From NCBI RefSeq assembly GCF_022601975.1, contig NZ_JAKVIR010000015.1, forward strand, positions 1-64,000: a stretch of DNA of 64,000 bases. Direction: 5' to 3'. The translations under genes were made by a program, and so were the position numbers. The notes below the pieces were generated by a model. That model ran no database searches. It was given only the letters and a program-made list of their open reading frames with translations, and was not told where the DNA came from. Numbering within the stretch: position 1 is the stretch's first letter; every line of letters starts with the position of its first letter. The DNA comes from Pontibacter sp. E15-1. Lineage in GTDB: Bacteria; Bacteroidota; Bacteroidia; Cytophagales; Hymenobacteraceae. Positions 1 to 64,000 of the stretch are shown in pieces.

Positions 1-162
1 CACCAACTCCCCGGCCTGCTGCTGGGTCCGCGCCGTGCCCTCCTTGAGCAGGCGGATGAAACGAACCCGGTCCCGGATGCGTGCCTGCCTTTGCTCTTTC
101 TCTAGCAGCAGAAGTGCTGAGGCCTCTTCTTGTATAAGCGATGGATAATGTAAACTTGCCAT
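1..162 (-). CDS. Probable IS630-type transposase, N-terminal fragment
   Basis: The reading frame starts at the ATG read from 162 and runs off the left edge, so only 54 residues are visible. The visible part is a charged helical segment (LLEKEQRQARIRDRVRFIRL) followed by KEGTARTQQQAGELV, which looks like the first helix-turn-helix repeat of IS630-family transposases or the related winged-helix proteins. It would bind the ends of its own element. The catalytic DDE domain would lie outside the window, so whether it is intact cannot be seen. No terminal inverted repeat could be fixed in the DNA just upstream. The family call rests on a short stretch and is tentative; a stand-alone helix-turn-helix protein is the alternative. 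Confidence 0.5.
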   Translation of the reverse strand, partial: MASLHYPSLIQEEASALLLLEKEQRQARIRDRVRFIRLLKEGTARTQQQAGELV

Positions 163-417
163 GCCCCTAAAACAAAGCATGCGTAAGAATCATTCGATAA
201 TGGTATTATAGCTATACCTCCCCGGTATGGCTTGCAGTGGTTTATACTCATCGTCGCTGGTGAACAGGGCATACCCATACCCGCATCCGGCACGGTATGG
301 GTATGGCGGCTGGATGCCGGAGAATAGTAAAAGAGTCGGTTTTGGAAAATGAAGGCTTGGTTTGCGCACCCATGGCTGCGCAAGAAAAAAAGTAAACCGG
401 AAGGCGGGATGGTATGG
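163..417. other. Intergenic stretch with a 12-bp perfect hairpin
   Basis: No gene is seen here. The main structure is a perfect inverted repeat, CATACCCATACC at 270-281 and GGTATGGGTATG at 294-305, with a 12-nt loop. It lies between the start of the transposase fragment and the end of the hybrid regulator, both on the minus strand, so it may help end transcription of the regulator, although there is no clear T-run. Confidence 0.5.
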
Positions 418-3234
418 CTATGCTCTTTTGTCTTCCTGGGCTTTGTCGGCTTTGAAGTCAGAGGGGCTCATGTCGAAATGGTTTTTGAAGGCCGTCGAGA
501 AATAGGCCGGGGACGAGAAGCCCACCTCATAGGCAACCTCCGAGATGTTTTTGTCGCTGTGCAGCAACAGGTGGCGGGCTTTCTTCAGGCGGGCCTTCAC
601 CACGTAGTCATTCACAGAATAACCCAGCAGGGCTTTCATCTTGCGGTATACCTGCACCCGCGACATGCCCAAACTCTCTGCAATGCTGTTGGCGTTCAGG
701 TCGGGGCTGGACAGGTTCTTCTCCACCACGGCCATCACTTCGTTGAGGAACTTCTTGTCGAGCTGCTTGGGCGGGGAGGCGGCTTTGGTGTCCACGGCAA
801 TTTCGCTGCTGTAGTGCTCTTTCAGCAGTTCCCGGTTCTTGATCAGGCCTTTTATACGTTCGAGGAGGTAGCGGTAACTGAAGGGCTTGGTCACATACAG
901 GTCTGCCCCCGACTGGATGCCCTCAATCTTATACTCCATCGCATCCTGGGCAGTGAGCAGAATAACAGGTATGTGCGAGGTGCGGAGGTCGTTCTTCAAC
1001 ACGGCAGTGATCTCCAGGCCGTTTTGCCCCGGCAGCATCACGTCGCTGATCACCAGATCGGGCACGGTTTCAAACGCCTGCGCCAGGCCGAACGCGCCAT
1101 GTGGGGCCTCTACTACATTAAAATCGCGTTCCAGCCGCTTCTTCAGAAACTCGCGCAGCTCTTTGTTGTCCTCGATCAGCAGGAGGGTATGCTCTTTCAG
1201 TTTTTCGCTCCCCTCCTCCGCCACATAGGCATCGCTTTCTGCTCCCTCCTGGTCTGTGCTCAGGACGCCGGGGGCCAAAAGCCGGCCCTTGTCGCTGACG
1301 GCTGCCACTACCTCATCGTGGCTGAGGTGCGCGTTGCCTAAGGGCAGCAGGATGCTAAACCTGGTTCCTTTTCCGGCTTCGCTCATCACCGAGATTTTCC
1401 CTTTGTGCAGCTTGATAAACTCTTTGGAGAGCGCCAGGCCAAGGCCCGTGCCCTGACTGCTGGAGGCATCGCCGGAGTAGAAGCGGTCGAACGCGTGTGC
1501 GGCCTGGGCCTCCGACATTCCCTTTCCGCTGTCCTCCACTGTTAGCTGCACGCCCTCGTAATCGTCGGTCAGGACGATGCCTATGGTAATGGAGCCGCCC
1601 TCTTTCGTGAACTTAAAGGCATTGGAGAGGAGGTTGAACAGCACCTTGTCCAGCTTGTCGGCATCGAAGTACACTTTTTGCTCTTTCAGGTCTGTCTGCA
1701 CCCGGAGGCGGATGTTGCGCTTTTTCGCCAGCCTGTCGAAGGAGGCGGCAATCTCCTGCACAAAGCCCACGATGTCCTGCTCCGATGCCTGCAGCTTCAT
1801 TTTCTTGTTCTCCACTTTCCTGAAGTCCATCAGCTGGTTTACCAGGCGCAGCAGCCGCACCGCATTCTGCTTTACCAGCAGCACGTCTTTTCGCACGTCC
1901 GGGGGGATATTGCTTTGCAAGGCATCCTCCACAGGCCCCAGAATGAGCGTGAGCGGAGTCCGGAACTCGTGGGAGATGTTGGTGAAGAACTTCAGCTTGG
2001 CCTCGTTGGCCTTGTCGGCTTTCCGGGCCATCAGCTCAATCTCGTTACGCTGGTGCACCACCTCCTCGTGCTTCGCTGTCAGGGCCCTGTTCGCCAGCTG
2101 CTTGGCCCGCAGCGCCTGCAGGGTCAGGGCCCCCAGCACGATGATGATCACGAGGCCCGACAGCATGATATACAGCAGCGTGCGCTGGCTGTTGTAGAGC
2201 CTGATCTGCTCGTTTATCCTGTGTTGCTGCCGCGCGATGCTTTGTTCCTGCGTCAGGATTTTGTTGGACTGCTGCTTCATGATGTGCACGTTGCGGCTGT
2301 CGATCACGGTTGTGTTCAGGAGGTTTTCCTTTTCGTAAGGGCGGTTGTGCAGGATGTTGTAGGCCAGCTGTATCACTTCCTCCCCGCCGGTGGGGTATAA
2401 AAAGGTGGCGTCCAGTATCCCGTCTTCCACAAACTGCAGGCCGCCGTTCGGCCCTCCCAGCCCGTCAAACCCAATAAACTTGAGGTCCTTCTCCTTCAGC
2501 AAAGGTCTGATACTCTGGTAAGCGCCCAGGGCCATCACGTCGTTGTGGGCCAGCACCAGGTCTGCCTCCGGGTGCTGCCGGTATACCGCCGGAAAGCGTG
2601 CCTTGGCGGTGTCTTTTTCCCACTCCCCGTTTACCTCGGCCACCAGCTGCATGCCCTCGTACGCGGAAATAGCCTCCAGAAAGCCTCTGTGGCGCTCTAT
2701 GGCCGGTGTAGAGCCCCGAAGCCCCCATACTTCAATGATTTTGGCCTGCCCGTTCATCATCTTGGCCACGTAGTCGCCGGCCAGCTTGCCTATCTGGTAG
2801 TTGTTGGCCCCCACGTAAGCGGTATAACTCGACGAGCTGGTTTTGCGGTCCACCACGATCACCGGAATCCCCGCCTCAAAGGCTCTCTCCACGACGGGCG
2901 TGATCGGCTCGGCCTCGTTCGGGGAGACCACCAGCAGGTCTACGCCCTGTGCGATGAACTCCTCGATGTGCCTGATCTGGGTGGCGCTGCTGTTGTGGGC
3001 ATCCTTGATCTCCAGTTTTATCTCCGGATGGAACGACGCCTCCCGCATCAGGTCCTTGTGCATGGCCCTGCGCCAGGCATCGCCCTCGGTGGGCTGCGAA
3101 AAGCCGATCACGATTTCCTTCTCTTCTTCTGCCACGCCGCACGAGAATAAAAAGGACAGGCTCAGGAGAAACATCACTGCCAGGGATTTCAGTACCGCCA
3201 CCTTTGTCTTTCCGCTCTTTCCGCTTTTTTGCAC
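418..3234 (-). CDS. Hybrid two-component regulator (sugar-binding sensor, kinase, receiver, AraC output)
   Basis: A 938-residue one-protein signalling system. After a signal sequence, a periplasmic RbsB/LacI-like sugar-binding domain (about residues 38-325) is followed by a membrane helix near 355-378, a HisKA domain with phospho-acceptor His422 (ISHEFRTP), an HATPase domain (NLLSNAFKF, DSGKGM, GTGLGLAL), a receiver with phospho-acceptor Asp731 (VISDVMLP), and a C-terminal AraC-type DNA-binding domain. Hybrid regulators of this kind in Bacteroidota usually control nearby carbohydrate-use genes, but no SusC/SusD or glycoside hydrolase gene is seen here. The signal sequence ends in LFSC, which looks like a lipobox and is odd for a membrane-spanning sensor. 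The ligand is unknown; a monosaccharide is the family-based guess. Confidence 0.93.
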   Translation of the reverse strand: MQKSGKSGKTKVAVLKSLAVMFLLSLSFLFSCGVAEEEKEIVIGFSQPTEGDAWRRAMHKDLMREASFHPEIKLEIKDAHNSSATQIRHIEEFIAQGVDLLVVSPNEAEPITPVVERAFEAGIPVIVVDRKTSSSSYTAYVGANNYQIGKLAGDYVAKMMNGQAKIIEVWGLRGSTPAIERHRGFLEAISAYEGMQLVAEVNGEWEKDTAKARFPAVYRQHPEADLVLAHNDVMALGAYQSIRPLLKEKDLKFIGFDGLGGPNGGLQFVEDGILDATFLYPTGGEEVIQLAYNILHNRPYEKENLLNTTVIDSRNVHIMKQQSNKILTQEQSIARQQHRINEQIRLYNSQRTLLYIMLSGLVIIIVLGALTLQALRAKQLANRALTAKHEEVVHQRNEIELMARKADKANEAKLKFFTNISHEFRTPLTLILGPVEDALQSNIPPDVRKDVLLVKQNAVRLLRLVNQLMDFRKVENKKMKLQASEQDIVGFVQEIAASFDRLAKKRNIRLRVQTDLKEQKVYFDADKLDKVLFNLLSNAFKFTKEGGSITIGIVLTDDYEGVQLTVEDSGKGMSEAQAAHAFDRFYSGDASSSQGTGLGLALSKEFIKLHKGKISVMSEAGKGTRFSILLPLGNAHLSHDEVVAAVSDKGRLLAPGVLSTDQEGAESDAYVAEEGSEKLKEHTLLLIEDNKELREFLKKRLERDFNVVEAPHGAFGLAQAFETVPDLVISDVMLPGQNGLEITAVLKNDLRTSHIPVILLTAQDAMEYKIEGIQSGADLYVTKPFSYRYLLERIKGLIKNRELLKEHYSSEIAVDTKAASPPKQLDKKFLNEVMAVVEKNLSSPDLNANSIAESLGMSRVQVYRKMKALLGYSVNDYVVKARLKKARHLLLHSDKNISEVAYEVGFSSPAYFSTAFKNHFDMSPSDFKADKAQEDKRA

Positions 3235-3260
3235 AACTGAAGTATTTTTTGGGACACTTA

Positions 3261-3274
3261 AATTAAGCTTAATT
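3261..3274. promoter_or_regulatory. Perfect 14-bp palindrome between divergent genes
   Basis: AATTAAGCTTAATT lies 27 bases upstream of the hybrid regulator start and about 147 bases upstream of the divergent SpmA/SpmB-type gene. It is AT-rich and fully symmetric, so it could be an operator for the regulator's own gene, or chance. No second copy was noticed. Confidence 0.25.
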
Positions 3275-3379
3275 CTTCAAACCGCAAAAACCAGCCCTGC
3301 GCCGACGCCCGGTATAGGCCCGTTTTGGCCGCCGGATCCGAAATGGCCACCCACGGTTTTTTTATGCCGGGGGGCTTTG

Positions 3380-3387
3380 TATCTTTC
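3380..3387 (+). promoter_or_regulatory. Candidate -7 element for the SpmA/SpmB-type gene
   Basis: TATCTTTC matches seven of eight positions of the Bacteroidota -7 element TAnnTTTG. It would start transcription near 3394, giving a leader of about 27 nt before the ATG at 3421. A TTTT tract 19 bases upstream could serve as a weak -33 element. Confidence 0.4.
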
Positions 3388-3420
3388 CGGTTTATACGAC
3401 ACGACCTTAACCTCCTTTGC

Positions 3421-4653
3421 ATGGTTTTGAATTACCTGTGGGCGGGCTTCTTCCTGATCGCCTTCTGCATTGCCCTGTTCCAACTCGTCTTTTTCGGGGA
3501 CATCGAGATTTTCCAGAAGCTGGTGGCCAGCACCTTCGACAACGCCAAGCTTGGCTTTGAGATCTCGCTGGGCCTGACCGGCGTGATGACGCTCTGGCTC
3601 GGCCTGATGAAAGTGGGCGAGCGCGGCGGCGTGATCGCGCTTTTCGCCCGGCTGGTGGGGCCGTTCTTTAACCGCCTCTTCCCCGAGATCCCCAGGAACC
3701 ACCCGGTGTTCGGTTCTATCCTGATGAACTTCTCGGCCAACATGCTGGGCCTGGACAACGCCGCCACGCCCCTCGGCCTGAAGGCCATGAAGGAGATGCA
3801 GGAGCTGAACCCGGACAAGGACACGGCCTCCAACGCCCAGATCATGTTCCTGGTGCTCAACACCTCCGGCCTCACGCTTATCCCGATCAGCATCATGGTG
3901 TTCCGGGCGCAGCTAGGTGCCGCCGACCCTTCCGACATTTTTATACCTATCCTCCTCGCCACGTTTTTCTCCACCATGGTCGGGCTAATCGCCGTGGCGC
4001 TATACCAGCGCATCAACCTACTCAACCCGGTCATTATGGCGTACCTGGGCACGCTGCTGCTGCTGATCGTGGGCCTGATCTATTACTTCAGCACCATCCC
4101 GCAGGAGCAGATCAGCACCATCTCGATGGTTGCCAGCAACGTGATCCTGTTCTCCATCATCATCTCATTTATCACGCTGGCCCTGATCCGGAAGGTGAAT
4201 GTGTATGAGGCGTTTATAGAAGGGGCCAAGGAGGGTTTCTCGGTGGCCATTACCATCATTCCCTACCTGGTGGCGATTCTGGTTGCTATTGGCGTGTTCC
4301 GGGTGTCGGGGGCATTGGATATGCTGGTGGGGGGTTTGGGGTATCTGGCCAGCCTGTCCGGACTAAACACCGACTTTGTGCCTGCCCTGCCGGTAGCCTT
4401 TATGAAACCCCTGAGCGGCAGCGGTGCGCGGGGTATGATGGTGGAAGCCATGAACACTTACGGCGTGGACTCTTTTGTGGGGCGTCTGGCCTCAGCCATA
4501 CAGGGCTCCACCGAAACCACGTTTTATGTGCTGGCGGTATACTTCGGCTCCGTTGGGGTGCGGCGAACGAGGTATGCGCTCATCTGCGGCCTGCTAGCCG
4601 ACTTTGCCGGTATAATTGCCGCCATCGCCATCGCGTACCTGTTTTTCCATTAA
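3421..4653 (+). CDS. SpmA/SpmB-type nucleoside recognition membrane protein
   Basis: A 410-residue polytopic membrane protein that reads as a fusion of the two spore maturation families SpmA and SpmB. Each half carries the Gate (nucleoside recognition) motif: NHPVFGSILMNFSANMLGLD and NAATPLGLKAMKEMQEL in the first half, and MKPLSGSGARGMMVEAM with GSTETTFYVLAVYFGSVGV in the second. Fused versions occur in non-sporulating Bacteroidota, where the role is not settled; transport of a small solute is an inference from the Gate fold. The ATG at 3421 is chosen because the protein there begins directly with the first membrane helix, and in-frame sequence upstream is low in protein-like character. It is transcribed away from the hybrid regulator. 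Confidence 0.88.
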   Translation: MVLNYLWAGFFLIAFCIALFQLVFFGDIEIFQKLVASTFDNAKLGFEISLGLTGVMTLWLGLMKVGERGGVIALFARLVGPFFNRLFPEIPRNHPVFGSILMNFSANMLGLDNAATPLGLKAMKEMQELNPDKDTASNAQIMFLVLNTSGLTLIPISIMVFRAQLGAADPSDIFIPILLATFFSTMVGLIAVALYQRINLLNPVIMAYLGTLLLLIVGLIYYFSTIPQEQISTISMVASNVILFSIIISFITLALIRKVNVYEAFIEGAKEGFSVAITIIPYLVAILVAIGVFRVSGALDMLVGGLGYLASLSGLNTDFVPALPVAFMKPLSGSGARGMMVEAMNTYGVDSFVGRLASAIQGSTETTFYVLAVYFGSVGVRRTRYALICGLLADFAGIIAAIAIAYLFFH

Positions 4654-4708
4654 CGTTACTCGTGCGGGCGATGGACGGCGCACAACAAAGCATAAGGAAA
4701 GCACCTTG

Positions 4709-5425
4709 TTATGGGGTTTTGCTTTTCAGTTCTACAATATCCCCTAAATTGTACAACACGTTCAAAAGAGCATTATACTTGCTTTCCCCTGTTCCATTTT
4801 TTACCTGCACGACTTGATGGTTCTTGAACCAAATTCTTAATTCAGACTTCTGATTGTCTGCTGGTGGTGGCAAAAGATTCTCGCTTGCTTTTTGAAAGTC
4901 AATATAACTTAGCAATTCATTTAGCTCTCCCACTAGTTGCTGAGGAAGCTGCCCATAATATATTCCTGACTTTTCAGAGTACATTTTACCACTATAGGTT
5001 ACCTCCCCGTTTTCATCAACTCTCAAATCAAAGACAGGGCAGTTCCCTTCACAAGGACCAGTATTGAAATCTATCTTCCTGAATTTTAAAACAGTACTGA
5101 CAGGCTTTGCTCTAGAATAGCGGAAAATTTCATTATCCTGTTCGAACACGAGAGAGTCTGAGTTCAGCTTTAGTAGCTTGGCTGTGATAACTGTGCTGCT
5201 GTCATTATCAATAGCCAGCTTATCATTTGTAATGGTATAGGTATGAAAGCCTGAAGTTCTTTTGATAGGATGAAGCATAATGGAATCCCATACCACGATG
5301 AGCCGCTGTTCTCCTTCCCAATAACCCTTTATTTCACTTGCCTGAATACCCCCATTCTCATCTTTCTGCTTCAGTGAGCAAGAAGCAACGAGAATAGTAA
5401 ACACAAGTAAAATTATTGTTTTCAT
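4709..5425 (-). CDS. DUF6438-type lipoprotein
   Basis: A 238-residue exported lipoprotein. The signal peptide ends in a lipobox at LVASC, predicting lipid attachment at Cys16. The second half holds GPCEGNCPVFDLRVDENGEV, with the paired cysteines and the CPxF/Y...DxxG pattern of the DUF6438 family, preceded by a beta-rich region. The function of this family is unknown. The gene is clearly more AT-rich than its neighbours and has no operon partner: the SpmA/SpmB-type gene converges on it and the DUF819 gene downstream of its start is separated by 170 bases. This suggests acquisition from another source. The DUF match is from memory of the motif. Confidence 0.75.
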   Translation of the reverse strand: MKTIILLVFTILVASCSLKQKDENGGIQASEIKGYWEGEQRLIVVWDSIMLHPIKRTSGFHTYTITNDKLAIDNDSSTVITAKLLKLNSDSLVFEQDNEIFRYSRAKPVSTVLKFRKIDFNTGPCEGNCPVFDLRVDENGEVTYSGKMYSEKSGIYYGQLPQQLVGELNELLSYIDFQKASENLLPPPADNQKSELRIWFKNHQVVQVKNGTGESKYNALLNVLYNLGDIVELKSKTP

Positions 5426-5595
5426 ACTTTACCAATTCTCCATAAATTATAAATAGCAAGAGTAGCTCCCCTACCTTCTGTTTATAAACAGAAGCGGCAA
5501 AATGTGCTTTGCCACCCCGTTTATACCCAATATTTATTTAGAAGCCCAAAACCACGTGAGGGCTATCTATACATACCCTGAACAGATTTTCCCTA

Positions 5596-6858
5596 CTACA
5601 CAGCTGCCGCCATCTGCATCAACAGCCCGCATATATAAGCGGCGTACGTGCCGATGGCGTAACCGAAGATCGCCAGCAGCACGCCCACGGGAGCCAGCGC
5701 CGGATGGAAGGCGCTCGCGATGATAGGCGCGGAAGCCGCCCCGCCGATGTTTGCCTCGCTGCCTACGGCCAGAAAGAAGAACGGAGCCCGGATCAGCTTA
5801 CCCACAGCGACCAGCAGCAACAAGTGGATGGAAACCCAGATAAAGCCGACCAAAAACAAGCCGGGCTGGCTCACGATAGCGGTGATGTCCATCTGCATGC
5901 CGATAGTGGCCACCAGCAGGTATAAAAAGACCGACCCGATGCGCGAGGCCCCCACTCCCTCCAGCTCACGGGCCCTGGTAAACGACAGCATCACCCCGAA
6001 CCCCGTGGCGATTACCACGAGCCAGAAAAAGCCTGAGGTCAGGCTGAACCGTTCCAGATAAGGGGCGTGCAAGGTTATCCACGGGGCGATCAGGTCGGCG
6101 AAGAAGTGCGAGATGCCGGTTATACCTAGCCCCACGCCCACCACCATCATCGTGTCGGGCATGGTGGGAATGCGCATGATGCTCAGCCGGTATTTCTCTA
6201 CTTTATCCTTGAGCTCGTTCACGGCTGTGCTGTCGGCCTTGAAGAAGCGGTCCAGCTGCTCTGCTTTTCCAGCCCCGTACAGCAGCACCGCCAGCCATAC
6301 GTTGCCCACAATCACATCCACCGCGATCATGGCAGAGAACAGGTTCGGGTCGGGCTGAAACACCTCGAACATGGCCAGTTGGTTGGCCCCGCCGCCGATC
6401 CAGCTGCCGGCGATGGTCGTCAGGCCGCGCCATACCGCAAAAGGCCCCGAGCCGCCCACAATGTCGGGGGCGAACGACGAAACGATCAGGATGGCCAGCG
6501 GGCCGCCGATCAGGATGCCCACGGTGCCGGTGATAAACATGGCTCCCGCCTTGTGCCGGAGCTTCCAGATTTCCTTCAGGTCCAGGCTTACGGTGAACAG
6601 CACAAGGCTTGCCGGCAGCAGGTAACGCGACGCGACATGGTATAGCCCCGACTGCTCCCCGGAGATGACGCCGAACGAGTTCAGCAGGCTCGGGATAAGG
6701 TAGCACAGCAGCACCGAGGGCACCACGCCGTAAAACTTCCTGAAAAACGGGCGCTTGCTGGAGGCGGTCTTGAACACCAAGGCCAGGATCAGCACCAGGA
6801 TGCCAAGCACCACGGCATCGTTGGTAATAAGGGGTGTTTGCGCAGCGGCTGGTTCCAT
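5596..6858 (-). CDS. DUF819 family membrane protein
   Basis: A 420-residue integral membrane protein with roughly eleven hydrophobic segments. The order and motifs match the DUF819 (YjcL-like) family: LYHVASRYLLPASLVLFTVSL near the N-terminal third, the glycine-rich TTIAGSWIGGGANQLAM in the middle, and GSEANIGGAASAPIIASAF near the end. These proteins resemble sodium-dependent or carboxylate transporters, but their substrate is unknown. The start was set at the ATG read from 6858 (MEPAAAQTP), because the frame upstream is arginine-rich and unlike a membrane protein, while this start leads straight into the first helix. It stands alone on the minus strand, 244 bases downstream of the PAS protein. 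Confidence 0.9.
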   Translation of the reverse strand: MEPAAAQTPLITNDAVVLGILVLILALVFKTASSKRPFFRKFYGVVPSVLLCYLIPSLLNSFGVISGEQSGLYHVASRYLLPASLVLFTVSLDLKEIWKLRHKAGAMFITGTVGILIGGPLAILIVSSFAPDIVGGSGPFAVWRGLTTIAGSWIGGGANQLAMFEVFQPDPNLFSAMIAVDVIVGNVWLAVLLYGAGKAEQLDRFFKADSTAVNELKDKVEKYRLSIMRIPTMPDTMMVVGVGLGITGISHFFADLIAPWITLHAPYLERFSLTSGFFWLVVIATGFGVMLSFTRARELEGVGASRIGSVFLYLLVATIGMQMDITAIVSQPGLFLVGFIWVSIHLLLLVAVGKLIRAPFFFLAVGSEANIGGAASAPIIASAFHPALAPVGVLLAIFGYAIGTYAAYICGLLMQMAAAV

Positions 6859-7102
6859 AAGAGTGCGTAGTAGGTATGAGCGTGAGGAGGTATAAAAAAA
6901 GCGTCGGGGCGCTGTTCCGGTTATATCTCCCAAAGAAAGCATTTTTTGCACGCAGCCGCCAGAAACGTGCAGAGAATTACTTCCTGCGGAGGGTATAAAC
7001 AGCCCACCTCGGGCAACTCTCCGGTGGTGCGCCCTCCTGCTGACTGCCCCGCAAAGCCCAACCTGACCATCAGCCGCCATACCTGCTACGGCAAGCTGCC
7101 CC

Positions 7103-9235
7103 TTAGTTTTTTCGCCTGTGGATCACTTGCCAGTACTTGTCGCGGAGGTCTTTAATGGTCTGCTCGAGTAGCTTTATCTGCGTCACGTCCCTGAAATCGA
7201 CAACGCCAGCGGTGATTTCCCCTTCCTCGTTTTTGATGGGCCTGCCGGTCACGCTAATGTACCGCCCATTGGGGTAGCGCTCGTTCTTGATCAGCATCTC
7301 CACACTGTCGGTGATTTCCCCTTTAAGCGCCCTGGCCAAAGGCAGCTCTTCCGGAGGAAACACGGTCTTTCCGTCAAGCTTATACACGCCGTATGCGGAA
7401 GTCCAATCAGGTATGGAAACCTCCGCGGCACCCACTCCCAGAATCTCCTCTGCGTTTTTGTTGAACAGGATAAACTTGCCTTGTCTGTTTGCCACAATTA
7501 CACCCTCCCCGATGTTAGCAATCACGGTTTTCAGGCGCTGCTCACTTTCCTGGATAAGCGCCTCCAGCTGTTTCTCGTGCGTAACATCCCGGCACACCAC
7601 CACGCTGCCGATCACCTTTTCCTGGTCATCCAGTATGGGCCTGCCGGTTACTTTGATGGCCCTCCCCTCCGGGATGTTGTCGTTGCGAACGAACAGCTCC
7701 ACGTCTGTGGTAGACTCTCCCCTGAGGCCCCGTGCCAGCGGCAACTCTTCGGAAGGGTAAAGCGTTACGCCGTCCGGCCTGAAGGAGCCATACCTGGCCG
7801 ACCAGTCAGGCAGGGCCGTGTCCGTTATGCCGAGGCCCAGGATCTGCTCCGCGATATCGTTGAAGTAAGTGAAGTTGCCACTGGCGTCTGCCACCACCAC
7901 GGCCTCGCCCAGGCTGGAGAGGATGGCGTTCAGTTTCTGTTCGCTCTCGCGCAGCAGCACCTCCGCCTTCTTGCGCTCGGTAATATCTGTGGCGATGCTG
8001 CACAGGGCATTGATGCGGCCCTTGGTGTCTTTCAGCGGAAACTTGACGGTGATGTAGGTGCGCTCCTCTGGCTCCACCAGAAACACCTCTTCCATGGTCT
8101 TCGTCTCGCCCAACTCTAGCACTTCCCGGTCATGTTCCTCAATCAGCTCGCCCACTTTCTCCGGAAACACCTCGGCATCTGTCTTCCCTTTTATCGCTTC
8201 GGACCGGACCTCAAACACCCGCTCGAACTCCATGTTCACCAACTCAAACCGCCCGTTTATGTCTTTGATATAGATGGGTGTCGTGGTATTGTCAAGGATA
8301 GACTGCAGTTTGTGGGCGTTCTCCCGGAGAATCAGGTCGGCTCTGTAACGCTCCTGGTTGGCGCGGTACCGCTCCACGGCGTTTCTGCCCAGCAGCACCA
8401 TCGAGACGATGTACGTCAGGAGCGCAAACACGGCCGTGCCGAACTCCTGGGAGTAGTACCCCGAGTATTCGCCCTGCAGCTTGATCCAGCCAACCAACAG
8501 CGGAAGCACCAGGGCAAACAGGCGCGCGAAGAGCTTCTCCCCGGTGTTCTCGCAAAATATCGGCAACATAATTCCCTTGTCTGGGCGTGCAAAGAGCAGG
8601 CCCACCGCCAGAATCAGGAAAACAAGGGCCGTGTGCAGGGCCATGGGTATATAGGCCGCATACCCAATCAGGTAGCTCACCCCATACACATACCCGTACA
8701 ACGACAGCAGCGAAATCAGGGTGACCAGTATGCTCAGGAACTGCGCGGGCCTGTTCTTTCCGGAGGTTTCCTTATCAATCAGGAGTATGGCCAGGGAGGA
8801 AAGGACAAAGCAGAAGGCCGTGTTGGGGGCCATCCTGTTTTGCAAGCCCCGGCTTGTCTCCTGCAGCTCGTCGGCAAACAGCACATGGTCCAGGGGGTAG
8901 TCCCAGCCGATAAACAGGGAGATAAACTTAAGGGAGGAGAGCAGCAACACTGCGGCCCCAAACATACGGGAGAGCCGCAGCCCCGGGCCCCACGGTTTCT
9001 TCAGCAGCCCAAGGCCTATACCGGAGAGGATAAAGCAGATGGCCGTCAGTGGGTTCATAGCCACGTATTCCTCCCAGATCCGCTTCAACACTTCGATCCT
9101 GAAGGTCCAGCCTGCCAGCACCAATACCCCCGCAAGGATAACCAGCGCACTGGCCAGCCCTGACAGCAGAACCAGCCTCTTTTTTATGGCTGGCTTCACC
9201 GTTGTTGGGTTATCGGGTAGCGTTATGGGCCCCAT
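7103..9235 (-). CDS. Membrane PAS-repeat sensor without a kinase domain, divergent from kaiC
   Basis: A 710-residue protein. The N-terminal 300 residues contain about seven or eight membrane helices; three PAS domains follow (roughly 312-430, 436-560 and 566-690). PAS2 and PAS3 are close to each other and share the pattern PDW..YG, DG.T..P.EELPLAR.L.GE and VTGRPI, which points to a tandem duplication. The protein ends about 20 residues after PAS3 in a short coil (LEQTIKDLRDKYW), exactly where a histidine kinase dimerisation domain would normally begin, and no HisKA, HATPase, GGDEF or EAL domain is present. It is transcribed divergently from the kaiC operon across a 610-base gap. By context it may pass a signal to the KaiC-linked histidine kinase, but this is inference. 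A truncated kinase is the alternative. Confidence 0.85.
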   Translation of the reverse strand: MGPITLPDNPTTVKPAIKKRLVLLSGLASALVILAGVLVLAGWTFRIEVLKRIWEEYVAMNPLTAICFILSGIGLGLLKKPWGPGLRLSRMFGAAVLLLSSLKFISLFIGWDYPLDHVLFADELQETSRGLQNRMAPNTAFCFVLSSLAILLIDKETSGKNRPAQFLSILVTLISLLSLYGYVYGVSYLIGYAAYIPMALHTALVFLILAVGLLFARPDKGIMLPIFCENTGEKLFARLFALVLPLLVGWIKLQGEYSGYYSQEFGTAVFALLTYIVSMVLLGRNAVERYRANQERYRADLILRENAHKLQSILDNTTTPIYIKDINGRFELVNMEFERVFEVRSEAIKGKTDAEVFPEKVGELIEEHDREVLELGETKTMEEVFLVEPEERTYITVKFPLKDTKGRINALCSIATDITERKKAEVLLRESEQKLNAILSSLGEAVVVADASGNFTYFNDIAEQILGLGITDTALPDWSARYGSFRPDGVTLYPSEELPLARGLRGESTTDVELFVRNDNIPEGRAIKVTGRPILDDQEKVIGSVVVCRDVTHEKQLEALIQESEQRLKTVIANIGEGVIVANRQGKFILFNKNAEEILGVGAAEVSIPDWTSAYGVYKLDGKTVFPPEELPLARALKGEITDSVEMLIKNERYPNGRYISVTGRPIKNEEGEITAGVVDFRDVTQIKLLEQTIKDLRDKYWQVIHRRKN

Positions 9236-9845
9236 GGTTGCTTAATGCAGGTTTAAGTTTCTTCTTCCGGGCTGCAAAACGCACCGCTAGGGCAACGGGT
9301 AGGCAATGCCTTTTGCAGGCCTGGGTATGCTATTCTACTTCTTCTACGATGCAGGAAGCTGTTGCGTAGTAAATTCACATATATTGATTTTGAACTGATG
9401 CCTGGCCAGCCCACCGTGGTCGACACCACACACAAGCCACAAATACCCAGCGCGTTGCCTGCATAGGCTACCAGCCTTTCCGTGCGCTTTTCAGGCACCC
9501 GACACATCCTCGTAATCGCCCTGACTGGCAAGGCAACAGCCTCGGGCAGCATTCTGGAGCGGATTTTGCATAATCCGTTGCGCAGCCAACTAAAAAAGTA
9601 CAATACGCGGCAAGGTATACAGCGCCAACAGACGGCGTATAACCAACTCTGCGCCTGCTCTTTTGCGGAACGTTGCCACCGCATACCCCACTTCTCTTTC
9701 GCGGCAGCAAAAGGGGCGAAACTGACCGGAGAAAAACGGTTTTTTGTGCGAGGGGAAATTAAATGCGGCTAATTTGTTGCCACAAATACCATAATTATTC
9801 TCTAACTTAGCATTTCCAAAATTGTCCTATTTTCCTTCCATCACT
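9236..9845. other. Divergent control region between the PAS sensor and kaiC
   Basis: A 610-base region with no convincing gene; the open frames here are short, overlap each other and show no recognisable protein. It must hold the promoters of both the PAS sensor (minus) and the kai operon (plus). A TTTG at 9773-9776 and AT-rich DNA to 9815 are the best candidates for the kaiC promoter, but no full consensus could be fixed. Confidence 0.5.
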
Positions 9846-11357
9846 ATGCCGCATAAAATTAACTCTTTTCAACTACCCAAATCCAAAACCGGTATCCAGG
9901 GCCTCGACGACATCACAGGCGGCGGCTTCCCGACAGGAAGGCCCACGCTTGTTTGCGGAAGCGCAGGCTGCGGCAAGACCCTGATGGCAATGGAGTTCCT
10001 TATCCGGGGCATCGTGGAGTATGACGAGCCGGGTGTTTTTATGTCTTTTGAGGAAACAAAGGAAGAGTTGGCTTACAACGTGGCGTCCCTGGGCTTTGAC
10101 CTGAACCAGCTTGTGGCCGAAGGCAAGCTAAAACTGGACCATGTGCAGGTGGAGCGAAGCGAGATTGAGGAAACCGGGGAGTATGACCTGGAGGGCCTCT
10201 TCATACGCCTGGGCTACGCCATCGATACCATCGGGGCAAAACGGGTCGTGCTGGACACTATCGAAAGCCTGTTCTCCGGCCTCAGCAACCAGGCCATCCT
10301 GCGCTCTGAGATCAGGAGGCTGTTCAGGTTTCTGAAAGACAAAGGGGTAACGGCCGTGATAACCGGAGAGCGCGGAGATGGCACCCTCACCCGCCAGGGC
10401 CTTGAGGAGTATGTGTCTGACTGCGTGATCCTGCTCGACCACCGCGTGATTGACCAGGTGTCGACCCGCAGGTTGCGCATCGTAAAATACAGGGGCACGG
10501 TGCACGGCACCAACGAGTACCCGTTCCTGATCGACGAAGACGGCATCTCGGTGTTACCAGCCACTTCTTTAGAGCTGAAATACAGTGCCAGCAAGGAGAT
10601 TGTCTCGTCTGGTATACCGCAGCTTGATGAGATGCTGGGCGCCGGAGGGTTCTTTAAGGGAAGCAGCGTACTTGTTTCGGGGTTTGCGGGCACGGGCAAG
10701 ACGAGCATTGCCGCGTACTTTGCCAACCAAGCCTGCCAGGATCAAAAGCGCTGCCTGTACTTTGCCTTCGAGGAATCGCAGGCGCAGATCATCCGCAACA
10801 TGGAGTCTATAGACCTTCAGCTCGCCCCTTACGTAGAAGAAGGCCTGCTAAAAGTTCAGGCCAACAGCCCAACGGTGCATGGCCTGGAAATGCACCTGGT
10901 GGCGATGCACAAGTCGATCAAGGCGTTTAAGCCGGACGTAGTGATTGTAGACCCGATCACCAACCTGCGCACCATAGCCTCTTGCAAAGAAGTGAAGGCC
11001 ATGCTGACCCGCCTGATCTATTTCCTGAAATCAGAGGGTATAACCGCGCTGTTTGTTTCGGAGATCAAGGACTCGGATTTGCTGGACCCGGAAGACGAGG
11101 GTATCTCGTCTCTGATAGATACCTGGCTCATGGTTCGGGACATAGAGGCGAACGGCGAACGCAACCGCGGCCTGTATGTGCTTAAATCCAGAGGCATGCA
11201 CAACTCCAACAAGGTGCGGGAGTTTATCATAGACGACAACGGACTTCGCCTCATTGACGTCGACACGGACAGGGCGGGCAACATCCTGATTGGCTCAGCG
11301 CGCGAATCAAACCAAAACGGCAAGCACGCTGTTGGGGCTAAAACTATCAACCAATAA
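9846..11357 (+). CDS. kaiC: KaiC family clock ATPase
   Basis: A 503-residue double-RecA protein of the KaiC type. The CI half has Walker A GSAGCGKT (residues 38-45), catalytic Glu69/Glu70 (SFEE), and the [11 protein letters not shown] and [10 protein letters not shown] motifs; the CII half has Walker A GFAGTGKT (279-286), Glu309/Glu310 (FEE) and the phosphorylation segment GISSLIDT. Ser421 and Ser422 sit where Synechococcus KaiC has Ser431 and Thr432, and Glu416 sits where Thr426 is. KaiC hexamers autophosphorylate and hydrolyse ATP. The C-terminal tail is short and lacks the KaiA-binding peptide, in line with no kaiA in the window. It heads an operon with two kaiB genes and a histidine kinase. 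ATG 9846 is preferred to a TTG at 9822. Confidence 0.96.
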
Positions 11358-11376
11358 GTTCAAACCTATACTAGAA

Positions 11377-11673
11377 ATGACTGAAGATACAGAGGAGTTT
11401 TTTGAACTGAGGTTGTATGTGGCAGGCCAGACGCAAAAATCTATGGCTGCTATAGCTAACCTCAAAAAGTACTGCGAGGAGCACCTGAATGGCAAATACA
11501 AGATCGAGGTGATTGATCTGCTGAAACATCCGGAATTGGCTGAGAGCGACCAGATTGTCGCCATCCCGACTTTGGTGAAAAAGGTGCCGCTTCCTGTGAG
11601 AAAAATTATTGGAGACCTGTCTAACAAAGAGAAAGTGCTGGTGGGCCTGGATATTAGAATAATGCATGCATGA
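11377..11673 (+). CDS. kaiB: KaiB family protein, first copy
   Basis: A 98-residue thioredoxin-like KaiB homologue. Matching motifs are [11 protein letters not shown] at the first strand, the NLKKYCEEH helix, [16 protein letters not shown], the cis-proline segment [21 protein letters not shown], and the C-terminal EKVLVGLD, which holds the Gly and Asp linked to fold switching in cyanobacterial KaiB. KaiB binds the KaiC CI ring and drives its dephosphorylated phase. It lies 19 bases after kaiC and overlaps the second kaiB by four bases. Compared with cyanobacterial KaiB, the NTPNSVRA helix start reads QTQKSMAA, so an otherwise common arginine is missing here but kept in the second copy. Confidence 0.95.
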
Positions 11674-12002
11674 GTGATGGAATAGAAGATATTGATGAGT
11701 GGCTAAATATACCTGCCCCAACTAACGAGAAGTATATATTACGCTTATACATTACCGGCATGACGCCTAACTCCAGGAGAGCCGTTGCAAACTTAAAGAC
11801 TATTTGTGAAGAGCACTTGAGCGGGAGGTATGAATTGAAGGTAATCGATATCTTTCAGGAACCCACGCTGGCGGAGGGAGAGCAGATTATTGCCGCCCCC
11901 ACGCTCATCAAACAGCTGCCTTCCCCGCTAAGGAGATTGATCGGCGACATGTCTAACACTGAAAAAGTGCTGTTAGGCCTTGATCTGCACAAAAAAGAAT
12001 AA
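11670..12002 (+). CDS. kaiB: KaiB family protein, second copy
   Basis: A 110-residue KaiB homologue translated from an ATGA overlap with the first copy, so the two are probably translationally coupled. It keeps [54 protein letters not shown] and EKVLLGLD. It is closer to cyanobacterial KaiB over the TPNSxRA segment than the first copy is, and has an extra N-terminal stretch of about 18 residues ([20 protein letters not shown]) rich in acidic residues. Two unlike KaiB proteins in one operon suggest different roles: one could bind KaiC and the other a partner such as the histidine kinase. That division of labour is inference. Confidence 0.95.
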
Positions 12003-12027
12003 ATTGAACTTAGACAGTTGATCTGGA

Positions 12028-13329
12028 TTGATAATTTTGAGCACCCATTCGGAAAATAAATCCATTGAAGCGCTTCGGCATGAGATAAACGAGCTACACT
12101 ACAAACTACAGGTAGCCGAGGACACCATTGAGGCTATACGCACCGGGGCAGTGGATGCCCTGGCCGTGCAGGACAATGGGGTAACCAAGATTTTCACTCT
12201 CGAAGGTGCTGAGCAAACCTACAGGGTGCTGGTGGAGAACATGAGCGAAGGCGCTGTTACCCTGAACCAAGATGGGCTTATTCTCTACAGCAACTCTCAG
12301 TTTGCCAAGCTTATCAATTTGCCCCTGAGCGAGGTAATCGGCTCCTCGTTTGATCGCTTTGTTTCCCCGGAGTACGAAGCGCAGTTCCGGAGAATGTTTC
12401 TGCGCGGCTGGACACAGCAAGTCAGCAGTGAGTGTATCGTGCAACCCGACAACTCCGATGCGCTGCACGTTTACATTTCCCTGACCACCATTGCCGATAA
12501 GGACGAGGAAGTACTGGGGATGATCGTGACCAACCTGTCTGAGCAAAAAGAGCTTGAGAAACTCACCCAGACCCAGGAAGAGCTGTCACGGAAAAACGAG
12601 GAGCTGATTAAAATCAACGATGACCTGGACACGTTTGTATACACTGCCTCCCACGACTTAAAAAACCCTATCCTGAATATTGAAGGTTTGGTGGCCGTGC
12701 TGGATGAGATTCTGGAAAACAACGCTACGGAAGAGGTAAAGGTGGTCCTGAAGCTGATCAACAACTCGGTGGCCCGTTTCAAAACCACCATCCTGGACCT
12801 GACCGAGATCTCGAAGGTGCAGAAAGGGGTAACGGCTCCTGTGGAATCGGTAAACTGCCACCAAACGATTCAGGAAGTGCTGGCCGAACTGCAGCAGATG
12901 ATCACGGCGGCGCACGCCGAGGTAAGCCTGGACATTGGGATTTGCCCGGAGTTTCAGTTCTCGCGGAAAAACTTTCAAAGCATCGTCTACAACCTGCTAA
13001 GCAATGCCATTAAGTACCGCGCCCCCGACAGGAGACTGATGGTGCACGTGAAGATGGAGAAGTTGGAGGAGTATATTTTGCTGCGCGTGCAGGACAACGG
13101 CCTCGGGATTGACCTGAAGCATGAGGCGAAGCTTTTTTCTATGTTTGAGCGCCTGCACAATCATGTCGAGGGAAGCGGCGTCGGGCTATACATCGTCAAG
13201 CGGATTATCGACAATGCGGGCGGGAAAATAACGGTGGAAAGCGAGGTGGGCAAAGGCTCTACGTTTAGCATCTACTTTAAAAGGCCGCAAGCACCTAAGA
13301 TAGTCCCTGGCACCCTTCATACCGCTTAA
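12028..13329 (+). CDS. PAS histidine kinase of the kai operon
   Basis: A soluble histidine kinase of about 433 residues with no membrane segment. An N-terminal coiled coil (EALRHEINELHYKLQ, then AEDTIEAIRTGAVDALAV) leads to one PAS domain (about 65-180), a second coil, a HisKA domain with His209 (TASHDLKNP), and an HATPase domain with NLLSNAIKY, DNGLGID and GSGVGLYIVKRII. It is the last gene of the kaiC-kaiB-kaiB operon, 25 bases after the second kaiB, and is the likely output of the KaiC/KaiB state, as SasA is in cyanobacteria, although it lacks the KaiB-like sensor domain of SasA. There is no cognate response regulator in the window. No ATG is available near the start; TTG at 12028 or 12037 is used, since a stop lies just upstream in frame. 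Confidence 0.92.
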   Translation: MIILSTHSENKSIEALRHEINELHYKLQVAEDTIEAIRTGAVDALAVQDNGVTKIFTLEGAEQTYRVLVENMSEGAVTLNQDGLILYSNSQFAKLINLPLSEVIGSSFDRFVSPEYEAQFRRMFLRGWTQQVSSECIVQPDNSDALHVYISLTTIADKDEEVLGMIVTNLSEQKELEKLTQTQEELSRKNEELIKINDDLDTFVYTASHDLKNPILNIEGLVAVLDEILENNATEEVKVVLKLINNSVARFKTTILDLTEISKVQKGVTAPVESVNCHQTIQEVLAELQQMITAAHAEVSLDIGICPEFQFSRKNFQSIVYNLLSNAIKYRAPDRRLMVHVKMEKLEEYILLRVQDNGLGIDLKHEAKLFSMFERLHNHVEGSGVGLYIVKRIIDNAGGKITVESEVGKGSTFSIYFKRPQAPKIVPGTLHTA

Positions 13330-13838
13330 ACTTCCAAGAGCTGCCTGCCGCATACACCTAAATGCTGTAGCCAGAGGGTATAATATCACTAGCAATTGAT
13401 TAGCACGCATAACACTCGCATATAAGCAAGTGAAATACCCCTCTTGGGGGCAAGAACCATCTTGGGAGCAGGGCCGTGTGCTCTACCAAACTATCCCCTT
13501 GAGGACAAGCAAGAACAGCAGTTTGCCGCTTGCGAGCGGAGCTCAATAGGAGTGTAAAAGCCGAAGCTATTTTGCCAAAAATCAACCTCTTAGAATTATA
13601 TTCTCTATTGTAAACACCCCTCTAGCTCCCCTCAAGGGGAGAATCTGCTAGAATAAAATAGTCCTGCTTTTGGGTAGGGCGGGTTATTCTTTCGTTACTT
13701 CTGAATGAGCCAGCCTAAAGCGCAGAATAACCCACCCCTGCCCCTCCCAAGAGGGGAATTGCACTACTTGAAAGGCAAGGCTGTGTGCACTCATCAATTG
13801 ATATTGGTATAATCCGAAAGAACGGATAGTATAAAAAA
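13330..13838. repeat. Intergenic repeat-rich region
   Basis: About 500 bases with no gene. It holds several copies of a dispersed C/G-block repeat. One copy at 13614-13649 centres on CCCCTCAAGGGG and is about 94 percent identical to 30751-30786. Related blocks lie at 13438-13452, 13494-13505 and 13735-13757. Around 13672-13743 an inverted repeat pairs GGGCGGGTTATTCT with AGAATAACCCACCC. These look like decayed miniature elements rather than regulatory sites of the kai operon. Confidence 0.6.
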
Positions 13839-13877
13839 CAAAAAGGCCTGCAAATCAATGACTTGCAGGCCTTTTTG
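13839..13877 (-). terminator. Strong hairpin terminator of the tmRNA gene
   Basis: A perfect 15-bp stem, CAAAAAGGCCTGCAA at 13839-13853 and its complement at 13863-13877, with a 9-nt loop. The stem starts and ends in A/T runs, so it can end transcription from either side. It lies 12 bases past the tmRNA 3' end. Confidence 0.85.
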
Positions 13878-13889
13878 TTTTAAAACTAG

Positions 13890-14257
13890 TGGAGTAGCAG
13901 GGATTCGAACCCTGGTCCAGACAAGGAAACCGTCGTGCCTTCTACATGCTTAGGCTTATTCGGATTGTCGGGAGCTTGCAAGTATAAGCCAGGCTTATGC
14001 GCACTCCTTATATGCTTTAGTTTCGCCTGTGCATCACATCGCTACACAGACTAGTAAAACGAGTCGAAGCCCCGTATGTGCAGGCAGTTTCACGAAACCT
14101 GCACGAGACTATGGCAATTGCTTAGTACCTAGACTAGGCAGCCATGGCGTAATTAGATTCGCCAGTTATTGTTCGAACGAATTTTTGACAGGTGGTACGT
14201 TCATCACCCGGCATGCTTACACGCAATCTGCGCAAGCTGTCAATTCCAGTCTACCCC
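13890..14257 (-). ncRNA. ssrA: Transfer-messenger RNA (tmRNA)
   Basis: A 368-nt tmRNA on the minus strand, which rescues stalled ribosomes and tags their products for degradation. The 5' end GGGGTAG (14257-14251) pairs with the 3' CTACTCC (13897-13891) to form the acceptor stem, with one G-U pair. The T-arm reads CAGGGTTCGAATCCCTG. The tag reading frame ends GESNYAMAA followed by TAG, near 14143-14172, very like the GETNYALAA tag of Bacteroides. CCA is not encoded and would be added after processing. Pseudoknot regions were not resolved by hand. The gene is flanked by the terminator at 13839-13877 and a TACATTTG promoter element upstream. Confidence 0.93.
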
Positions 14258-14304
14258 ATAAGTAAAAGAACGTCTTCGGCTGGTATGCTCCAAGAAGTAT
14301 GCCA

Positions 14305-14312
14305 CAAATGTA
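14305..14312 (-). promoter_or_regulatory. -7 promoter element of tmRNA
   Basis: On the minus strand this reads TACATTTG, an exact TAnnTTTG element, about 48 bases before the mature 5' end of the tmRNA. That fits a precursor trimmed by RNase P. A matching TTTG element at the expected -33 spacing was not found. Confidence 0.5.
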
Positions 14313-14545
14313 GCGCTTTTTGCGCGAACTCCCCTGCTTTCGCCTGCATTTAAAACAGCGTTTCACGGAACAAGGTTTCATCTTTCTCCCGCTAATTGCA
14401 TTGCCGCCCAAGCCGCCTGCACCGTCGCCTCAAGCTGACATCATACCTAAAGCGCTGATCCATTAACCATTACCATAGCACCACGTTAACAAGTGTGGCG
14501 AACGAAAGAGGGGTTGTGATTTCTATACTTCCAGATCCTCGGCAC

Positions 14546-15667
14546 ATGAAAAACAAAGGACTACAACAGCAGGTAACTGACCTTTTGGCAACAGCAGATG
14601 TACACGTGAACGGCCCCAACCCCTGGGACCTGCAGATACATGACAACCGGTTTTACAAACGCGTGCTCAGCGAGGGCACACTCGGGCTGGGTGAGTCGTA
14701 CATGGACGGCTGGTGGGACTGCGACAGCATCGACGGTTTTGCCTTTCGGGTAATTCGGGCGGACCTTTACAAGCAGGCCCGGTTTGGCTGGAGAACGGTG
14801 CTGCAGATGCTGCTGGCAAAGGTATGGAACATGCAGAAAAAGGGTATGGCCACCCGAAATGTGCAGCGCCACTACGACATCGGCAACAAGCTATACCAAC
14901 TGATGCTCGACAAGCGTATGGCCTACAGCTGTGGCTACTGGAAAGGGGCCGACAACCTGGACATGGCCCAGGAAAACAAGCTCGACCTGATATGCCGGAA
15001 AATAGGCTTGCAGGCTGGCCAGCGGGTACTCGACATTGGCTGTGGCTGGGGAAGCTTCGCGAAGTTTGCCGCCGAACGGTATGGCGCAACGGTGGTGGGC
15101 GTAACGGTATCGCGGGAGCAGGTGGAACTGGGCAGGAAGCTGTGCCAGGGCTTGCCCGTGGAAATCAGGATGCAGGATTACCGCGACGTGAACGAGCAGT
15201 TTGACCATGTGGTGTCGGTGGGTATGGTGGAGCACGTGGGCTACCGCAACCACCGCGCGTTTATGAAAACCGCCGCCCGCTGCCTCAAACCCGACGGGCT
15301 GTTTCTGCTGCATACCATCGGGCATCCCTTTTCCAAAACATCCGCCGACCCCTTCACCGACACTTACATCTTCCCGAACTGCCTTATCCCGTCTCTTAAA
15401 CAGCTTGGTGCCGCCATGGAGCACCTTTTCGTGCTCGAAGACCTGCACAATTTCGGCCCTTACTACGATCCCACGCTCATGGCCTGGTATGAGAATTTTA
15501 ACCGGCACTGGGATGAGCTGAAGGATGGGTATGATGAGCGCTTTTACCGGATGTGGCGGTATTACCTGCTGTCCAGCGCCGGCTCGTTCCGTGCCCGTAA
15601 CAATCAGCTCTGGCAGCTGGTACTCTCCAGGAAAGGCATCCTGGGGGGGTATGAGGCGGTGCGGTAA
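14546..15667 (+). CDS. cfa: Cyclopropane-fatty-acyl-phospholipid synthase
   Basis: A 373-residue cytosolic, membrane-associated enzyme that adds a methylene group from S-adenosylmethionine to unsaturated phospholipid chains. It matches E. coli Cfa along its length: LSEGTLGLGESYMDGWWDCD near the N-terminus, HYDIGNKLYQLMLD, the SAM-binding VLDIGCGWGSFAKFAAE, the bicarbonate-site region SVGMVEHVG, and the C-terminal LMAWYENF and FRARNNQLWQLV. ATG 14546 (MKNKGLQQQ) is preferred; a GTG at 14495 would add 17 residues with no family match. It ends before a strong terminator. Cyclopropane lipids usually increase under stress or in stationary phase. No operon partner is seen. Confidence 0.93.
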   Translation: MKNKGLQQQVTDLLATADVHVNGPNPWDLQIHDNRFYKRVLSEGTLGLGESYMDGWWDCDSIDGFAFRVIRADLYKQARFGWRTVLQMLLAKVWNMQKKGMATRNVQRHYDIGNKLYQLMLDKRMAYSCGYWKGADNLDMAQENKLDLICRKIGLQAGQRVLDIGCGWGSFAKFAAERYGATVVGVTVSREQVELGRKLCQGLPVEIRMQDYRDVNEQFDHVVSVGMVEHVGYRNHRAFMKTAARCLKPDGLFLLHTIGHPFSKTSADPFTDTYIFPNCLIPSLKQLGAAMEHLFVLEDLHNFGPYYDPTLMAWYENFNRHWDELKDGYDERFYRMWRYYLLSSAGSFRARNNQLWQLVLSRKGILGGYEAVR

Positions 15668-15697
15668 GCAGTTTGCCCAGCAACATGTTTGGAAAAC

Positions 15698-15729
15698 AAA
15701 AAGGGCACGACTGAAGCCGTGCCCTTTTT
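15698..15729 (+). terminator. Intrinsic terminator after cfa
   Basis: A 12-bp perfect stem, AAAAAGGGCACG at 15698-15709 and CGTGCCCTTTTT at 15718-15729, with an 8-nt loop and a T-run at the end. It sits 30 bases after the cfa stop codon. Confidence 0.88.
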
Positions 15730-15915
15730 ACTGATTATGTGGTGGTATAGTGGGGTATGCTTTAAAAGCTGTCGCTCAAGCAACGAGCTGTCCTCTGCAT
15801 GAGGGCTATTCTTCGCGCAACAGGATTACTATTGCTCTCAAAAAACTCCGCGTCAAAATCATCATCACATCCATGTGCTCACGCTGACAAAATTTAAAAA
15901 TCACTCCCCTTCACT

Positions 15916-18900
15916 TTACTTTACCAAAAGCATGGTGCCAGACTTCATGGTGCCGCCGTTTACAAGTCGGTAGATGTAGAGGCCAGCCTGCTTGTTGGCT
16001 GCTTTGAACGTCTTGGTATACGTCACTCCCTTTTCGGCAGTGCCATCAAACAGCGTGGCAACCTCACGTCCGGTCACGTCATACACCTTCAGCAACGCGT
16101 GGCCGCTTTCTTTTGCCGTGAAACGGATGTTTGTGCTCTCGGAGAACGGGTTCGGATAGCTGCTCACCAGGTTTTCATCCAGGCTTGACGCTCCTTCCGC
16201 GGCTACCGCAGTTGCCACTGTGCTTACGCTCATGCTGCAGTCACCCAGCTTGCCGCCAGCGTTCTTCAGCAACTTGGCCACCGCTTTCGGGTCTACGCAG
16301 TTGTTCTCGCCATCCACGCATACCATCACCTTGGTGTTCTTCGATCCGCAGCGCACGTCTACCACCTTGATGGTAACCGTGGCAGATCGGGTACACTGAT
16401 CACCGTTCACGGCGGTCACGGAGAGGGTATACGTTCCGGCACTCTTCGGCGCGAACACCGCGCTAGCCTTGTCGGTATTGCTCAGTCCTGCAACAGGGGC
16501 CCAGGTATAGGTAAAGGTAGGGTCGCCGCTTGCAGTCAGGGTAACGCTCTGCGGGCCATACCCGATGTAGACTGTCTTGGCATCGCCGCCGGTAAACTCA
16601 TTGGAAGACGGTGTCACGGCAATCACAGGCGCGTCGCAGGCGTATACAGGCGGCAGGTCAAAGGCCTCAACCTGATCTAATCTGCTGCCGCTGGAGCCCT
16701 GGCTGGCGCTGAAGCCGAGGCCGCGCTTAGCGAATACTCTCCAGATCAGCTCCTGGTTTGCCCCACCGTTGTTCAGTTTGTCGGCAGCCAGTATCGCATC
16801 ACGGCCATCCACGAAACCAGGTCGGCATGGCTGCATTTTCAGCCCGTCCATCACCAGTTGCATCGCCATGTTGTTGCCTCCTTTGCCATAGTACAGGTCC
16901 GCATCGTAGCCATACTTGTCCACCATCGCCCAGGTCATGTCCCATAGCATGGTTGCCCACACAAAGCCTACCCCGTGCGGAGCGGCAAGGGCCGGGTTGT
17001 TTGTGGTGCCATAGGTATAGTTGTTCACGCCGAAGTCGGTGCTGTACGGGGCAGGTCGGATGCCCTTGCCCGTTACGGCCTGGCCAGACGCGTACGTTCC
17101 GATTCCTCTTGGTTTCACGCTGCTGTCGCCTTGGCGCATGGTCATCATCAGTCCGATCCAGTCGCTCCAGCCCTCTCCCATCTGCTCCGCGTTGGCAAGG
17201 CAGTTGGTAACAAGCGCTCCACCTGTCAGGCGGTTAGAGATACCGTGGCCATACTCGTGGGCGATGATGCCGTTGTCGAAATCACCGTCGAACTCGGGGC
17301 CGGAGCCATCGTTCTTCAGCGCAATCCTTACCTCCACAGACGCAGTGAGCAGGTCCTGCACCGTTTTGCCGTCGGCCTGGCTGATCATCACGGCCGGAAT
17401 GGCTATGGCTGGCTCAGCCTGCGTGGGCGTACCGCCCATAATACTCGGCCCACCGGCCACATTGTTGATTACTACCACAGCAATGGCGCCGGCTTTCTGG
17501 GCATTCTGCACTTTGTCGGCAAAGCCGCAGGAGCCTCTGTAGATAACCGCGATGTTGCCGCCAAGGGCCGCAGTATTGATAATCTCTGAACAGCCTTCGT
17601 TGGCGTTGCCGGTGGCGGCCTCTACCACTACCAGCTTGCCGGTAAGGGGCGTTGGCGTGAGCGGCTTGCTGAACGTACCCTCCAGCGCCGGATAGCTGCC
17701 CGCTACGTTAGAGGGAGTGGTTATTTTGAACATGTCGGCATCCGGGATGCCGCTCCACAGGTACATCTGCATTCTCGGGTAAAACCCGTCACGCGGGGTG
17801 GAGAAGTTGGCGTTGTTGCGGGTGGCCGCAATGTTTCTGCTGTCCTGCGACTCGGCCATAACCGGGTCGCTCTGCAAGCCGCCCTTCCCGAAGTTGTCGT
17901 ACTGGAAGTTGCCGCTGGTCTCGTCGAAGCCATACTGGTACCACACGTCATGGATCACGTTGCTCACGTAGAACAGGTTAGCCGTGGCAGCGTCGGTATA
18001 CGTTGCCGGCTGCTGGGTAAAGTCAACCGGGAAGTCGAAGTTCAGCGCTGCGCCACCGTCCGGGCTGTAGTTGGTCGTGAAGTTGTTGTTGTTATTGGGG
18101 TCCTCATACGCAAACACGTTGTTGCCGCGTGTTCTGGTCTCGTTCCCGAATGGGGTATAATGCCATCCGTTTGGCGAGGCGTTCTGGTCGGCGGCAGATG
18201 TGCTGACCAGAGTGCGCGGACCGTGCTTCGGGCTCTCCAACGGCAGGGCAAACACGCTATAGGCATTGGAAACATCCGAGGCTGCCGCCGCTGGCTGCAT
18301 GTTCGCTATGTATGGCGACACGGCGGTATGGCTGTGGCTGTTGTGCAGCGCCTGGCCGCCGGGGCCGTCGTTGTCAAACTGGCATTGTGTTACCATGTTG
18401 TCTTTGTCCAGCACCTTGCCGGTGTTGGCGTCAAGGCGCAGGTTCCACCAGTTTTGGGCATCCAACTCATATATGGAAACCTCCCAGGCCAGCACCAGGC
18501 TGCCGTCTTCCATTGGCTGGTACACCAGCCTGGCCGGAATCGGCTCCAGCGAAATGCCTCCCGTAGAGAACAGCACCTCTTTGTCTCTGCCCTTGCCCCG
18601 CTCCTTTACCGTGAGCGCTTCTTTGATAGAGATGTTCAGGTAGCGGGTCGCTGCCGCCACGGCTGCCTCGGCGTCCAGCCCGGCCTCCTTGCCTTTCACT
18701 TTTTTGCTCACGCCTTTGTGCAGGCCATTTCCCATGGTCAGGACGTGGTCTGTTTTATCAAGGCTGATGTTGGTGATGGCACCATGGATTTCGATGCCTT
18801 GGTAAAGCTGCTTCATGTATACATGCTTTACACCCGTCTTCTTACTCACAGACTCACTGCTTAGCTCGATGTCGGCAATATCCTCGTCTGTGAGGTCAAG

Positions 18901-19053
18901 CTTCTGCTTGTTTTTCTTGATGTGCTCAAGCGCCGCAGCCGGCACTTGTTTTTTCTCCGGATTCCCTTTTCCCTGAGCGAAGGAAAGTGTACTACCCAGA
19001 CAAAGTGCAGCCGCTAACGACAGCCGCACAAAGGAGTGTAAAGGTTTGTGCAT
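15916..19053 (-). CDS. Secreted M36 (fungalysin-type) metalloprotease with T9SS sorting domain
   Basis: A 1045-residue secreted zinc protease. A signal peptide ends near AAALCLGSTLSFAQ; a fungalysin/thermolysin propeptide follows (to about 220). The M36 catalytic domain has the zinc-binding motif H599-E600-Y-G-H603 followed by GISNRLTGG, and a PA domain is inserted around residues 440-560 (GCSEIINTAALGGNIAVIYR, then CGFADKVQNAQKAGAIAVVV). Near 805-895 is a PKD-like domain, and the last 80 residues (SYPNPFSESTNIRF to SGTMLLVK) form a type A T9SS sorting domain. It should be exported across both membranes and held at the surface or released. The gene stands alone, divergent from dnaX. All key zinc residues appear present. 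Confidence 0.93.
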   Translation of the reverse strand: MHKPLHSFVRLSLAAALCLGSTLSFAQGKGNPEKKQVPAAALEHIKKNKQKLDLTDEDIADIELSSESVSKKTGVKHVYMKQLYQGIEIHGAITNISLDKTDHVLTMGNGLHKGVSKKVKGKEAGLDAEAAVAAATRYLNISIKEALTVKERGKGRDKEVLFSTGGISLEPIPARLVYQPMEDGSLVLAWEVSIYELDAQNWWNLRLDANTGKVLDKDNMVTQCQFDNDGPGGQALHNSHSHTAVSPYIANMQPAAAASDVSNAYSVFALPLESPKHGPRTLVSTSAADQNASPNGWHYTPFGNETRTRGNNVFAYEDPNNNNNFTTNYSPDGGAALNFDFPVDFTQQPATYTDAATANLFYVSNVIHDVWYQYGFDETSGNFQYDNFGKGGLQSDPVMAESQDSRNIAATRNNANFSTPRDGFYPRMQMYLWSGIPDADMFKITTPSNVAGSYPALEGTFSKPLTPTPLTGKLVVVEAATGNANEGCSEIINTAALGGNIAVIYRGSCGFADKVQNAQKAGAIAVVVINNVAGGPSIMGGTPTQAEPAIAIPAVMISQADGKTVQDLLTASVEVRIALKNDGSGPEFDGDFDNGIIAHEYGHGISNRLTGGALVTNCLANAEQMGEGWSDWIGLMMTMRQGDSSVKPRGIGTYASGQAVTGKGIRPAPYSTDFGVNNYTYGTTNNPALAAPHGVGFVWATMLWDMTWAMVDKYGYDADLYYGKGGNNMAMQLVMDGLKMQPCRPGFVDGRDAILAADKLNNGGANQELIWRVFAKRGLGFSASQGSSGSRLDQVEAFDLPPVYACDAPVIAVTPSSNEFTGGDAKTVYIGYGPQSVTLTASGDPTFTYTWAPVAGLSNTDKASAVFAPKSAGTYTLSVTAVNGDQCTRSATVTIKVVDVRCGSKNTKVMVCVDGENNCVDPKAVAKLLKNAGGKLGDCSMSVSTVATAVAAEGASSLDENLVSSYPNPFSESTNIRFTAKESGHALLKVYDVTGREVATLFDGTAEKGVTYTKTFKAANKQAGLYIYRLVNGGTMKSGTMLLVK

Positions 19054-19489
19054 AAAAAGAAATTAGATTGTTAAAAAATGAGTGAAGTAGATATATTTTT
19101 ATTATACTATATTTAGTATCAATGTAAATATAGCGACGATCCTGCAGGCAAATAAAGGAATTATGCAAGCATAAAGTAACATGACTTTTAGCGTACACTC
19201 AATGTTATATCACTCCCCTTATTGCCTCATTTCAACTAGGAAAAACCAGTTTTGGAGCTCTAAAAGCAACATAAACAATGGCAATAAGTAACATCTGACG
19301 TTATTTACAAAAGAGCATGTTTTAGGTGAGGTATGCAGGGATATGCGACATACAGCGGGGAGATACCAGAACCGGTTGCACGCTTGCGTAACCCTGGCGG
19401 TATGGCAGGCTGCCGGGTGGATAAGTCTCTGGAAAACTACTGCCAAAATCTCCTCCCATCTCACCTTCAGTTTGATTATCTTTGTAGTA
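19054..19489. other. Divergent intergenic region between the M36 protease and dnaX
   Basis: 436 bases with no convincing gene. The first part is very AT-rich and likely holds the protease promoter on the minus strand (a TATATTTA element lies near 19124-19131). The second part holds the dnaX promoter listed separately. Confidence 0.5.
19477..19484 (+). promoter_or_regulatory. -7 promoter element of dnaX, nearly leaderless
   Basis: TATCTTTG is an exact TAnnTTTG element and ends only five bases before the dnaX ATG at 19490. Transcription would start at or just before the start codon, giving a leaderless or nearly leaderless mRNA. No good -33 TTTG is seen at 19-21 bases upstream. Confidence 0.5.
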
Positions 19490-21427
19490 ATGGAAAATTT
19501 TGTAGTATCAGCGCGTAAATACCGTCCGACCACGTTCGACAGCGTGGTGGGGCAACATCATATAACCAATACCCTGAAGAACGCCATCAGCAGCCAGCAC
19601 CTGGCGCAGGCGTTCCTTTTCTGCGGGCCGCGCGGTGTGGGCAAAACCACTTGCGCCCGTATTCTGGCCAAAACCATCAACTGCCAGAACATCACGCCGG
19701 AGGTGGAGGCCTGCAATGAGTGCGAGTCGTGCCGCAGCTTCAACAGCAACAGCTCGTTCAACATCCATGAGCTCGATGCCGCCTCCAACAACTCAGTGGA
19801 GGATATCCGGAACCTGGTGGAGCAGGTGCGCTACGCGCCGCAAACGGGCAAGTACAAAATCTATATCATAGATGAGGTGCACATGCTCTCGAACCAGGCC
19901 TTCAACGCGTTTCTGAAGACGCTGGAAGAGCCGCCGGCCTATGCCATCTTCATCCTGGCCACCACCGAGCGCCACAAGATCATCCCGACCATCCTATCGC
20001 GTTGCCAGATCTTCGACTTTAACCGGATCCGGATCGATGACATGGTGCGTCATTTGGGCGGCATCGCCACGAAAGAGCATATACAGGCGGAGCCTGACGC
20101 GCTGCACCTGATCTCGCAGAAAGCGGACGGTGCCCTGCGCGACGCCCTCTCTATCTTCGACCAGATGGTGACCTTCTCGGGCAGTAACGTGACCTACAAA
20201 GCCACCGTCGAGAACCTGCACATCCTGGACTATGACTATTACTTCCGGCTGACGGATTACCTGCTGGGCCAGAACCTGTCGGGAGCGCTGCTGCTGTTTG
20301 ATGAGATCCTGAAAAACGGCTTCGACGCGCACAATTTCCTGATCGGGATTGGCGAGCATTTGCGCAGCCTGCTCGTGTGCAAAGACCAGGCAACGGTGCA
20401 ATTGCTGGAGGTATCGGATAATATTAAGGCCCGCTATGCCGAGCAATCGCAGAAAAGCAGCGTGAGCTTCCTCTTGTCAGGCCTGAACCTGGTGAGCACC
20501 TGCGACACCAACTACAAAAGCAGCAAGAACCAGCGCCTGCACGTGGAACTGTGCCTGATGAAGATGGCCCACCTGAACGCGGCCCTGAGCTTTGCCCAAG
20601 GAGGAGAAGCATCAAAAAAAGCTAAGGTAGCAGCGCCGGCACCAGCCGCTACCGGTTCTTCAGCAGGTGCCACTCCTGCGGCTATACCATCCGAAACGAT
20701 GCAGCCGACGCACAGCCCGGGCAGGGTGCCATCCGAAGACATGCAGCAGCAAACGCCGGGCAGCGTCCCCTCGGAGCGCATGCAGTCGCCACACACCCCC
20801 ACGCATGTGCCGTCGGAGGGGCTGCAGCAGCCGCCCAGCCCACAGCAGGTAACGCCAGACGCGCACATTGCCCCCGCGAACCCGCAAACGCCGCCGGGCT
20901 CCAGCCCGATTCCGAGCGCCCATACCCCGCGCAGCGGTGTGCAGTTGCCGCCGCCCAAGAAACTGAGTAAGCTGCCCAGCCTGAAAGATTTGCAGCAGGC
21001 CCCGGTTCCCGCCACCCAAACGGCCGTGGCCGAGGAAGAGGAAGACACCAGCTACGGCACCCTGGCCGCCGTGGACCAGGCCCGCCTGAAAACGGTATGG
21101 CACAGCGTGCTGCGCCGCAAACGGGACGAGAACATGATGGAGTATACCCTCATGAACCGCCAGTACCACGTGAGCGACGAGAACGAAATCACACTGCACC
21201 TCGAGAACCACGTGATGCTCGACCAGTTCACGGCCCTACGCCCTGCGCTGCTGGCCGAGCTGAAAAAGGAACTGGGCAACCGTAGCCTGAAGCTGAAGGC
21301 GGAGGTGATGGAGGTGCAGGAGGGGAACAAAATGTACACCTCGCAGGATAAATTTAACTACCTGGCCGATAAATACCCGATGCTTGTCGATATGAAGCAG
21401 CGCCTGGGCCTCGACATGGATTTCTAA
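19490..21427 (+). CDS. dnaX: DNA polymerase III subunits gamma and tau
   Basis: A 645-residue clamp-loader ATPase. Motifs run in order: RPTTFDSVVGQ, Walker A GPRGVGKTTCAR, the zinc-binding cysteines CQNITPEVEACNECESC, Walker B IIDEVHML, and the SRC sensor LSRCQIFDF. Residues up to about 375 cover domains I-III. The linker holds four 13-14-residue repeats of [V/I]PSExMQ (399-453), and a C-terminal domain follows (DQARLKTVWHSVL). At 20614-20620 there is a run of seven A read as AAA AAA; with an upstream AGGAGG and a downstream stem-loop this looks like a programmed -1 frameshift site making a short gamma form of about 378 residues. The ATG at 19490 aligns with MENFVVSARKYRP, the usual start. 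Confidence 0.96.
   Translation: MENFVVSARKYRPTTFDSVVGQHHITNTLKNAISSQHLAQAFLFCGPRGVGKTTCARILAKTINCQNITPEVEACNECESCRSFNSNSSFNIHELDAASNNSVEDIRNLVEQVRYAPQTGKYKIYIIDEVHMLSNQAFNAFLKTLEEPPAYAIFILATTERHKIIPTILSRCQIFDFNRIRIDDMVRHLGGIATKEHIQAEPDALHLISQKADGALRDALSIFDQMVTFSGSNVTYKATVENLHILDYDYYFRLTDYLLGQNLSGALLLFDEILKNGFDAHNFLIGIGEHLRSLLVCKDQATVQLLEVSDNIKARYAEQSQKSSVSFLLSGLNLVSTCDTNYKSSKNQRLHVELCLMKMAHLNAALSFAQGGEASKKAKVAAPAPAATGSSAGATPAAIPSETMQPTHSPGRVPSEDMQQQTPGSVPSERMQSPHTPTHVPSEGLQQPPSPQQVTPDAHIAPANPQTPPGSSPIPSAHTPRSGVQLPPPKKLSKLPSLKDLQQAPVPATQTAVAEEEEDTSYGTLAAVDQARLKTVWHSVLRRKRDENMMEYTLMNRQYHVSDENEITLHLENHVMLDQFTALRPALLAELKKELGNRSLKLKAEVMEVQEGNKMYTSQDKFNYLADKYPMLVDMKQRLGLDMDF
20599..20653 (+). promoter_or_regulatory. 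dnaX: Predicted programmed -1 frameshift signal in dnaX
   Basis: Three elements line up as in E. coli dnaX: AGGAGG at 20599-20604; the slippery run A AAA AAA at 20614-20620, nine bases later and in the correct phase (zero-frame codons at 20615 and 20618); and a GC-rich stem with GGTAGC at 20626-20631 and GCTACC at 20648-20653, five bases after the slip site. Slipping back one base reads AGC then TAA at 20623-20625, ending the protein right after domain III. This is seen in the sequence; use in the cell is inference. Confidence 0.72.
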
Positions 21428-21474
21428 TCCGGTAATAATCCTTATATTTAGGGGGAAAACAACTTAGGAAGACT

Positions 21475-24438
21475 ATGACTATCTCACGCGGATCATCTCT
21501 ACTGCTGCTGGCGCTTGGCCTGACCTTCACGCAGTGCAAAAACGAGGCATACCAGACTCAGTCGACAACCGACACCTCGGCGGCGACGGCGACCACTGCG
21601 CCAGCCGAGAAAGAGTACAACTACGAGACGGCGGCAAACGACCCGCTGAACGCCCGCATCTATACCCTCGATAACGGACTGAAGGTATACCTGACGGATT
21701 ACGAGGACGCCCCGCGCATCCAGACCTACATCGCGGTGCGCGCAGGCAGCAAAAACGACCCCGCCGATGCGACCGGCCTGGCCCACTACCTGGAGCACAT
21801 GGTGTTTAAGGGCACCACCCAACTGGGCACCGCCAACTGGGAGCAGGAGAAAGCCGAGCTGGACAAGATTGAGGCGCTGTATGAGCAATACAGAAATACC
21901 TCTGACGAGGCTGCCCGCAAAAAAATCTACCACCAGATCGATAGCGTGTCGGGAGTAGCGGCCACGTATGCCATTGCCAACGAGTATGACAAAGCCACCA
22001 CGGCCATCGGGGCCAAAGGCACGAACGCCTATACCTGGGTAGACCAGACGGTGTATGTGAACGATATTCCGAGCAACCAATTGGAGCGCTGGCTCGAACT
22101 GGAGGCCGACCGCTTCCAGGAGATGGTGCCGCGCCTGTTCCATACCGAGTTGGAGGCCGTGTATGAGGAGAAGAACCGCACCCTCGACAGCGACGGGCGC
22201 AAGGTAGCGGAGGTGATCAACACAGAGCTCTTCCCGACGCACCAGTATGGCACGCAAACCACCATCGGCACCATCGAGCACCTCAAAAACCCGTCGATAA
22301 CGGCCATCAAAAACTACTTCGACAAGTACTACGTGCCCAACAACATGGCCATTGCCATGTCCGGCGATATCGATTTTGACCAGACCATCCGCCTGATCGA
22401 CAAGTACTGGGGAGGTATAGAAAAGAGTACTGTCCCGACTTTTACGGTGGCGCAGGAGCAGCCCATCCAGAAGCCGATCGTGAAGGAGGTGCTGGGGCCG
22501 GACGCGGAGAATGTGTCCATCGCCTACCGCACGCCGGGCACCAGCACAAAAGATGCGCTGGTGGTGGAAATGATCAGCAACATGCTCTACAACGGATCTG
22601 CCGGACTGATTGACCTGAACCTGAACCAGCAGCAGAAGGTGCTGCAGGCCTACGCCTACGACACCCAGATGAAAGACTACGGCACGTTCCGGATGACGGG
22701 CATGCCGCGCGAAGGCCAGACCCTGGACCAGGTGCGCGACCTGCTGCTCGCCCAGCTCGAGATGGTTAAAAAAGGTGCTTTTGACGATGACCTGATCACA
22801 GCTGTGGTCAACAACGACAAGATCAACACCGTGAAGGCCTACGAAAGCAACGGAAACCGCGCCGATGCATTCGTGTCTGCCTTTATCTATGACATACCGT
22901 GGCAGACGTATGTGAGCCTCCCGCAGGAGTTTGCCCAGATAACGAAGCAAGACGTGATGGAGGTGGCCAACAAGTACTTCGGCAACAACTACGTGCTGGT
23001 GTACAAGCGCAACGGCAAAGACCCGAACGCGCAGAAAGTGGAGAAGCCAGCCATCACGCCGGTGGCCGTGAACCGCGATGCGAAGTCAGAGTACTACAAG
23101 GACTTTCTGGCCAAGGAAGTGGAGCCGCTGCAGCCGGTGTTCATCGATTATACCAAGGACATCCAGGAATCCAAGCTGAAAAGCGACATCCCGCTGCTGT
23201 ATACCCACAACAAAGACAACGGCCTGTTCCAGCTCTACTATATCCTGGACATGGGCACCAACAACGACCCGAAACTGGGTATGGCCGTGAACTACCTCAA
23301 GTACCTGGGCACCGACAACTATACCGCCGAGGAGTTGCAGAAGGAGTTCTACAAGCTGGGCACTTCCTTCGACGTGTTTTCCAGCGGCGACCAGGTATAT
23401 GTGAGCCTGACTGGCCTGGATGAGAACTTCGACGCGGGCCTGAACCTGTTCGAAAGCGTGCTGGCCAATGCCCGGCCCGACAAGCAGGCCCTGAGCGACA
23501 TGGTGGCGGGTATCCTGAAAGCGCGTGCCGATGCCAAGAAAAACAAGGGCGTGATCCTGCAGCAGGCCATGGTGAACTACGCCAAGTATGGCAAGAAGAA
23601 CCCCTTCAACACGGTGCTGAGCGAGAAAGAGCTGAAAGCCGTGAAACCCCAGGAGCTGGTGAGCATCATCAAGAGCATCCCCACGTATGAGCACCGCGTG
23701 CTATACTATGGTCCACGTGAAACCGACAAGCTTGTCGCGACCCTGAACACTGGCCACAACATACCTGCCACGCTGAAGCCCGTGCCTGCCGAAAAAATGT
23801 ATGCCGAGATCGACTTTAAGCAGCCTACCGTATACTGGGCCGATTACGACATGGTGCAGGCCGAGATGCTGTTTCTGAGCAAGTCGGTGCCTTACAACAA
23901 AGACATCGTGCCGGTGGTGCGCCTCTACAACGAGTATATGGGCGGCATCGTGTTTCAGGATCTGCGCGAGTCGAAAGCCCTGGCATACTCCACGTACTCT
24001 TTTTATGCCCCGGCATCCAAGAAAGAGCGCTCCAACTACCTGCAGTCCTACATCGGGGCGCAGGCCGACAAGCTTTCGGAGGCGATGGCGGGCATGCAGG
24101 CCCTGCTGACTGACATGCCGCTGGCCGACGCCAACTTCCAGAACGCACAAGCCTCGCTGCGCAACAGCATCTCCACCGAGCGCATCACCAAAGCCGGCAT
24201 CCTGTTCGATTATGAGCGCGCCAAAAAGCTGGGCCTCAACTACGATATCCGGCAGGATGTATACCAGAGCGCCAACGCCATGACGTTCGACCAGATGAAG
24301 GAGTTTCAGCAGAAATACATCAAAGGCCAGCCACAGGCCATCCTGGTGATCGGCTCCAAAGACAAACTCGACTTTAAGGCGCTGGAAAAATATGGCACCG
24401 TGAAGCAACTGGACCTGAAAACCTTATTCGGGTATTAG
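21475..24438 (+). CDS. M16 family zinc peptidase, lipoprotein
   Basis: A 987-residue two-unit M16 (pitrilysin/insulinase-type) metallopeptidase. The signal peptide ends in a lipobox-like FTQC, suggesting lipid anchoring in the periplasm. The inverted zinc motif H104-Y-L-E107-H108 is intact, and the third zinc ligand lies in ELEAVYEEKNR. An R/Y pair typical of the C-terminal unit is seen as DLRESKALAYSTYSFY. The length fits a fused protein holding both the active and the inactive halves. It likely degrades small peptides in the periplasm. It lies 47 bases after dnaX, with a TATATTTA element between them, so it may have its own promoter. A strong bidirectional terminator follows. Confidence 0.93.
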   Translation: MTISRGSSLLLLALGLTFTQCKNEAYQTQSTTDTSAATATTAPAEKEYNYETAANDPLNARIYTLDNGLKVYLTDYEDAPRIQTYIAVRAGSKNDPADATGLAHYLEHMVFKGTTQLGTANWEQEKAELDKIEALYEQYRNTSDEAARKKIYHQIDSVSGVAATYAIANEYDKATTAIGAKGTNAYTWVDQTVYVNDIPSNQLERWLELEADRFQEMVPRLFHTELEAVYEEKNRTLDSDGRKVAEVINTELFPTHQYGTQTTIGTIEHLKNPSITAIKNYFDKYYVPNNMAIAMSGDIDFDQTIRLIDKYWGGIEKSTVPTFTVAQEQPIQKPIVKEVLGPDAENVSIAYRTPGTSTKDALVVEMISNMLYNGSAGLIDLNLNQQQKVLQAYAYDTQMKDYGTFRMTGMPREGQTLDQVRDLLLAQLEMVKKGAFDDDLITAVVNNDKINTVKAYESNGNRADAFVSAFIYDIPWQTYVSLPQEFAQITKQDVMEVANKYFGNNYVLVYKRNGKDPNAQKVEKPAITPVAVNRDAKSEYYKDFLAKEVEPLQPVFIDYTKDIQESKLKSDIPLLYTHNKDNGLFQLYYILDMGTNNDPKLGMAVNYLKYLGTDNYTAEELQKEFYKLGTSFDVFSSGDQVYVSLTGLDENFDAGLNLFESVLANARPDKQALSDMVAGILKARADAKKNKGVILQQAMVNYAKYGKKNPFNTVLSEKELKAVKPQELVSIIKSIPTYEHRVLYYGPRETDKLVATLNTGHNIPATLKPVPAEKMYAEIDFKQPTVYWADYDMVQAEMLFLSKSVPYNKDIVPVVRLYNEYMGGIVFQDLRESKALAYSTYSFYAPASKKERSNYLQSYIGAQADKLSEAMAGMQALLTDMPLADANFQNAQASLRNSISTERITKAGILFDYERAKKLGLNYDIRQDVYQSANAMTFDQMKEFQQKYIKGQPQAILVIGSKDKLDFKALEKYGTVKQLDLKTLFGY

Positions 24439-24459
24439 GTTAGCCGTTCGTGTTTTGAT

Positions 24460-24500
24460 AACAGAAGAAGGAGCAGCTAACGGTTGCTCCTTCTTCTGTT
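24460..24500. terminator. Bidirectional terminator after the M16 peptidase gene
   Basis: A perfect 16-bp stem, AACAGAAGAAGGAGCA at 24460-24475 and its complement at 24485-24500, with a 9-nt loop. A related copy of this segment with a shorter stem occurs at 24717-24745, so the terminator region appears duplicated. Confidence 0.85.
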
Positions 24501-24522
24501 TATACCTGCCTGCGCCCCGCTG

Positions 24523-24637
24523 TTTCGGATTTCTCAATCCGAAACTTTTCCTGAAGCGGATTTCCTAATCCGCGTTAGCAAAACCACGGGGATTAGGGAA
24601 TCCCCGGCAGGGGCTTCCGGACTGGGAAGTCCGGAAG
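24523..24637. repeat. Array of four perfect tetraloop hairpins
   Basis: Four hairpins, each a perfect stem with a 4-nt loop: 24523-24544 (TTTCGGATT, loop TCTC), 24556-24573 (GCGGATT, loop TCCT), 24588-24605 (GGGGATT, loop AGGG) and 24614-24637 (CTTCCGGACT, loop GGGA). All stems end in ATT or ACT at the loop. A closely related array lies at 54376-54491. It fills the space between the M16 gene and the next gene and encodes no convincing protein. Confidence 0.8.
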
Positions 24638-24716
24638 AGCCGTGAAAGCCGTGAGTACGCGTACTAATCACTTGATAAGGGTATAAGTCACGCATCAGTA
24701 TATAGTACCAGATTTT

Positions 24717-24774
24717 AGAAGGAGCAGCCAACGGTTGCTCCTTCTTCTGTTTTATACATGCCTGCGCACACGCA
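24717..24774. repeat. Second copy of the M16 terminator segment
   Basis: This segment repeats 24466-24522 with few changes: the stem AGAAGGAGCA at 24717-24726 pairs with TGCTCCTTCT at 24736-24745, and both copies are followed by TATAC, one base and TGCCTGCGC. It is a duplication flanking the hairpin array. Confidence 0.7.
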
Positions 24775-24904
24775 GCAAACTCATTACTGATAGCCAACCA
24801 GTTACAGAACCGTGCAACGAAAAATGCTGTTAAGATAGATGGCGGTTGTGCGGGATGCGCGTGGCTGTCAGGAATCTATTCGTCGATCTATAAACCTTAC
24901 GGCT

Positions 24905-25333
24905 ATGAGCCATATATTCAGGGATGATTACAAGCAGGTGAAGTGCACGTACGAAAACTATGTGAAAGAACTTCGGCAGGAAGACAGCCTGATAAAGGCG
25001 CGCCTGGGCTGGTTTCTGCTCTTCGAGGGGCTTCTCTTCAACATGTATACCCAGGCCACCCGCGAAATCAGGCAGCTGATTCTGGTACTGGGGGCCATGA
25101 TTGCCGTGCTGGTGCTGATGTCGCTGATTGCGGCTGTCTGCGTGTGGTTTCACAATTTCAAAATCATCACCGTGGATTTTGTGGAGCGGTTTCACATCAC
25201 CGAGGAAGACCGGATCAACTTCCCACAGCTTAACCGGGACAAGAAGTTTATATGGCTGGGCCATGCCTTCGCCCTCTTCATCCCGACCGTAATTATTGGG
25301 GTATGGATATTTATATATGTGTACATCCTGTAG
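24905..25333 (+). CDS. Small membrane protein of unknown function
   Basis: A 142-residue protein. A charged N-terminal part with YENYVKELRQEDSLIKARLGW leads into a hydrophobic stretch (FLLFEGLLFNMYTQA), then two clear membrane helices (LILVLGAMIAVLVLMSLIAA and HAFALFIPTVIIGVWIFIYV) separated by about 50 polar residues. The pattern LRxEDxLIxxRxxWxLxxxGxLF recurs in unannotated proteins of Bacteroidota and cyanobacteria, as I recall it, but I cannot name a function. ATG 24905 is chosen because upstream in-frame residues look non-coding. It is followed after 91 bases by the SWIM protein gene on the same strand; a shared transcript is possible. Confidence 0.7.
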   Translation: MSHIFRDDYKQVKCTYENYVKELRQEDSLIKARLGWFLLFEGLLFNMYTQATREIRQLILVLGAMIAVLVLMSLIAAVCVWFHNFKIITVDFVERFHITEEDRINFPQLNRDKKFIWLGHAFALFIPTVIIGVWIFIYVYIL

Positions 25334-25424
25334 GCTCAAGCGCCTCCTTTGAACAAAAATCGCCATAACCTGTAACGCTGGCAGCTTGTATACATAGCAT
25401 CGGAAATCTTCTATTTCTAAAGCC

Positions 25425-27167
25425 ATGCTTACACTACAGAACTTTGAGACACAGGTCAATTCAACTATCCTGGAAAGAGGAAAACGGTATTACAACCAAC
25501 AAGCTATTTCCTGGCTCGAGGAAACAGAAGACAACGTATGGCAGGCACAGGTGGAAGGCACCGATACCTATGAGGTAGCGCTTACGCTCACCAACAAGCA
25601 CGAGATCGCGGCTTGCTCCTGCGACTGCCCGTATGAAGGCCACATCTGCAAGCATTTGGTTGCCGTGTTTTTTGCCGTGCGGGCCGAAACCCAAAAGCCT
25701 ACAGGCAAACAGCAAAAGAAAAAGGCGGAACGGAACCTGTTTAAAAACCTGCTGCAGCGCATCAGCCTAAAAGAATACCAGGATTTTATCCAGCAGTATG
25801 CAGCCAGGCACAAGGACTTTAAAACGGAATTTGAGCTGTATTTTGCCGATAAAGACGAGCGGATTGATGTCGGCAAAAAGTATGAGGAACTGCTGCAGAA
25901 ACTCATCCGGAAGCATAGCGACCACGGCTTTGTGGATTACCGCGCCACTGTTGGGCTATCGAAAGAGGTAGAGAAATTATTGGGCAGCGGCCACGACTTT
26001 ATATCGAGAAACAATTTTAGCGATGCCTTTGCCTTGGCCAGGGTGGTGCTGAAAGAGATGCTGGAAGTGCAAATGGGATGCGATGACTCTGCCGGCAACA
26101 TCGGCGGCACCCTCTACGAAGCGGTTGAGCTGATAGAAGCCATTGCCACTTCCGACACAGCTGCCCCTGCTTTAAAAGAGCAGCTTTTCTCTTTTCTGAA
26201 AACAGAGCTCAGCAACAAGGAGTATTTTGACTACGGCGACTTTGGCTACGAGCTTTTGAGTGTTTTTGAAAACCTTGCCCTGCAGTTGCACAAGCCAGAG
26301 GAGTTCATCGGCTACTTAGATGCCCAATCTGCTAGGCTCACCGGCCAGTACGACGACTACCAGCGAGAATTTTTACAGAAACAGAAGATTGAATTCTTAG
26401 CGGCAACCGGCAAATCCGAGGAAGCCGCGGCACTGGTGCAGCAGCACCTGGACATTGTGGAGGTGCGGCAGCAGGAGGTAGAAAAAGCTCTCAGTAAAAA
26501 GGATTACGTAGCGGCAAAAAAGCTGATAAACGAGGGCATCAGAATAGCTGAGGACAAAGACCACCCCGGCACTGTGGCAACCTGGCAGAAAGAGCTGCTG
26601 CGGATAGCGGTGCTAGAGAAAGACACCGACACCGTCCGGCGCTACACCAAGCAATTCGCGTTCGACAGGTGGTTCAGCGATGAGTACTATACCCAATGGA
26701 AAGCCACTTTCAGCGAGCAGGAGTGGAAAGGCGTGATTGAAAAATACATTGCCGACACCACAAAAGAGATAACCAGGGCGTGGAAGGAAAACAAAAACAA
26801 GTTCTGGCGGCCACCCCATCCGCCCTTGCTGCAAACGCTGGCCCCCATATATGTTCAGGAGCACTACTGGGACAGGCTGCTGGCGCTGGTGCAACAGGAA
26901 GACAACCTCACAACTCTAAAATATCATACCTACCTGGCCTCCCGCTACCCCACCGAGCTGATGCGGCTATACCTGCCCGCTTTTGAGCAGGCCGGGCAGG
27001 AAGCCAACGGGCGAAGCGCTTACGCCGATCTGGCACAAAAAATGAAAAAAGTGATGCAGGACATTCCGGAAGGCAAAGAGAAGATCATGGCTGTTGCCCG
27101 CAGCCTGAAAGAGCAGTACCCGCGCCGCCCTGCCATGGTAGAAGAGTTAGACAAAATTTTAAAGTGA
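25425..27167 (+). CDS. SWIM zinc-finger protein
   Basis: A 580-residue protein with a SWIM zinc finger near its N-terminus: C64-S-C66 followed by C75-K-H77, with an extra Cys68. SWIM domains bind DNA or proteins. The rest is largely helical, with TPR-like or HEAT-like character (AAALVQQHLDIVEVRQQE, then YVAAKKLINEGIRIAED), and no nuclease or helicase motif is seen. In many bacteria a SWIM protein is encoded beside an SNF2 helicase, but none is in this window. The function is therefore unknown beyond probable nucleic-acid or protein binding. The start is set at ATG 25425, which begins close to the conserved GKRYY segment. Confidence 0.8.
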   Translation: MLTLQNFETQVNSTILERGKRYYNQQAISWLEETEDNVWQAQVEGTDTYEVALTLTNKHEIAACSCDCPYEGHICKHLVAVFFAVRAETQKPTGKQQKKKAERNLFKNLLQRISLKEYQDFIQQYAARHKDFKTEFELYFADKDERIDVGKKYEELLQKLIRKHSDHGFVDYRATVGLSKEVEKLLGSGHDFISRNNFSDAFALARVVLKEMLEVQMGCDDSAGNIGGTLYEAVELIEAIATSDTAAPALKEQLFSFLKTELSNKEYFDYGDFGYELLSVFENLALQLHKPEEFIGYLDAQSARLTGQYDDYQREFLQKQKIEFLAATGKSEEAAALVQQHLDIVEVRQQEVEKALSKKDYVAAKKLINEGIRIAEDKDHPGTVATWQKELLRIAVLEKDTDTVRRYTKQFAFDRWFSDEYYTQWKATFSEQEWKGVIEKYIADTTKEITRAWKENKNKFWRPPHPPLLQTLAPIYVQEHYWDRLLALVQQEDNLTTLKYHTYLASRYPTELMRLYLPAFEQAGQEANGRSAYADLAQKMKKVMQDIPEGKEKIMAVARSLKEQYPRRPAMVEELDKILK

Positions 27168-27380
27168 GCCCGCTGGCAGGGACGGGTAGGCGGCCCAGTT
27201 TCTGCTTGCTGCTTGTGCTGCAGCAGAGATTATTCGCCTCCACCCTTTCCAAACCCCATACCCCTCCTTTTCATTCGGTTACAAATTATAGCCCCCCACG
27301 CTGTAGTTCATACTGCTGACATAACATGCTCAGCCAGTTACAGGGCAAACCACGTTTAGCTGAAAAGGGCTAGCACAAGA

Positions 27381-28901
27381 ATGGCTCAGCCCCAATCGCA
27401 CCCAGCACCGCTACCAAACAAACTTGCCATGCCTGCTCCCTACCGCGTCTTTTACTGGAGTCTGTACTTCATTTTAAAGGCAGGTTTCATGCTGTCAGGC
27501 TATAACCTGTTCTCGGAGGAGGCGCAGTATTGGCTCTGGTCGAAGCGCCTGGATTGGGCCTACTATTCCAAGCCGCCGCTGATTGCCTGGGTTAACTTTG
27601 GCACGACCAGCCTGCTCGGCGACCAGGAATGGGTGATCCGGGCGACGGCGCTTGCCTTGGGTGCCGCCACGCTGTTCGTTTTCTACAAAGTGAGCATGCA
27701 GCTGTTTGCCAATAAGCAGTTGGCGCACCTGGCCACCATGCTGCTGAGCGTGATGCCTTTCTTTGTGCTGGCCTCCACCTTCTTCACCACCGACTCGCTC
27801 GTGCTGCTTTTCTGGGTAAGCACGTTTTATTTTTTCCTGAAGGCGCTGCAGCACAATAGCCCCTGGTTTTGGGTGGCGACCGGCATTAGCTTTGGCCTGG
27901 GCTGCCTGTCTAAGCAGGCGATGCTGTTTTTTGTGGTGCCACTCCTTCTTCCGCTGTTCTGGCACAACGGGAAGCGCTACCTGAAAGGACAGGCAATCGT
28001 TTTGGTTCTTGTCCTGGTCTTTCACCTGCCCCTGCTCTGGTGGAACTACCAACACGACTGGATCATGGTGCGGCACCTGATGAACCTGGCCGGTGCCGAG
28101 CAGCAGGTTCAGTTTTCAAAAGCCCTGAAGCAACTTGGGGAGCTTTTTGGCGGATTTATCCTGATCAACTCGCCTTTCTTTTTCCCGCTCCTGCTCCGCA
28201 CGTTTTTCTTCGGGCAGCAGCCATACCCCAAAGCCGACAAGCAAAAGCTGGGATTGCTCCTTGCCCCGGCCATGGGCATCCTGCTTTTTTTCACATTCGT
28301 TGCCCTGAGCAAGCGCGTGGAGGTGAACTGGTATAACGTGGGCTGTGTGCTCCTCCCCATCGGGATGGCCTATGCGTTAATCGAGAGTAAAAAGCTGATC
28401 GGCACCCAATTGGCCTTTGGCTTCACGGCGACGTGCCTGCTACTTTTTCTATACCCCGTGCTGCAGGATTATTCAGGTATAAACAGGGTGCTACCTGTGC
28501 GCTCCGATGCCATGAAGCGGCTCATCGGGTGGCAAATGCTTGGGCAGGGAGTGCAGAAAATAACCGACGAACATCCAGAGTTGGCGCCGTTTCAGGTGGT
28601 GGCTGTAGACTATCATGTGGCCGCCGAGCTTGCCTTTTATACCGGCAACACCGATGTGCGCTGCCTCACCAACATCCGCCAGCCGAACCAGTTCACCGTC
28701 TGGGCTGCCAACGGCTGGGGCCAGCAGCCCGCCAACACCCTGTTTGTAACCGACAACCCCACGCTTCCGCCTGAAGTGCAGCTGTATTACGATACCATCA
28801 AAACACGCCAAGTGCCATTTATTTACCGGGGCCACCATCTTTATACCTATACCATCTATGTGCTGCGTGTAAAGCCTGGCGTGCTGGCAGGAGGGCTTTA
28901 G
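27381..28901 (+). CDS. GT39-like membrane glycosyltransferase
   Basis: A 506-residue polytopic membrane protein of the GT-C class (PMT/ArnT-like). The first luminal loop carries the catalytic acidic pattern (NLFSEEAQYWLWSKRLDWAY) followed by YSKPPLIAWVN, which is typical of this family. About eleven membrane helices follow, then a soluble C-terminal domain of about 130 residues (from LPVRSDAMKRLIGW). Such enzymes move a sugar from a polyprenyl-phosphate donor to lipid A, a protein or another glycan at the outer face of the inner membrane. The acceptor cannot be told from the sequence. A second possible start is the ATG at 27429. It stands alone; 213 bases before it hold no gene. Confidence 0.87.
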   Translation: MAQPQSHPAPLPNKLAMPAPYRVFYWSLYFILKAGFMLSGYNLFSEEAQYWLWSKRLDWAYYSKPPLIAWVNFGTTSLLGDQEWVIRATALALGAATLFVFYKVSMQLFANKQLAHLATMLLSVMPFFVLASTFFTTDSLVLLFWVSTFYFFLKALQHNSPWFWVATGISFGLGCLSKQAMLFFVVPLLLPLFWHNGKRYLKGQAIVLVLVLVFHLPLLWWNYQHDWIMVRHLMNLAGAEQQVQFSKALKQLGELFGGFILINSPFFFPLLLRTFFFGQQPYPKADKQKLGLLLAPAMGILLFFTFVALSKRVEVNWYNVGCVLLPIGMAYALIESKKLIGTQLAFGFTATCLLLFLYPVLQDYSGINRVLPVRSDAMKRLIGWQMLGQGVQKITDEHPELAPFQVVAVDYHVAAELAFYTGNTDVRCLTNIRQPNQFTVWAANGWGQQPANTLFVTDNPTLPPEVQLYYDTIKTRQVPFIYRGHHLYTYTIYVLRVKPGVLAGGL

Positions 28902-29026
28902 GTGGTGAGAAATGTGGATGTATAGAAAATAGCTGGTGCGAGCAGGGGGAATAAATTTATAATTGGTGTACCTAATTCAGTTTACTGCTAAAGCACAAAT
29001 AACAAGATGCAATTAATCAACATGTC
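28902..29026. other. Start of an AT-rich island
   Basis: From here to about 30640 the DNA is much more AT-rich than its surroundings. No gene is seen in this short part. Confidence 0.4.
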
Positions 29027-29224
29027 TCATTTACATTGATTCTCTACATTAAAAAGCCATTCTTCAAAGGCTGTTACTGTTGGAATTAATGATCCAGTTA
29101 ATTTGGCTTGGCTCTGAGTAAATTCATTAAATTCATTTGAATATTCAGCAGGGTATTTACGAGTAGCATGATCTAACGTACTAGTGTCTAGCAGCACTAA
29201 CGTCTCAAGAAAAATTCTTTCCAT
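29027..29224 (-). CDS. Small hypothetical protein
   Basis: A possible 65-residue soluble acidic protein (MERIFLETLVLLDTS to LFNVENQCK). I do not recognise it. In its favour, an AAGGA motif lies eight bases before the second ATG (read from 29224), which is unusual in this genome and explains the choice of start over the ATG nine bases further upstream. It is AT-rich like the neighbouring island genes. The alternative is that it is a chance frame. Confidence 0.35.
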   Translation of the reverse strand: MERIFLETLVLLDTSTLDHATRKYPAEYSNEFNEFTQSQAKLTGSLIPTVTAFEEWLFNVENQCK

Positions 29225-29524
29225 AAGCTTCATCCTTTATTATATGTCTATAATATTAATTTATTTTGAATTATTGTTGATCATATTTTAATTGGATCAA
29301 AATATCTTTGTCAATTATAGCATTAGCTTTCTCTACTAGTGCAAGCTTATAGTTCGGCGCCTGTCGGGTTAAAGCAAATATGTAGAAACGTAAAATTTTG
29401 CGTCTCTGCTACTACGCAATTGAATCTCTTGCCGAAAGATTAGAAGCGTAACTTGCGGTATGGGGGTATATTTATTCAAGTATTTTTCTCTATCTTAACC
29501 TTACTAAATCATTCCATAAAAAGC
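29225..29524. other. AT-rich intergenic stretch with a degenerate palindromic repeat
   Basis: No gene is seen. At 29382-29413 lies a decayed copy of the GTAGAGACGCAAAA palindrome found intact at 30908-30935. The rest is AT-rich DNA that likely carries the promoters of the flanking genes. Confidence 0.5.
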
Positions 29525-30028
29525 ATGAAAAGGTCTTTCTTAATCCCTTTAATGAGTATTACTTTGTTTGCATGTAATCAAGGTAAACCAACTGCAAGTT
29601 TACCCGAGTCAACTGCAACTTCAGAAATGGAATCCAATAGTAACACATTTGGGGCTAGTTTCACTGAAGATAACGTGATAGGCGTTACAGAACTTCAAAC
29701 GTTAGCACAGGGCAAAGACTCTGTTGAAGCTGTTGTGAGTGCTGAAATAATGGAAAGCTGCCAGGCAAAAGGTTGTTGGATGGATGTGAAACTGAAAGAT
29801 AACAGCACCATGAAAGTTACCTTCCGGGATTATGGTTTTTTTCTGCCTACTGAGAACTTGAAAGGTCGCACAGTAGTGTTTACAGGAACTGCTAAACGAG
29901 AAACTATTTCTGTGGATGACCAACGCCATTATGCAAAAGATGCAGGCAAGTCTAACTATGAAATTGCAGCAATCACTTACCCTAAAGAAGAATTGCGTTT
30001 TGTTGCAGATGGCGTAATCCTGAAATAG
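29525..30028 (+). CDS. DUF4920-type lipoprotein
   Basis: A 167-residue exported lipoprotein. The signal peptide ends at the lipobox LFAC (Cys16). The mature domain has the DUF4920 pattern: AEIMESCQAKGCWMDVKL with its paired cysteines, MKVTFRDYGFFLP, and a closing segment DDQRHYAKDAGKS. The fold resembles small OB-type domains; function is unknown, and metal or redox binding by the CxxxGCWM motif is a guess. ATG 29525 is used because it begins the signal peptide; an upstream in-frame ATG at 29453 would add an unlikely 24 residues. The gene lies in the AT-rich island and has no operon partner. Confidence 0.8.
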   Translation: MKRSFLIPLMSITLFACNQGKPTASLPESTATSEMESNSNTFGASFTEDNVIGVTELQTLAQGKDSVEAVVSAEIMESCQAKGCWMDVKLKDNSTMKVTFRDYGFFLPTENLKGRTVVFTGTAKRETISVDDQRHYAKDAGKSNYEIAAITYPKEELRFVADGVILK

Positions 30029-30256
30029 AAGTTCCTTAGAGGTATAGAATCTCCAAAAGAATTAGGTGTGGTAGTTAGTCAGATGATATTGACCATCCTC
30101 TATCAACTTAAAATGGGCTCCCATGTATGGCAGCCCGTTTTAAGCTAAAATTATACTGTAAGTTTGAGCTTAGCAGGAACTGGTGCTATGATTTGGTAGC
30201 CCGTCTGCAAATGGCGAAAAAGCAAGTATATGAATGCGTTAGCGGAATTAGAACCT

Positions 30257-30634
30257 ATGAAACGATACAGTATTATTCCATACCGCCAAGACCTAAAACT
30301 AAAAGCAAGAGAACTCAGAAATAACAGTACACTCTCGGAAGTGCTGCTTTGGCTGGAAATAAAAGATAGGAAGCTGTTTGGCTATCAATTTCACAGGCAA
30401 GTACCTATGTTGAACTATATTGTTGACTTCTACTGCCATGAGTTAAAGCTGGCAATTGAGGTGGATGGTAACAGCCATGAGTATAAAGTTGGATATGATA
30501 GTGTAAGGCAAAACGAAATAGAAGCTTATGGAGTGACGTTCCTCCGATTCGATGATCTGGATATAAAAAAGAATATCAGGTATGTCCTAGACGAGATAAC
30601 TCATTTTATTCAAGAAAATAGCGCCACACAATAA
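30257..30634 (+). CDS. DUF559 family endonuclease-like protein
   Basis: A 125-residue protein with the fold signature of DUF559, related to very-short-patch-repair endonucleases (PD-(D/E)XK class). Matching features are ARELRNNSTLSEVLLWLEIK, the substrate-facing GYQFHRQVPMLNYIVDFYCH, the catalytic pair in DFYCHELKLAIEVDGNSHE, and the closing VTFLRFDDLDIKKN. Such proteins are common as stray genes in Bacteroidota, often beside repeats or mobile DNA, and their true role is not known. An ATG at 30230 would add nine residues. It is AT-rich and flanked downstream by dispersed repeats, which suggests recent arrival. Confidence 0.82.
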   Translation: MKRYSIIPYRQDLKLKARELRNNSTLSEVLLWLEIKDRKLFGYQFHRQVPMLNYIVDFYCHELKLAIEVDGNSHEYKVGYDSVRQNEIEAYGVTFLRFDDLDIKKNIRYVLDEITHFIQENSATQ

Positions 30635-31021
30635 AGATAATCAAAAAAGTATAATCAAAGCAAATTGTCCCCTTGAGGGGACCACAGGGGTGTAAATACA
30701 GTTGCTGGATATTCTGCTTTCTGCTACCTCCGAACTACCGTTGGTTGCAGACACCCCTCTAACTCCCCTCAAGGGGAGAATCAGCTATAGACAATCTTAG
30801 AGGCCATTAATTAAAATTCTTGTCTAGTGAATTTCAATTTTTCCCCATCACTTCCAATAATCAATTCCTCAGTTAGTTCGCGCCAGCGGGTATAAATACA
30901 TAAATAGGTAGAGACGCAAAATTTTGCGTCTCTACTACGATGATACTGCACAAGCCAAGAAAACAGAAAGGCTACCCGATTCGCATCAGGCAGCCTTTCC
31001 ATTTATACTAAAATACGTCTC
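30635..31021. repeat. Repeat-rich intergenic region
   Basis: No gene is seen. An inverted pair of the C/G-block repeat lies at 30669-30692 and 30751-30786 (core CCCCTTGAGGGG and its complement), separated by about 60 bases, which looks like a small non-coding mobile element. A 28-nt perfect palindrome, two GTAGAGACGCAAAA halves, lies at 30908-30935. The terminator of the isocitrate dehydrogenase gene is listed separately. Confidence 0.65.
30966..30999 (-). terminator. Intrinsic terminator after isocitrate dehydrogenase
   Basis: Read on the minus strand, GAAAGGCTGCC pairs with GGGTAGCCTTTC (one G-U), followed by TGTTTTC. It lies 22 bases past the stop codon. Confidence 0.75.
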
Positions 31022-33614
<2,593 letters not shown>

Positions 33615-34973
33615 ATGGCACACGTTTTCGCATGCATCAATTTATACCTCCTCCGCTACCTGCTGACGTTCCTTTTCGCCACCACGGCGGTGCCGTCCTC
33701 AGCGCAGCATAAGGTGATGGTGCTGGGGAACTCTATCACACAGGGCAACACCACGTACCCAGGCTACCGGTATGAGCTTTGGAAAATGCTGATCGACGCG
33801 AACATCGACGTGGATTTGGTGGGCTCCCACGACGTGAACGACGGCGGTGACCCGGCAGTGAAAGGCACCGTGTACAAAGGCAAGACCTATACAAACCGAA
33901 ACGAGGGGCACTGGGGCTGGAGCACAGATGAAGTCCTGAACGGAAGGGATGGCAAGGGGAGGCTGGCGGAATGGCTGCAGGGCTATACCCCCGACATGGT
34001 ACTGCTGCACCTGGGCACCAACGATATGTTCAGGCAATGCGACGCTCCGGGCGACCCGAAGCCCTGCTACCAGGAAACGATAGACGAGTTGAAAGAGGTG
34101 GTCCGGCAGATCAGAGCGAAGAACGCGGGCGTCATCATTTTTATGGCGAAACTTATTCCGGCCTATGATCAGAAAGTTGGCCCTGCCTCTGCCGACAATA
34201 TCACGAGCCTGAATGAGCTGATCCCGGGACTGGTGCAGGAGCTGAACACGCCAGCCTCGCCGGTGGTGCTCGTGGACCAGCAGGAAGGATTTGACGCCAC
34301 CACCGGGCAGGACACCCACGACGGCATACACCCCAACACCAGCGGAGAACTGAAAATGGCGCAGAAATGGCAGGCCGCCATGGAGCCTTTCTTCACGACC
34401 CTGCCGGTATCGCTCACCGCTTTCACCGCCGTGGTTGCCTCCTCGGGCATTGTCCAGCTTGCCTGGCAAACCGCCTCAGAAAAGAACAATGCCTACTTTG
34501 AAGTGCAACGCGCCATCTCCGGCACCGACTTCATACCAATCGGGCACATAAAAGGGGCTGGCAACACGCAAACGTTTCAGGCATATCACTTCGCTGACAC
34601 GGTAGCCTCCGCCGGTGATTTATACTATAGGTTGCTGCAGGTAGATGAGGATGGCACCAGGGCGTTTTCGAAAATAGTGCATGTTGCCAAGGCCCCGCGA
34701 AACGAAACCCTGCAGGTATACCCAACCGCCAGCGATGGCAGCCAGCAGGTAACCATACAGCTCCTGCACTTTATACCTGACACGGCGGTAGAGGTCCGTG
34801 TAATTTCAGCGGAGGGCAAACTGGTGGATCACTCCCGTGCGCGCACCAACAGCGGCGGCAGCCTGACCCAGCTTCTGCCGGGGTACGGTCAGTTGGGGGC
34901 GGGCCTGTATGTTGTGCATGTCTACACAGAAAGCCGGCAGCTGCAACGTAAATTCATTATCGGGGGGAGGTAG
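33615..34973 (+). CDS. Secreted SGNH/GDSL hydrolase with T9SS sorting domain
   Basis: A 452-residue secreted esterase-like enzyme. After a signal peptide (ending near VPSSAQ) comes an SGNH hydrolase with block I GNSITQG (catalytic Ser), block III LLHLGTNDM (Gly/Asn oxyanion hole) and block V DGIHPN (catalytic Asp and His). A fibronectin-like linker (PVSLTAFTAVVASSGIVQLA to YYRLLQVDEDG) and a C-terminal T9SS sorting domain (LQVYPTASDG to KFIIGGR) follow. SGNH enzymes of this type often remove acetyl groups from polysaccharides or act on lipids; the substrate is unknown. ATG 33615 begins the signal peptide, though a GTG at 33594 is in frame. It converges on the phosphoribosyltransferase gene with a 4-base gap. 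Confidence 0.92.
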   Translation: MAHVFACINLYLLRYLLTFLFATTAVPSSAQHKVMVLGNSITQGNTTYPGYRYELWKMLIDANIDVDLVGSHDVNDGGDPAVKGTVYKGKTYTNRNEGHWGWSTDEVLNGRDGKGRLAEWLQGYTPDMVLLHLGTNDMFRQCDAPGDPKPCYQETIDELKEVVRQIRAKNAGVIIFMAKLIPAYDQKVGPASADNITSLNELIPGLVQELNTPASPVVLVDQQEGFDATTGQDTHDGIHPNTSGELKMAQKWQAAMEPFFTTLPVSLTAFTAVVASSGIVQLAWQTASEKNNAYFEVQRAISGTDFIPIGHIKGAGNTQTFQAYHFADTVASAGDLYYRLLQVDEDGTRAFSKIVHVAKAPRNETLQVYPTASDGSQQVTIQLLHFIPDTAVEVRVISAEGKLVDHSRARTNSGGSLTQLLPGYGQLGAGLYVVHVYTESRQLQRKFIIGGR

Positions 34974-34977
34974 TATC

Positions 34978-35604
34978 TTATCCCTGGTCCTGCTCCTGCA
35001 GCAACTGAATCACCTCTTCATCCGATACCTGCGGAAACTCTTCGTAGAACTGCCCCACCGCCTGAAAAAAAGGGGGCACCAGCAAACACACGAAGTCATC
35101 TACCAACGCGCTGAAATGAGCAGCGGCGGTGGGTGGGGCCACTGGCACCGCCACCACCACTTTCCGGGGATTGCCTTTCCGGACCAACTGCACGGTTGCC
35201 TCCAGCGTTTTGCCTGTCGCGATGCCGTCGTCCACGATAATCACCACCCTGCCCTTGAGGGATATGGGTTTCCGGTCGCCCATAAACGTTTTATACTTCT
35301 GCTGCAGGCTCTTGCGGACACGCTCCACCTCGGCTGCTATATACGCTGCCGGCACTTCTGCCCGCTCGTCCACGGCCACGCTCTCCAGGCTCACGGCCCC
35401 GATGGCAAACTCAGGGTTCAGGGGGTGCCCTATCTTCTTGGTGAGTGTCACCTCCAGGGGCATGCCCAGTGCGCTGGCTATATGCGCGCCGATGGGCACG
35501 CCGCCCCGCGGGATAGCCAGCACCACGCCTTTCTCGCCTTTATACTTGGCTAGCCTCATGGCTAGTAGCTGCGCGGCTTCCTCCCTGTTTCGTATCGTTT
35601 CCAT
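34978..35604 (-). CDS. Phosphoribosyltransferase family protein
   Basis: A 208-residue type I phosphoribosyltransferase-fold protein. The PRPP-binding motif is VVIIVDDGIATGKTLEA, preceded by LAIPRGGVPIGAHIASALGMP and the catalytic-loop region EVTLTKKIGHPLNPEFAIG. It belongs to the predicted PRTases that in other bacteria are often fused to, or next to, a dienelactone-hydrolase-like alpha/beta hydrolase; here that partner lies 133 bases upstream on the same strand. The base or metabolite used is unknown. ATG read from 35604 (METIRNREEAA) is chosen because upstream residues do not fit the family. The two genes likely act together. Confidence 0.88.
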   Translation of the reverse strand: METIRNREEAAQLLAMRLAKYKGEKGVVLAIPRGGVPIGAHIASALGMPLEVTLTKKIGHPLNPEFAIGAVSLESVAVDERAEVPAAYIAAEVERVRKSLQQKYKTFMGDRKPISLKGRVVIIVDDGIATGKTLEATVQLVRKGNPRKVVVAVPVAPPTAAAHFSALVDDFVCLLVPPFFQAVGQFYEEFPQVSDEEVIQLLQEQDQG

Positions 35605-35737
35605 GGCGTCTTGATTTTGAATAATTGAATTTTGAATGACTGAATAAAAGCGCGCAAACCAGCCGTCGTGAATCACGCCTTTGCATTCACACATGCTTCA
35701 TTCGGTTATTCAGGACTCAATTCTTCAGCATTGATCC

Positions 35738-36421
35738 TCACGGCTGTTGCTGGTGCAGGGGCTGCTGCTTGTCAGGCTTCAGGTATTTCCGGAACCAGTC
35801 GGTTGCCAGTTGCGCCACCATTTCCAGGGCACCGGGCTCCTCGAACAGGTGCGTGGCATCCGGCACTATTTCCAGGTCTTTTATGCATTGGATGCGGTCC
35901 TGTGCCTGTTTGTTCAACTCAAGCACCTCCTCGTCCTTGCCCCCCACGATCAGCAGGGTGGGCACCATCAGGTCGGGCAGCACGGCATCGGCCAGGTCGG
36001 GCCGCCCGCCGCGGCTTACCACCGCCTTGATGATGTCTGGCCCTTCGGCAGCGGCGGCCCCGATGGCCGATGCCGCCCCCGTGCTGGCCCCGAAGAAGCC
36101 AATGTTCAGCTGCTCCGTCCGTGGGTCCTGCTGCACCCAATACGTGGTGTCAATCAGGCGCCGGGTAAGCTTCGGAATGTCGAAGCGGTTGCTGCCGTCG
36201 CGGTCTTCGTCCTCGGTCAGCAAATCGAAGAGCAGCGTAGCGAAACCAGACCGCTGCAGGTGACTGGCCACCGTGCGGTTGCGGGTGCTCAGGCGGCTGC
36301 TTCCGCTACCGTGCGAGAAAATAATCAGCCCGGCGGCATGTTCCGGTATCACCAGATCGCCAACCAGGGAAACGCCCTGCACCTCGATGCGCACGCTGTT
36401 GTTGAATGTATAGTTTGTCAT
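35738..36421 (-). CDS. Dienelactone-hydrolase-like alpha/beta hydrolase
   Basis: A 227-residue cytosolic alpha/beta hydrolase. The oxyanion region is IIFSHGSGSSRLSTRNR, the nucleophile elbow is GFFGASTGAASA (Ser in GAST-G), the acid is in VGGKDEEVL, and the histidine is in DATHLFEEPG. It is the upstream partner of the phosphoribosyltransferase gene; the two domains are fused in some other bacteria, which supports a shared but unknown pathway. No signal peptide is present. The gap to the PRTase gene holds an AT-rich repeat (TTGAATTTTGAAT), which is also found near 37240. Confidence 0.87.
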   Translation of the reverse strand: MTNYTFNNSVRIEVQGVSLVGDLVIPEHAAGLIIFSHGSGSSRLSTRNRTVASHLQRSGFATLLFDLLTEDEDRDGSNRFDIPKLTRRLIDTTYWVQQDPRTEQLNIGFFGASTGAASAIGAAAAEGPDIIKAVVSRGGRPDLADAVLPDLMVPTLLIVGGKDEEVLELNKQAQDRIQCIKDLEIVPDATHLFEEPGALEMVAQLATDWFRKYLKPDKQQPLHQQQP

Positions 36422-36546
36422 AGCCTGTGGATATCGTTCAGGGCAGTTGTTTGCGGGGCTGCCTACTTAAATTTTACGACGCGGTATACGCAAAGTTCAG
36501 GGAGCCTCGTGCAGGTCACTTTGCGAGCCTGGCCGTACATACACAA

Positions 36547-37230
36547 ATGCAACGTCTTATAAAGCAATACCTTATATACAGCATTAGTGCTGTTGTGCTA
36601 GCTGGCTGCGGGCATGAAAGGCAAGGAACAGCCATACCGGAAGGCCAGGGTATAGATTCGGTGGAAGCTGTGCAGGAAGAGCCAAACCGTAAAGGGGAGC
36701 CCACCATGCCAGACACCTCGCGTTTTGAGGAAGACTTTACCGACTTTCTTCATGCGCTCCAAAGCGGGGATACCGCTGCCTTAAATGGGTTTGTATCCGC
36801 CCAAACTGGATTCTGGCTGATAGAGCAACCGGGAGCCTTGCCCGCCTATACCCATTACACCGCTGTGCAGGACGTGAGGCGAAGCTACCAGCAATTGCCT
36901 TTTACCAGTATAAGCCGGGATATGGGGCGGTGCGATTTGCTGCCGCGCCAGGTCCTGCCGGAGTTCGACTGCGGTGCCATGGACGGCACTGCCTCAGGCT
37001 ATACCGAAGACGGCTGCTTTTATACCTCCAACACAGCAGGTTTCCGGAACACTGACATGTGGCAGTATGCCAGCCTCACGGACCAACAAGCAGAGCAGGT
37101 TCAGGAATTGCAGCAGCAAGTGGCCATCACCGTGCTCCACACCGCCAGTTACTTCCGTTTCCACTTCGGCTATCGCAAGGGCCGTTGGCAACTCCTGTTC
37201 GCCGACCTCCGCATTCCGTGCAGCGCCTGA
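36547..37230 (+). CDS. Hypothetical lipoprotein
   Basis: A 227-residue exported lipoprotein; the signal peptide ends at the lipobox LAGC (Cys21). I do not recognise a domain. The mature part starts with a low-complexity linker, then a helical region (FEEDFTDFLHALQSGDTAALNGFV) that resembles the start of many SnoaL-like or DUF4348-like bacterial lipoproteins, then a region with several cysteines (RCDLL, FDCGAM, DGCFY) and a closing beta segment (YFRFHFGYRKGRWQLLFADL). The last part, a beta strand ending in W-x-L, is typical of periplasmic lipoproteins of the Bacteroidota. ATG 36547 begins the signal peptide. It is divergent from the hydrolase gene. Confidence 0.7.
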   Translation: MQRLIKQYLIYSISAVVLAGCGHERQGTAIPEGQGIDSVEAVQEEPNRKGEPTMPDTSRFEEDFTDFLHALQSGDTAALNGFVSAQTGFWLIEQPGALPAYTHYTAVQDVRRSYQQLPFTSISRDMGRCDLLPRQVLPEFDCGAMDGTASGYTEDGCFYTSNTAGFRNTDMWQYASLTDQQAEQVQELQQQVAITVLHTASYFRFHFGYRKGRWQLLFADLRIPCSA

Positions 37231-37328
37231 TTCAATTTTAGAAGACTGAATTTTGAATTACTGAATGAAAAAGCACGTATGCGTAACTCCTATACCCATT
37301 CAAATTCAGTTATTCAAAAATAAAGCAA

Positions 37329-38012
37329 ATGGCTTATTACAGAAGATTCGACGCTCCCCCTCCCGACCCGAAGGTACTCCAGGAACTCACAGCCTTACAG
37401 CAACAGATGCAAGCGCGCATCATCTTGCAAAAACCCGATTTCGAGCTCAAGCTCATCGCAGGCTGCGACTCCTCTTTTATCGGTGAAGACACGATTCTGT
37501 CGGTGTTTGTGCTCCTGACATACCCCGCCTTGGATGTGGTGGAGAAGGTATGGCACCATGGCCCGGTGGAACTGCCCTACATCCCCGGTTTCCTGGCTTT
37601 CCGGGAAGCCCCTAACCTGCTGAAGGCTTACGCGAAACTGCAACAGCAACCCGACCTGATCATGGTGGACGGGCACGGCATTTCGCACCCGCGTCGCCTC
37701 GGCATCGCCACGCACCTGGGTCTGCACCTGAACAAACCCACCATGGGCGTTGCCAAGAAAGTGCTGGTGGGCAGGTATACCGAACCCGCGCCAACCAAAG
37801 GCGCTTTGGCACCCCTGGTATATAAAGATGAGGTCATCGCGAACGTGCTGCGCACAAAGGACAAGGTAAAGCCTGTCTTCGTTTCGGCGGGGCATCTCAT
37901 GGACCTGGCGTCAGCCACCGCCATCGCCTTGCACTGCGCCCTGAAACACAAGTTGCCGGAACCCACGCGCCTGGCTGATCACTATGCGGCGGTGTTTAAA
38001 AAAGATGTCTGA
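37329..38012 (+). CDS. nfi: Endonuclease V
   Basis: A 227-residue DNA repair enzyme that cuts the second bond 3' to deoxyinosine. Family motifs are present: LIAGCDSSF (catalytic Asp in the first strand), ELPYIPGFLAFREAP, which binds the damaged base (PYIP wedge), MVDGHGISHPRRLGIATHLG (second catalytic Asp), and the closing VSAGHLMDLASATAI. A GVAKK segment (TMGVAKKVLVG) also matches. ATG 37329 gives a normal family length. It follows the lipoprotein gene by 98 bases of AT-rich repeat DNA and is probably separately expressed. Confidence 0.95.
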   Translation: MAYYRRFDAPPPDPKVLQELTALQQQMQARIILQKPDFELKLIAGCDSSFIGEDTILSVFVLLTYPALDVVEKVWHHGPVELPYIPGFLAFREAPNLLKAYAKLQQQPDLIMVDGHGISHPRRLGIATHLGLHLNKPTMGVAKKVLVGRYTEPAPTKGALAPLVYKDEVIANVLRTKDKVKPVFVSAGHLMDLASATAIALHCALKHKLPEPTRLADHYAAVFKKDV

Positions 38013-38313
38013 TTGTTCAGAAAAATAACTGCCATCCCCGTCAATCAAAAAGACCTCACAGTGTTTGCAAAACCTGTGAGTGTCTTCCGCGTCTGTGAGT
38101 GTCTGCCCCGATAGCCGTGGTTCCTGCGAGACACTCACAGGTCTTTCAGACGCTGTGAGGTCAGCATTCATCTGCCTGCCATTCTGTCTCATTAACATCC
38201 ATTACTATACCATTATCCTGACAAAATTACATAAAAACCACCTTAAAGTACCACTGGCTCGTAAGTTGAATGAATGGATAGCAACAGTAAAACTATAGAA
38301 AACGAGCAACACG
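38013..38313. repeat. Large inverted repeat upstream of clpB
   Basis: No gene is seen. Two 34-nt arms at 38052-38085 and 38129-38162 pair with about 30 of 34 matches; the arms begin GACCTCACAG and contain ACCTGTGAGTGTCT. A further partial unit, TCTGTGAGTGTCTG, lies in the loop near 38092. Similar GACCTCACAGG elements are common between genes in Bacteroidota as I recall. It may be a miniature mobile element and sits 150 bases upstream of clpB. Confidence 0.75.
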
Positions 38314-40938
38314 ATGAACTTTAACAACTATACCATAAAAGCGCAGGAGGCCATCCAGAAGGCCACTGAGATAGCAGGGGGCAATCAGCAGCAGGCGATT
38401 GAAACCGGCCATATTCTGAAGGCCATTCTGGAAACCGACGAGAACGTAACCAACTTCCTGCTGCAGAAACTGAACATCAACGGCAACATTCTGCACAGCA
38501 AGCTAAACGAAACCGTGGCCGCATACCCGAAAGTTACCGGAGGCGGAGGCCCATACATAGCAAACGATGCCAATGCGGCGCTTCAGAAAGCCACCGCTTA
38601 CCTCAAAGAGTTTGGCGATGAGTACGTGGCTGTGGAGCATGTGCTGCTGGGCTTGCTGGCTGGCCGCGACAAGGTGGCGGGCCTGATGAAAGATGTGGGT
38701 TTCAACGAAAAAGACCTCAAGAAAGCCATTAAAGAGTTGCGCGGCGGTGCCAAGGTAACCGACCAGAACGCCGAGGCGAAGTATAACTCGCTGAAGCGCT
38801 ATGCCCGCGACCTGAACGAGATGGCCCGCTCCGGCAAAATAGACCCGGTGATTGGCCGCGACGAGGAAATCCGGCGCGTGCTCCAGATCCTGAGTCGCCG
38901 CACCAAAAACAACCCCGTGCTGCTGGGTGAGCCCGGCGTGGGTAAAACCGCCATTGTGGAAGGCCTGGCGCAACGCATGGTTAACGGCGATGTGCCGGAG
39001 AACCTGAAAAACAAAACGCTGATGAGCCTCGACATGGGCCTGCTGGTGGCAGGTGCCAAGTATAAAGGCGAGTTTGAAGAGCGCCTGAAGGCCGTGATCA
39101 AGGAAGTAACCGACGCTGAGGGCGACATCATCCTGTTCATCGACGAAATCCATACCCTGATTGGCGCGGGCGCCGGGGGCGAGAGCGCCATGGATGCCGC
39201 CAACCTGCTGAAACCGGCCCTGGCCCGTGGCGAGCTCCATGCCATCGGCGCGACTACCCTGAAGGAGTATCAGAAATATATTGAGAAGGATAAAGCGCTG
39301 GAGCGCCGTTTCCAGGCGGTGATGGTGGATGAGCCGAATGTGGCTGATGCCATTTCCATTCTGCGCGGCATCAAAGACAAGTACGAGGTGCATCATGGGG
39401 TGCGCATCAAAGACGACGCGATCATTGCGGCGGTAGAGCTGTCTAACCGCTACATCACCGACCGCTTTCTGCCAGACAAGGCCATCGACCTGATGGACGA
39501 GGCGGCGGCAAAGCTGCGCATCGAGATTGACTCGCTTCCGGTAGAGCTGGATGAGCTGCAGCGCCGCATCATGCAACTCGAGATTGAGCGCGAGGCCATC
39601 CGCCGCGAGAACGACAAGGACAAGGAAACCGTGCTCTCCAAAGAAATAGCGGACCTGTCTGGCAAGCGCGATGACCTGAAGGCCAAGTGGCAGAATGAGA
39701 AGCAGATCATCGAGGGTATCCAGAAGGCGAAGGAAAGCATCGAGAACTATAAACTGGAGGCTGAGCAGGCCGAGCGCTCCGGCGACTATGGCCGCGTGGC
39801 GGAGCTGCGGTACGGCAAGATACAGGAGGCAGAGGAAAACCTGAAAAACCTGAAAGAGCAAGTGCACCAGATGCAGGGCGAAAACCCGATGCTGCAGGAA
39901 GAGGTAACTGCCGAAGACATTGGCGAGATCGTGGCTAAATGGACAGGTATACCTGTCAGCAAGATGCTGCAGAGCGACCGCGAAAAGCTCCTGAACCTGG
40001 AGCAGGAACTGGGCAAGCGCGTGGCGGGTCAGGAAGAGGCCATCGAGGCTATTTCGGATGCAGTGCGCCGCAGCCGCGCCGGAATGCAGGACCCCAAGCG
40101 GCCGATCGGCTCGTTCATCTTCCTCGGCACAACGGGGGTAGGTAAAACGGAGCTTGCCAAGGCGCTGGCCGACTACCTCTTCAACGACGAGAACGCGCTG
40201 GTGCGCATCGACATGAGCGAGTACCAGGAGCGCCACGCCGTAAGCCGCATGATCGGGGCGCCTCCGGGGTATGTGGGCTACGACGAGGGCGGGCAGCTGA
40301 CGGAGGCTGTGCGCCGCAAGCCCTACTCGGTGGTACTGCTGGATGAGATCGAGAAAGCGCACCCGGACGTGTTCAACATCCTGCTGCAGGTGCTCGACGA
40401 CGGCCGCCTGACCGACAGTAAGGGCCGCGTGGTGAACTTCAAGAACACCATCATCATCATGACCTCCAACATCGGCTCTACCATCATCCAGAGTAATTTT
40501 GAGCAGATGGAGGAGTATAATAAGGAGGAAGTGATTGAGCGCACTAAGGAAGAGGTGTTTGACTTGCTGAAGAAGTCCGTGCGGCCTGAGTTCCTCAACC
40601 GCATCGACGAGCTGGTGATGTTCCGTCCGCTGAGTCGGGGCGATTTACGCAAGATCGTGAGTATCCAGTTCCACCACATCCAGCAGCGCCTCGAGGACAG
40701 CGGCATCCAGTTGATAGCCACCGACGAAGTGCTGGATTACCTGGGAGACCAGGGTTTTGATCCGCAGTTTGGTGCCCGTCCGCTGAAGCGCGTCATCCAG
40801 CGCCAGGTGCTTAACGAGCTGTCGAAGGAAATCCTGTCCGGTCAAATCAGCAAAGACGCCGTGGTGGAAGCCGTGATGGACAATGGCCAGATTCGTTTTA
40901 ACAACATTGCCATCGAGCTGCCCACCGACAAGCAATAA
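38314..40938 (+). CDS. clpB: ATP-dependent chaperone ClpB
   Basis: An 874-residue Hsp100 disaggregase, which works with DnaK to rescue aggregated proteins. Order: Clp N domain (two repeats, from [12 protein letters not shown] and AFLKEF-like [13 protein letters not shown]), first AAA+ with Walker A GEPGVGKT and Walker [11 protein letters not shown], the coiled-coil middle domain (about residues 400-520, rich in [15 protein letters not shown]-like helices), second AAA+ with Walker [10 protein letters not shown] and [13 protein letters not shown], and the C-terminal D2 small domain with [10 protein letters not shown]. No IGF/L loop for ClpP binding is seen, as expected for ClpB. Normal length. 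It ends in a strong terminator. The upstream region holds a large inverted repeat rather than a clear heat-shock site. Confidence 0.97.
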
Positions 40939-40959
40939 GTAAAGAGTTAAGTTTAGCTG

Positions 40960-40993
40960 AAAAAGCGCTATCCCGGTTGGGGTAGCGCTTTTT
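40960..40993 (+). terminator. Intrinsic terminator after clpB
   Basis: AAAAAGCGCTATCCC at 40960-40974 pairs with GGGGTAGCGCTTTTT at 40979-40993 around a 4-nt loop, with further T-rich sequence. It lies 21 bases after the clpB stop. Confidence 0.9.
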
Positions 40994-41362
40994 ATTTTTT
41001 ACCGGGTTTCGGGATTACTTTTCCAAGCCCAGGCTATTGAAAGGTGCAAAAAGAGGTATAGCTACCATTGAATATATAATTTTTACAACCTTTTTATTTT
41101 ATCACTTATTGCATACAAATTCAATAAAAAGCCATACTACTTAGAGATAGATATAACCTAGCAAAGATTTACAAAAACCAAAATAGATAAAAATCAAAAC
41201 CAAATCGAAAATATTTATATATTTTAATTTATGTATACTACCTTTGTACTGTTGCTGCACTGAAAGGCACGGCATCCCTCGGCTTTCTCCGCGATGCTGA
41301 ACTTTAACGGCATTAAATAAGACGACCTGACTATTCTGAATAATTCCAGCTTGAATAAACAA
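40994..41362. other. AT-rich leader region of the T9SS surface protein
   Basis: 369 bases, very AT-rich up to 41240, with no convincing gene. It holds the promoter listed at 41214-41246 and an untranslated leader of about 110 nt. Confidence 0.5.
41214..41246 (+). promoter_or_regulatory. Promoter of the T9SS surface protein gene
   Basis: TACCTTTG at 41239-41246 is an exact TAnnTTTG element, with TTTA at 41214-41217 as a near-match -33 element, 21 bases apart. Transcription would start near 41252. Confidence 0.6.
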
Positions 41363-43501
41363 ATGAAAAAAGCATTCTCCAAAGCAATCTACACAGCCTG
41401 TATTCTGTCGTTCCTCCAGTGCCTGGCAGGGCAGGCGCTCGCACAGTCCAGAATCGTATTCAGTGAGGTCTTTAGCAGCAATCCTACATTTTCTAACGAC
41501 ACGACTGTTGCCGGAAGCTGGTCTCGCTACTCCAATTCAGGCGAAGCGTGGAGCATGCTGGATAACGTACAAATCTCAAAAAAATCAAACTCAGGCAAGT
41601 TCGTGTCCGGGGAACGGGCTACAGCTTTTTCACCTGAAATCACCCTTTACGCCGGTGTATCCTACACGATTACGTTTATGTATGAAAACGCCCAAAATGC
41701 CGCGATGCGGTTCTTTGTGAAGAACAGCCTGGGCCAAAAGGTGCTGGTTACCAGTTATGGCACGAGCAGAACCAGTTCGCTGAAGTCCCATACGTTTACC
41801 CCAACAACCAACGGGATATATAAACTAGGGTTTGAAGTGAATGATTTCAGCGGAAAAGTTGATGTCATCGTAGATGATGTGGCCGTAAACACTCCCGAGC
41901 CTAGCGTATACTACAACAAGGCCGCCTCCGCAACCAAGCTTACCGATGTAAACAGTTGGGGATCTAAAGCAAGCGGAGCTGGGCTGCCCCCGCTTAACTT
42001 CACGGCCGCAAACCAGACATTCTACATCACAAACTATACCTCTGGCGCCACGCTGTCACTTGATAAGAGCTGGTCGGTGCAGGGCACGGGCACCAAAATT
42101 GTGCTCGGAAACAATGTTAAACCGGTTACACTTGTTGTCACCAACGGTAAAACCCTTGCAGGAGCGGGCTTGATTGATATTATGAACTATGCCACGCTTA
42201 AAGTAGACGCCTCGACCATTCCCACTTTCGGGACATTGAGCCAGTTGAGCACCGTTATTTTTGAGCGCAACGCCCCGGCCGACATTACGGAGGGAGTGGA
42301 GTTTGGCAAAGTCATTTTTAACACCGGAAACAGCAATCGCCTGACGAAGTCACTTAAGATCAAAGGCAACTTAAACTTGCAGAACGGCAAGCTCGACTTA
42401 GGCAACTACGACCTGGAGTTAGGCGAGGGTGCGACGATCGAAAACGGCTCGGCCAGTAGCTATATCATGGTAACAGGGAATGGCCGCTTGCGCAAAGCAC
42501 TGAAGGCAGGCGAAGAGGTAAACCTGCCCGTTGGGCGCAGCGCGACTGCCTATAGCCCCGTGAAGATCAAGCTTGCCACAGGCGCACAGGACGATGTGTT
42601 TAGTGTGGGACTGGTTGACGGCACTTACGACGCCTACGACGCAAGCGATGCGCCTACCGGTGATATACGCACGGAGTATACCCTAAACAAATCCTGGGTG
42701 GTGAGCGAGGATGTAAAAGGCGGATCAGACATTACCTTAACCCTAACCTGGCCTGCGGCCGATATGCTGACGAGTTTTGACCCTGACAATTGCCACATCA
42801 TGCACTACGAAAACGGTGCCTGGGATGAGTATTCCTCTGGTTTTGCAACTTCCTCAACGGGTACCGACGGCAAAACATATTATTCTATTTCGCGCCCGGG
42901 CATCACCTCTTTCTCTCCGATGGGAGTAGAATCGCCAAGAGACAATTCCCCGATGCCAGTGGAGCTGCTGCACTTTGCGGCCAACGTGACCAAAGGCAAC
43001 ACCGTGCAGCTCAACTGGGCCACCGCCCAGGAGCGCGACAGCGACTTCTTCGCCGTGGAGCGCAGCGCCGACGGCATCGACTTCAGCGAAGTGGCCCGCG
43101 TGCAGGGTATGGGCAACGCATCCAGCCGCTCCGACTATGGCTATACCGACGCCAGCCCGCTGGCGGGCACCTCCTACTACCGCCTGCGCCAGGTGGACCA
43201 CGACGGCACCGCCTCGCTCCTGCCCGTGCGCGCCGTGACGGTGGGCGCTGATCAGGCACTGGCCCTGCGCCTATACCCTAACCCGGCCCACGGTGGCCAG
43301 GTGGAAGTAACGGCCACCGGCCTGCCAGAGGGACAGGAAGCCACCCTCACGGTGACGGGCCTGATGGGAAGAACTGTGCTGCAGCAGCCCCTGCGCCAGT
43401 CTGCCGCCACCCTTCCGACAGATGGCCTGAAGCCCGGCACCTACATCGTGCGCGTGGCTACCGCAAACAGCCTGCTGACTCAGAAGCTCGTGATCCGGTA
43501 A
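41363..43501 (+). CDS. T9SS-exported surface protein with N-terminal jelly-roll domain
   Basis: A 712-residue exported protein. A signal peptide (ending CLAGQALAQ) is followed by a beta-sandwich that resembles carbohydrate-binding jelly rolls (about 25-180; WSRYSNSGEAWSM, YTITFMYENAQNA, GKVDVIVDDVAV). Next is a beta-helical region (about 230-420) of repeated NLNLQNGKLDLGNYDLELGEG-type segments. The C-terminal fifth is a standard fibronectin-like module (PVELLHFAANVTKGNTVQLN to YYRLRQVDHDG) and a T9SS sorting domain (LYPNPAHGGQ to TQKLVIR). The C-terminal part is much more GC-rich than the N-terminal part, as if joined by recombination. ATG 41363 begins the signal peptide; a TTG at 41351 is in frame. 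Adhesion or polysaccharide binding is a guess. Confidence 0.85.
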   Translation: MKKAFSKAIYTACILSFLQCLAGQALAQSRIVFSEVFSSNPTFSNDTTVAGSWSRYSNSGEAWSMLDNVQISKKSNSGKFVSGERATAFSPEITLYAGVSYTITFMYENAQNAAMRFFVKNSLGQKVLVTSYGTSRTSSLKSHTFTPTTNGIYKLGFEVNDFSGKVDVIVDDVAVNTPEPSVYYNKAASATKLTDVNSWGSKASGAGLPPLNFTAANQTFYITNYTSGATLSLDKSWSVQGTGTKIVLGNNVKPVTLVVTNGKTLAGAGLIDIMNYATLKVDASTIPTFGTLSQLSTVIFERNAPADITEGVEFGKVIFNTGNSNRLTKSLKIKGNLNLQNGKLDLGNYDLELGEGATIENGSASSYIMVTGNGRLRKALKAGEEVNLPVGRSATAYSPVKIKLATGAQDDVFSVGLVDGTYDAYDASDAPTGDIRTEYTLNKSWVVSEDVKGGSDITLTLTWPAADMLTSFDPDNCHIMHYENGAWDEYSSGFATSSTGTDGKTYYSISRPGITSFSPMGVESPRDNSPMPVELLHFAANVTKGNTVQLNWATAQERDSDFFAVERSADGIDFSEVARVQGMGNASSRSDYGYTDASPLAGTSYYRLRQVDHDGTASLLPVRAVTVGADQALALRLYPNPAHGGQVEVTATGLPEGQEATLTVTGLMGRTVLQQPLRQSAATLPTDGLKPGTYIVRVATANSLLTQKLVIR

Positions 43502-43537
43502 TATAGCTGCCTGCCAAAGGGCAATCGGTAACGTAAG

Positions 43538-43563
43538 CGGGCCACTCTATATAGGGTGGCCCG
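43538..43563 (+). terminator. Terminator after the T9SS surface protein
   Basis: CGGGCCAC at 43538-43545 pairs with GTGGCCCG at 43556-43563, followed by ATTGTTTT. The stem is 8 bp with a 10-nt loop. Confidence 0.7.
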
Positions 43564-43751
43564 ATTGTTTTAGGTGGCAAAGATGAGGAATTGCCTGCGC
43601 TGTAGATCTACTCGAAACAACATGAACTTCCGATAAAAACCCTTTAATTAATTTAGAATAATTCTAACAAAATATTAAAACATACCCTCCGAAATGGCGT
43701 AAATCTGCCTAATTCTCGCCATTTGTATGCCTCTAAAAAAACAAGCTTTGT

Positions 43752-44642
43752 ATGTTACAGGATCTTAAAAAAGGTTTATGGCCACTTGTCAGAATAATAA
43801 AAGACAATACAGGCATCAACAAAAATGAGTTTGAAAGGCGCATACGGTACAGGCACCGCACTTTCTGGAACACCCCCGGTGCTGAAGCCATCCGAAACAC
43901 GCCCATGAGAGCAGATGATCCTATCGAAAAATGGAAGGACGTGGTGCATTGGCAACGCAAGTTGAGTAACAAGCACAATGCCCGCGAGTTTGCCCGGATG
44001 CACGGCTGCCGGGTACCCGACTTATACTGGCGTGGCAAAGATGTCAGCAGATTGAACTTCAACGGCCTGCCCGAGCACTATGTGATACGGCCCTCTATCG
44101 GCCATTCCTGCCGCAATGTATACCTGATGAAGAATTCGCTGAACCTGATGGACAAGCGCAGTTATACCCCAGATGCACTGAAAGAGCAGCTTACATTAGC
44201 CCTGGCCCAAAACCCACACATGGAGTTTTTGGTCGAAGAGTTCGTCAGAGACGAAAAAGGAATTTACAGGATCCCGGATGATTACAAAATATTCTTATTC
44301 GATGGAGAGGTAGCGCTTATTGACGTGATTAACCGCATCAGCTCAACAACCGGTGCAACCAGCTGTTATGACAAGGACTGGAACATGCTACCCAACACAG
44401 CAGTAAAGTATCAGCAAGCGCCTTCACAGCCGCCGCCGCTTTGCCTTCCGGAGATCATGACAGACGCCAAAAAGCTGAGCAGTGCTTACGGCATCTTTGT
44501 GCGGATTGACTTTTATGCCACAGACAATGGCGCTGTGTTCGGGGAGTTTACCCCTACTCCAAGCTTAGGCAAGGCCTTTCCCCCAAAAGAAGACAAACTT
44601 ATGGCCACCTATTGGGACCAGTATTGTCCGGGGCTAATCTGA
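43752..44642 (+). CDS. TupA-like ATP-grasp protein
   Basis: A 296-residue predicted ATP-grasp ligase of the TupA-like group, linked in other bacteria to cell-surface polymer synthesis. Matching segments are DPIEKWKDVVHWQRKLSNKH (family N-terminal helix), FNGLPEHYVIRPSIGHSCRNV (phosphate-binding strand), the acidic ATP-binding strand FLVEEFVRDEKG, and the metal site near the end, FVRIDFYATDNGAVFGEFTPTP with the conserved Asp and Glu. It should join a carboxylate and an amine or hydroxyl group using ATP. The substrate is unknown. It stands alone, with no capsule or polysaccharide cluster beside it, which is unusual for this family. The promoter is not clear. Confidence 0.75.
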   Translation: MLQDLKKGLWPLVRIIKDNTGINKNEFERRIRYRHRTFWNTPGAEAIRNTPMRADDPIEKWKDVVHWQRKLSNKHNAREFARMHGCRVPDLYWRGKDVSRLNFNGLPEHYVIRPSIGHSCRNVYLMKNSLNLMDKRSYTPDALKEQLTLALAQNPHMEFLVEEFVRDEKGIYRIPDDYKIFLFDGEVALIDVINRISSTTGATSCYDKDWNMLPNTAVKYQQAPSQPPPLCLPEIMTDAKKLSSAYGIFVRIDFYATDNGAVFGEFTPTPSLGKAFPPKEDKLMATYWDQYCPGLI

Positions 44643-44800
44643 GCGAACTTCCCACCGGCATCAGCCAAGTAGTTTGCGGCTAATATCTCCCTCCATAATG
44701 CCCATCCCGCAGGACATTTCTTATCGTAAAGTTACCAATAACTTCCATATCATTCTACTCAGCAGCGCATCACACCTCACATCCAAGCATCACCCTGAGG

Positions 44801-45862
44801 TTAAGCGAGCGTTATCCTTTTCCCCTTCCGGGCCGACTGCCGGGCCGCATCCAGAATCCGCATCACGGTGAGGTTGTTTTCCAGCGAAGACAGGTCCTGA
44901 CCCGGCACGAGCTCGCCCCGCACCACAGCGGCGAGGTATGAGATATAGTCCTGGTATGGGCTGGACAGCGGCTCCACGCTGTGCAACCGGAACGCTACGT
45001 CTGTCTCCTTCCTGCTGCGCAATGTGCCGTGGTTGACTGCTTGCAGGTAGCCGGTCTGGCCAAAAACCTCGAGGTCTTTGATATCATAGGGCCAGTTCCA
45101 GGAGGCTTCGATGATGCCGGTGGCCTGCGGATACTCCAGTATGATGGTGGCATCGTCGTCCACCTCCGGGTATACCGTTGGCTTTAGCTGGCGCGTGATG
45201 GCTGTTACGGCCAAAGGCTCCTGCCCCTGCATTAGCCAGGTCATCAGGTTGGCACCGTAGCACCCGAAATCCATGATCGCTCCCCCGCCGTTTTGAACCG
45301 GGTCTGTCAGCCAGTGCAGGAACTCGCCGGAGCAGCCGCGCTCTTTCGGGCCGACATTGCCGTCATGCACGATCATCTTCCGGATCTCCCCGACCGCTAT
45401 CTGGTGCGCCGCCATAATATACAACTCCTGGTTGCTCGGGTACCAGGTAGTCTCATAGTTGGTGAGCAGGTGGATCTTGTGTTTGCGGGCCAGGTTAGCC
45501 ATATATTCGGCATCTTTTAGCGTAGTTGCCAGGGGCTTTTCCACCATCACGTGCACACCCAGCAGAGCGCAGGCCTCCACCACTTTTATATGCTCCGCGA
45601 TAGCATTGTAGGCCAGTACTACGTCCGGTTTCTCGTGCTCTAAAAGTGTGGGCAAATCCTTGTAAAAAAGTGTTTCCGGCAATTCGTAGCTCCTCCGGAA
45701 GCGCTGCACCAGTTCCTGATTCGCTTCGGCAATGCCCACCAAGACCACGTCCGTTTCCGACAGCCGATCCAGGGCGCCGGTTACGTGGTCGTGGCTCAGG
45801 CCTGCCAGTGCCACTTTTAAGGGCCGGTGCAGTTTAGCAGAATAGTTGTCTTTGAATACCAT
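44801..45862 (-). CDS. Gfo/Idh/MocA family oxidoreductase
   Basis: A 353-residue NAD(P)-dependent dehydrogenase of the type that acts on sugars or inositols. The Rossmann fold begins VALAGLSHDHVTGALDRL; the GFO signature EKPLATT lies near residue 130; the C-terminal alpha/beta domain has GGGAIMDFGCYGANLMTWLM with the catalytic Asp/His-type pattern. The protein begins with a short extra lead (MVFKDNYSAKLHRP). The substrate is unknown. It is on the minus strand like the lactonase gene upstream, but a terminator lies between them. Confidence 0.9.
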   Translation of the reverse strand: MVFKDNYSAKLHRPLKVALAGLSHDHVTGALDRLSETDVVLVGIAEANQELVQRFRRSYELPETLFYKDLPTLLEHEKPDVVLAYNAIAEHIKVVEACALLGVHVMVEKPLATTLKDAEYMANLARKHKIHLLTNYETTWYPSNQELYIMAAHQIAVGEIRKMIVHDGNVGPKERGCSGEFLHWLTDPVQNGGGAIMDFGCYGANLMTWLMQGQEPLAVTAITRQLKPTVYPEVDDDATIILEYPQATGIIEASWNWPYDIKDLEVFGQTGYLQAVNHGTLRSRKETDVAFRLHSVEPLSSPYQDYISYLAAVVRGELVPGQDLSSLENNLTVMRILDAARQSARKGKRITLA

Positions 45863-45954
45863 GGCTCGGGTCAGCTGAGAAGCTTTCTCATACGCGGCAC
45901 TTCCGGGGATGTTAGCCTCGCTGCTTCCCCATACCCATACTCCCCTAAAAACAA

Positions 45955-45984
45955 TCGCGTCAGCCGATTGGCTGACGCGATTTT
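45955..45984 (-). terminator. Terminator between the lactonase and the Gfo/Idh/MocA genes
   Basis: AATCGCGTCAGCC at 45955-45967 pairs perfectly with its complement at 45972-45984 around a GATT loop. On the minus strand it is followed by TTGTTTTTA, so it ends transcription of the lactonase gene. Confidence 0.88.
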
Positions 45985-46067
45985 GCTTAAATTAGTCAGT
46001 ACCAGGCACATTTTCTGTCCTGGCTTTCAATGAAACCCTGAGTCTGGCCACTCGTGTCCTTCCATAC

Positions 46068-47306
46068 CTAGTTAAAGCTCGGCACCACCTGCACACACAC
46101 AGGCTTGGGCAGCTCTGCCTTGTTGCCAGTGTCCGTCAGTTTGCCGGTGGCCTTGTCTATTTTAAAGGAGGTAATGTTGTTGGCGCGCTCGTTGGCCACC
46201 AGCAGGATATTGCCGGTCAGGTCGATGGTCATGTCGCGGGGCCAGTCGCCGCCGCAGTCAACGTTCTCCACGTGCGCTATTTTGCCGGTGCCTTCGTCGA
46301 TGCTGTACACCACGATGCTGTTGTGCCCGCGGTTGGAGCCATACAGGAATTTACCGTCCGGCGACACCCGCACTGCGGCAGGCTGGTTGTTCTCTTTAAA
46401 GTCTGCGGGTATGGTGGGCAGTGTCTGGATCTCGGTAAAAGTGCCGTTATCGCTATTATAAGCGAGCGCTGTCATGGTCGAGTTCAGCTCATTAATCACG
46501 AAGGCATACTTCCCGTTCGGGTGAAACGCCATTTGCCGTGGGCCCGCGCCCGGCTTTGTGGCGAAAGCCACGGCTGGTTCGGCCGGCGTTAAAGTGCCTT
46601 TGCCGGCATCCAGGCGGTAGCTGTAAATCTTATCCACGCCCAGGTCAACGCCAAACGCATACTGGTTGTCCGGGCTTGGGGCCATGTAGTGGGCATGCGG
46701 CGCCTCCTGGCGGTTTTTGTTGGGGCCGGTGCCTTTGTGCTGCGCCACATCCGTCGCCTCCGACAAAGTGCCGTTGTCCTGCACCTGGAAGGCCGCCACG
46801 TTTCCGCCCATATAGTTTGCCACCATAACCGTTTTGCCCCCGTCGCCAACCGAGATATAGCAGGGAGCGCCGCCTTTGGAGGCGACCTGGTTAAGCAGGG
46901 TCAGGTTGCCGGTTTGCTGGTCTACGGAGAAGGCGCTGACGGCCCCGCTCTGCTGGCCCTCGTAATCGCCGGTTTCGTTCACAGCATACAGGTGGGTCCG
47001 CTGCTCGTTTAGGGTGAGGAACGAAGGGTTCGCGCCGCCTTTATAGCCGTTCACGCGGGTCAGCTCCCCGGTTTCAGGGTGCAGGCGGTATAAAAAAATG
47101 CTTTCGTTGCCTGCGTCGGCGTAGGTGCCTACATATACCATAGCGGTTGCGTCGTTTTCGGTTTGGGATTCCGTGGCTTCTTCTTCAGAGGCTGCGGTGT
47201 CTGTGGTGTTGGAGTTGCAGGCGGAAAGCGCCAGGGTCAAACTCATCATACCTGCCGCCGCTGTTCTTGCCAGGGTACGCGGGGTATGGTTTCGGAAATA
47301 GTTCAT
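46068..47306 (-). CDS. Lactonase family (6-phosphogluconolactonase-like) lipoprotein
   Basis: A 412-residue seven-bladed beta-propeller of the YbhE-type lactonase family. The signal peptide ends in the lipobox LSAC and an acidic linker follows, so it is probably a lipoprotein in the periplasm or at the surface, unlike the cytosolic E. coli Pgl. Propeller motifs include VYVGTYADAGNESIFLYRLH, GGANPSFLTLNEQRTHLYAV, EAPHAHYMAPSPDNQYAFGV, GAGPRQMAFHPNGKYAFVIN and GDWPRDMTIDLTGNILLVAN. An export signal makes a role on 6-phosphogluconate unlikely; other lactones or sugars are possible. It is divergent from the HupE-like gene. Confidence 0.9.
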   Translation of the reverse strand: MNYFRNHTPRTLARTAAAGMMSLTLALSACNSNTTDTAASEEEATESQTENDATAMVYVGTYADAGNESIFLYRLHPETGELTRVNGYKGGANPSFLTLNEQRTHLYAVNETGDYEGQQSGAVSAFSVDQQTGNLTLLNQVASKGGAPCYISVGDGGKTVMVANYMGGNVAAFQVQDNGTLSEATDVAQHKGTGPNKNRQEAPHAHYMAPSPDNQYAFGVDLGVDKIYSYRLDAGKGTLTPAEPAVAFATKPGAGPRQMAFHPNGKYAFVINELNSTMTALAYNSDNGTFTEIQTLPTIPADFKENNQPAAVRVSPDGKFLYGSNRGHNSIVVYSIDEGTGKIAHVENVDCGGDWPRDMTIDLTGNILLVANERANNITSFKIDKATGKLTDTGNKAELPKPVCVQVVPSFN

Positions 47307-47527
47307 GCTTTATTTTGCTGGTTTATGGATGAGGAATGTACACGAGCAGCACCCCTCTCAGAACCTGACATGGGGTTACGCTAACTCAAAGTAAGCAAAA
47401 TTGCGGTATCTCGTTCATGCGCGTTGCATTTTCTGCACAAGAAAGGCCTTGCCGACAGGTTTGCAAGTCATTCGGCAAAGCCTTAATTTGCCTGCTTACA
47501 CTGCATCACCCAAACCTGACTCCCATC

Positions 47528-48118
47528 GTGTCTTCTGTTTTCCAGACCTACATCACGCTAGGCTTTCACCACATCTTCGATTTCAGGGCATACGACCATA
47601 TGCTGTTTTTGCTGGCCCTGAGCGCAATTTATACCTTCAGCGACTGGCGCAAGGTCATCGCGCTGGTTACCTCCTTCACGATCGGGCACTCCATCACGCT
47701 GGCCCTCGCCACCTTCCACATCATCCGGTTCGACGCTGCCTTGATCGAGTTCCTCATTCCGGTCACTATCCTGCTCACCAGCCTCTCCAATTTTTTCAAG
47801 CTGAATGGCGCCGCGTCCAGGCAGCCCACCATCCTGTCGGTGCACAACCTGATGGCGGTGCTTTTTGGGCTGATACACGGCATGGGCTTCTCTAATTTCC
47901 TGGGGGCGATGCTGGGGCGGAGCAGCAAATGGCAGCAGCTGCTGGCCTTTAACATCGGCATCGAGCTGGGACAACTGCTGATTGTGCTGCTGCTCCTGGT
48001 GGCCGGGGCCGTGGTGATGAACGTGTTCCATACCAAGAAGCGCGACTGGATTTTAGTGCTTTCAAGCGCGGCGGTGGGCATTTCCTTGGTTTTGATGCTG
48101 AAAACCAATATCTTTTAG
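47528..48118 (+). CDS. HupE/UreJ family membrane protein
   Basis: A 196-residue membrane protein with about six helices. Family features are LGFHHIFDFRAYDHMLFLLAL near the N-terminus, with its histidines and aspartates, SFTIGHSITLALATF, and GLIHGMGFSN, with FNIGIELGQL near the end. HupE and UreJ are nickel or cobalt uptake proteins, and these histidine-rich motifs fit metal transport. No hydrogenase or urease gene is seen here, so the metal and its use are unknown. GTG 47528 is chosen because the family starts about five residues before the LGF motif; an ATG at 47417 would add a 37-residue non-membrane lead. Confidence 0.85.
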   Translation: MSSVFQTYITLGFHHIFDFRAYDHMLFLLALSAIYTFSDWRKVIALVTSFTIGHSITLALATFHIIRFDAALIEFLIPVTILLTSLSNFFKLNGAASRQPTILSVHNLMAVLFGLIHGMGFSNFLGAMLGRSSKWQQLLAFNIGIELGQLLIVLLLLVAGAVVMNVFHTKKRDWILVLSSAAVGISLVLMLKTNIF

Positions 48119-48191
48119 CGTTCAAACAACTATGCCTGAACTTTATACCTCAACTTACTCCTTATACCATAACTAACTTACCTGACACCTT

Positions 48192-50531
48192 ATGAGAAAC
48201 CTTTTAGCAGGTTTGGCGCTGGTGGGCCTGGCCGCAGGGCCGATGGTGGCGCTGGCACAAGACACCAAGTTTGCCCAGCTGGGGCAAGAGCTCCCTACCC
48301 CCAACACCTACCGCTCCGCATCGGGCGCACCCGGCCACCAGTACTGGCAGCAGCGCGCCGATTACAACATCAAAGTGGAGCTTGACGACCAGAACCAGGC
48401 CATCACCGGCTCCGAGACCGTGACCTATACCAACAACTCGCCGGACGCGCTGAGCTACCTGTGGGTGCAGCTCGACCAGAACATCTTCGAGCCAAACTCC
48501 ATGAGCAACCTGACCAAAACGGGTAACCTGAACGACAAAATGTCGCTGCAGGCGGTGGAGTACCTCACGCGCGAGGAGTTTGACGGCGGCTTTAAAATCA
48601 GCAAGGTAACCGACCGCGGCGGAAAGGCCCTGAAGTATACCGTCAACAACACCATGATGCGTGTCGATTTGCCCTCCCCCCTCAAGCCAAACCAGAGCTT
48701 CACCTTCAACGTGGACTGGAAGAACAATATCAACGACCAGAAAGCCCTGGGTGGCCGCTCTGGGTATGAGTACTTCCCGAAAGACGGCAACTACCTGTAT
48801 GAGATGGCACAGTGGTTTCCGCGCATGGCTGTGTACGACGACGTGAACGGCTGGCAGCACAAGCAATTTCTGGGCAACGGCGAGTTTGCCCTGCCTTTTG
48901 GCGACTACAAAGTGAGCATCACCGTTCCGGCCGACCACGTGGTGGGCGCCACCGGCGAACTGCAGAACGCCAACCAGGTGTTGTCTTCCACGCAGCAAAA
49001 GCGCTGGGCCGAGGCCGCCAAAAGCGAGTCGCCGGTAGTGATCGTGACGCAGGACGAGGCCGCGAAAGCGGAGCAGAACAAGGCCACAGGCAAGAACACC
49101 TGGGTATACTCGGCTAAAAACGTGCGCGACTTTGCCTGGGCGAGCTCCCGCAAGTTTATCTGGGATGCCATGAACGTGAACGTGGGCGGCAAGAAAGTGC
49201 TGGCCATGTCGTACTACCCGAAAGAGGCGAACCCGCTGTGGGGCAAGTACTCCACAGAGGCGGTGGGCCATACCCTCCGCACCTACTCCAAGCGCACCAT
49301 CGACTACCCATACCCGGTGGCGATTTCGGTGCACGGCCCGGTGGGGGGTATGGAGTACCCGATGCTTTCCTTCAACGGCTACCGCCCCGAGGAAGACGGC
49401 ACCTACTCAGACCGGATCAAGTATGGCCTCATCTCGGTGATCATCCACGAAGTGGGCCACAACTTCTTCCCCATGATCATCAACTCCGACGAGCGCCAGT
49501 GGACCTGGATGGATGAGGGCCTGAACACCTTCATGCAGTACCTCTCGGAGCAGGAATGGGAGCGCAACTACCCGTCGCGCCGCGGCGAGCCCCAGGACAT
49601 CGTGGAGTATATGAAGAGCGCCAAGAACACGCAGGTGCCGATCATGACCAACTCGGAGTCGGTGCTGCAGTTTGGCCCGAACGCCTACGGCAAGCCCGCC
49701 ACCGCCCTAAACATTCTGCGCGAGACCGTGATGGGCCGCGAGCTTTTCGACTACGCGTTTAAGGAGTATGCCACCCGCTGGGCCTTCAAGCACCCGATGC
49801 CCGCCGACTTCTTCCGCACCATGGAAGATGCCTCCGGCGTGGACCTGGACTGGTTCTGGAGAGGCTGGTTTTATACCACCGACCATACCGACATTGCCCT
49901 GACCGACGTGAAATGGTATACCATTGACGCCCAGGACCCTGAGTTTGTGAACGCCCAGCGCCGGGAGCGCCTGAACAGCGAGCCCAAAACCCTGTCGCAG
50001 CAGCGCAACCTGCAGGACATCTCCAAGACGCTGGTAGAGAACAAGCCGGAGCTGAAAGACTTCTACAACAACTACGACCCGCTGGCCACCACGGCCGCAG
50101 ACCGGCAGCGCTACCAGAGCTTCATGAAGAACCTGAGCGAAGACCAAAAGCAGGCGCTGGCATCGGGCCTCAACTTCTACGAGGTGAGCTTCCAGAACAA
50201 GGGCGGACTGGTGATGCCTCTGGTGGTGAAGATGACGTATGAGGACGGCGCGGAGGAAATCGTGAACATCCCGGCTGAGATCTGGCGCTACGACAACAAC
50301 GACATCACGAAGGTATTTATCACAGAGAAGCCCGTGGTAAGCTTTGTGCTGGACCCATATCTGCAAACCGCAGACACGGACCTGTCGAACAACAGCTACC
50401 CGCGCCAGATGGCCCCGTCGCGCTTCGAGCTATACCAGCAGAACAGACAGCAGCAGCTGAACCCCATGCAGCAGCAACGCACCACCAGCCGCACCAGTGG
50501 CGCTGGCAACACAGGCAACACTGCACAGTAA
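48192..50531 (+). CDS. Exported M1 family metallopeptidase
   Basis: A 779-residue zinc aminopeptidase-like enzyme with a signal peptide (ending MVALAQ). The M1 zinc motif is H419-E420-V-G-H423 with the third ligand Glu442 in WMDEGLNTF, spaced exactly 18 residues on. The GGMEYP segment before it corresponds to the GxMEN exopeptidase motif, with Tyr in place of Asn, as in many Bacteroidota members. The C-terminal 150 residues are a linker and a polar tail rich in Gln (QQNRQQQLNPMQQQ). It likely trims peptides in the periplasm. A TATACC-rich leader precedes it and a strong terminator follows. Confidence 0.93.
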   Translation: MRNLLAGLALVGLAAGPMVALAQDTKFAQLGQELPTPNTYRSASGAPGHQYWQQRADYNIKVELDDQNQAITGSETVTYTNNSPDALSYLWVQLDQNIFEPNSMSNLTKTGNLNDKMSLQAVEYLTREEFDGGFKISKVTDRGGKALKYTVNNTMMRVDLPSPLKPNQSFTFNVDWKNNINDQKALGGRSGYEYFPKDGNYLYEMAQWFPRMAVYDDVNGWQHKQFLGNGEFALPFGDYKVSITVPADHVVGATGELQNANQVLSSTQQKRWAEAAKSESPVVIVTQDEAAKAEQNKATGKNTWVYSAKNVRDFAWASSRKFIWDAMNVNVGGKKVLAMSYYPKEANPLWGKYSTEAVGHTLRTYSKRTIDYPYPVAISVHGPVGGMEYPMLSFNGYRPEEDGTYSDRIKYGLISVIIHEVGHNFFPMIINSDERQWTWMDEGLNTFMQYLSEQEWERNYPSRRGEPQDIVEYMKSAKNTQVPIMTNSESVLQFGPNAYGKPATALNILRETVMGRELFDYAFKEYATRWAFKHPMPADFFRTMEDASGVDLDWFWRGWFYTTDHTDIALTDVKWYTIDAQDPEFVNAQRRERLNSEPKTLSQQRNLQDISKTLVENKPELKDFYNNYDPLATTAADRQRYQSFMKNLSEDQKQALASGLNFYEVSFQNKGGLVMPLVVKMTYEDGAEEIVNIPAEIWRYDNNDITKVFITEKPVVSFVLDPYLQTADTDLSNNSYPRQMAPSRFELYQQNRQQQLNPMQQQRTTSRTSGAGNTGNTAQ

Positions 50532-50555
50532 GCTTCGCTAGTGTAGCGCATATAT

Positions 50556-50592
50556 AAAAAGCGCCTTCAGATTCGTTCTGAGGGCGCTTTTT
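50556..50592 (+). terminator. Intrinsic terminator after the M1 peptidase
   Basis: AAAAAGCGCCTTCAGA at 50556-50571 pairs with TCTGAGGGCGCTTTTT at 50577-50592 with one T-G wobble and a 5-nt loop, 24 bases after the stop codon. Confidence 0.9.
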
Positions 50593-50661
50593 GTTTTGAT
50601 GAAGATGCTGTGAAGGGAGCGGTAACCGCAGTGTGCTTTATACCCTACCTACTTCACTTTC

Positions 50662-52011
50662 TCAGGCATCGGTGTCATACTGATCGAAGAACTTGCGCTT
50701 CACGCGGTCGCCTTTCCGGACGAAGGGGCGGATGATGAGGCGCGTGCCACGCTCGTAGGTGAAGAAGCGGTAGAGCCAGTTGCTGACCACGACCAGCTTG
50801 TTGCGGAAGCCGACCAGGTAGGCGATGTGCACAAACAGCCAGATGGCCCAGGCAAAGAAGCCGCCAATGGTCTTGTTTCCGGGCAGGTCTGCCACAGCGC
50901 GGTTGCGGCCGATGATGGCCAGCGAGCCCTTGTCGAAGTACTTGAACGGCTCCAGCGGCTCGTTGCGCACCAGCCTGTCGAGGTTTTTGGCCAGCAGCTG
51001 CCCCTGCTGTATGGCGGGCTGTGCCACACCGGGGTGCCCCTTGGGGAACTCCTCCGATTTCATGAGCGCAATGTCGCCGATGGCATACACATCCTCTACC
51101 CCCTGCACCTGGTTATACTGGTTCACCAGAATGCGCCCCCTTTCCACAGACTCCTGGGGCATACCGTCTATCAGGGCACCAGACACCCCGGCGGCCCAAA
51201 TCAGGGTCTGCGTCCGGATCTGGTCCCCGTTTTTCAGGGTAGCCACATTCCCGTCATACGACTCCACCAGCGTGTTCAGTTTGATGATGATGTCCATCTC
51301 CTCGAGGTACTTCTTCGTCTTGACGCTTGCCTCTGCCGACATGGGCGGCAGCACCCGGTCCAGGCCCTCCACCAGGTAGATGTTCATCTGGCTAAAGTCC
51401 AGCCCCGGGTAGTCGGTAGGCAGCACATGTTGCCGCATCTCCGCCAGCGCACCCGCCAGTTCCACGCCGGTCGGCCCGCCGCCCACAATCACGATGTTCA
51501 GCAGGCTCTGCCTGATCTCGGGGTTTTTGGTCATACTGGCCTGCTCAAACGACTGGAGCAACTGGCTCCGCAGGTTCAGGGCATCCGGTATCTGCTTGAG
51601 CGGGAAGGAGTATTTCTTGATCTGGTCGTTGCCAAAGTAGTTGGACTTGGTGCCCGTGGCCACCACCAGGTAATCGTAATGCATGTCGCCGATGAGGGTA
51701 TGCACGGTTTTGGTGGTGGGGTCGATGCCCTTTACCTTCACCAGCCGGAAATGGAAATCCTGGTAATCGTCGCTACCGAAGATTTTGCGCAGGGGCTCGG
51801 CGATGGCATCGGGCTCCAGCCCGGCGGTGGCCACCTGGTAGAGCAGCGGCCAGAACCCGTGGTAGTTCTGGCGGTCGAACATAACCACCTGGAAATCCTT
51901 GTTGCTGAGTTTCTTGGCCAGGTTCAGGCCGCCGAAGCCTCCCCCGACAATTACGACGCGTGGCTTAGTGGCGGCGGGTATGTTAAGTGATAACTGATCC
52001 TCTCTGAGCAT
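50662..52011 (-). CDS. ndh: Type II NADH:quinone oxidoreductase (NDH-2)
   Basis: A 449-residue flavoprotein that passes electrons from NADH to quinone without pumping protons. It has two Rossmann folds: FAD-binding VVIVGGGFGGLNLAKKL near the N-terminus and NAD-binding IVIVGGGPTGVELAGAL near 175, the FAD motif VYAIGDIALM, and the quinone-site segment QPAIQQGQLLAKNL. The C-terminal membrane-binding part has WAIWLFVHIAYLVGFRNKLVV and an amphipathic YRFFTYERGTRLI helix, as usual. It acts at the inner face of the inner membrane. The genome therefore has both this enzyme and the complex I encoded from 57234. Confidence 0.94.
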   Translation of the reverse strand: MLREDQLSLNIPAATKPRVVIVGGGFGGLNLAKKLSNKDFQVVMFDRQNYHGFWPLLYQVATAGLEPDAIAEPLRKIFGSDDYQDFHFRLVKVKGIDPTTKTVHTLIGDMHYDYLVVATGTKSNYFGNDQIKKYSFPLKQIPDALNLRSQLLQSFEQASMTKNPEIRQSLLNIVIVGGGPTGVELAGALAEMRQHVLPTDYPGLDFSQMNIYLVEGLDRVLPPMSAEASVKTKKYLEEMDIIIKLNTLVESYDGNVATLKNGDQIRTQTLIWAAGVSGALIDGMPQESVERGRILVNQYNQVQGVEDVYAIGDIALMKSEEFPKGHPGVAQPAIQQGQLLAKNLDRLVRNEPLEPFKYFDKGSLAIIGRNRAVADLPGNKTIGGFFAWAIWLFVHIAYLVGFRNKLVVVSNWLYRFFTYERGTRLIIRPFVRKGDRVKRKFFDQYDTDA

Positions 52012-52239
52012 TGTTTTCTGTACTTAGGGTGTCTGTAACCGTGGCCCCTCTGGCAGGGAGGCCTCATCATATCAGAGGCCGCAAACGCACAGTTACACTC
52101 GGCAATAACGAAACCCATACAGCTAGGTTACCTGCAAGCCCATACCCCGGCCAACTACCCAAAGGCAGCGTACCGCCAATTCGTCTGGAATAAGGGCAAA
52201 ACCGAGGTATAGAAGAAAGATCAGCCGAAGGCTTCGGGG

Positions 52240-52914
52240 CTACTTCTGCTTGAAATCGCCGTTGATGATGGATTTGATGAGCGCCGGGATGGCGAAGGGG
52301 CTGATGCCGGTCTGGATCATGTACCTGTTCTGCTGCAGCTGCCGCTGTTGCTGCATGCTGTGCTTGAAGTTGCCGCTGCCGTCCATGGGGGTCGACTTGA
52401 AAAGCTCCTCCAGCCGCTCGGGGTCCAGGTTGCGCATGGCAATGGCCCGGCCCTCGTCGGGCAGCTTCACGTTGGCGACGGCCTCCCTGAAGTCGCGCTC
52501 GGTGGCCCACGGAAACACGTCCACGGTCGGGAGCTCGGTCGGGTCCTCCTGCAGCTGCATGATAATGGAGTAACTCTGGCTGCTATAGGTCTTCGGGATG
52601 ATCAGGTACTGCCGCTTAAAGCCAATGGCGCTGAACAGCACGCTGTCGCCGGCCAGCACGGGCACCGAGAAAAAGCCGTATTCGTTGGACTGGGTGCCCC
52701 GGCTGCTACCCGGCACAAAGATGCTCACGCCCGTCACGCCATACAGGCTGTCGCCGGTGGCCACGAACCCCGACAACTGCACCACACGCTTCTGCTGTTG
52801 CGCCGCCGCCTGCTCCGGGGCGGATACGAGCAGCAGCAAGAGGCCCAGCAGTGGCAGCAAGAGCCTTTTCAGGGGCTGTGCGCGAAGAAGAAACGTGTAT
52901 TCAGAAAAATCCAT
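52240..52914 (-). CDS. Exported protein with a carboxypeptidase-like regulatory domain
   Basis: A 224-residue exported protein; the signal region is a long hydrophobic stretch ending APEQAAAQ. The next 90 residues are a CarboxypepD-type regulatory (transthyretin-like) domain: VVQLSGFVATGDSLYGVTGV, SRGTQSNEYGFFSVPVLAGD, and SIIMQLQEDPTELPTVDVFP, which is also the plug-entry pattern of SusC-type proteins. A helical tail follows, rich in Gln (NFKHSMQQQRQLQQNR). Such proteins are common in Bacteroidota and their function is unknown. It is divergent from the ArsR-type regulator. Confidence 0.82.
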   Translation of the reverse strand: MDFSEYTFLLRAQPLKRLLLPLLGLLLLLVSAPEQAAAQQQKRVVQLSGFVATGDSLYGVTGVSIFVPGSSRGTQSNEYGFFSVPVLAGDSVLFSAIGFKRQYLIIPKTYSSQSYSIIMQLQEDPTELPTVDVFPWATERDFREAVANVKLPDEGRAIAMRNLDPERLEELFKSTPMDGSGNFKHSMQQQRQLQQNRYMIQTGISPFAIPALIKSIINGDFKQK

Positions 52915-52961
52915 GTGTTACAATTATACTATATTTATCTTTTATACTGACAGCTTTTACC

Positions 52962-52969
52962 TAAATTTG
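52962..52969 (+). promoter_or_regulatory. -7 promoter element of the ArsR-type gene
   Basis: TAAATTTG is an exact TAnnTTTG match, 20 bases before the ATG at 52989, predicting a leader of only about 13 nt. T-rich sequence at 52938-52943 may act as the -33 element. Confidence 0.55.
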
Positions 52970-52988
52970 TTCTGTTGCCCCCTTATTT

Positions 52989-53375
52989 ATGAGACTTAAG
53001 CATTTCAGTCTTTCTTTTGGTGAGCAGGTCCTGAAGGCCCTCGCCGACGAGTCACGACTCCGCATCCTTCACCTGATCCTGCACCACAAGGAAATGTGCA
53101 CCTCTGACCTGGAGCAGGTGCTCGACTTTACGCAGACGAAAACCTCGCGCCACCTCTCCTACCTGCGTAACGCGGGCCTGGTAGCGCCGCGCAAGATGGA
53201 CCAGTGGGTGTTTTATGCCGTGAAAGACGAGGCCGCAGACTTTATCAGCCAGATACTCTCGTATATGGAGCGCGACGCCGCGCTGCAGAAAGACAACGAG
53301 GTATACCAGATCCTGTTCTCTAACCGCGAGCTGGCCGTGAACAAACTGCAGACGCGCCGCTGGACGGCCCAGTAG
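52989..53375 (+). CDS. ArsR/SmtB-type transcription regulator
   Basis: A 128-residue winged-helix repressor-like protein. The DNA-binding part is VLKALADESRLRILHLILHH, then CTSDLEQVLDFTQTKTSRHL with SYLRNAGLVAPRKMDQWVFY as the wing. The classic ArsR metal motif ELCVCDL is replaced by EMCTSDLEQ, keeping one cysteine, so arsenic-type sensing is doubtful. The C-terminal part is a helix (DEAADFISQILSYME) that likely dimerises. Its target is unknown; it faces the divergent regulatory-domain protein and may control it or itself. Confidence 0.9.
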   Translation: MRLKHFSLSFGEQVLKALADESRLRILHLILHHKEMCTSDLEQVLDFTQTKTSRHLSYLRNAGLVAPRKMDQWVFYAVKDEAADFISQILSYMERDAALQKDNEVYQILFSNRELAVNKLQTRRWTAQ

Positions 53376-53580
53376 CGTTCGTGCGGCTCTCCCTATAACT
53401 TAGCGGCACTTTATATATTGCCCGGCTTCGGCCAATACCTTCTCCGCTCGCTGGCTAAACACGGTAATTTCTAAAACATCCGTTGCCCCTGCGCGTTTCA
53501 CCTACTCCCGGAGCTTGTTTAAATTTCATTTTTGCAGCGCAAAGGATGATTTTCAAACCGCTTTATTTCAGTATCCCCGC

Positions 53581-54282
53581 ATGAAAACCTATACCCATAT
53601 TTTCTTCGATCTCGACCATACCCTCTGGGACTTTGAGAAAAACTCCGAAGAAACCCTCTTTGCCTTGTACGAGCAGTTTGACCTGGGCAGCTTCGGCAAG
53701 TTCGACAGCCACTCCTTTTATAAGAAGTACAAGTTTGTGAACGTGCGCCTCTGGGACCTCTACAACAAAGGCCGCATCAAGCAGGCGGAGCTGCGCGAGG
53801 GCCGCTTCGTGAAAACCCTGACGGGGCTTGGCCTGGAGCCGCACGAAATACCGGTGGGCATTGCGGAGGCCTATACGGATCAGTGCCCCACCAAAACGGC
53901 CGTGTTCCCCTATGCCTACGAGGTGCTGGAGTACCTGCAGCCAAAGTACGGCCTGCACATCATCACCAATGGCTTCCGGGAGGTGCAGCACATCAAAATG
54001 AGCGCATCCAACCTGCACGGCTATTTCCGGGAGGTGATCACGTCGGAGTCGTGTGGCTTCAAAAAGCCTGACCGCCGCATGTTTGAGCACCTGCTGGAAC
54101 GCATTAACGTGACGCCGGACGAGTGCCTGATGGTAGGCGACAACTACGAGTGCGACATCGAGGGCGCCCGCCAGGCCGGTATCGACCAGGTATTCTTTAA
54201 CCCCGAGAAGCACAGCCAGAAACGCAGCCCCAAGCCGACACACGAAATCTCCTGCCTCAGCGAGCTGAAGCAGTTTTTGTAA
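53581..54282 (+). CDS. HAD family hydrolase, YjjG type
   Basis: A 233-residue phosphatase with a C1 cap. HAD motifs: I FFDLDHTLWDFE (nucleophile Asp and general acid Asp), II HIITNGF (Thr), III KKPDRRMF (Lys), and IV MVGDNYECDIEGARQAG (Asp pair). The order and the DHTLWDFEKNSEE start fit YjjG-type noncanonical pyrimidine nucleotide phosphatases. The role would be cleaning up damaged nucleotides. ATG 53581 starts right before the first beta strand. There is a separate leader of 205 bases after the ArsR gene. Confidence 0.92.
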   Translation: MKTYTHIFFDLDHTLWDFEKNSEETLFALYEQFDLGSFGKFDSHSFYKKYKFVNVRLWDLYNKGRIKQAELREGRFVKTLTGLGLEPHEIPVGIAEAYTDQCPTKTAVFPYAYEVLEYLQPKYGLHIITNGFREVQHIKMSASNLHGYFREVITSESCGFKKPDRRMFEHLLERINVTPDECLMVGDNYECDIEGARQAGIDQVFFNPEKHSQKRSPKPTHEISCLSELKQFL

Positions 54283-54566
54283 ATGATCTCACTTAGCTGG
54301 TGGTCTCAAGGATGGAGACCCAGAAAAGAGTAGATGTGTTGCATAGTATACCTGAAACTGCTCCCGTAAATTGCTCTTTCGGGCTTCCCAGCCCGAAAGT
54401 TTCCTGCCGGGGATTTCCTAATCCCCGTTTAATGGAACACGGGGATTAGGAAATCCCCGGCAGGCTTAGTTCTGGATTAAGAAATCCAGAACAGCGAACG
54501 AAAAAAAATCCAGAACAGCGAAAGAAAGAGCAGCGAATCCACATAGCAAAAGCCCAATCCATACCT
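54283..54566. repeat. Second tetraloop hairpin array and short direct repeat
   Basis: No gene is seen. Four perfect hairpins with 4-nt loops lie at 54376-54399 (CTTTCGGGCT, loop TCCC), 54409-54426 (GGGGATT, loop TCCT), 54441-54458 (GGGGATT, loop AGGA) and 54470-54491 (TTCTGGATT, loop AAGA). The middle two sit inside a larger perfect inverted repeat whose arms begin CCTGCCGGGGATT. Downstream, AAATCCAGAACAGCGA occurs twice at about 54482-54498 and 54506-54522. Confidence 0.82.
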
Positions 54567-54616
54567 AAAAAAGCCCGGTGCCATACCTTGTTTGGGTATA
54601 GCACCGGGCTTTTTTT
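54567..54616. terminator. Strong hairpin terminator
   Basis: AAAAAAGCCCGGTG at 54567-54580 pairs with CACCGGGCTTTTTT at 54603-54616; the inner part nearly pairs too. A-runs and T-runs at both ends make it usable for the HAD gene (plus) and the exported protein gene (minus). Confidence 0.85.
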
Positions 54617-54632
54617 TGAGGTAGTCTTATGC

Positions 54633-55046
54633 TTAGTCTTTTGCGTCAGCAGCGGTTTCCAGTGCCCGTAGTTCTCCCTGCAGCAGCTTGATTTTGGCTT
54701 TGTCGTCCAGGCCGAGTCTTTTCTCCAGCTTGTTCTTCCGGGCGTCCAGCTTGTTGATCACGGCCTGGGCCTTGTTCCAGTCCTGGTCGTCCCAGGCTCC
54801 CTTTTTCTCCCGCACGTTTTCCAGCAGCGTGATGTATGCCTGCCGCAGGTTGAGGGCTGTCAGCGATTGGATGTCTGCGTAGTCTCCCAGGAGCTCTCTT
54901 TGCCATTGCGTCACGCTTTCGTCTGCCTGTAGCGTTAGGGTGGGCTGGTGCTTGCCCATGGTATAATTGGTTGCCTCGGCGGCAAAAGAGAAACCAAGTG
55001 CCAGGGCCAGCATCAGTTTTACGTATGTTCTGTTTCTGTTTTTCAT
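54633..55046 (-). CDS. Small exported helical protein of unknown function
   Basis: A 137-residue protein with a signal peptide (ending near GFSFAAEA). The mature part is helical: QWQRELLGDYADIQSLTA, then AYITLLENVREKKGAWDDQD and DKLDARKNKLEKRLGL-like heptads. The ENVREKKGAWDDQDWNKA segment resembles the repeated unit of DUF6565-type proteins of Bacteroidota, but I am not certain of that. It may be a periplasmic stress protein; no function can be given. It is divergent from pruA. Confidence 0.7.
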   Translation of the reverse strand: MKNRNRTYVKLMLALALGFSFAAEATNYTMGKHQPTLTLQADESVTQWQRELLGDYADIQSLTALNLRQAYITLLENVREKKGAWDDQDWNKAQAVINKLDARKNKLEKRLGLDDKAKIKLLQGELRALETAADAKD

Positions 55047-55388
55047 AATGGAGTTGTTTCATGCCTGCCATACAAATCGGCAGGGAAGGCTTTTACGGCA
55101 TCTGGGCCCCAAAAGGTTGTCTGAACAACAAACATGGAGTTATGTGCGGCATTTATCTGTAACAGCCACGCAGCCGCCTTTCCTGTGCTGCAGGGGTATG
55201 ATTTTCCCCGATGGCATCCGGCGCAAACGGCCCTCTTCTGCAGGAGTCACGCGCAAGCCACGGGCCCGGAACCGGCCCTCGGATGAGGCTTTTCCGGGGA
55301 AAATCCTGTACCTTTGTTTAGAAGGGCCGTTGTTTTGCAGCGCCTTCAGGAATACCTTATTCATATTTATAATCACAATTATAAACGC
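55047..55388. other. Divergent intergenic region upstream of pruA
   Basis: 342 bases with no convincing gene. It holds the pruA promoter element listed at 55309. The rest shows no clear structure. Confidence 0.5.
55309..55316 (+). promoter_or_regulatory. -7 promoter element of pruA
   Basis: TACCTTTG is an exact TAnnTTTG element, 73 bases before the pruA ATG. No good -33 element was found at the preferred distance. Confidence 0.5.
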
Positions 55389-57023
55389 ATGGCAACCGGA
55401 TTCTTCAAAGTACCTACTCCCACTAACGAACCAGTATTATCTTACGCGCCGGGCTCCCCAGAAAAGGACGAGCTACTCCGCACCTACAAAGATCTAAAGT
55501 CGAAGCAGCTGGACGTGCCCATGTATATTGGCGGCGACCGCGTGTTTACCGACAACAAGCAGCCGATGCTGCAGCCTCACGACCACCAGCACATCCTGGG
55601 GCATTTCAGCGAAGGCGACGCGTCCCACGTGGAACAAGCCATTAACGCGGCCCTTGCCGCACGCGAGATGTGGGCCGATATGGCCTGGGAACATCGCGTG
55701 AGCATTTTCCTGAAAGCCGCCGACCTGTTGGCCGGCCCCTGGAGAGCACGACTGAACGCGGCCACCATGCTGGGCCAGTCGAAGAACGCTTACCAGGCCG
55801 AGATCGACTCAGCCTGCGAGCTGGTGGACTTCCTGCGTTTTAACGTGCAGTACGCCACCGACATTTACCGCATGCAGCCGGAGTCTTCTCCGGGGGTATG
55901 GAACCGCACCGAGCACCGTCCGCTGGAAGGCTTCGTGTTCGCTCTGACCCCGTTCAACTTCACGGCTATCGCGGGCAACCTGCCAACCTCTGCCGCCATG
56001 ATGGGCAACGTGGTGGTATGGAAACCGGCGCACACGCAGATTTATGCGGCGCACATGATCATGGAGCTGTTGCAGGAAGCTGGTTTGCCGGAAGGCGTGA
56101 TCAACCTGGTGTATGTGGACGGCCCGACAACGGGCGATATCGTGTTCAACCACCCTGACTTTGCCGGTATCCACTTTACGGGCAGCACGGGCGTTTTCCA
56201 GAACATCTGGAAGACCATCGGAAACAACATCCACAAGTACAGATCATACCCGCGCATTGTGGGCGAGACAGGCGGCAAGGACTTTATCTTTGCGCACAGA
56301 ACCACGGATGCCAAGACGCTGGCCACGGCCATCACGCGCGGCGCGTTTGAGTTCCAGGGCCAGAAATGCTCCGCCGCTTCGCGCGCCTACATCCCGAGCA
56401 ACCTGTGGGAAGACGTGAAAAACTTCGTGATCGAGGACCTCAAGTCGATCAAGATGGGTCCTCCGGAGGATTTCTCCAACTTCATCAACGCGGTGATCGA
56501 CGAGAAGTCGTTTGACAAGATTGCCCGGTACATCGACAACGCCAAGGACAGCAACGAAGTGGAGCTGATCGCGGGCGGCGGCCACGACAAGTCGAAGGGC
56601 TACTTTATTGAGCCAACCGTGCTGCTGGCGCACAACCCGAGCTACGTGACCATGTGCGAGGAGATCTTCGGGCCGGTGATCACGGTGTATGTATACGATG
56701 AGCACAATGCTGACGAAACGCTGCAACTGGTGAACTCCACCTCCCCTTACGCCCTGACAGGCGCTATCTTCAGCCAGGACCGTTACTTTATAGAGTATGC
56801 GGCCAACAAGCTGCAGAACGCGGCCGGTAACTTCTACATCAACGACAAGCCGACAGGCGCCGTGGTGGGCCAGCAGCCGTTTGGCGGCGCGCGCGCCTCT
56901 GGCACCAACGACAAGGCCGGCTCTATGCTGAACATGCTGCGCTGGGTATCGGCCCGCTCGATCAAGGAAACGTTCAATCCGCCGGTAGATTACCGCTACC
57001 CTTTCCTGGGCGAGAACAAGTAA
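55389..57023 (+). CDS. pruA: L-glutamate gamma-semialdehyde dehydrogenase
   Basis: A 544-residue NAD-dependent enzyme that makes glutamate from glutamate semialdehyde, the second step of proline breakdown. It matches the single-function P5C dehydrogenase group (length about 540): the fold start EPVLSYAPGSPEKDEL, NRTEHRPLEGFVFALTPFNFTAIAGNLP, the NAD-binding FTGSTGVFQ, catalytic Glu in VGETGGKDF, and catalytic Cys in FEFQGQKCSAASRAYIP. The closing segment is QPFGGARASGTNDKAG. Proline dehydrogenase is not in this window. ATG 55389 begins MATGFFKVP, the usual start. A terminator follows. Confidence 0.96.
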   Translation: MATGFFKVPTPTNEPVLSYAPGSPEKDELLRTYKDLKSKQLDVPMYIGGDRVFTDNKQPMLQPHDHQHILGHFSEGDASHVEQAINAALAAREMWADMAWEHRVSIFLKAADLLAGPWRARLNAATMLGQSKNAYQAEIDSACELVDFLRFNVQYATDIYRMQPESSPGVWNRTEHRPLEGFVFALTPFNFTAIAGNLPTSAAMMGNVVVWKPAHTQIYAAHMIMELLQEAGLPEGVINLVYVDGPTTGDIVFNHPDFAGIHFTGSTGVFQNIWKTIGNNIHKYRSYPRIVGETGGKDFIFAHRTTDAKTLATAITRGAFEFQGQKCSAASRAYIPSNLWEDVKNFVIEDLKSIKMGPPEDFSNFINAVIDEKSFDKIARYIDNAKDSNEVELIAGGGHDKSKGYFIEPTVLLAHNPSYVTMCEEIFGPVITVYVYDEHNADETLQLVNSTSPYALTGAIFSQDRYFIEYAANKLQNAAGNFYINDKPTGAVVGQQPFGGARASGTNDKAGSMLNMLRWVSARSIKETFNPPVDYRYPFLGENK

Positions 57024-57044
57024 GTTTCTGACGTTATATATTGT

Positions 57045-57080
57045 AAAGCGGCCATGTTCTGAGAGGAGCATGGCCGCTTT
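57045..57080 (+). terminator. Terminator after pruA
   Basis: AAAGCGGCCATG at 57045-57056 pairs perfectly with CATGGCCGCTTT at 57069-57080, followed by GTTTTTG. Confidence 0.85.
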
Positions 57081-57171
57081 GTTTTTGCTGCCAGCCAAAG
57101 GTTGCCACCTTTCGCTCCGGGATTGCTTGCACACACCTGATTAAATGCATTATCTACTATAGATTTATGCT

Positions 57172-57202
57172 TTTGATTGTTGGCTATTTATACCTAATTT
57201 TG
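57172..57202 (+). promoter_or_regulatory. Consensus promoter of the nuo operon
   Basis: TTTG at 57172-57175 and TAATTTTG at 57195-57202 are separated by 19 bases, a full match to the Bacteroidota promoter (-33 TTTG, -7 TAnnTTTG). Transcription would start near 57208, about 26 nt before nuoA. Confidence 0.78.
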
Positions 57203-57233
57203 TTCCTTACTTTTACAAAAGGACCACCGCATT

Positions 57234-57614
57234 ATGGAACCAACTGTGGATCAGTATGTACCATCTGATTACCTACCCATTCTCATCCAGTTTGCAGCCG
57301 CCCTTGGCTTCGTGATTTTCGCGCTCACGCTCACACACTTGCTGGGCCCCAAGCGCGACAGTGCCGTGAAAGGCGCCGCCTGGGAAAGCGGCATCGAGTC
57401 GGTGGGCGACGCCCGCACGCCAATCTCCTATAAGTACTTCATGACGGCCATCCTCTTCGTGCTGTTCGACGTGGAGATTATATTCCTCTATCCGTGGGCG
57501 GTAAACTTCCGCAGCTTCGGCCTGGAGGGTTTCCTGCAGATGCTCGTGTTTATGGGCCTGCTGCTGGCGGGCTTCTTCTACGTGATCAAAAAAGGCATCC
57601 TGAAGTGGGAATAG
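57234..57614 (+). CDS. nuoA: NADH-quinone oxidoreductase subunit A
   Basis: A 126-residue membrane subunit of complex I. It has three membrane helices and the conserved loop KRDSAVKGAAWESGIESVGDAR between the first two, followed by FDVEIIFLYPWAV, which carries the acidic residues near the quinone channel. It is the first gene of an operon that continues in the order B, C, D, E, F, G, H to the right edge. Confidence 0.96.
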   Translation: MEPTVDQYVPSDYLPILIQFAAALGFVIFALTLTHLLGPKRDSAVKGAAWESGIESVGDARTPISYKYFMTAILFVLFDVEIIFLYPWAVNFRSFGLEGFLQMLVFMGLLLAGFFYVIKKGILKWE

Positions 57615-57696
57615 GGCTTTAAACTTTTGCAAGTGCACCGGTGTTCCACTACTGGGCATCAGCCGCCTACACTTGTAAAAACAAAACATCCTTAAA

Positions 57697-58251
57697 ATGA
57701 GCGATTCAATTAACGATATCAATTTAGTAGATGCGCCTGATGGTGTGTCTGGTGCAGGTTTCTTCGCCACATCTTTTGAGAAGGTGATTGGTCTGGCCCG
57801 CAAGCACTCGCTGTGGCCCTTGCCGTTTGCCACCTCTTGCTGCGGCATCGAGTACATGGCCACCATGGGCTCCAACTATGATATTTCACGCTTCGGTTCG
57901 GAGCGACCGAGCTTCTCCCCACGCCAGGCAGACATCCTGATGGTGATGGGAACGATTGCCAAGAAAATGGGGCCCGTGGTGAAGCAGGTATACGAGCAGA
58001 TGGCCGAGCCGCGCTGGGTAATAGCCGTGGGGGCATGCGCCTCTTCCGGCGGCATCTTCGACACCTACTCTGTGCTGCAGGGCATCGACCGCGTAGTGCC
58101 GGTAGATGTATACGTGCCGGGCTGCCCGCCACGCCCTGAGCAGATCCTGGACGGCCTGATGCGGGTACAGGATTTGGCAGAGAACGAATCGCTGCGCCGC
58201 CGCAACTCTCCGGAGTACCAGGCCCTTTTAGCCTCTTACAACATTAAATAA
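57697..58251 (+). CDS. nuoB: NADH-quinone oxidoreductase subunit B
   Basis: A 184-residue subunit that holds iron-sulfur cluster N2 next to the quinone site. The cysteine ligands are visible in SCCGIEYM (two adjacent cysteines), GACASSGG and GCPPRPE. It is peripheral and sits between NuoD and the membrane arm. The gap after nuoA is 82 bases without a terminator; nuoC follows after four bases. Confidence 0.96.
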
Positions 58252-58255
58252 GCAA

Positions 58256-58762
58256 ATGGAGCTTACCAACGAAAACGTACTCGGCAAAATCATCAGTAAG
58301 TTTGGGGAAGACAACGTCCGTGACGCTTTTAACCCGGATGGCATCATGACGCTCACCACCAACCGTGAGACGATCATCGACCTGATCCAGTACCTGTACG
58401 ACGATGAGGAGCTGCAGATCCGCTTCCTCACCACCCTGTGCGGCATCCACTTCCCTCACCAGAAGGACAAGGAGCTGTGCGTGATGTACCAGTTGCACAG
58501 CCTGCGCCATAACTTCCGCATCCGCCTGAAGGTGTTCTTCCCGATCGGAGACCCTGTGATGCCGACCCTGACGAACATCTACGCTACCTCTAACTGGATG
58601 GAGCGCGAGACGTTCGACTTCTACGGCATCATCTTCACCGGTCACCCGAACCTGACGCGCATCCTCAACATCGACGAGATGGAGTACCACCCGATGCTGA
58701 AGCAGTACCCGCTGGAGGACCTGACACGGGAAGACAAGATAGACACGTTTTTCGGGCGTTAA
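58256..58762 (+). CDS. nuoC: NADH-quinone oxidoreductase subunit C
   Basis: A 168-residue peripheral subunit (30 kDa type). The family signature is ERETFDFYGIIFTGHPNLTR, followed by MEYHPMLKQYPLED. NuoC and NuoD are separate here rather than fused as in E. coli. It starts four bases after nuoB, so translation is probably coupled. Confidence 0.95.
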   Translation: MELTNENVLGKIISKFGEDNVRDAFNPDGIMTLTTNRETIIDLIQYLYDDEELQIRFLTTLCGIHFPHQKDKELCVMYQLHSLRHNFRIRLKVFFPIGDPVMPTLTNIYATSNWMERETFDFYGIIFTGHPNLTRILNIDEMEYHPMLKQYPLEDLTREDKIDTFFGR

Positions 58763-58825
58763 GCCAATCTGCCGCCACCCCGGAATACGTGGGAAAAAGG
58801 CGGCTCATAACAATGTATACATAGC

Positions 58826-60070
58826 ATGGCTACTGAAAATAAAACCGCAGCACTCACCGAACTGGAGCAATTCCGCCAGGACCATGGACTTGCCCTGAAG
58901 GAAGAGCAGGTCCTCACCACGCTGAACCTGGGCCCGACGCACCCGGCCACGCACGGTATCTTCCAGAACATCCTGCAAATGGATGGCGAGAAGATCATGG
59001 ACGCTGTTCCGACGATCGGCTATATACACCGTGCCTTCGAGAAAATAGCGGAGCGACGCCCGTTCTACCAGATCACGCCGCTCACCGACCGCATGAACTA
59101 CTGCTCCTCCCCCATCAACAACATGGGATACCACATGACGGTGGAGAAGCTGCTCGGCATCACCATCCCGAAGCGCGCGCAGTATATCCGCGTGATCATG
59201 ATGGAGCTGGCCCGTATCTCGGATCACCTGATCTGTAACTCGATCCTGGGTGTGGACTCCGGTGCCTTCACGGGCTTCCTGTACGTGATGCAGGAGCGCG
59301 AGCACATCTACGATATATATGAGGAGGTATGCGGTGCCCGACTGACCACTAATATGGGTCGCATCGGAGGTATGGAGCGCGATTTGTCGCCAAAAGCCCT
59401 GCACCTGATCGACGAGTTCCTGAAGCGCTTCCCGAAGGTATGGGCGGAGTTTGAGAAAATGATGACGCGTAACCGCATCTTCATGGACAGAACCATCGAT
59501 GTGGGCGCCATCTCCGCGGAGCGTGCCCTCAACTACGGCTTCACAGGCCCGAACCTGCGCGCCGCCGGTGTAGACTACGATGTGCGCGTGATGAACCCAT
59601 ACTCGTCTTACGAAGACTTTGAGTTTGAAATTCCGGTTGGTACCAAAGGCGACACCTACGACCGCTTCCTGGTGCGCAACGCTGAGGTATGGGAGAGTTT
59701 AAAGATCATTGAGCAGGCCTATAAAAACCTGCCCGAAGGCTCCTACCACGCCGATGCCCCGCATTATTACCTGCCGCCAAAGCAGCAGGTATACACCAGC
59801 ATGGAGGCTCTGATCTATCACTTCAAGATTGTGATGGGTGAGGCAGACATTCCGGTTGGCGAGGTGTACCACAGCGTGGAAGGCGGAAACGGCGAACTGG
59901 GCTTCTACCTGATCAGCGACGGGGGCCGCACGCCATACCGCCTGCACTTCCGCCGCCCCTGCTTTATCTACTACCAGGCTTATACCGAGATGATCGTGGG
60001 CGGACAGCTGGCTGACGCCATCCTGACGCTGAGCAGCCTGAACGTGATCGCTGGCGAGCTGGACGCCTAG
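58826..60070 (+). CDS. nuoD: NADH-quinone oxidoreductase subunit D
   Basis: A 414-residue subunit (49 kDa type) forming most of the quinone pocket. Markers are NLGPTHPATHGIFQ near the N-terminus with the quinone-site histidine, VPTIGYIHRAFEKIAE, the hydrogenase-like RIGGMERDLS, and the closing LTLSSLNVIAGELDA. It begins 63 bases after nuoC. The next gap (60071-60214) holds AT-rich repeats. Confidence 0.96.
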   Translation: MATENKTAALTELEQFRQDHGLALKEEQVLTTLNLGPTHPATHGIFQNILQMDGEKIMDAVPTIGYIHRAFEKIAERRPFYQITPLTDRMNYCSSPINNMGYHMTVEKLLGITIPKRAQYIRVIMMELARISDHLICNSILGVDSGAFTGFLYVMQEREHIYDIYEEVCGARLTTNMGRIGGMERDLSPKALHLIDEFLKRFPKVWAEFEKMMTRNRIFMDRTIDVGAISAERALNYGFTGPNLRAAGVDYDVRVMNPYSSYEDFEFEIPVGTKGDTYDRFLVRNAEVWESLKIIEQAYKNLPEGSYHADAPHYYLPPKQQVYTSMEALIYHFKIVMGEADIPVGEVYHSVEGGNGELGFYLISDGGRTPYRLHFRRPCFIYYQAYTEMIVGGQLADAILTLSSLNVIAGELDA

Positions 60071-60214
60071 AACAGTGAACAATAATCAGTGACCAATTAT
60101 CAGTAATCAGTTAACACAACTTGAATACTGAAAACGAGAGCGAAGATTGATTACTGGTAACTGTTAATTGATAACTGTAAAATTCCTGTTAACTGTTACT
60201 TGTTAACTGATAAG
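60071..60214. repeat. AT-rich repeat filler between nuoD and nuoE
   Basis: A 144-base spacer made of repeated words such as ATCAGT, GTTAACTG and TAACTGTTA, several in inverted order. No gene or terminator is seen. Confidence 0.6.
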
Positions 60215-60742
60215 ATGATACAAGACGAAGTGAAGTTTTCTGATGCGGCCCTGGCCGAAATGCAGCGCTACATCAGCCACTACCCAGAAGGGCGTCAGAA
60301 GTCTGCCCTGCTCCCTCTCCTGCACATTGCGCAGGCTGAGTTGGGCGGTTGGGTAAGCCCTGAGGCGATGGACAAAATTGCCGAAATCCTGAACATACAG
60401 CCGATCGAGGTATATGAGGTGGCTACTTTCTATACCATGTTCAACCTGAAGCCGGTTGGAAAGCACGTGCTGGAGGTATGCCGCACCGGTCCTTGCTGCC
60501 TGCGCGGCGCCGACGAGCTGATCGACACATTGAAGCGCAAGCTGAACATTGAGGAAGGCGAGACATCGGCCGACGGCATGTTCACGCTGAAGCCTGTGGA
60601 GTGCCTTGCCTCTTGCGGCACCGGCCCGATGCTGCAGGTGCGCGAGCTGTTCTACGAGAACCTCGACAGCGAGGCCCGCGTGGACGAGTTCCTGGCAACT
60701 ATGCGCCAGACGGAACACGAAATCCCAACCTGGGCCAAGTAA
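60215..60742 (+). CDS. nuoE: NADH-quinone oxidoreductase subunit E
   Basis: A 175-residue thioredoxin-like subunit that carries the [2Fe-2S] cluster N1a beside the flavin. Its ligands are in VCRTGPCCLRG and ECLASCGTGPMLQV. It begins with a helical region (AALAEMQRYISHYPEGRQKS) typical of the family. ATG 60215 is preferred to an in-frame TTG at 60200. nuoF follows after 277 bases of repeats. Confidence 0.95.
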   Translation: MIQDEVKFSDAALAEMQRYISHYPEGRQKSALLPLLHIAQAELGGWVSPEAMDKIAEILNIQPIEVYEVATFYTMFNLKPVGKHVLEVCRTGPCCLRGADELIDTLKRKLNIEEGETSADGMFTLKPVECLASCGTGPMLQVRELFYENLDSEARVDEFLATMRQTEHEIPTWAK

Positions 60743-61019
60743 TCCTGACAAAGGTTCAGCCTAAGAAAAGAGACCAGGGAGAGCAGTTATCTCATACCAG
60801 AGCAACTCCCCTCCTTGGATAAGGAGGGGTCGGGGGTGGTTGGATAAAACAGCCACAACGAAAGTCGCCTCGCTTCTCTTAATACCGTTGTTGGTGTTAT
60901 CACCAACAACAACAAGTTGGCAACGAACTACTTGCCGGTGAAAACACCGGCAAGGGCTTAAAATTATAAATTGACACAACAGGCAGCGTAAAATCTGCAA
61001 AGCTATACATCCTGCTACA
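60743..61019. repeat. Three tetraloop hairpins between nuoE and nuoF
   Basis: A 277-base spacer inside the operon. Three perfect hairpins with 4-nt loops lie at 60808-60829 (CCCCTCCTT, loop GGAT), 60887-60910 (GTTGTTGGTG, loop TTAT) and 60931-60954 (CTTGCCGGTG, loop AAAA). None is followed by a T-run, so they need not stop transcription. No gene is seen. Confidence 0.8.
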
Positions 61020-62366
61020 ATGGGACTTAAAATATTAACCGAACATATAAACATACCCGGCATCGAAACGCTGGAGGTATACCGTAAGCACGGCGGCTAC
61101 AAGTCTGTAGAGAAAGCCCTGAAAACGATGTCTCCGGATGAGGTGGTGGAAGAAGTGAAAACCTCTGGCCTGCGTGGCCGTGGTGGCGCTGGCTTCCCGG
61201 CGGGTATGAAGTGGAGTTTCCTGGCCAAGCCAGAGGGCGTTCCGCGTTACCTGGTTTGCAACGCCGACGAGTCGGAGCCGGGCACCTTCAAGGACCGCTG
61301 GTACATGGAGAAAAACCCGCACGGCCTGATCGAGGGTATGATCACGTCTAGCTACGCGCTGGGTGCCAATACTTCATACATCTACATCCGTGGAGAGCTG
61401 ATGTTCGTGCTGCGCATCTTGGAGAAAGCGATCGCGGAGGCCTACGCTGCCGGTTTGCTGGGCAAAAACATCCTGGGCTCGGGCTACGACCTGGACCTGC
61501 ATGTAGCCCCAGGTGGCGGTGCTTACATCTGCGGTGAGGAAACTGCTTTGCTGGAATCGTTGGAGGGCAAGCGCGGAAACCCACGCAACAAGCCTCCGTT
61601 CCCGGCGGTGAAAGGCCTTTTCCAGAGCCCGACCGTGGTGAACAACGTCGAGACCATCTCTTCGGTGCCCTGGATTGTGAACAACGGCGGTGCGGAGTAT
61701 GCCAAAGTAGGTATAGGTCGCAGCACAGGCACCAAACTGATTTCTGCCAGCGGTAACATCAACAACCCAGGGGTATACGAAATCGAACTGGGTGTGCCGG
61801 TGGAGGAGTTTATCTACTCTGACGAGTACTGCGGCGGTATCTGGAAAGGAAGACAACTGAAGGCCGTGGTGCCGGGAGGTTCTTCTGTGCCGATTCTGCC
61901 TGCCAACCTGATCCTGAAAACAGCTGAAGGCGAGAACCGCCTGATGACATACGAATCGCTTTCCGATGGTGGCTTTGTAAGCGGCTCGATGATGGGCTCC
62001 GGCGCATTCATCGTGTTCGACGACCAGCAGTGCATTGTGCGCAACACCTGGAACTACTCCCGTTTCTATCACCATGAGTCGTGCGGCCAGTGTAGCCCAT
62101 GCCGTGAGGGTACCGGCTGGATGGAGAAAGTATTGCACCGCATCGAGCACGGCCACGGCCATCAGCAGGACATCGACCTGTTAGTGAGCGTTGCCAAGCA
62201 GATCGAGGGCAACACGATTTGCCCATTAGGCGATGCCGCCGCCTGGCCGGTAGCTGCCGCCATCCGTCACTTCCGTGATGAGTTTGAGTGGCACATCAAG
62301 CACCCGAAAGAGGCAACTGCCCCAGGTGCGGTGTACAGAGGCCAACTGGATACGGTAACGGCTTAA
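61020..62366 (+). CDS. nuoF: NADH-quinone oxidoreductase subunit F
   Basis: A 448-residue subunit that binds NADH, FMN and one [4Fe-4S] cluster and is the entry point for electrons. Motifs: GLRGRGGAGFPAGMKW (NADH and FMN), AYICGEETALLESLEG (FMN), and ESCGQCSPCREGTGW with a later cysteine in NTICPLGDA (cluster N3). Normal length. The gap before nuoG is 210 bases. Confidence 0.96.
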   Translation: MGLKILTEHINIPGIETLEVYRKHGGYKSVEKALKTMSPDEVVEEVKTSGLRGRGGAGFPAGMKWSFLAKPEGVPRYLVCNADESEPGTFKDRWYMEKNPHGLIEGMITSSYALGANTSYIYIRGELMFVLRILEKAIAEAYAAGLLGKNILGSGYDLDLHVAPGGGAYICGEETALLESLEGKRGNPRNKPPFPAVKGLFQSPTVVNNVETISSVPWIVNNGGAEYAKVGIGRSTGTKLISASGNINNPGVYEIELGVPVEEFIYSDEYCGGIWKGRQLKAVVPGGSSVPILPANLILKTAEGENRLMTYESLSDGGFVSGSMMGSGAFIVFDDQQCIVRNTWNYSRFYHHESCGQCSPCREGTGWMEKVLHRIEHGHGHQQDIDLLVSVAKQIEGNTICPLGDAAAWPVAAAIRHFRDEFEWHIKHPKEATAPGAVYRGQLDTVTA

Positions 62367-62576
62367 AAGAGACACAGGTAGCAAGACGTTAGACACAAGA
62401 CTTTTTAAAAGTTGGTCTTCGTCAACTATAATCGAGATTCTCTTTTAGTGTCACCTCCTAATAAGCTTTGCTTAGAGCCCACAGGATGACAGAAAAGACT
62501 AAACAAGTATAGCATTAACTGTTCCTTGTTCGGTTTCCCCGCGAAAAACGAACAACGAAAAACGAACAACGAAATA
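62367..62576. other. Spacer between nuoF and nuoG with a 14-bp tandem repeat
   Basis: A 210-base spacer without a gene. Just before nuoG, CGAAAAACGAACAA occurs twice in tandem (about 62543-62570), followed by CGAAATA and the ATG. No terminator or promoter was identified. Confidence 0.5.
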
Positions 62577-63557
62577 ATGGCTAAAGTAACAATTGACGGC
62601 ATTGAGATAGAGGTAGAAGACGGAACTACCATCCTGCAGGCCGCAAGACAAATCGGAGGCAAGGTGGTGCCGCCTGCCATGTGTTATTACGGGCCGCTGA
62701 AAGGCAGCGGTGGCAAATGCCGCGTGTGCCTGGTTAAAGTAACGCAAGGCTCTGCACGAGACACCCGCCCCATGCCCAAGCTGGTTGCCTCGTGCATCAC
62801 GCAGGTGCAGGACGGCATGGTGGTGGAGAACTCCACTAACGAGGATGTGCTGAACGCCCGCAAGAGCATCGTGGAAATGCTGCTGATCAACCACCCACTG
62901 GATTGCCCTGTGTGCGACCAGGCCGGTGAGTGCAGCTTGCAGGACCTTTCGTATGAGCACGGCGTGAGCGCTACCCGCTACGAGGAAGAGCGCCGCACCT
63001 TCAACAAAGTGGATCTGGGCCCATACATTCAGTTGCACATGACGCGCTGCATCCTTTGCTACCGCTGCGTGTACACTGCCGACCAACTGACGCCGGAGCG
63101 CGTGCACGGTGTGCTGGGGCGTGGCGATGCGGCGGAGATCGGAACGTACATCGAGAACATGGTGGACAATGAGTTCTCCGGAAACGTGATCGATGTGTGC
63201 CCGGTAGGTGCCCTGACAGACAAGACATGGCGCTTTAAGAACCGCGTGTGGTTCACCAAGCCGTTGGATGCGCACCGCGACTGCCCTACCTGCTCCGGCA
63301 AAGTAACGCTTTGGACGCGTGGCGAGGAAGTACTGCGCGTAACGGCCCGCAAGGATCAGTACAACGAGGTAGAGGAGTTTATCTGCAATACCTGCCGCTT
63401 CGACAAGAAAGAGACAAGCGACTGGACAATCGAAGGCCCGCGCCATATCGACAGCAGCTCTGTGATCTCGGCTAACCACTACGAGTTGCCGGTCCTGAAC
63501 GTGCCGATCGTACCCAACTTACCAGTATCTACCAAGAAAAACCTTCCGCAGGAATAA
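62577..63557 (+). CDS. nuoG: NADH-quinone oxidoreductase subunit G, short form
   Basis: A 326-residue iron-sulfur subunit of complex I. It holds the N-terminal [2Fe-2S] domain (AMCYYGPLKGSGGKCRVC and LVASC), the His-Cys3 [4Fe-4S] site (DCPVCDQAGECSLQD) and a second [4Fe-4S] site (CILCYRCVYTAD with VCPVGALTD). It also has C236-x-x-C239 and C270-x-x-C273, which may hold a further cluster like N7. The protein ends soon after this, so the large molybdopterin-oxidoreductase-like domain of E. coli NuoG (about 900 residues) is absent. This seems normal for many Bacteroidota rather than a frameshift, since nuoH follows after three bases. Confidence 0.92.
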   Translation: MAKVTIDGIEIEVEDGTTILQAARQIGGKVVPPAMCYYGPLKGSGGKCRVCLVKVTQGSARDTRPMPKLVASCITQVQDGMVVENSTNEDVLNARKSIVEMLLINHPLDCPVCDQAGECSLQDLSYEHGVSATRYEEERRTFNKVDLGPYIQLHMTRCILCYRCVYTADQLTPERVHGVLGRGDAAEIGTYIENMVDNEFSGNVIDVCPVGALTDKTWRFKNRVWFTKPLDAHRDCPTCSGKVTLWTRGEEVLRVTARKDQYNEVEEFICNTCRFDKKETSDWTIEGPRHIDSSSVISANHYELPVLNVPIVPNLPVSTKKNLPQE

Positions 63558-63560
63558 CAT

Positions 63561-64000
63561 ATGGAGTCAGTAGACCTACTATATAAAGGAATATACATTC
63601 TGGTGATTTTCGGTATCACTTTGCTGATAGCGACGTACTCCACTTATTTCGAGCGCAAGATAGCGGCCTTTATCCAGGACCGCGTAGGCCCGAACCGCGC
63701 TGGCCCCGCAGGCTTGCTGCAGCCGCTGGCCGACGCCGGAAAACTCTTCTTCAAAGAGGATTTTATACCTGCCAAATCAAACAAGGCGCTGTTCGTTATC
63801 GGTCCGGGCATTGCCATGCTGGTGGCTACCATGTCGAGTGCGGTTATTCCGTTTGGCGATATGCTGATAGTAGGTGGCCGTGAGATATTTTTGCAGGCCA
63901 TTGAGGTAAACATCGGCGTGCTCTATGTGTTCGGCGTCGTTTCGCTGGGCGTGTATGGCCTGATGATCGGTGGCTGGGCTTCTAACAACAAGTTCTCGCT
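63561..64000 (+). CDS. nuoH: NADH-quinone oxidoreductase subunit H, N-terminal part
   Basis: The first 146 residues of the membrane subunit that links the quinone pocket to the proton-pumping arm. A membrane helix (IYILVIFGITLLIATYSTYF) is followed by the family signature ERKIAAFIQDRVGPNRAGPAGLLQPLADAGKLFFKED (given here in parts: ERKIAAFIQDRVGPNRAG and LLQPLADAGKLFFKED) and further helices. The gene runs off the right edge. Confidence 0.95.
   Translation, partial: MESVDLLYKGIYILVIFGITLLIATYSTYFERKIAAFIQDRVGPNRAGPAGLLQPLADAGKLFFKEDFIPAKSNKALFVIGPGIAMLVATMSSAVIPFGDMLIVGGREIFLQAIEVNIGVLYVFGVVSLGVYGLMIGGWASNNKFS

Follow-up and report, generated by a model that had tools for sequence, protein, structure and literature searches.

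A KaiA-less kaiC-kaiB-kaiB-histidine kinase operon in Pontibacter sp. E15-1, with a candidate reader element at the N-terminus of the kinase

The window, by which we designate the whole stretch of 64,000 nucleotides analysed from Pontibacter sp. E15-1 (contig NZ_JAKVIR010000015.1), contains at positions 7103–13329 an operon composed of kaiC, two kaiB genes, and a histidine-kinase gene, along with the divergent gene of a PAS membrane protein. Pfam searches and an ORF check located all five genes, the order kaiC-kaiB-kaiB-kinase included, where a first-pass annotation had placed them, with the starts slightly revised:

9846..11357, plus strand: kaiC, 503 aa, KaiC2-type (PF06745 twice; NF006799, 712.8 bits)
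11377..11673, plus strand: kaiB1, 98 aa, strongly conserved KaiB paralogue (PF07689; KaiB1 clade)
11670..12002, plus strand: kaiB2, 110 aa, less conserved KaiB paralogue (PF07689; KaiB tree)
12037..13329, plus strand: candidate reader histidine kinase, 430 aa, soluble, element-PAS-HisKA-HATPase_c (Pfam, hydropathy)
12037..12225, plus strand: candidate N-terminal reader element, kinase residues 1–63 (alignment, genome searches, structure model)
7103..9235, minus strand: membrane protein in divergent orientation, three PAS domains (Pfam, hydropathy, distribution)

The start of the kinase gene at 12037, a TTG, was of our own choosing, and the two kaiB genes overlap by 4 bases. As the annotation had also held, kaiA is lacking: PF07688 was not found in the window's genome, with the S. 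elongatus control being positive, and in none of 50 genomes did a KaiA match exceed the cut-off (G463 had one beneath it, E 0.003; control positive), so that the KaiA component of a KaiABC oscillator is missing. Both KaiB matches of the window's genome lie at the kai locus, while its KaiC-family matches number five, three of them weaker and located elsewhere, the other two corresponding to the halves of the operon KaiC. Beyond the operon a tmRNA occupies 13887–14257 on the minus strand; a second copy of its 3' end, sought within the window as a sign of operon insertion, was not found, and simple scans for promoters and terminators yielded no decisive result on the operon.

For comparison we assembled 123 loci with a KaiC2-type KaiC, the window included (121 distinct KaiC sequences, the pairs L082/L155 and L172/L178 sharing theirs; some loci cut by contig ends). 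Eleven of these (L240–L248, L281, L282) were fetched through the kinase element, and those from named genomes represent the best 80 of 588 KaiC relatives, in whose choice the element was not used, and are for that reason biased toward close KaiCs. Judged from these relatives, the four genes recur in an order far outside what chance would produce, and the operon is real and widespread.

The KaiC is built of two ATPase domains of the KaiC family (PF06745, E 3e-113), with a Walker A motif at residue 38 and another at 279, and scores 712.8 bits against the NF006799 cut-off of 408 for two-domain KaiCs (PRK09302 family), versus 352.2 bits in TIGR02655, below the equivalog cut-off of 546 for the cyanobacterial circadian KaiC. 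The closest solved structures, 8DB3 and 8DBA (598 bits; the next reaches 365), are those of the Rhodobacter sphaeroides KaiC (PMC10076222). The phosphosites are Ser421 and Ser422, with serine at those positions in 122/123 and 123/123 KaiCs, respectively, the two-serine pattern of KaiC2; by these sequence criteria the protein is of the KaiA-independent Rhodobacter (KaiC2) type. At the position of Thr426—numbered, together with S431 and T432, as in PMC3164672 and taken, in our own alignment, as five residues ahead of the first serine—the window KaiC has Glu416, a glutamate found in 1/123 KaiCs.

The window KaiC further lacks the C-terminal coiled-coil extension, having 24 residues beyond position 480 versus a median of 93 (at least 75 in 119/123 relatives); the extension is also absent from L056, L061, and L066, and the R. 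sphaeroides-type clade is described as carrying it only "predominantly" (PMC10076222). The KaiC of R. sphaeroides KD131, in contrast, has such a tail and forms a dodecamer (PMC10076222), and the window protein ends near the laboratory delta-coil cut: its residue 490 aligns with R. sphaeroides 483, its end is at 503, and the mutant was cut at 490. The window KaiC is a natural counterpart of that mutant. The coil loss and Glu416 could signify a copy that has changed or is decaying.

Both KaiBs exceed the PF07689 cut-off of 27 bits (KaiB1, 97.8 bits, E 3e-28; KaiB2, 95.7 bits, E 1e-27), and in NF006798, with a cut-off of 110, KaiB1 falls under (105.3) and KaiB2 over (111.1), while in TIGR02654 the scores of 100.0 and 105.9 bits, respectively, are below the equivalog cut-off of 145.3 for the cyanobacterial circadian KaiB. 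The best solved match of KaiB1 is the R. sphaeroides KaiB (8FWJ_M, 108.9 bits). The KaiB tree and the loci of the relatives indicate that the two are old paralogues in a fixed order. An AlphaFold2 model of KaiB2, with a fold search, gave the thioredoxin-like (fold-switched) shape, a shape that AlphaFold2 may favour for KaiB generally and to which, the model being of KaiB2 alone, we assign little weight.

The kinase has the architecture PAS-HisKA-HATPase_c and no membrane segment. Ahead of the PAS domain lies what is the new feature of this locus: an unannotated N-terminal helix-hairpin element of about 60 residues (helix 10–36, beta-hairpin 41–46/49–54), with the motif AIRxGxVDALxV...YTLxxADxxYR in the alignment. 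The structure model of element plus PAS consists of helix, hairpin, and PAS, the hairpin region having moderate model confidence (mean pLDDT of 73, 78, and 63 for successive 10-residue stretches of residues 31–60), and Foldseek with that model lists PAS-domain structures. We rejected the element as a known domain, since Pfam holds no model for it (best chance matches, E 0.0015) and the solved chains gave chance coiled-coil matches alone (best E 0.0086).

In the SasA/RpaA output of Synechococcus the histidine kinase SasA reads KaiC, docking by means of a thioredoxin domain that is KaiB-like. The window kinase resembles SasA in being a proposed KaiC-reading histidine kinase, but lacks the KaiB-like domain: no KaiB match was found in it, and the SasA model NF006800 aligns with residues 171–414 only, i.e., the kinase part. 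With the modelled N-terminus being helix, hairpin, and PAS, docking of the SasA kind was therefore discarded; the kinase has instead what we propose as the mark of a KaiC2 reader, a helix-hairpin element directly upstream of PAS in a gene behind kaiB.

In the samples searched, the element is found hardly anywhere but immediately behind clock genes of this kind. Within the window's phylum it was present in 28/395 genomes, at one copy each, all of them among the 37 KaiB-positive ones (nine of which lack it), versus 0/358 others; 16 of the 28 copies had served to build the element profile, and without those the count is 12 versus 0. The Fisher values computed for the co-occurrence take no account of kinship among the genomes. 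Among 349 genomes of a second phylum, ten matches at E<=1e-7 all fell within the 36 KaiB-positive genomes, and two weaker ones were found in G576, with a 39-bit KaiB-like ORF directly upstream, and in G806, with no kai gene near. All 38 strong copies sit 9–263 bp behind kaiB, and in the 26 element-less KaiB-positive genomes of the second phylum (28 places opened) no KaiC of the KaiC2 subfamily was found. Very weak copies may have escaped, because the whole-genome searches scored at most 16–18 candidates in many genomes. The element gene was present in 119/123 KaiC2 loci, always behind the last kaiB and in 101/119 behind exactly two; among the 112 KaiC2 loci fetched by KaiC or KaiB the figure is 108, and three loci with KaiB (L069, L073, L080) lack the gene. 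A plasmid search produced 10 matches in 72,556, nine in Cereibacter sphaeroides, KD131 among them, and one in Pararhizobium; the element lay behind kaiC-kaiB in both matching plasmids that were opened. Because of this near-confinement to the spot right behind the kai genes, we regard the element as the strongest candidate for the reading part of a KaiA-less KaiC timer.

What follows the element differs between proteins: kinases of several types, GGDEF-EAL, HD-GYP, or no domain found, in bacteria as well as in archaeal MAGs. In 93 readers we counted HATPase_c in 82, HD-GYP in 3, and GGDEF-EAL in 2, with PAS_9 in 84/93.

The first-pass annotation had suggested that the full five-gene layout may be little described; the operon itself has known counterparts, kaiC-B-PAS/HK operons having already been published for Rhodobacter and Rhodopseudomonas (PMC4794148). 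The R. sphaeroides KD131 KaiBC hourglass likewise combines a KaiC of the two-serine subfamily with the absence of KaiA (PMC10076222), and plasmid pRSKD131A has the similar order kaiC-kaiB-PAS/HWE kinase, the element being found in that kinase at ORF residues 4–44 (49.4 bits); KD131, however, has one KaiB, whereas the window has two, and its kinase is of the HWE type, as opposed to HisKA. In Rhodopseudomonas palustris a KaiC, a KaiB, and a PAS histidine kinase also form a single KaiA-less operon, but one without the two KaiBs of the window, and the portion of the report drawn upon here names no such element (PMC4794148). The Ramlibacter paper describes a histidine kinase or GGDEF/EAL protein directly downstream of kaiC/kaiB in almost all the kaiB-clustered non-cyanobacterial cases; its N-terminal module RtaNt was defined for kaiC-kinase pairs without kaiB, and the relevant passages describe no N-terminal element shared by the kaiB group (PMC3164672). 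The window shares its KaiC2 subfamily, and probably its phylum, with the KaiB2/KaiC2-only Bacteroidetes genomes of Schmelling et al. (2017), who noted that the output outside the cyanobacteria must differ from that of Synechococcus and, in the text consulted, named no reader for those genomes (PMC5520375); the element is offered as a putative one.

We accordingly favour, at a probability of roughly 0.6, a KaiA-independent KaiBC timer of the R. sphaeroides (KaiC2) kind with its own reader docking through the element. At high ATP, KaiC would autophosphorylate on Ser421/Ser422; upon a drop in ATP/ADP, KaiB1 would bind the CI ring of KaiC and speed both ATP hydrolysis and dephosphorylation. Autophosphorylation without KaiA, the binding of KaiB to the post-hydrolysis state, and the effect of coil removal are known from the R. 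sphaeroides KaiC (PMC10076222), and we infer that the coil-less window protein remains a hexamer and is slow to dephosphorylate without assistance from KaiB. The helix-hairpin element might then dock on KaiC or the KaiC-KaiB complex, so that the soluble kinase would read the phosphorylation or the KaiB-bound state, the signal presumably entering at the element, as docking and readout port, and reaching the kinase by way of the PAS domain. KaiB2, with its gene adjoining that of the reader, may act as a second KaiB, competing with KaiB1 or helping to recruit the reader, and the divergent PAS protein would be a bystander. The suggestion in the first-pass annotation that KaiC/KaiB keep a state reported by the kinase is, on grounds of homology, likely to stand, without KaiA. 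The wider proposition—that helix-hairpin plus PAS constitutes a plug dedicated to KaiC2 timers without KaiA across bacteria and archaea, with outputs that can be exchanged (phosphorelay, or formation or degradation of c-di-GMP), which plug would be the missing non-cyanobacterial Kai output pathway, with KaiB2 as a readout-side second KaiB—we consider evenly poised. For the question of how KaiC homologues outside the cyanobacteria output their state, the element marks a candidate reader in the same operon; since the element is also present in the R. sphaeroides operon, where structures of KaiC and KaiB exist, the readout is directly testable with purified parts.

Among the alternatives, a switch that responds to stress or energy state and keeps no time, as reported for KaiC homologues of Legionella and Pseudomonas, has a chance only slightly short of even: stress roles are cited in PMC11832031, and resetting would be expected to slow down when the coil is missing (PMC10076222), while such a switch is compatible with the reader mechanism. 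The main rival to that mechanism is that one ancestral kinase handed down, together with the operon, an ordinary signalling helix plus linker, and that the element, being no more than this, makes no Kai contact. The compactness of the operon, apparently inherited as a unit, the lower conservation of the coil half of the element (mean frequency of the commonest residue, 0.55), and the coiled-coil-like character of the chance matches would suit this explanation; against it, the outputs exchange across bacteria and archaeal MAGs while the element stays beside kaiB, and the hairpin (0.64–0.67) equals the first half of PAS (0.62) in conservation and exceeds the second (0.42). We hold simple descent to be unlikely.

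Somewhat less probable still is that the kinase serves as input, with KaiC being adjusted by the kinase or by the element and the PAS domain sensing a metabolite, light, or redox, in which instance the element would still contact the Kai proteins. The linked kinase of R. sphaeroides has been suggested to relay a redox signal to KaiBC (PMC5520375, PMC10931921), and PAS accompanies the element in most readers; nevertheless, the element-PAS proteins end in effectors (c-di-GMP enzymes, hybrid kinases), which architecture fits an output better, and the window kinase is without a receiver. No histidine kinase, furthermore, is known to have KaiC as its target, which counts against an input role.

The five-gene system of the first-pass annotation, in which the PAS protein senses, KaiBC stores, and the kinase reports, is highly improbable and was rejected on the distribution of the membrane domain, despite the adjacency in the window: the PAS gene lies 610 bp from kaiC and is not conserved beside it in relatives, an outcome that the annotation itself had named as refuting; the domain recurs among the 123 loci in one weak case alone, a distantly similar, different protein directly upstream of kaiC on the same strand in the Gallionella MAG L166 (69 bits); the sole other homologue in 50 same-genus genomes (own included), 59% identical, belongs to a genome without KaiB (G450); and of the 18/247 genomes of a phylum sample with the domain, four have KaiB, with the two on different contigs in G052, G116, and G160 and co-located at a kai locus in the window only. 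The protein itself has three PAS stretches and, between residues 16 and 283, nine peaks of hydropathy, two of which overlap, with no output domain in Pfam.

In two MAGs the element-PAS and HK-REC parts are separate, overlapping genes. No response regulator adjoins the kinase gene in the window; in some relatives (L057, L054) single-domain receivers follow the kinase.

The gene calls of the first-pass annotation (kaiC, two kaiB genes, a kinase gene, and a divergent PAS gene) were borne out, the genes lying as reported in this genome of 5.59 Mb. The kaiC start is the ATG at 9846, with a TTG at 9822 as the alternative in the ORF list; kaiC, kaiB1, kaiB2, and the kinase gene are co-directional, with spacings of 19, -4, and 34 bases; and 610 bases separate kaiC from the PAS membrane gene (7103-9235, minus strand). 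That annotation had further proposed a five-gene system in which the PAS membrane protein senses, KaiC and KaiB store a state, and the kinase reports it, a membership that the distribution in relatives did not sustain: the PAS membrane protein lies outside the kai system. The operon core is a member of the KaiC2-KaiB family, KaiC2 being the R. sphaeroides-type subfamily, and the significance of the locus rests not on the five-gene reading but on the reader element, an N-terminal helix and beta-hairpin of about 60 residues ahead of the PAS domain of the kinase.

In the first set of loci KaiC exceeded 450 bits at 32, of which 29 had a kinase-like downstream neighbour, and all 29 neighbours shared, ahead of PAS, the N-terminal stretch AIRxGxVDALxV plus YTLxxADxxYR (one being recognised by eye rather than by the search pattern). 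HD-GYP replaces the kinase behind this stretch in three rows of a 16-row comparison, as Pfam showed for one of them. In all, the loci comprised 40 stretches around KaiB or KaiC matches and 80 named loci (the best 80 of 588), together with 11 loci from a second phylum and two plasmid stretches, all selected by the element; they span Thiocystis and metagenome-assembled genomes (MAGs) labelled Methanoperedens, Nitrospira, and Gallionella, which labels may be wrong. KaiC2-type KaiC occurs at 123 loci, 11 of them element-selected: an element-bearing gene follows exactly two KaiBs at 101 and one KaiB at 16; three KaiBs precede the reader at one (L157:7941-14407, archaeal MAG) and four separate it from kaiC at another (L174:4811-10742, Planctomycetota MAG); the stretch of L122 stops ahead of the reader position; and L069, L073, and L080 have one KaiB without the element. 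With the 11 element-selected loci set aside, the element gene is present at 108 of 112. Operons of the kaiC-kaiB-kinase type and KaiC2 in Bacteroidetes are already published, according to sources that include PMC5520375, PMC3164672, and PMC4794148; in the open-access passages covered, from these and from PMC11832031, PMC11551320, PMC10076222, PMC10931921, and PMC6627678, neither the element nor a fixed KaiB1-KaiB2 order was found described.

Whole genomes were searched with an element profile of 61 positions. Among 395 genomes of the window's phylum (E<=1e-5) the element occurred in 28, one copy apiece, and all 28 belong to the 37 KaiB-positive ones. It is missing from nine KaiB-positive genomes (G043, G052, G116, G125, G215, G222, G254, G296, and G410): three have KaiC2-type KaiC (L069 of G043, L073, L080), G125 has another kind of KaiC, KaiC is absent from the fetched stretches of G052, G222, and G410, and the KaiB matches of G215 and G254 are partial. 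In the second phylum, to which G457 with its Thiocystis locus belongs, 12 of 349 genomes matched at E<=1e-3, and the ten matches at E<=1e-7 all fell within the 36 KaiB-positive genomes. In G576 (E 3.6e-6) a 39-bit KaiB-like ORF overlaps the start of the element gene; the match of G806 (E 3.6e-4), with no kai gene within its stretch, is probably due to chance. All 38 strong copies start 9-263 bases behind a same-strand KaiB domain, 36 of them within 100 bases; each of 12 genomes with chosen loci, G457 included, has exactly one copy, and G450, lacking KaiB, has none at E<=1e-3. The 26 KaiB-positive, element-less genomes of the second phylum, inspected at 28 places (two cut by contig ends), yielded no element and no KaiC above 500 bits, and at three places no KaiC whatever; the element thus tracks the KaiC2 subfamily, not KaiB at large. 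Kinase residues 1-180 matched ten of 72,556 plasmid records, nine from C. sphaeroides and one from Pararhizobium, and the two inspected (KD131 and Pararhizobium) both read kaiC-kaiB(-kaiB)-reader; phage records gave no match.

At L249:7795-11144 a KaiB-like ORF (39 bits) overlaps the beginning of a gene for an element-like multi-PAS HD-GYP protein; the stretch contains no kaiC. At L077:6917-11136 and L083:6091-10309 a 90 aa KaiB is flanked by kinase-like genes (396 and 917 aa), no kaiC lies in either stretch, and KaiB is perhaps used there without KaiC.

In a tree of 240 KaiBs, all 102 first-position KaiBs from two-KaiB loci group in one clade (KaiB1; support 0.816), joined by 17 of 22 single KaiBs, and the 102 second-position ones all lie elsewhere; at L157 and L174 only the reader-adjoining KaiB falls outside that clade, the preceding KaiBs being inside. 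KaiB1 is far more conserved than KaiB2. The top solved match of the window's KaiB1 is R. sphaeroides KaiB, those of KaiB2 being other KaiBs, 2QKE first, and R. sphaeroides KaiB scores 90.6 bits against it; the predicted KaiB2 topology is beta-alpha-beta-alpha-beta-beta-alpha, and the model best matches fold-switched KaiB structures. Since 15 of the 16 single-KaiB loci with the element retain a KaiB1-type protein (the exception being L240), the companions of the element are KaiC2 and KaiB1, rather than KaiB2.

Output domains were scanned in 93 readers, the window's and 92 of 117 others, near-duplicates and contig-end fragments being excluded: HATPase_c was found in 82, HisKA in 73, HisKA_2 in three, HisKA_3 and HWE in one each, a receiver in ten, HD_5 in three, and GGDEF and EAL in two; at most six had no detected output domain (E<=1e-5). 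Two loci have split readers, in which an element-PAS ORF of 232-233 aa overlaps the beginning of a distinct HisKA-HATPase-receiver ORF with no PAS match; in two others the reader kinase gene is immediately followed by a regulator gene, whose product is its likely phosphorylation partner, and no response regulator adjoins the reader kinase in the window:

L168:10453-13109, split reader, two overlapping ORFs
L185:10429-13208, split reader, two overlapping ORFs
L057:7498-7902, single-domain response regulator
L054:6668-7066, single-domain response regulator

The best sequence argument that element-PAS would be the part contacting the clock is that this unit adjoins kaiB while the outputs vary, and the element looks like a general, so far nameless, output port of KaiA-less timers. 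AlphaFold2, run on 95 aligned readers (mean pLDDT 89; 73, 78, and 63 at residues 31-40, 41-50, and 51-60), predicts a helix at 10-36, strands at 41-46 and 49-54, and PAS from about 58. Conservation, as the frequency of the commonest residue, peaks over residues 29-63 (0.64-0.67) and the first half of PAS (0.62), and drops to 0.55 across the leading coil and 0.42 over the remaining half of PAS. No Pfam model covers the element, and solved chains gave only chance coiled-coil matches.

The window KaiC scored 594-598 bits against R. sphaeroides KaiC (8DB3, 8DBA, 8FWI) and at most 365 bits against all other solved structures, and has the serine pair typical of the KaiC2 group; in the KaiC2 set (123 KaiCs above 600 bits to the KaiC profile) the two columns hold serine in 122 and 123. 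Within its family this KaiC carries two unusual changes. The Thr426 position (T 82, S 20, A 16, G 3, N 1, E 1) is glutamate in the window KaiC only, and the tail beyond position 480, whose median length is 93 residues and which reaches 75 or more in 119 of 123, has 24 residues in the window; it is also absent at L056, L061, and L066. R. sphaeroides KaiC has a tail that joins two hexamers through a 12-helix bundle, and the protein cut at residue 490, according to PMC10076222, forms hexamers and phosphorylates at a similar rate but hardly dephosphorylates in ADP; the window KaiC, whose coil-forming tail is missing as in that truncation, is a natural delta-coil KaiC. At the kaiB2 position of two loci with likewise coil-less KaiC (L056:8126-8374, L061:8754-9002) lies an 82 aa ORF with no match to the KaiB profile.

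The closest named KaiC relatives, among the best 80 of 588, are mostly Bacteroidota, the probable phylum of the window itself, and G028, of the window's order, has a KaiC 68% identical. Nine of 24 other genomes of the genus gave a KaiC match, with an identity of just 36-38%, and 18 of 49 have KaiB, always in one copy; the window KaiC is alone of its kind within the searched genus genomes, a pattern pointing either to gain by transfer or to loss from relatives. A second Kai lineage of the genus (L085, L086, L087) has this kaiC of 36-38% identity and one kaiB, with no reader element in the fetched stretches.

In the Gallionella MAG locus L166 (5226-7928) the gene directly upstream of kaiC, on the same strand, encodes a protein of 900 aa whose membrane domain resembles that of the window PAS protein. 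The window's kai operon is faced by the 3' end of the following gene, of which 3' end the window holds no second copy and near which lies a terminator-like stem at 13837-13879:

13887-14257, minus strand, tmRNA gene (Rfam RF00023, 99 bits; undetected by ARAGORN)
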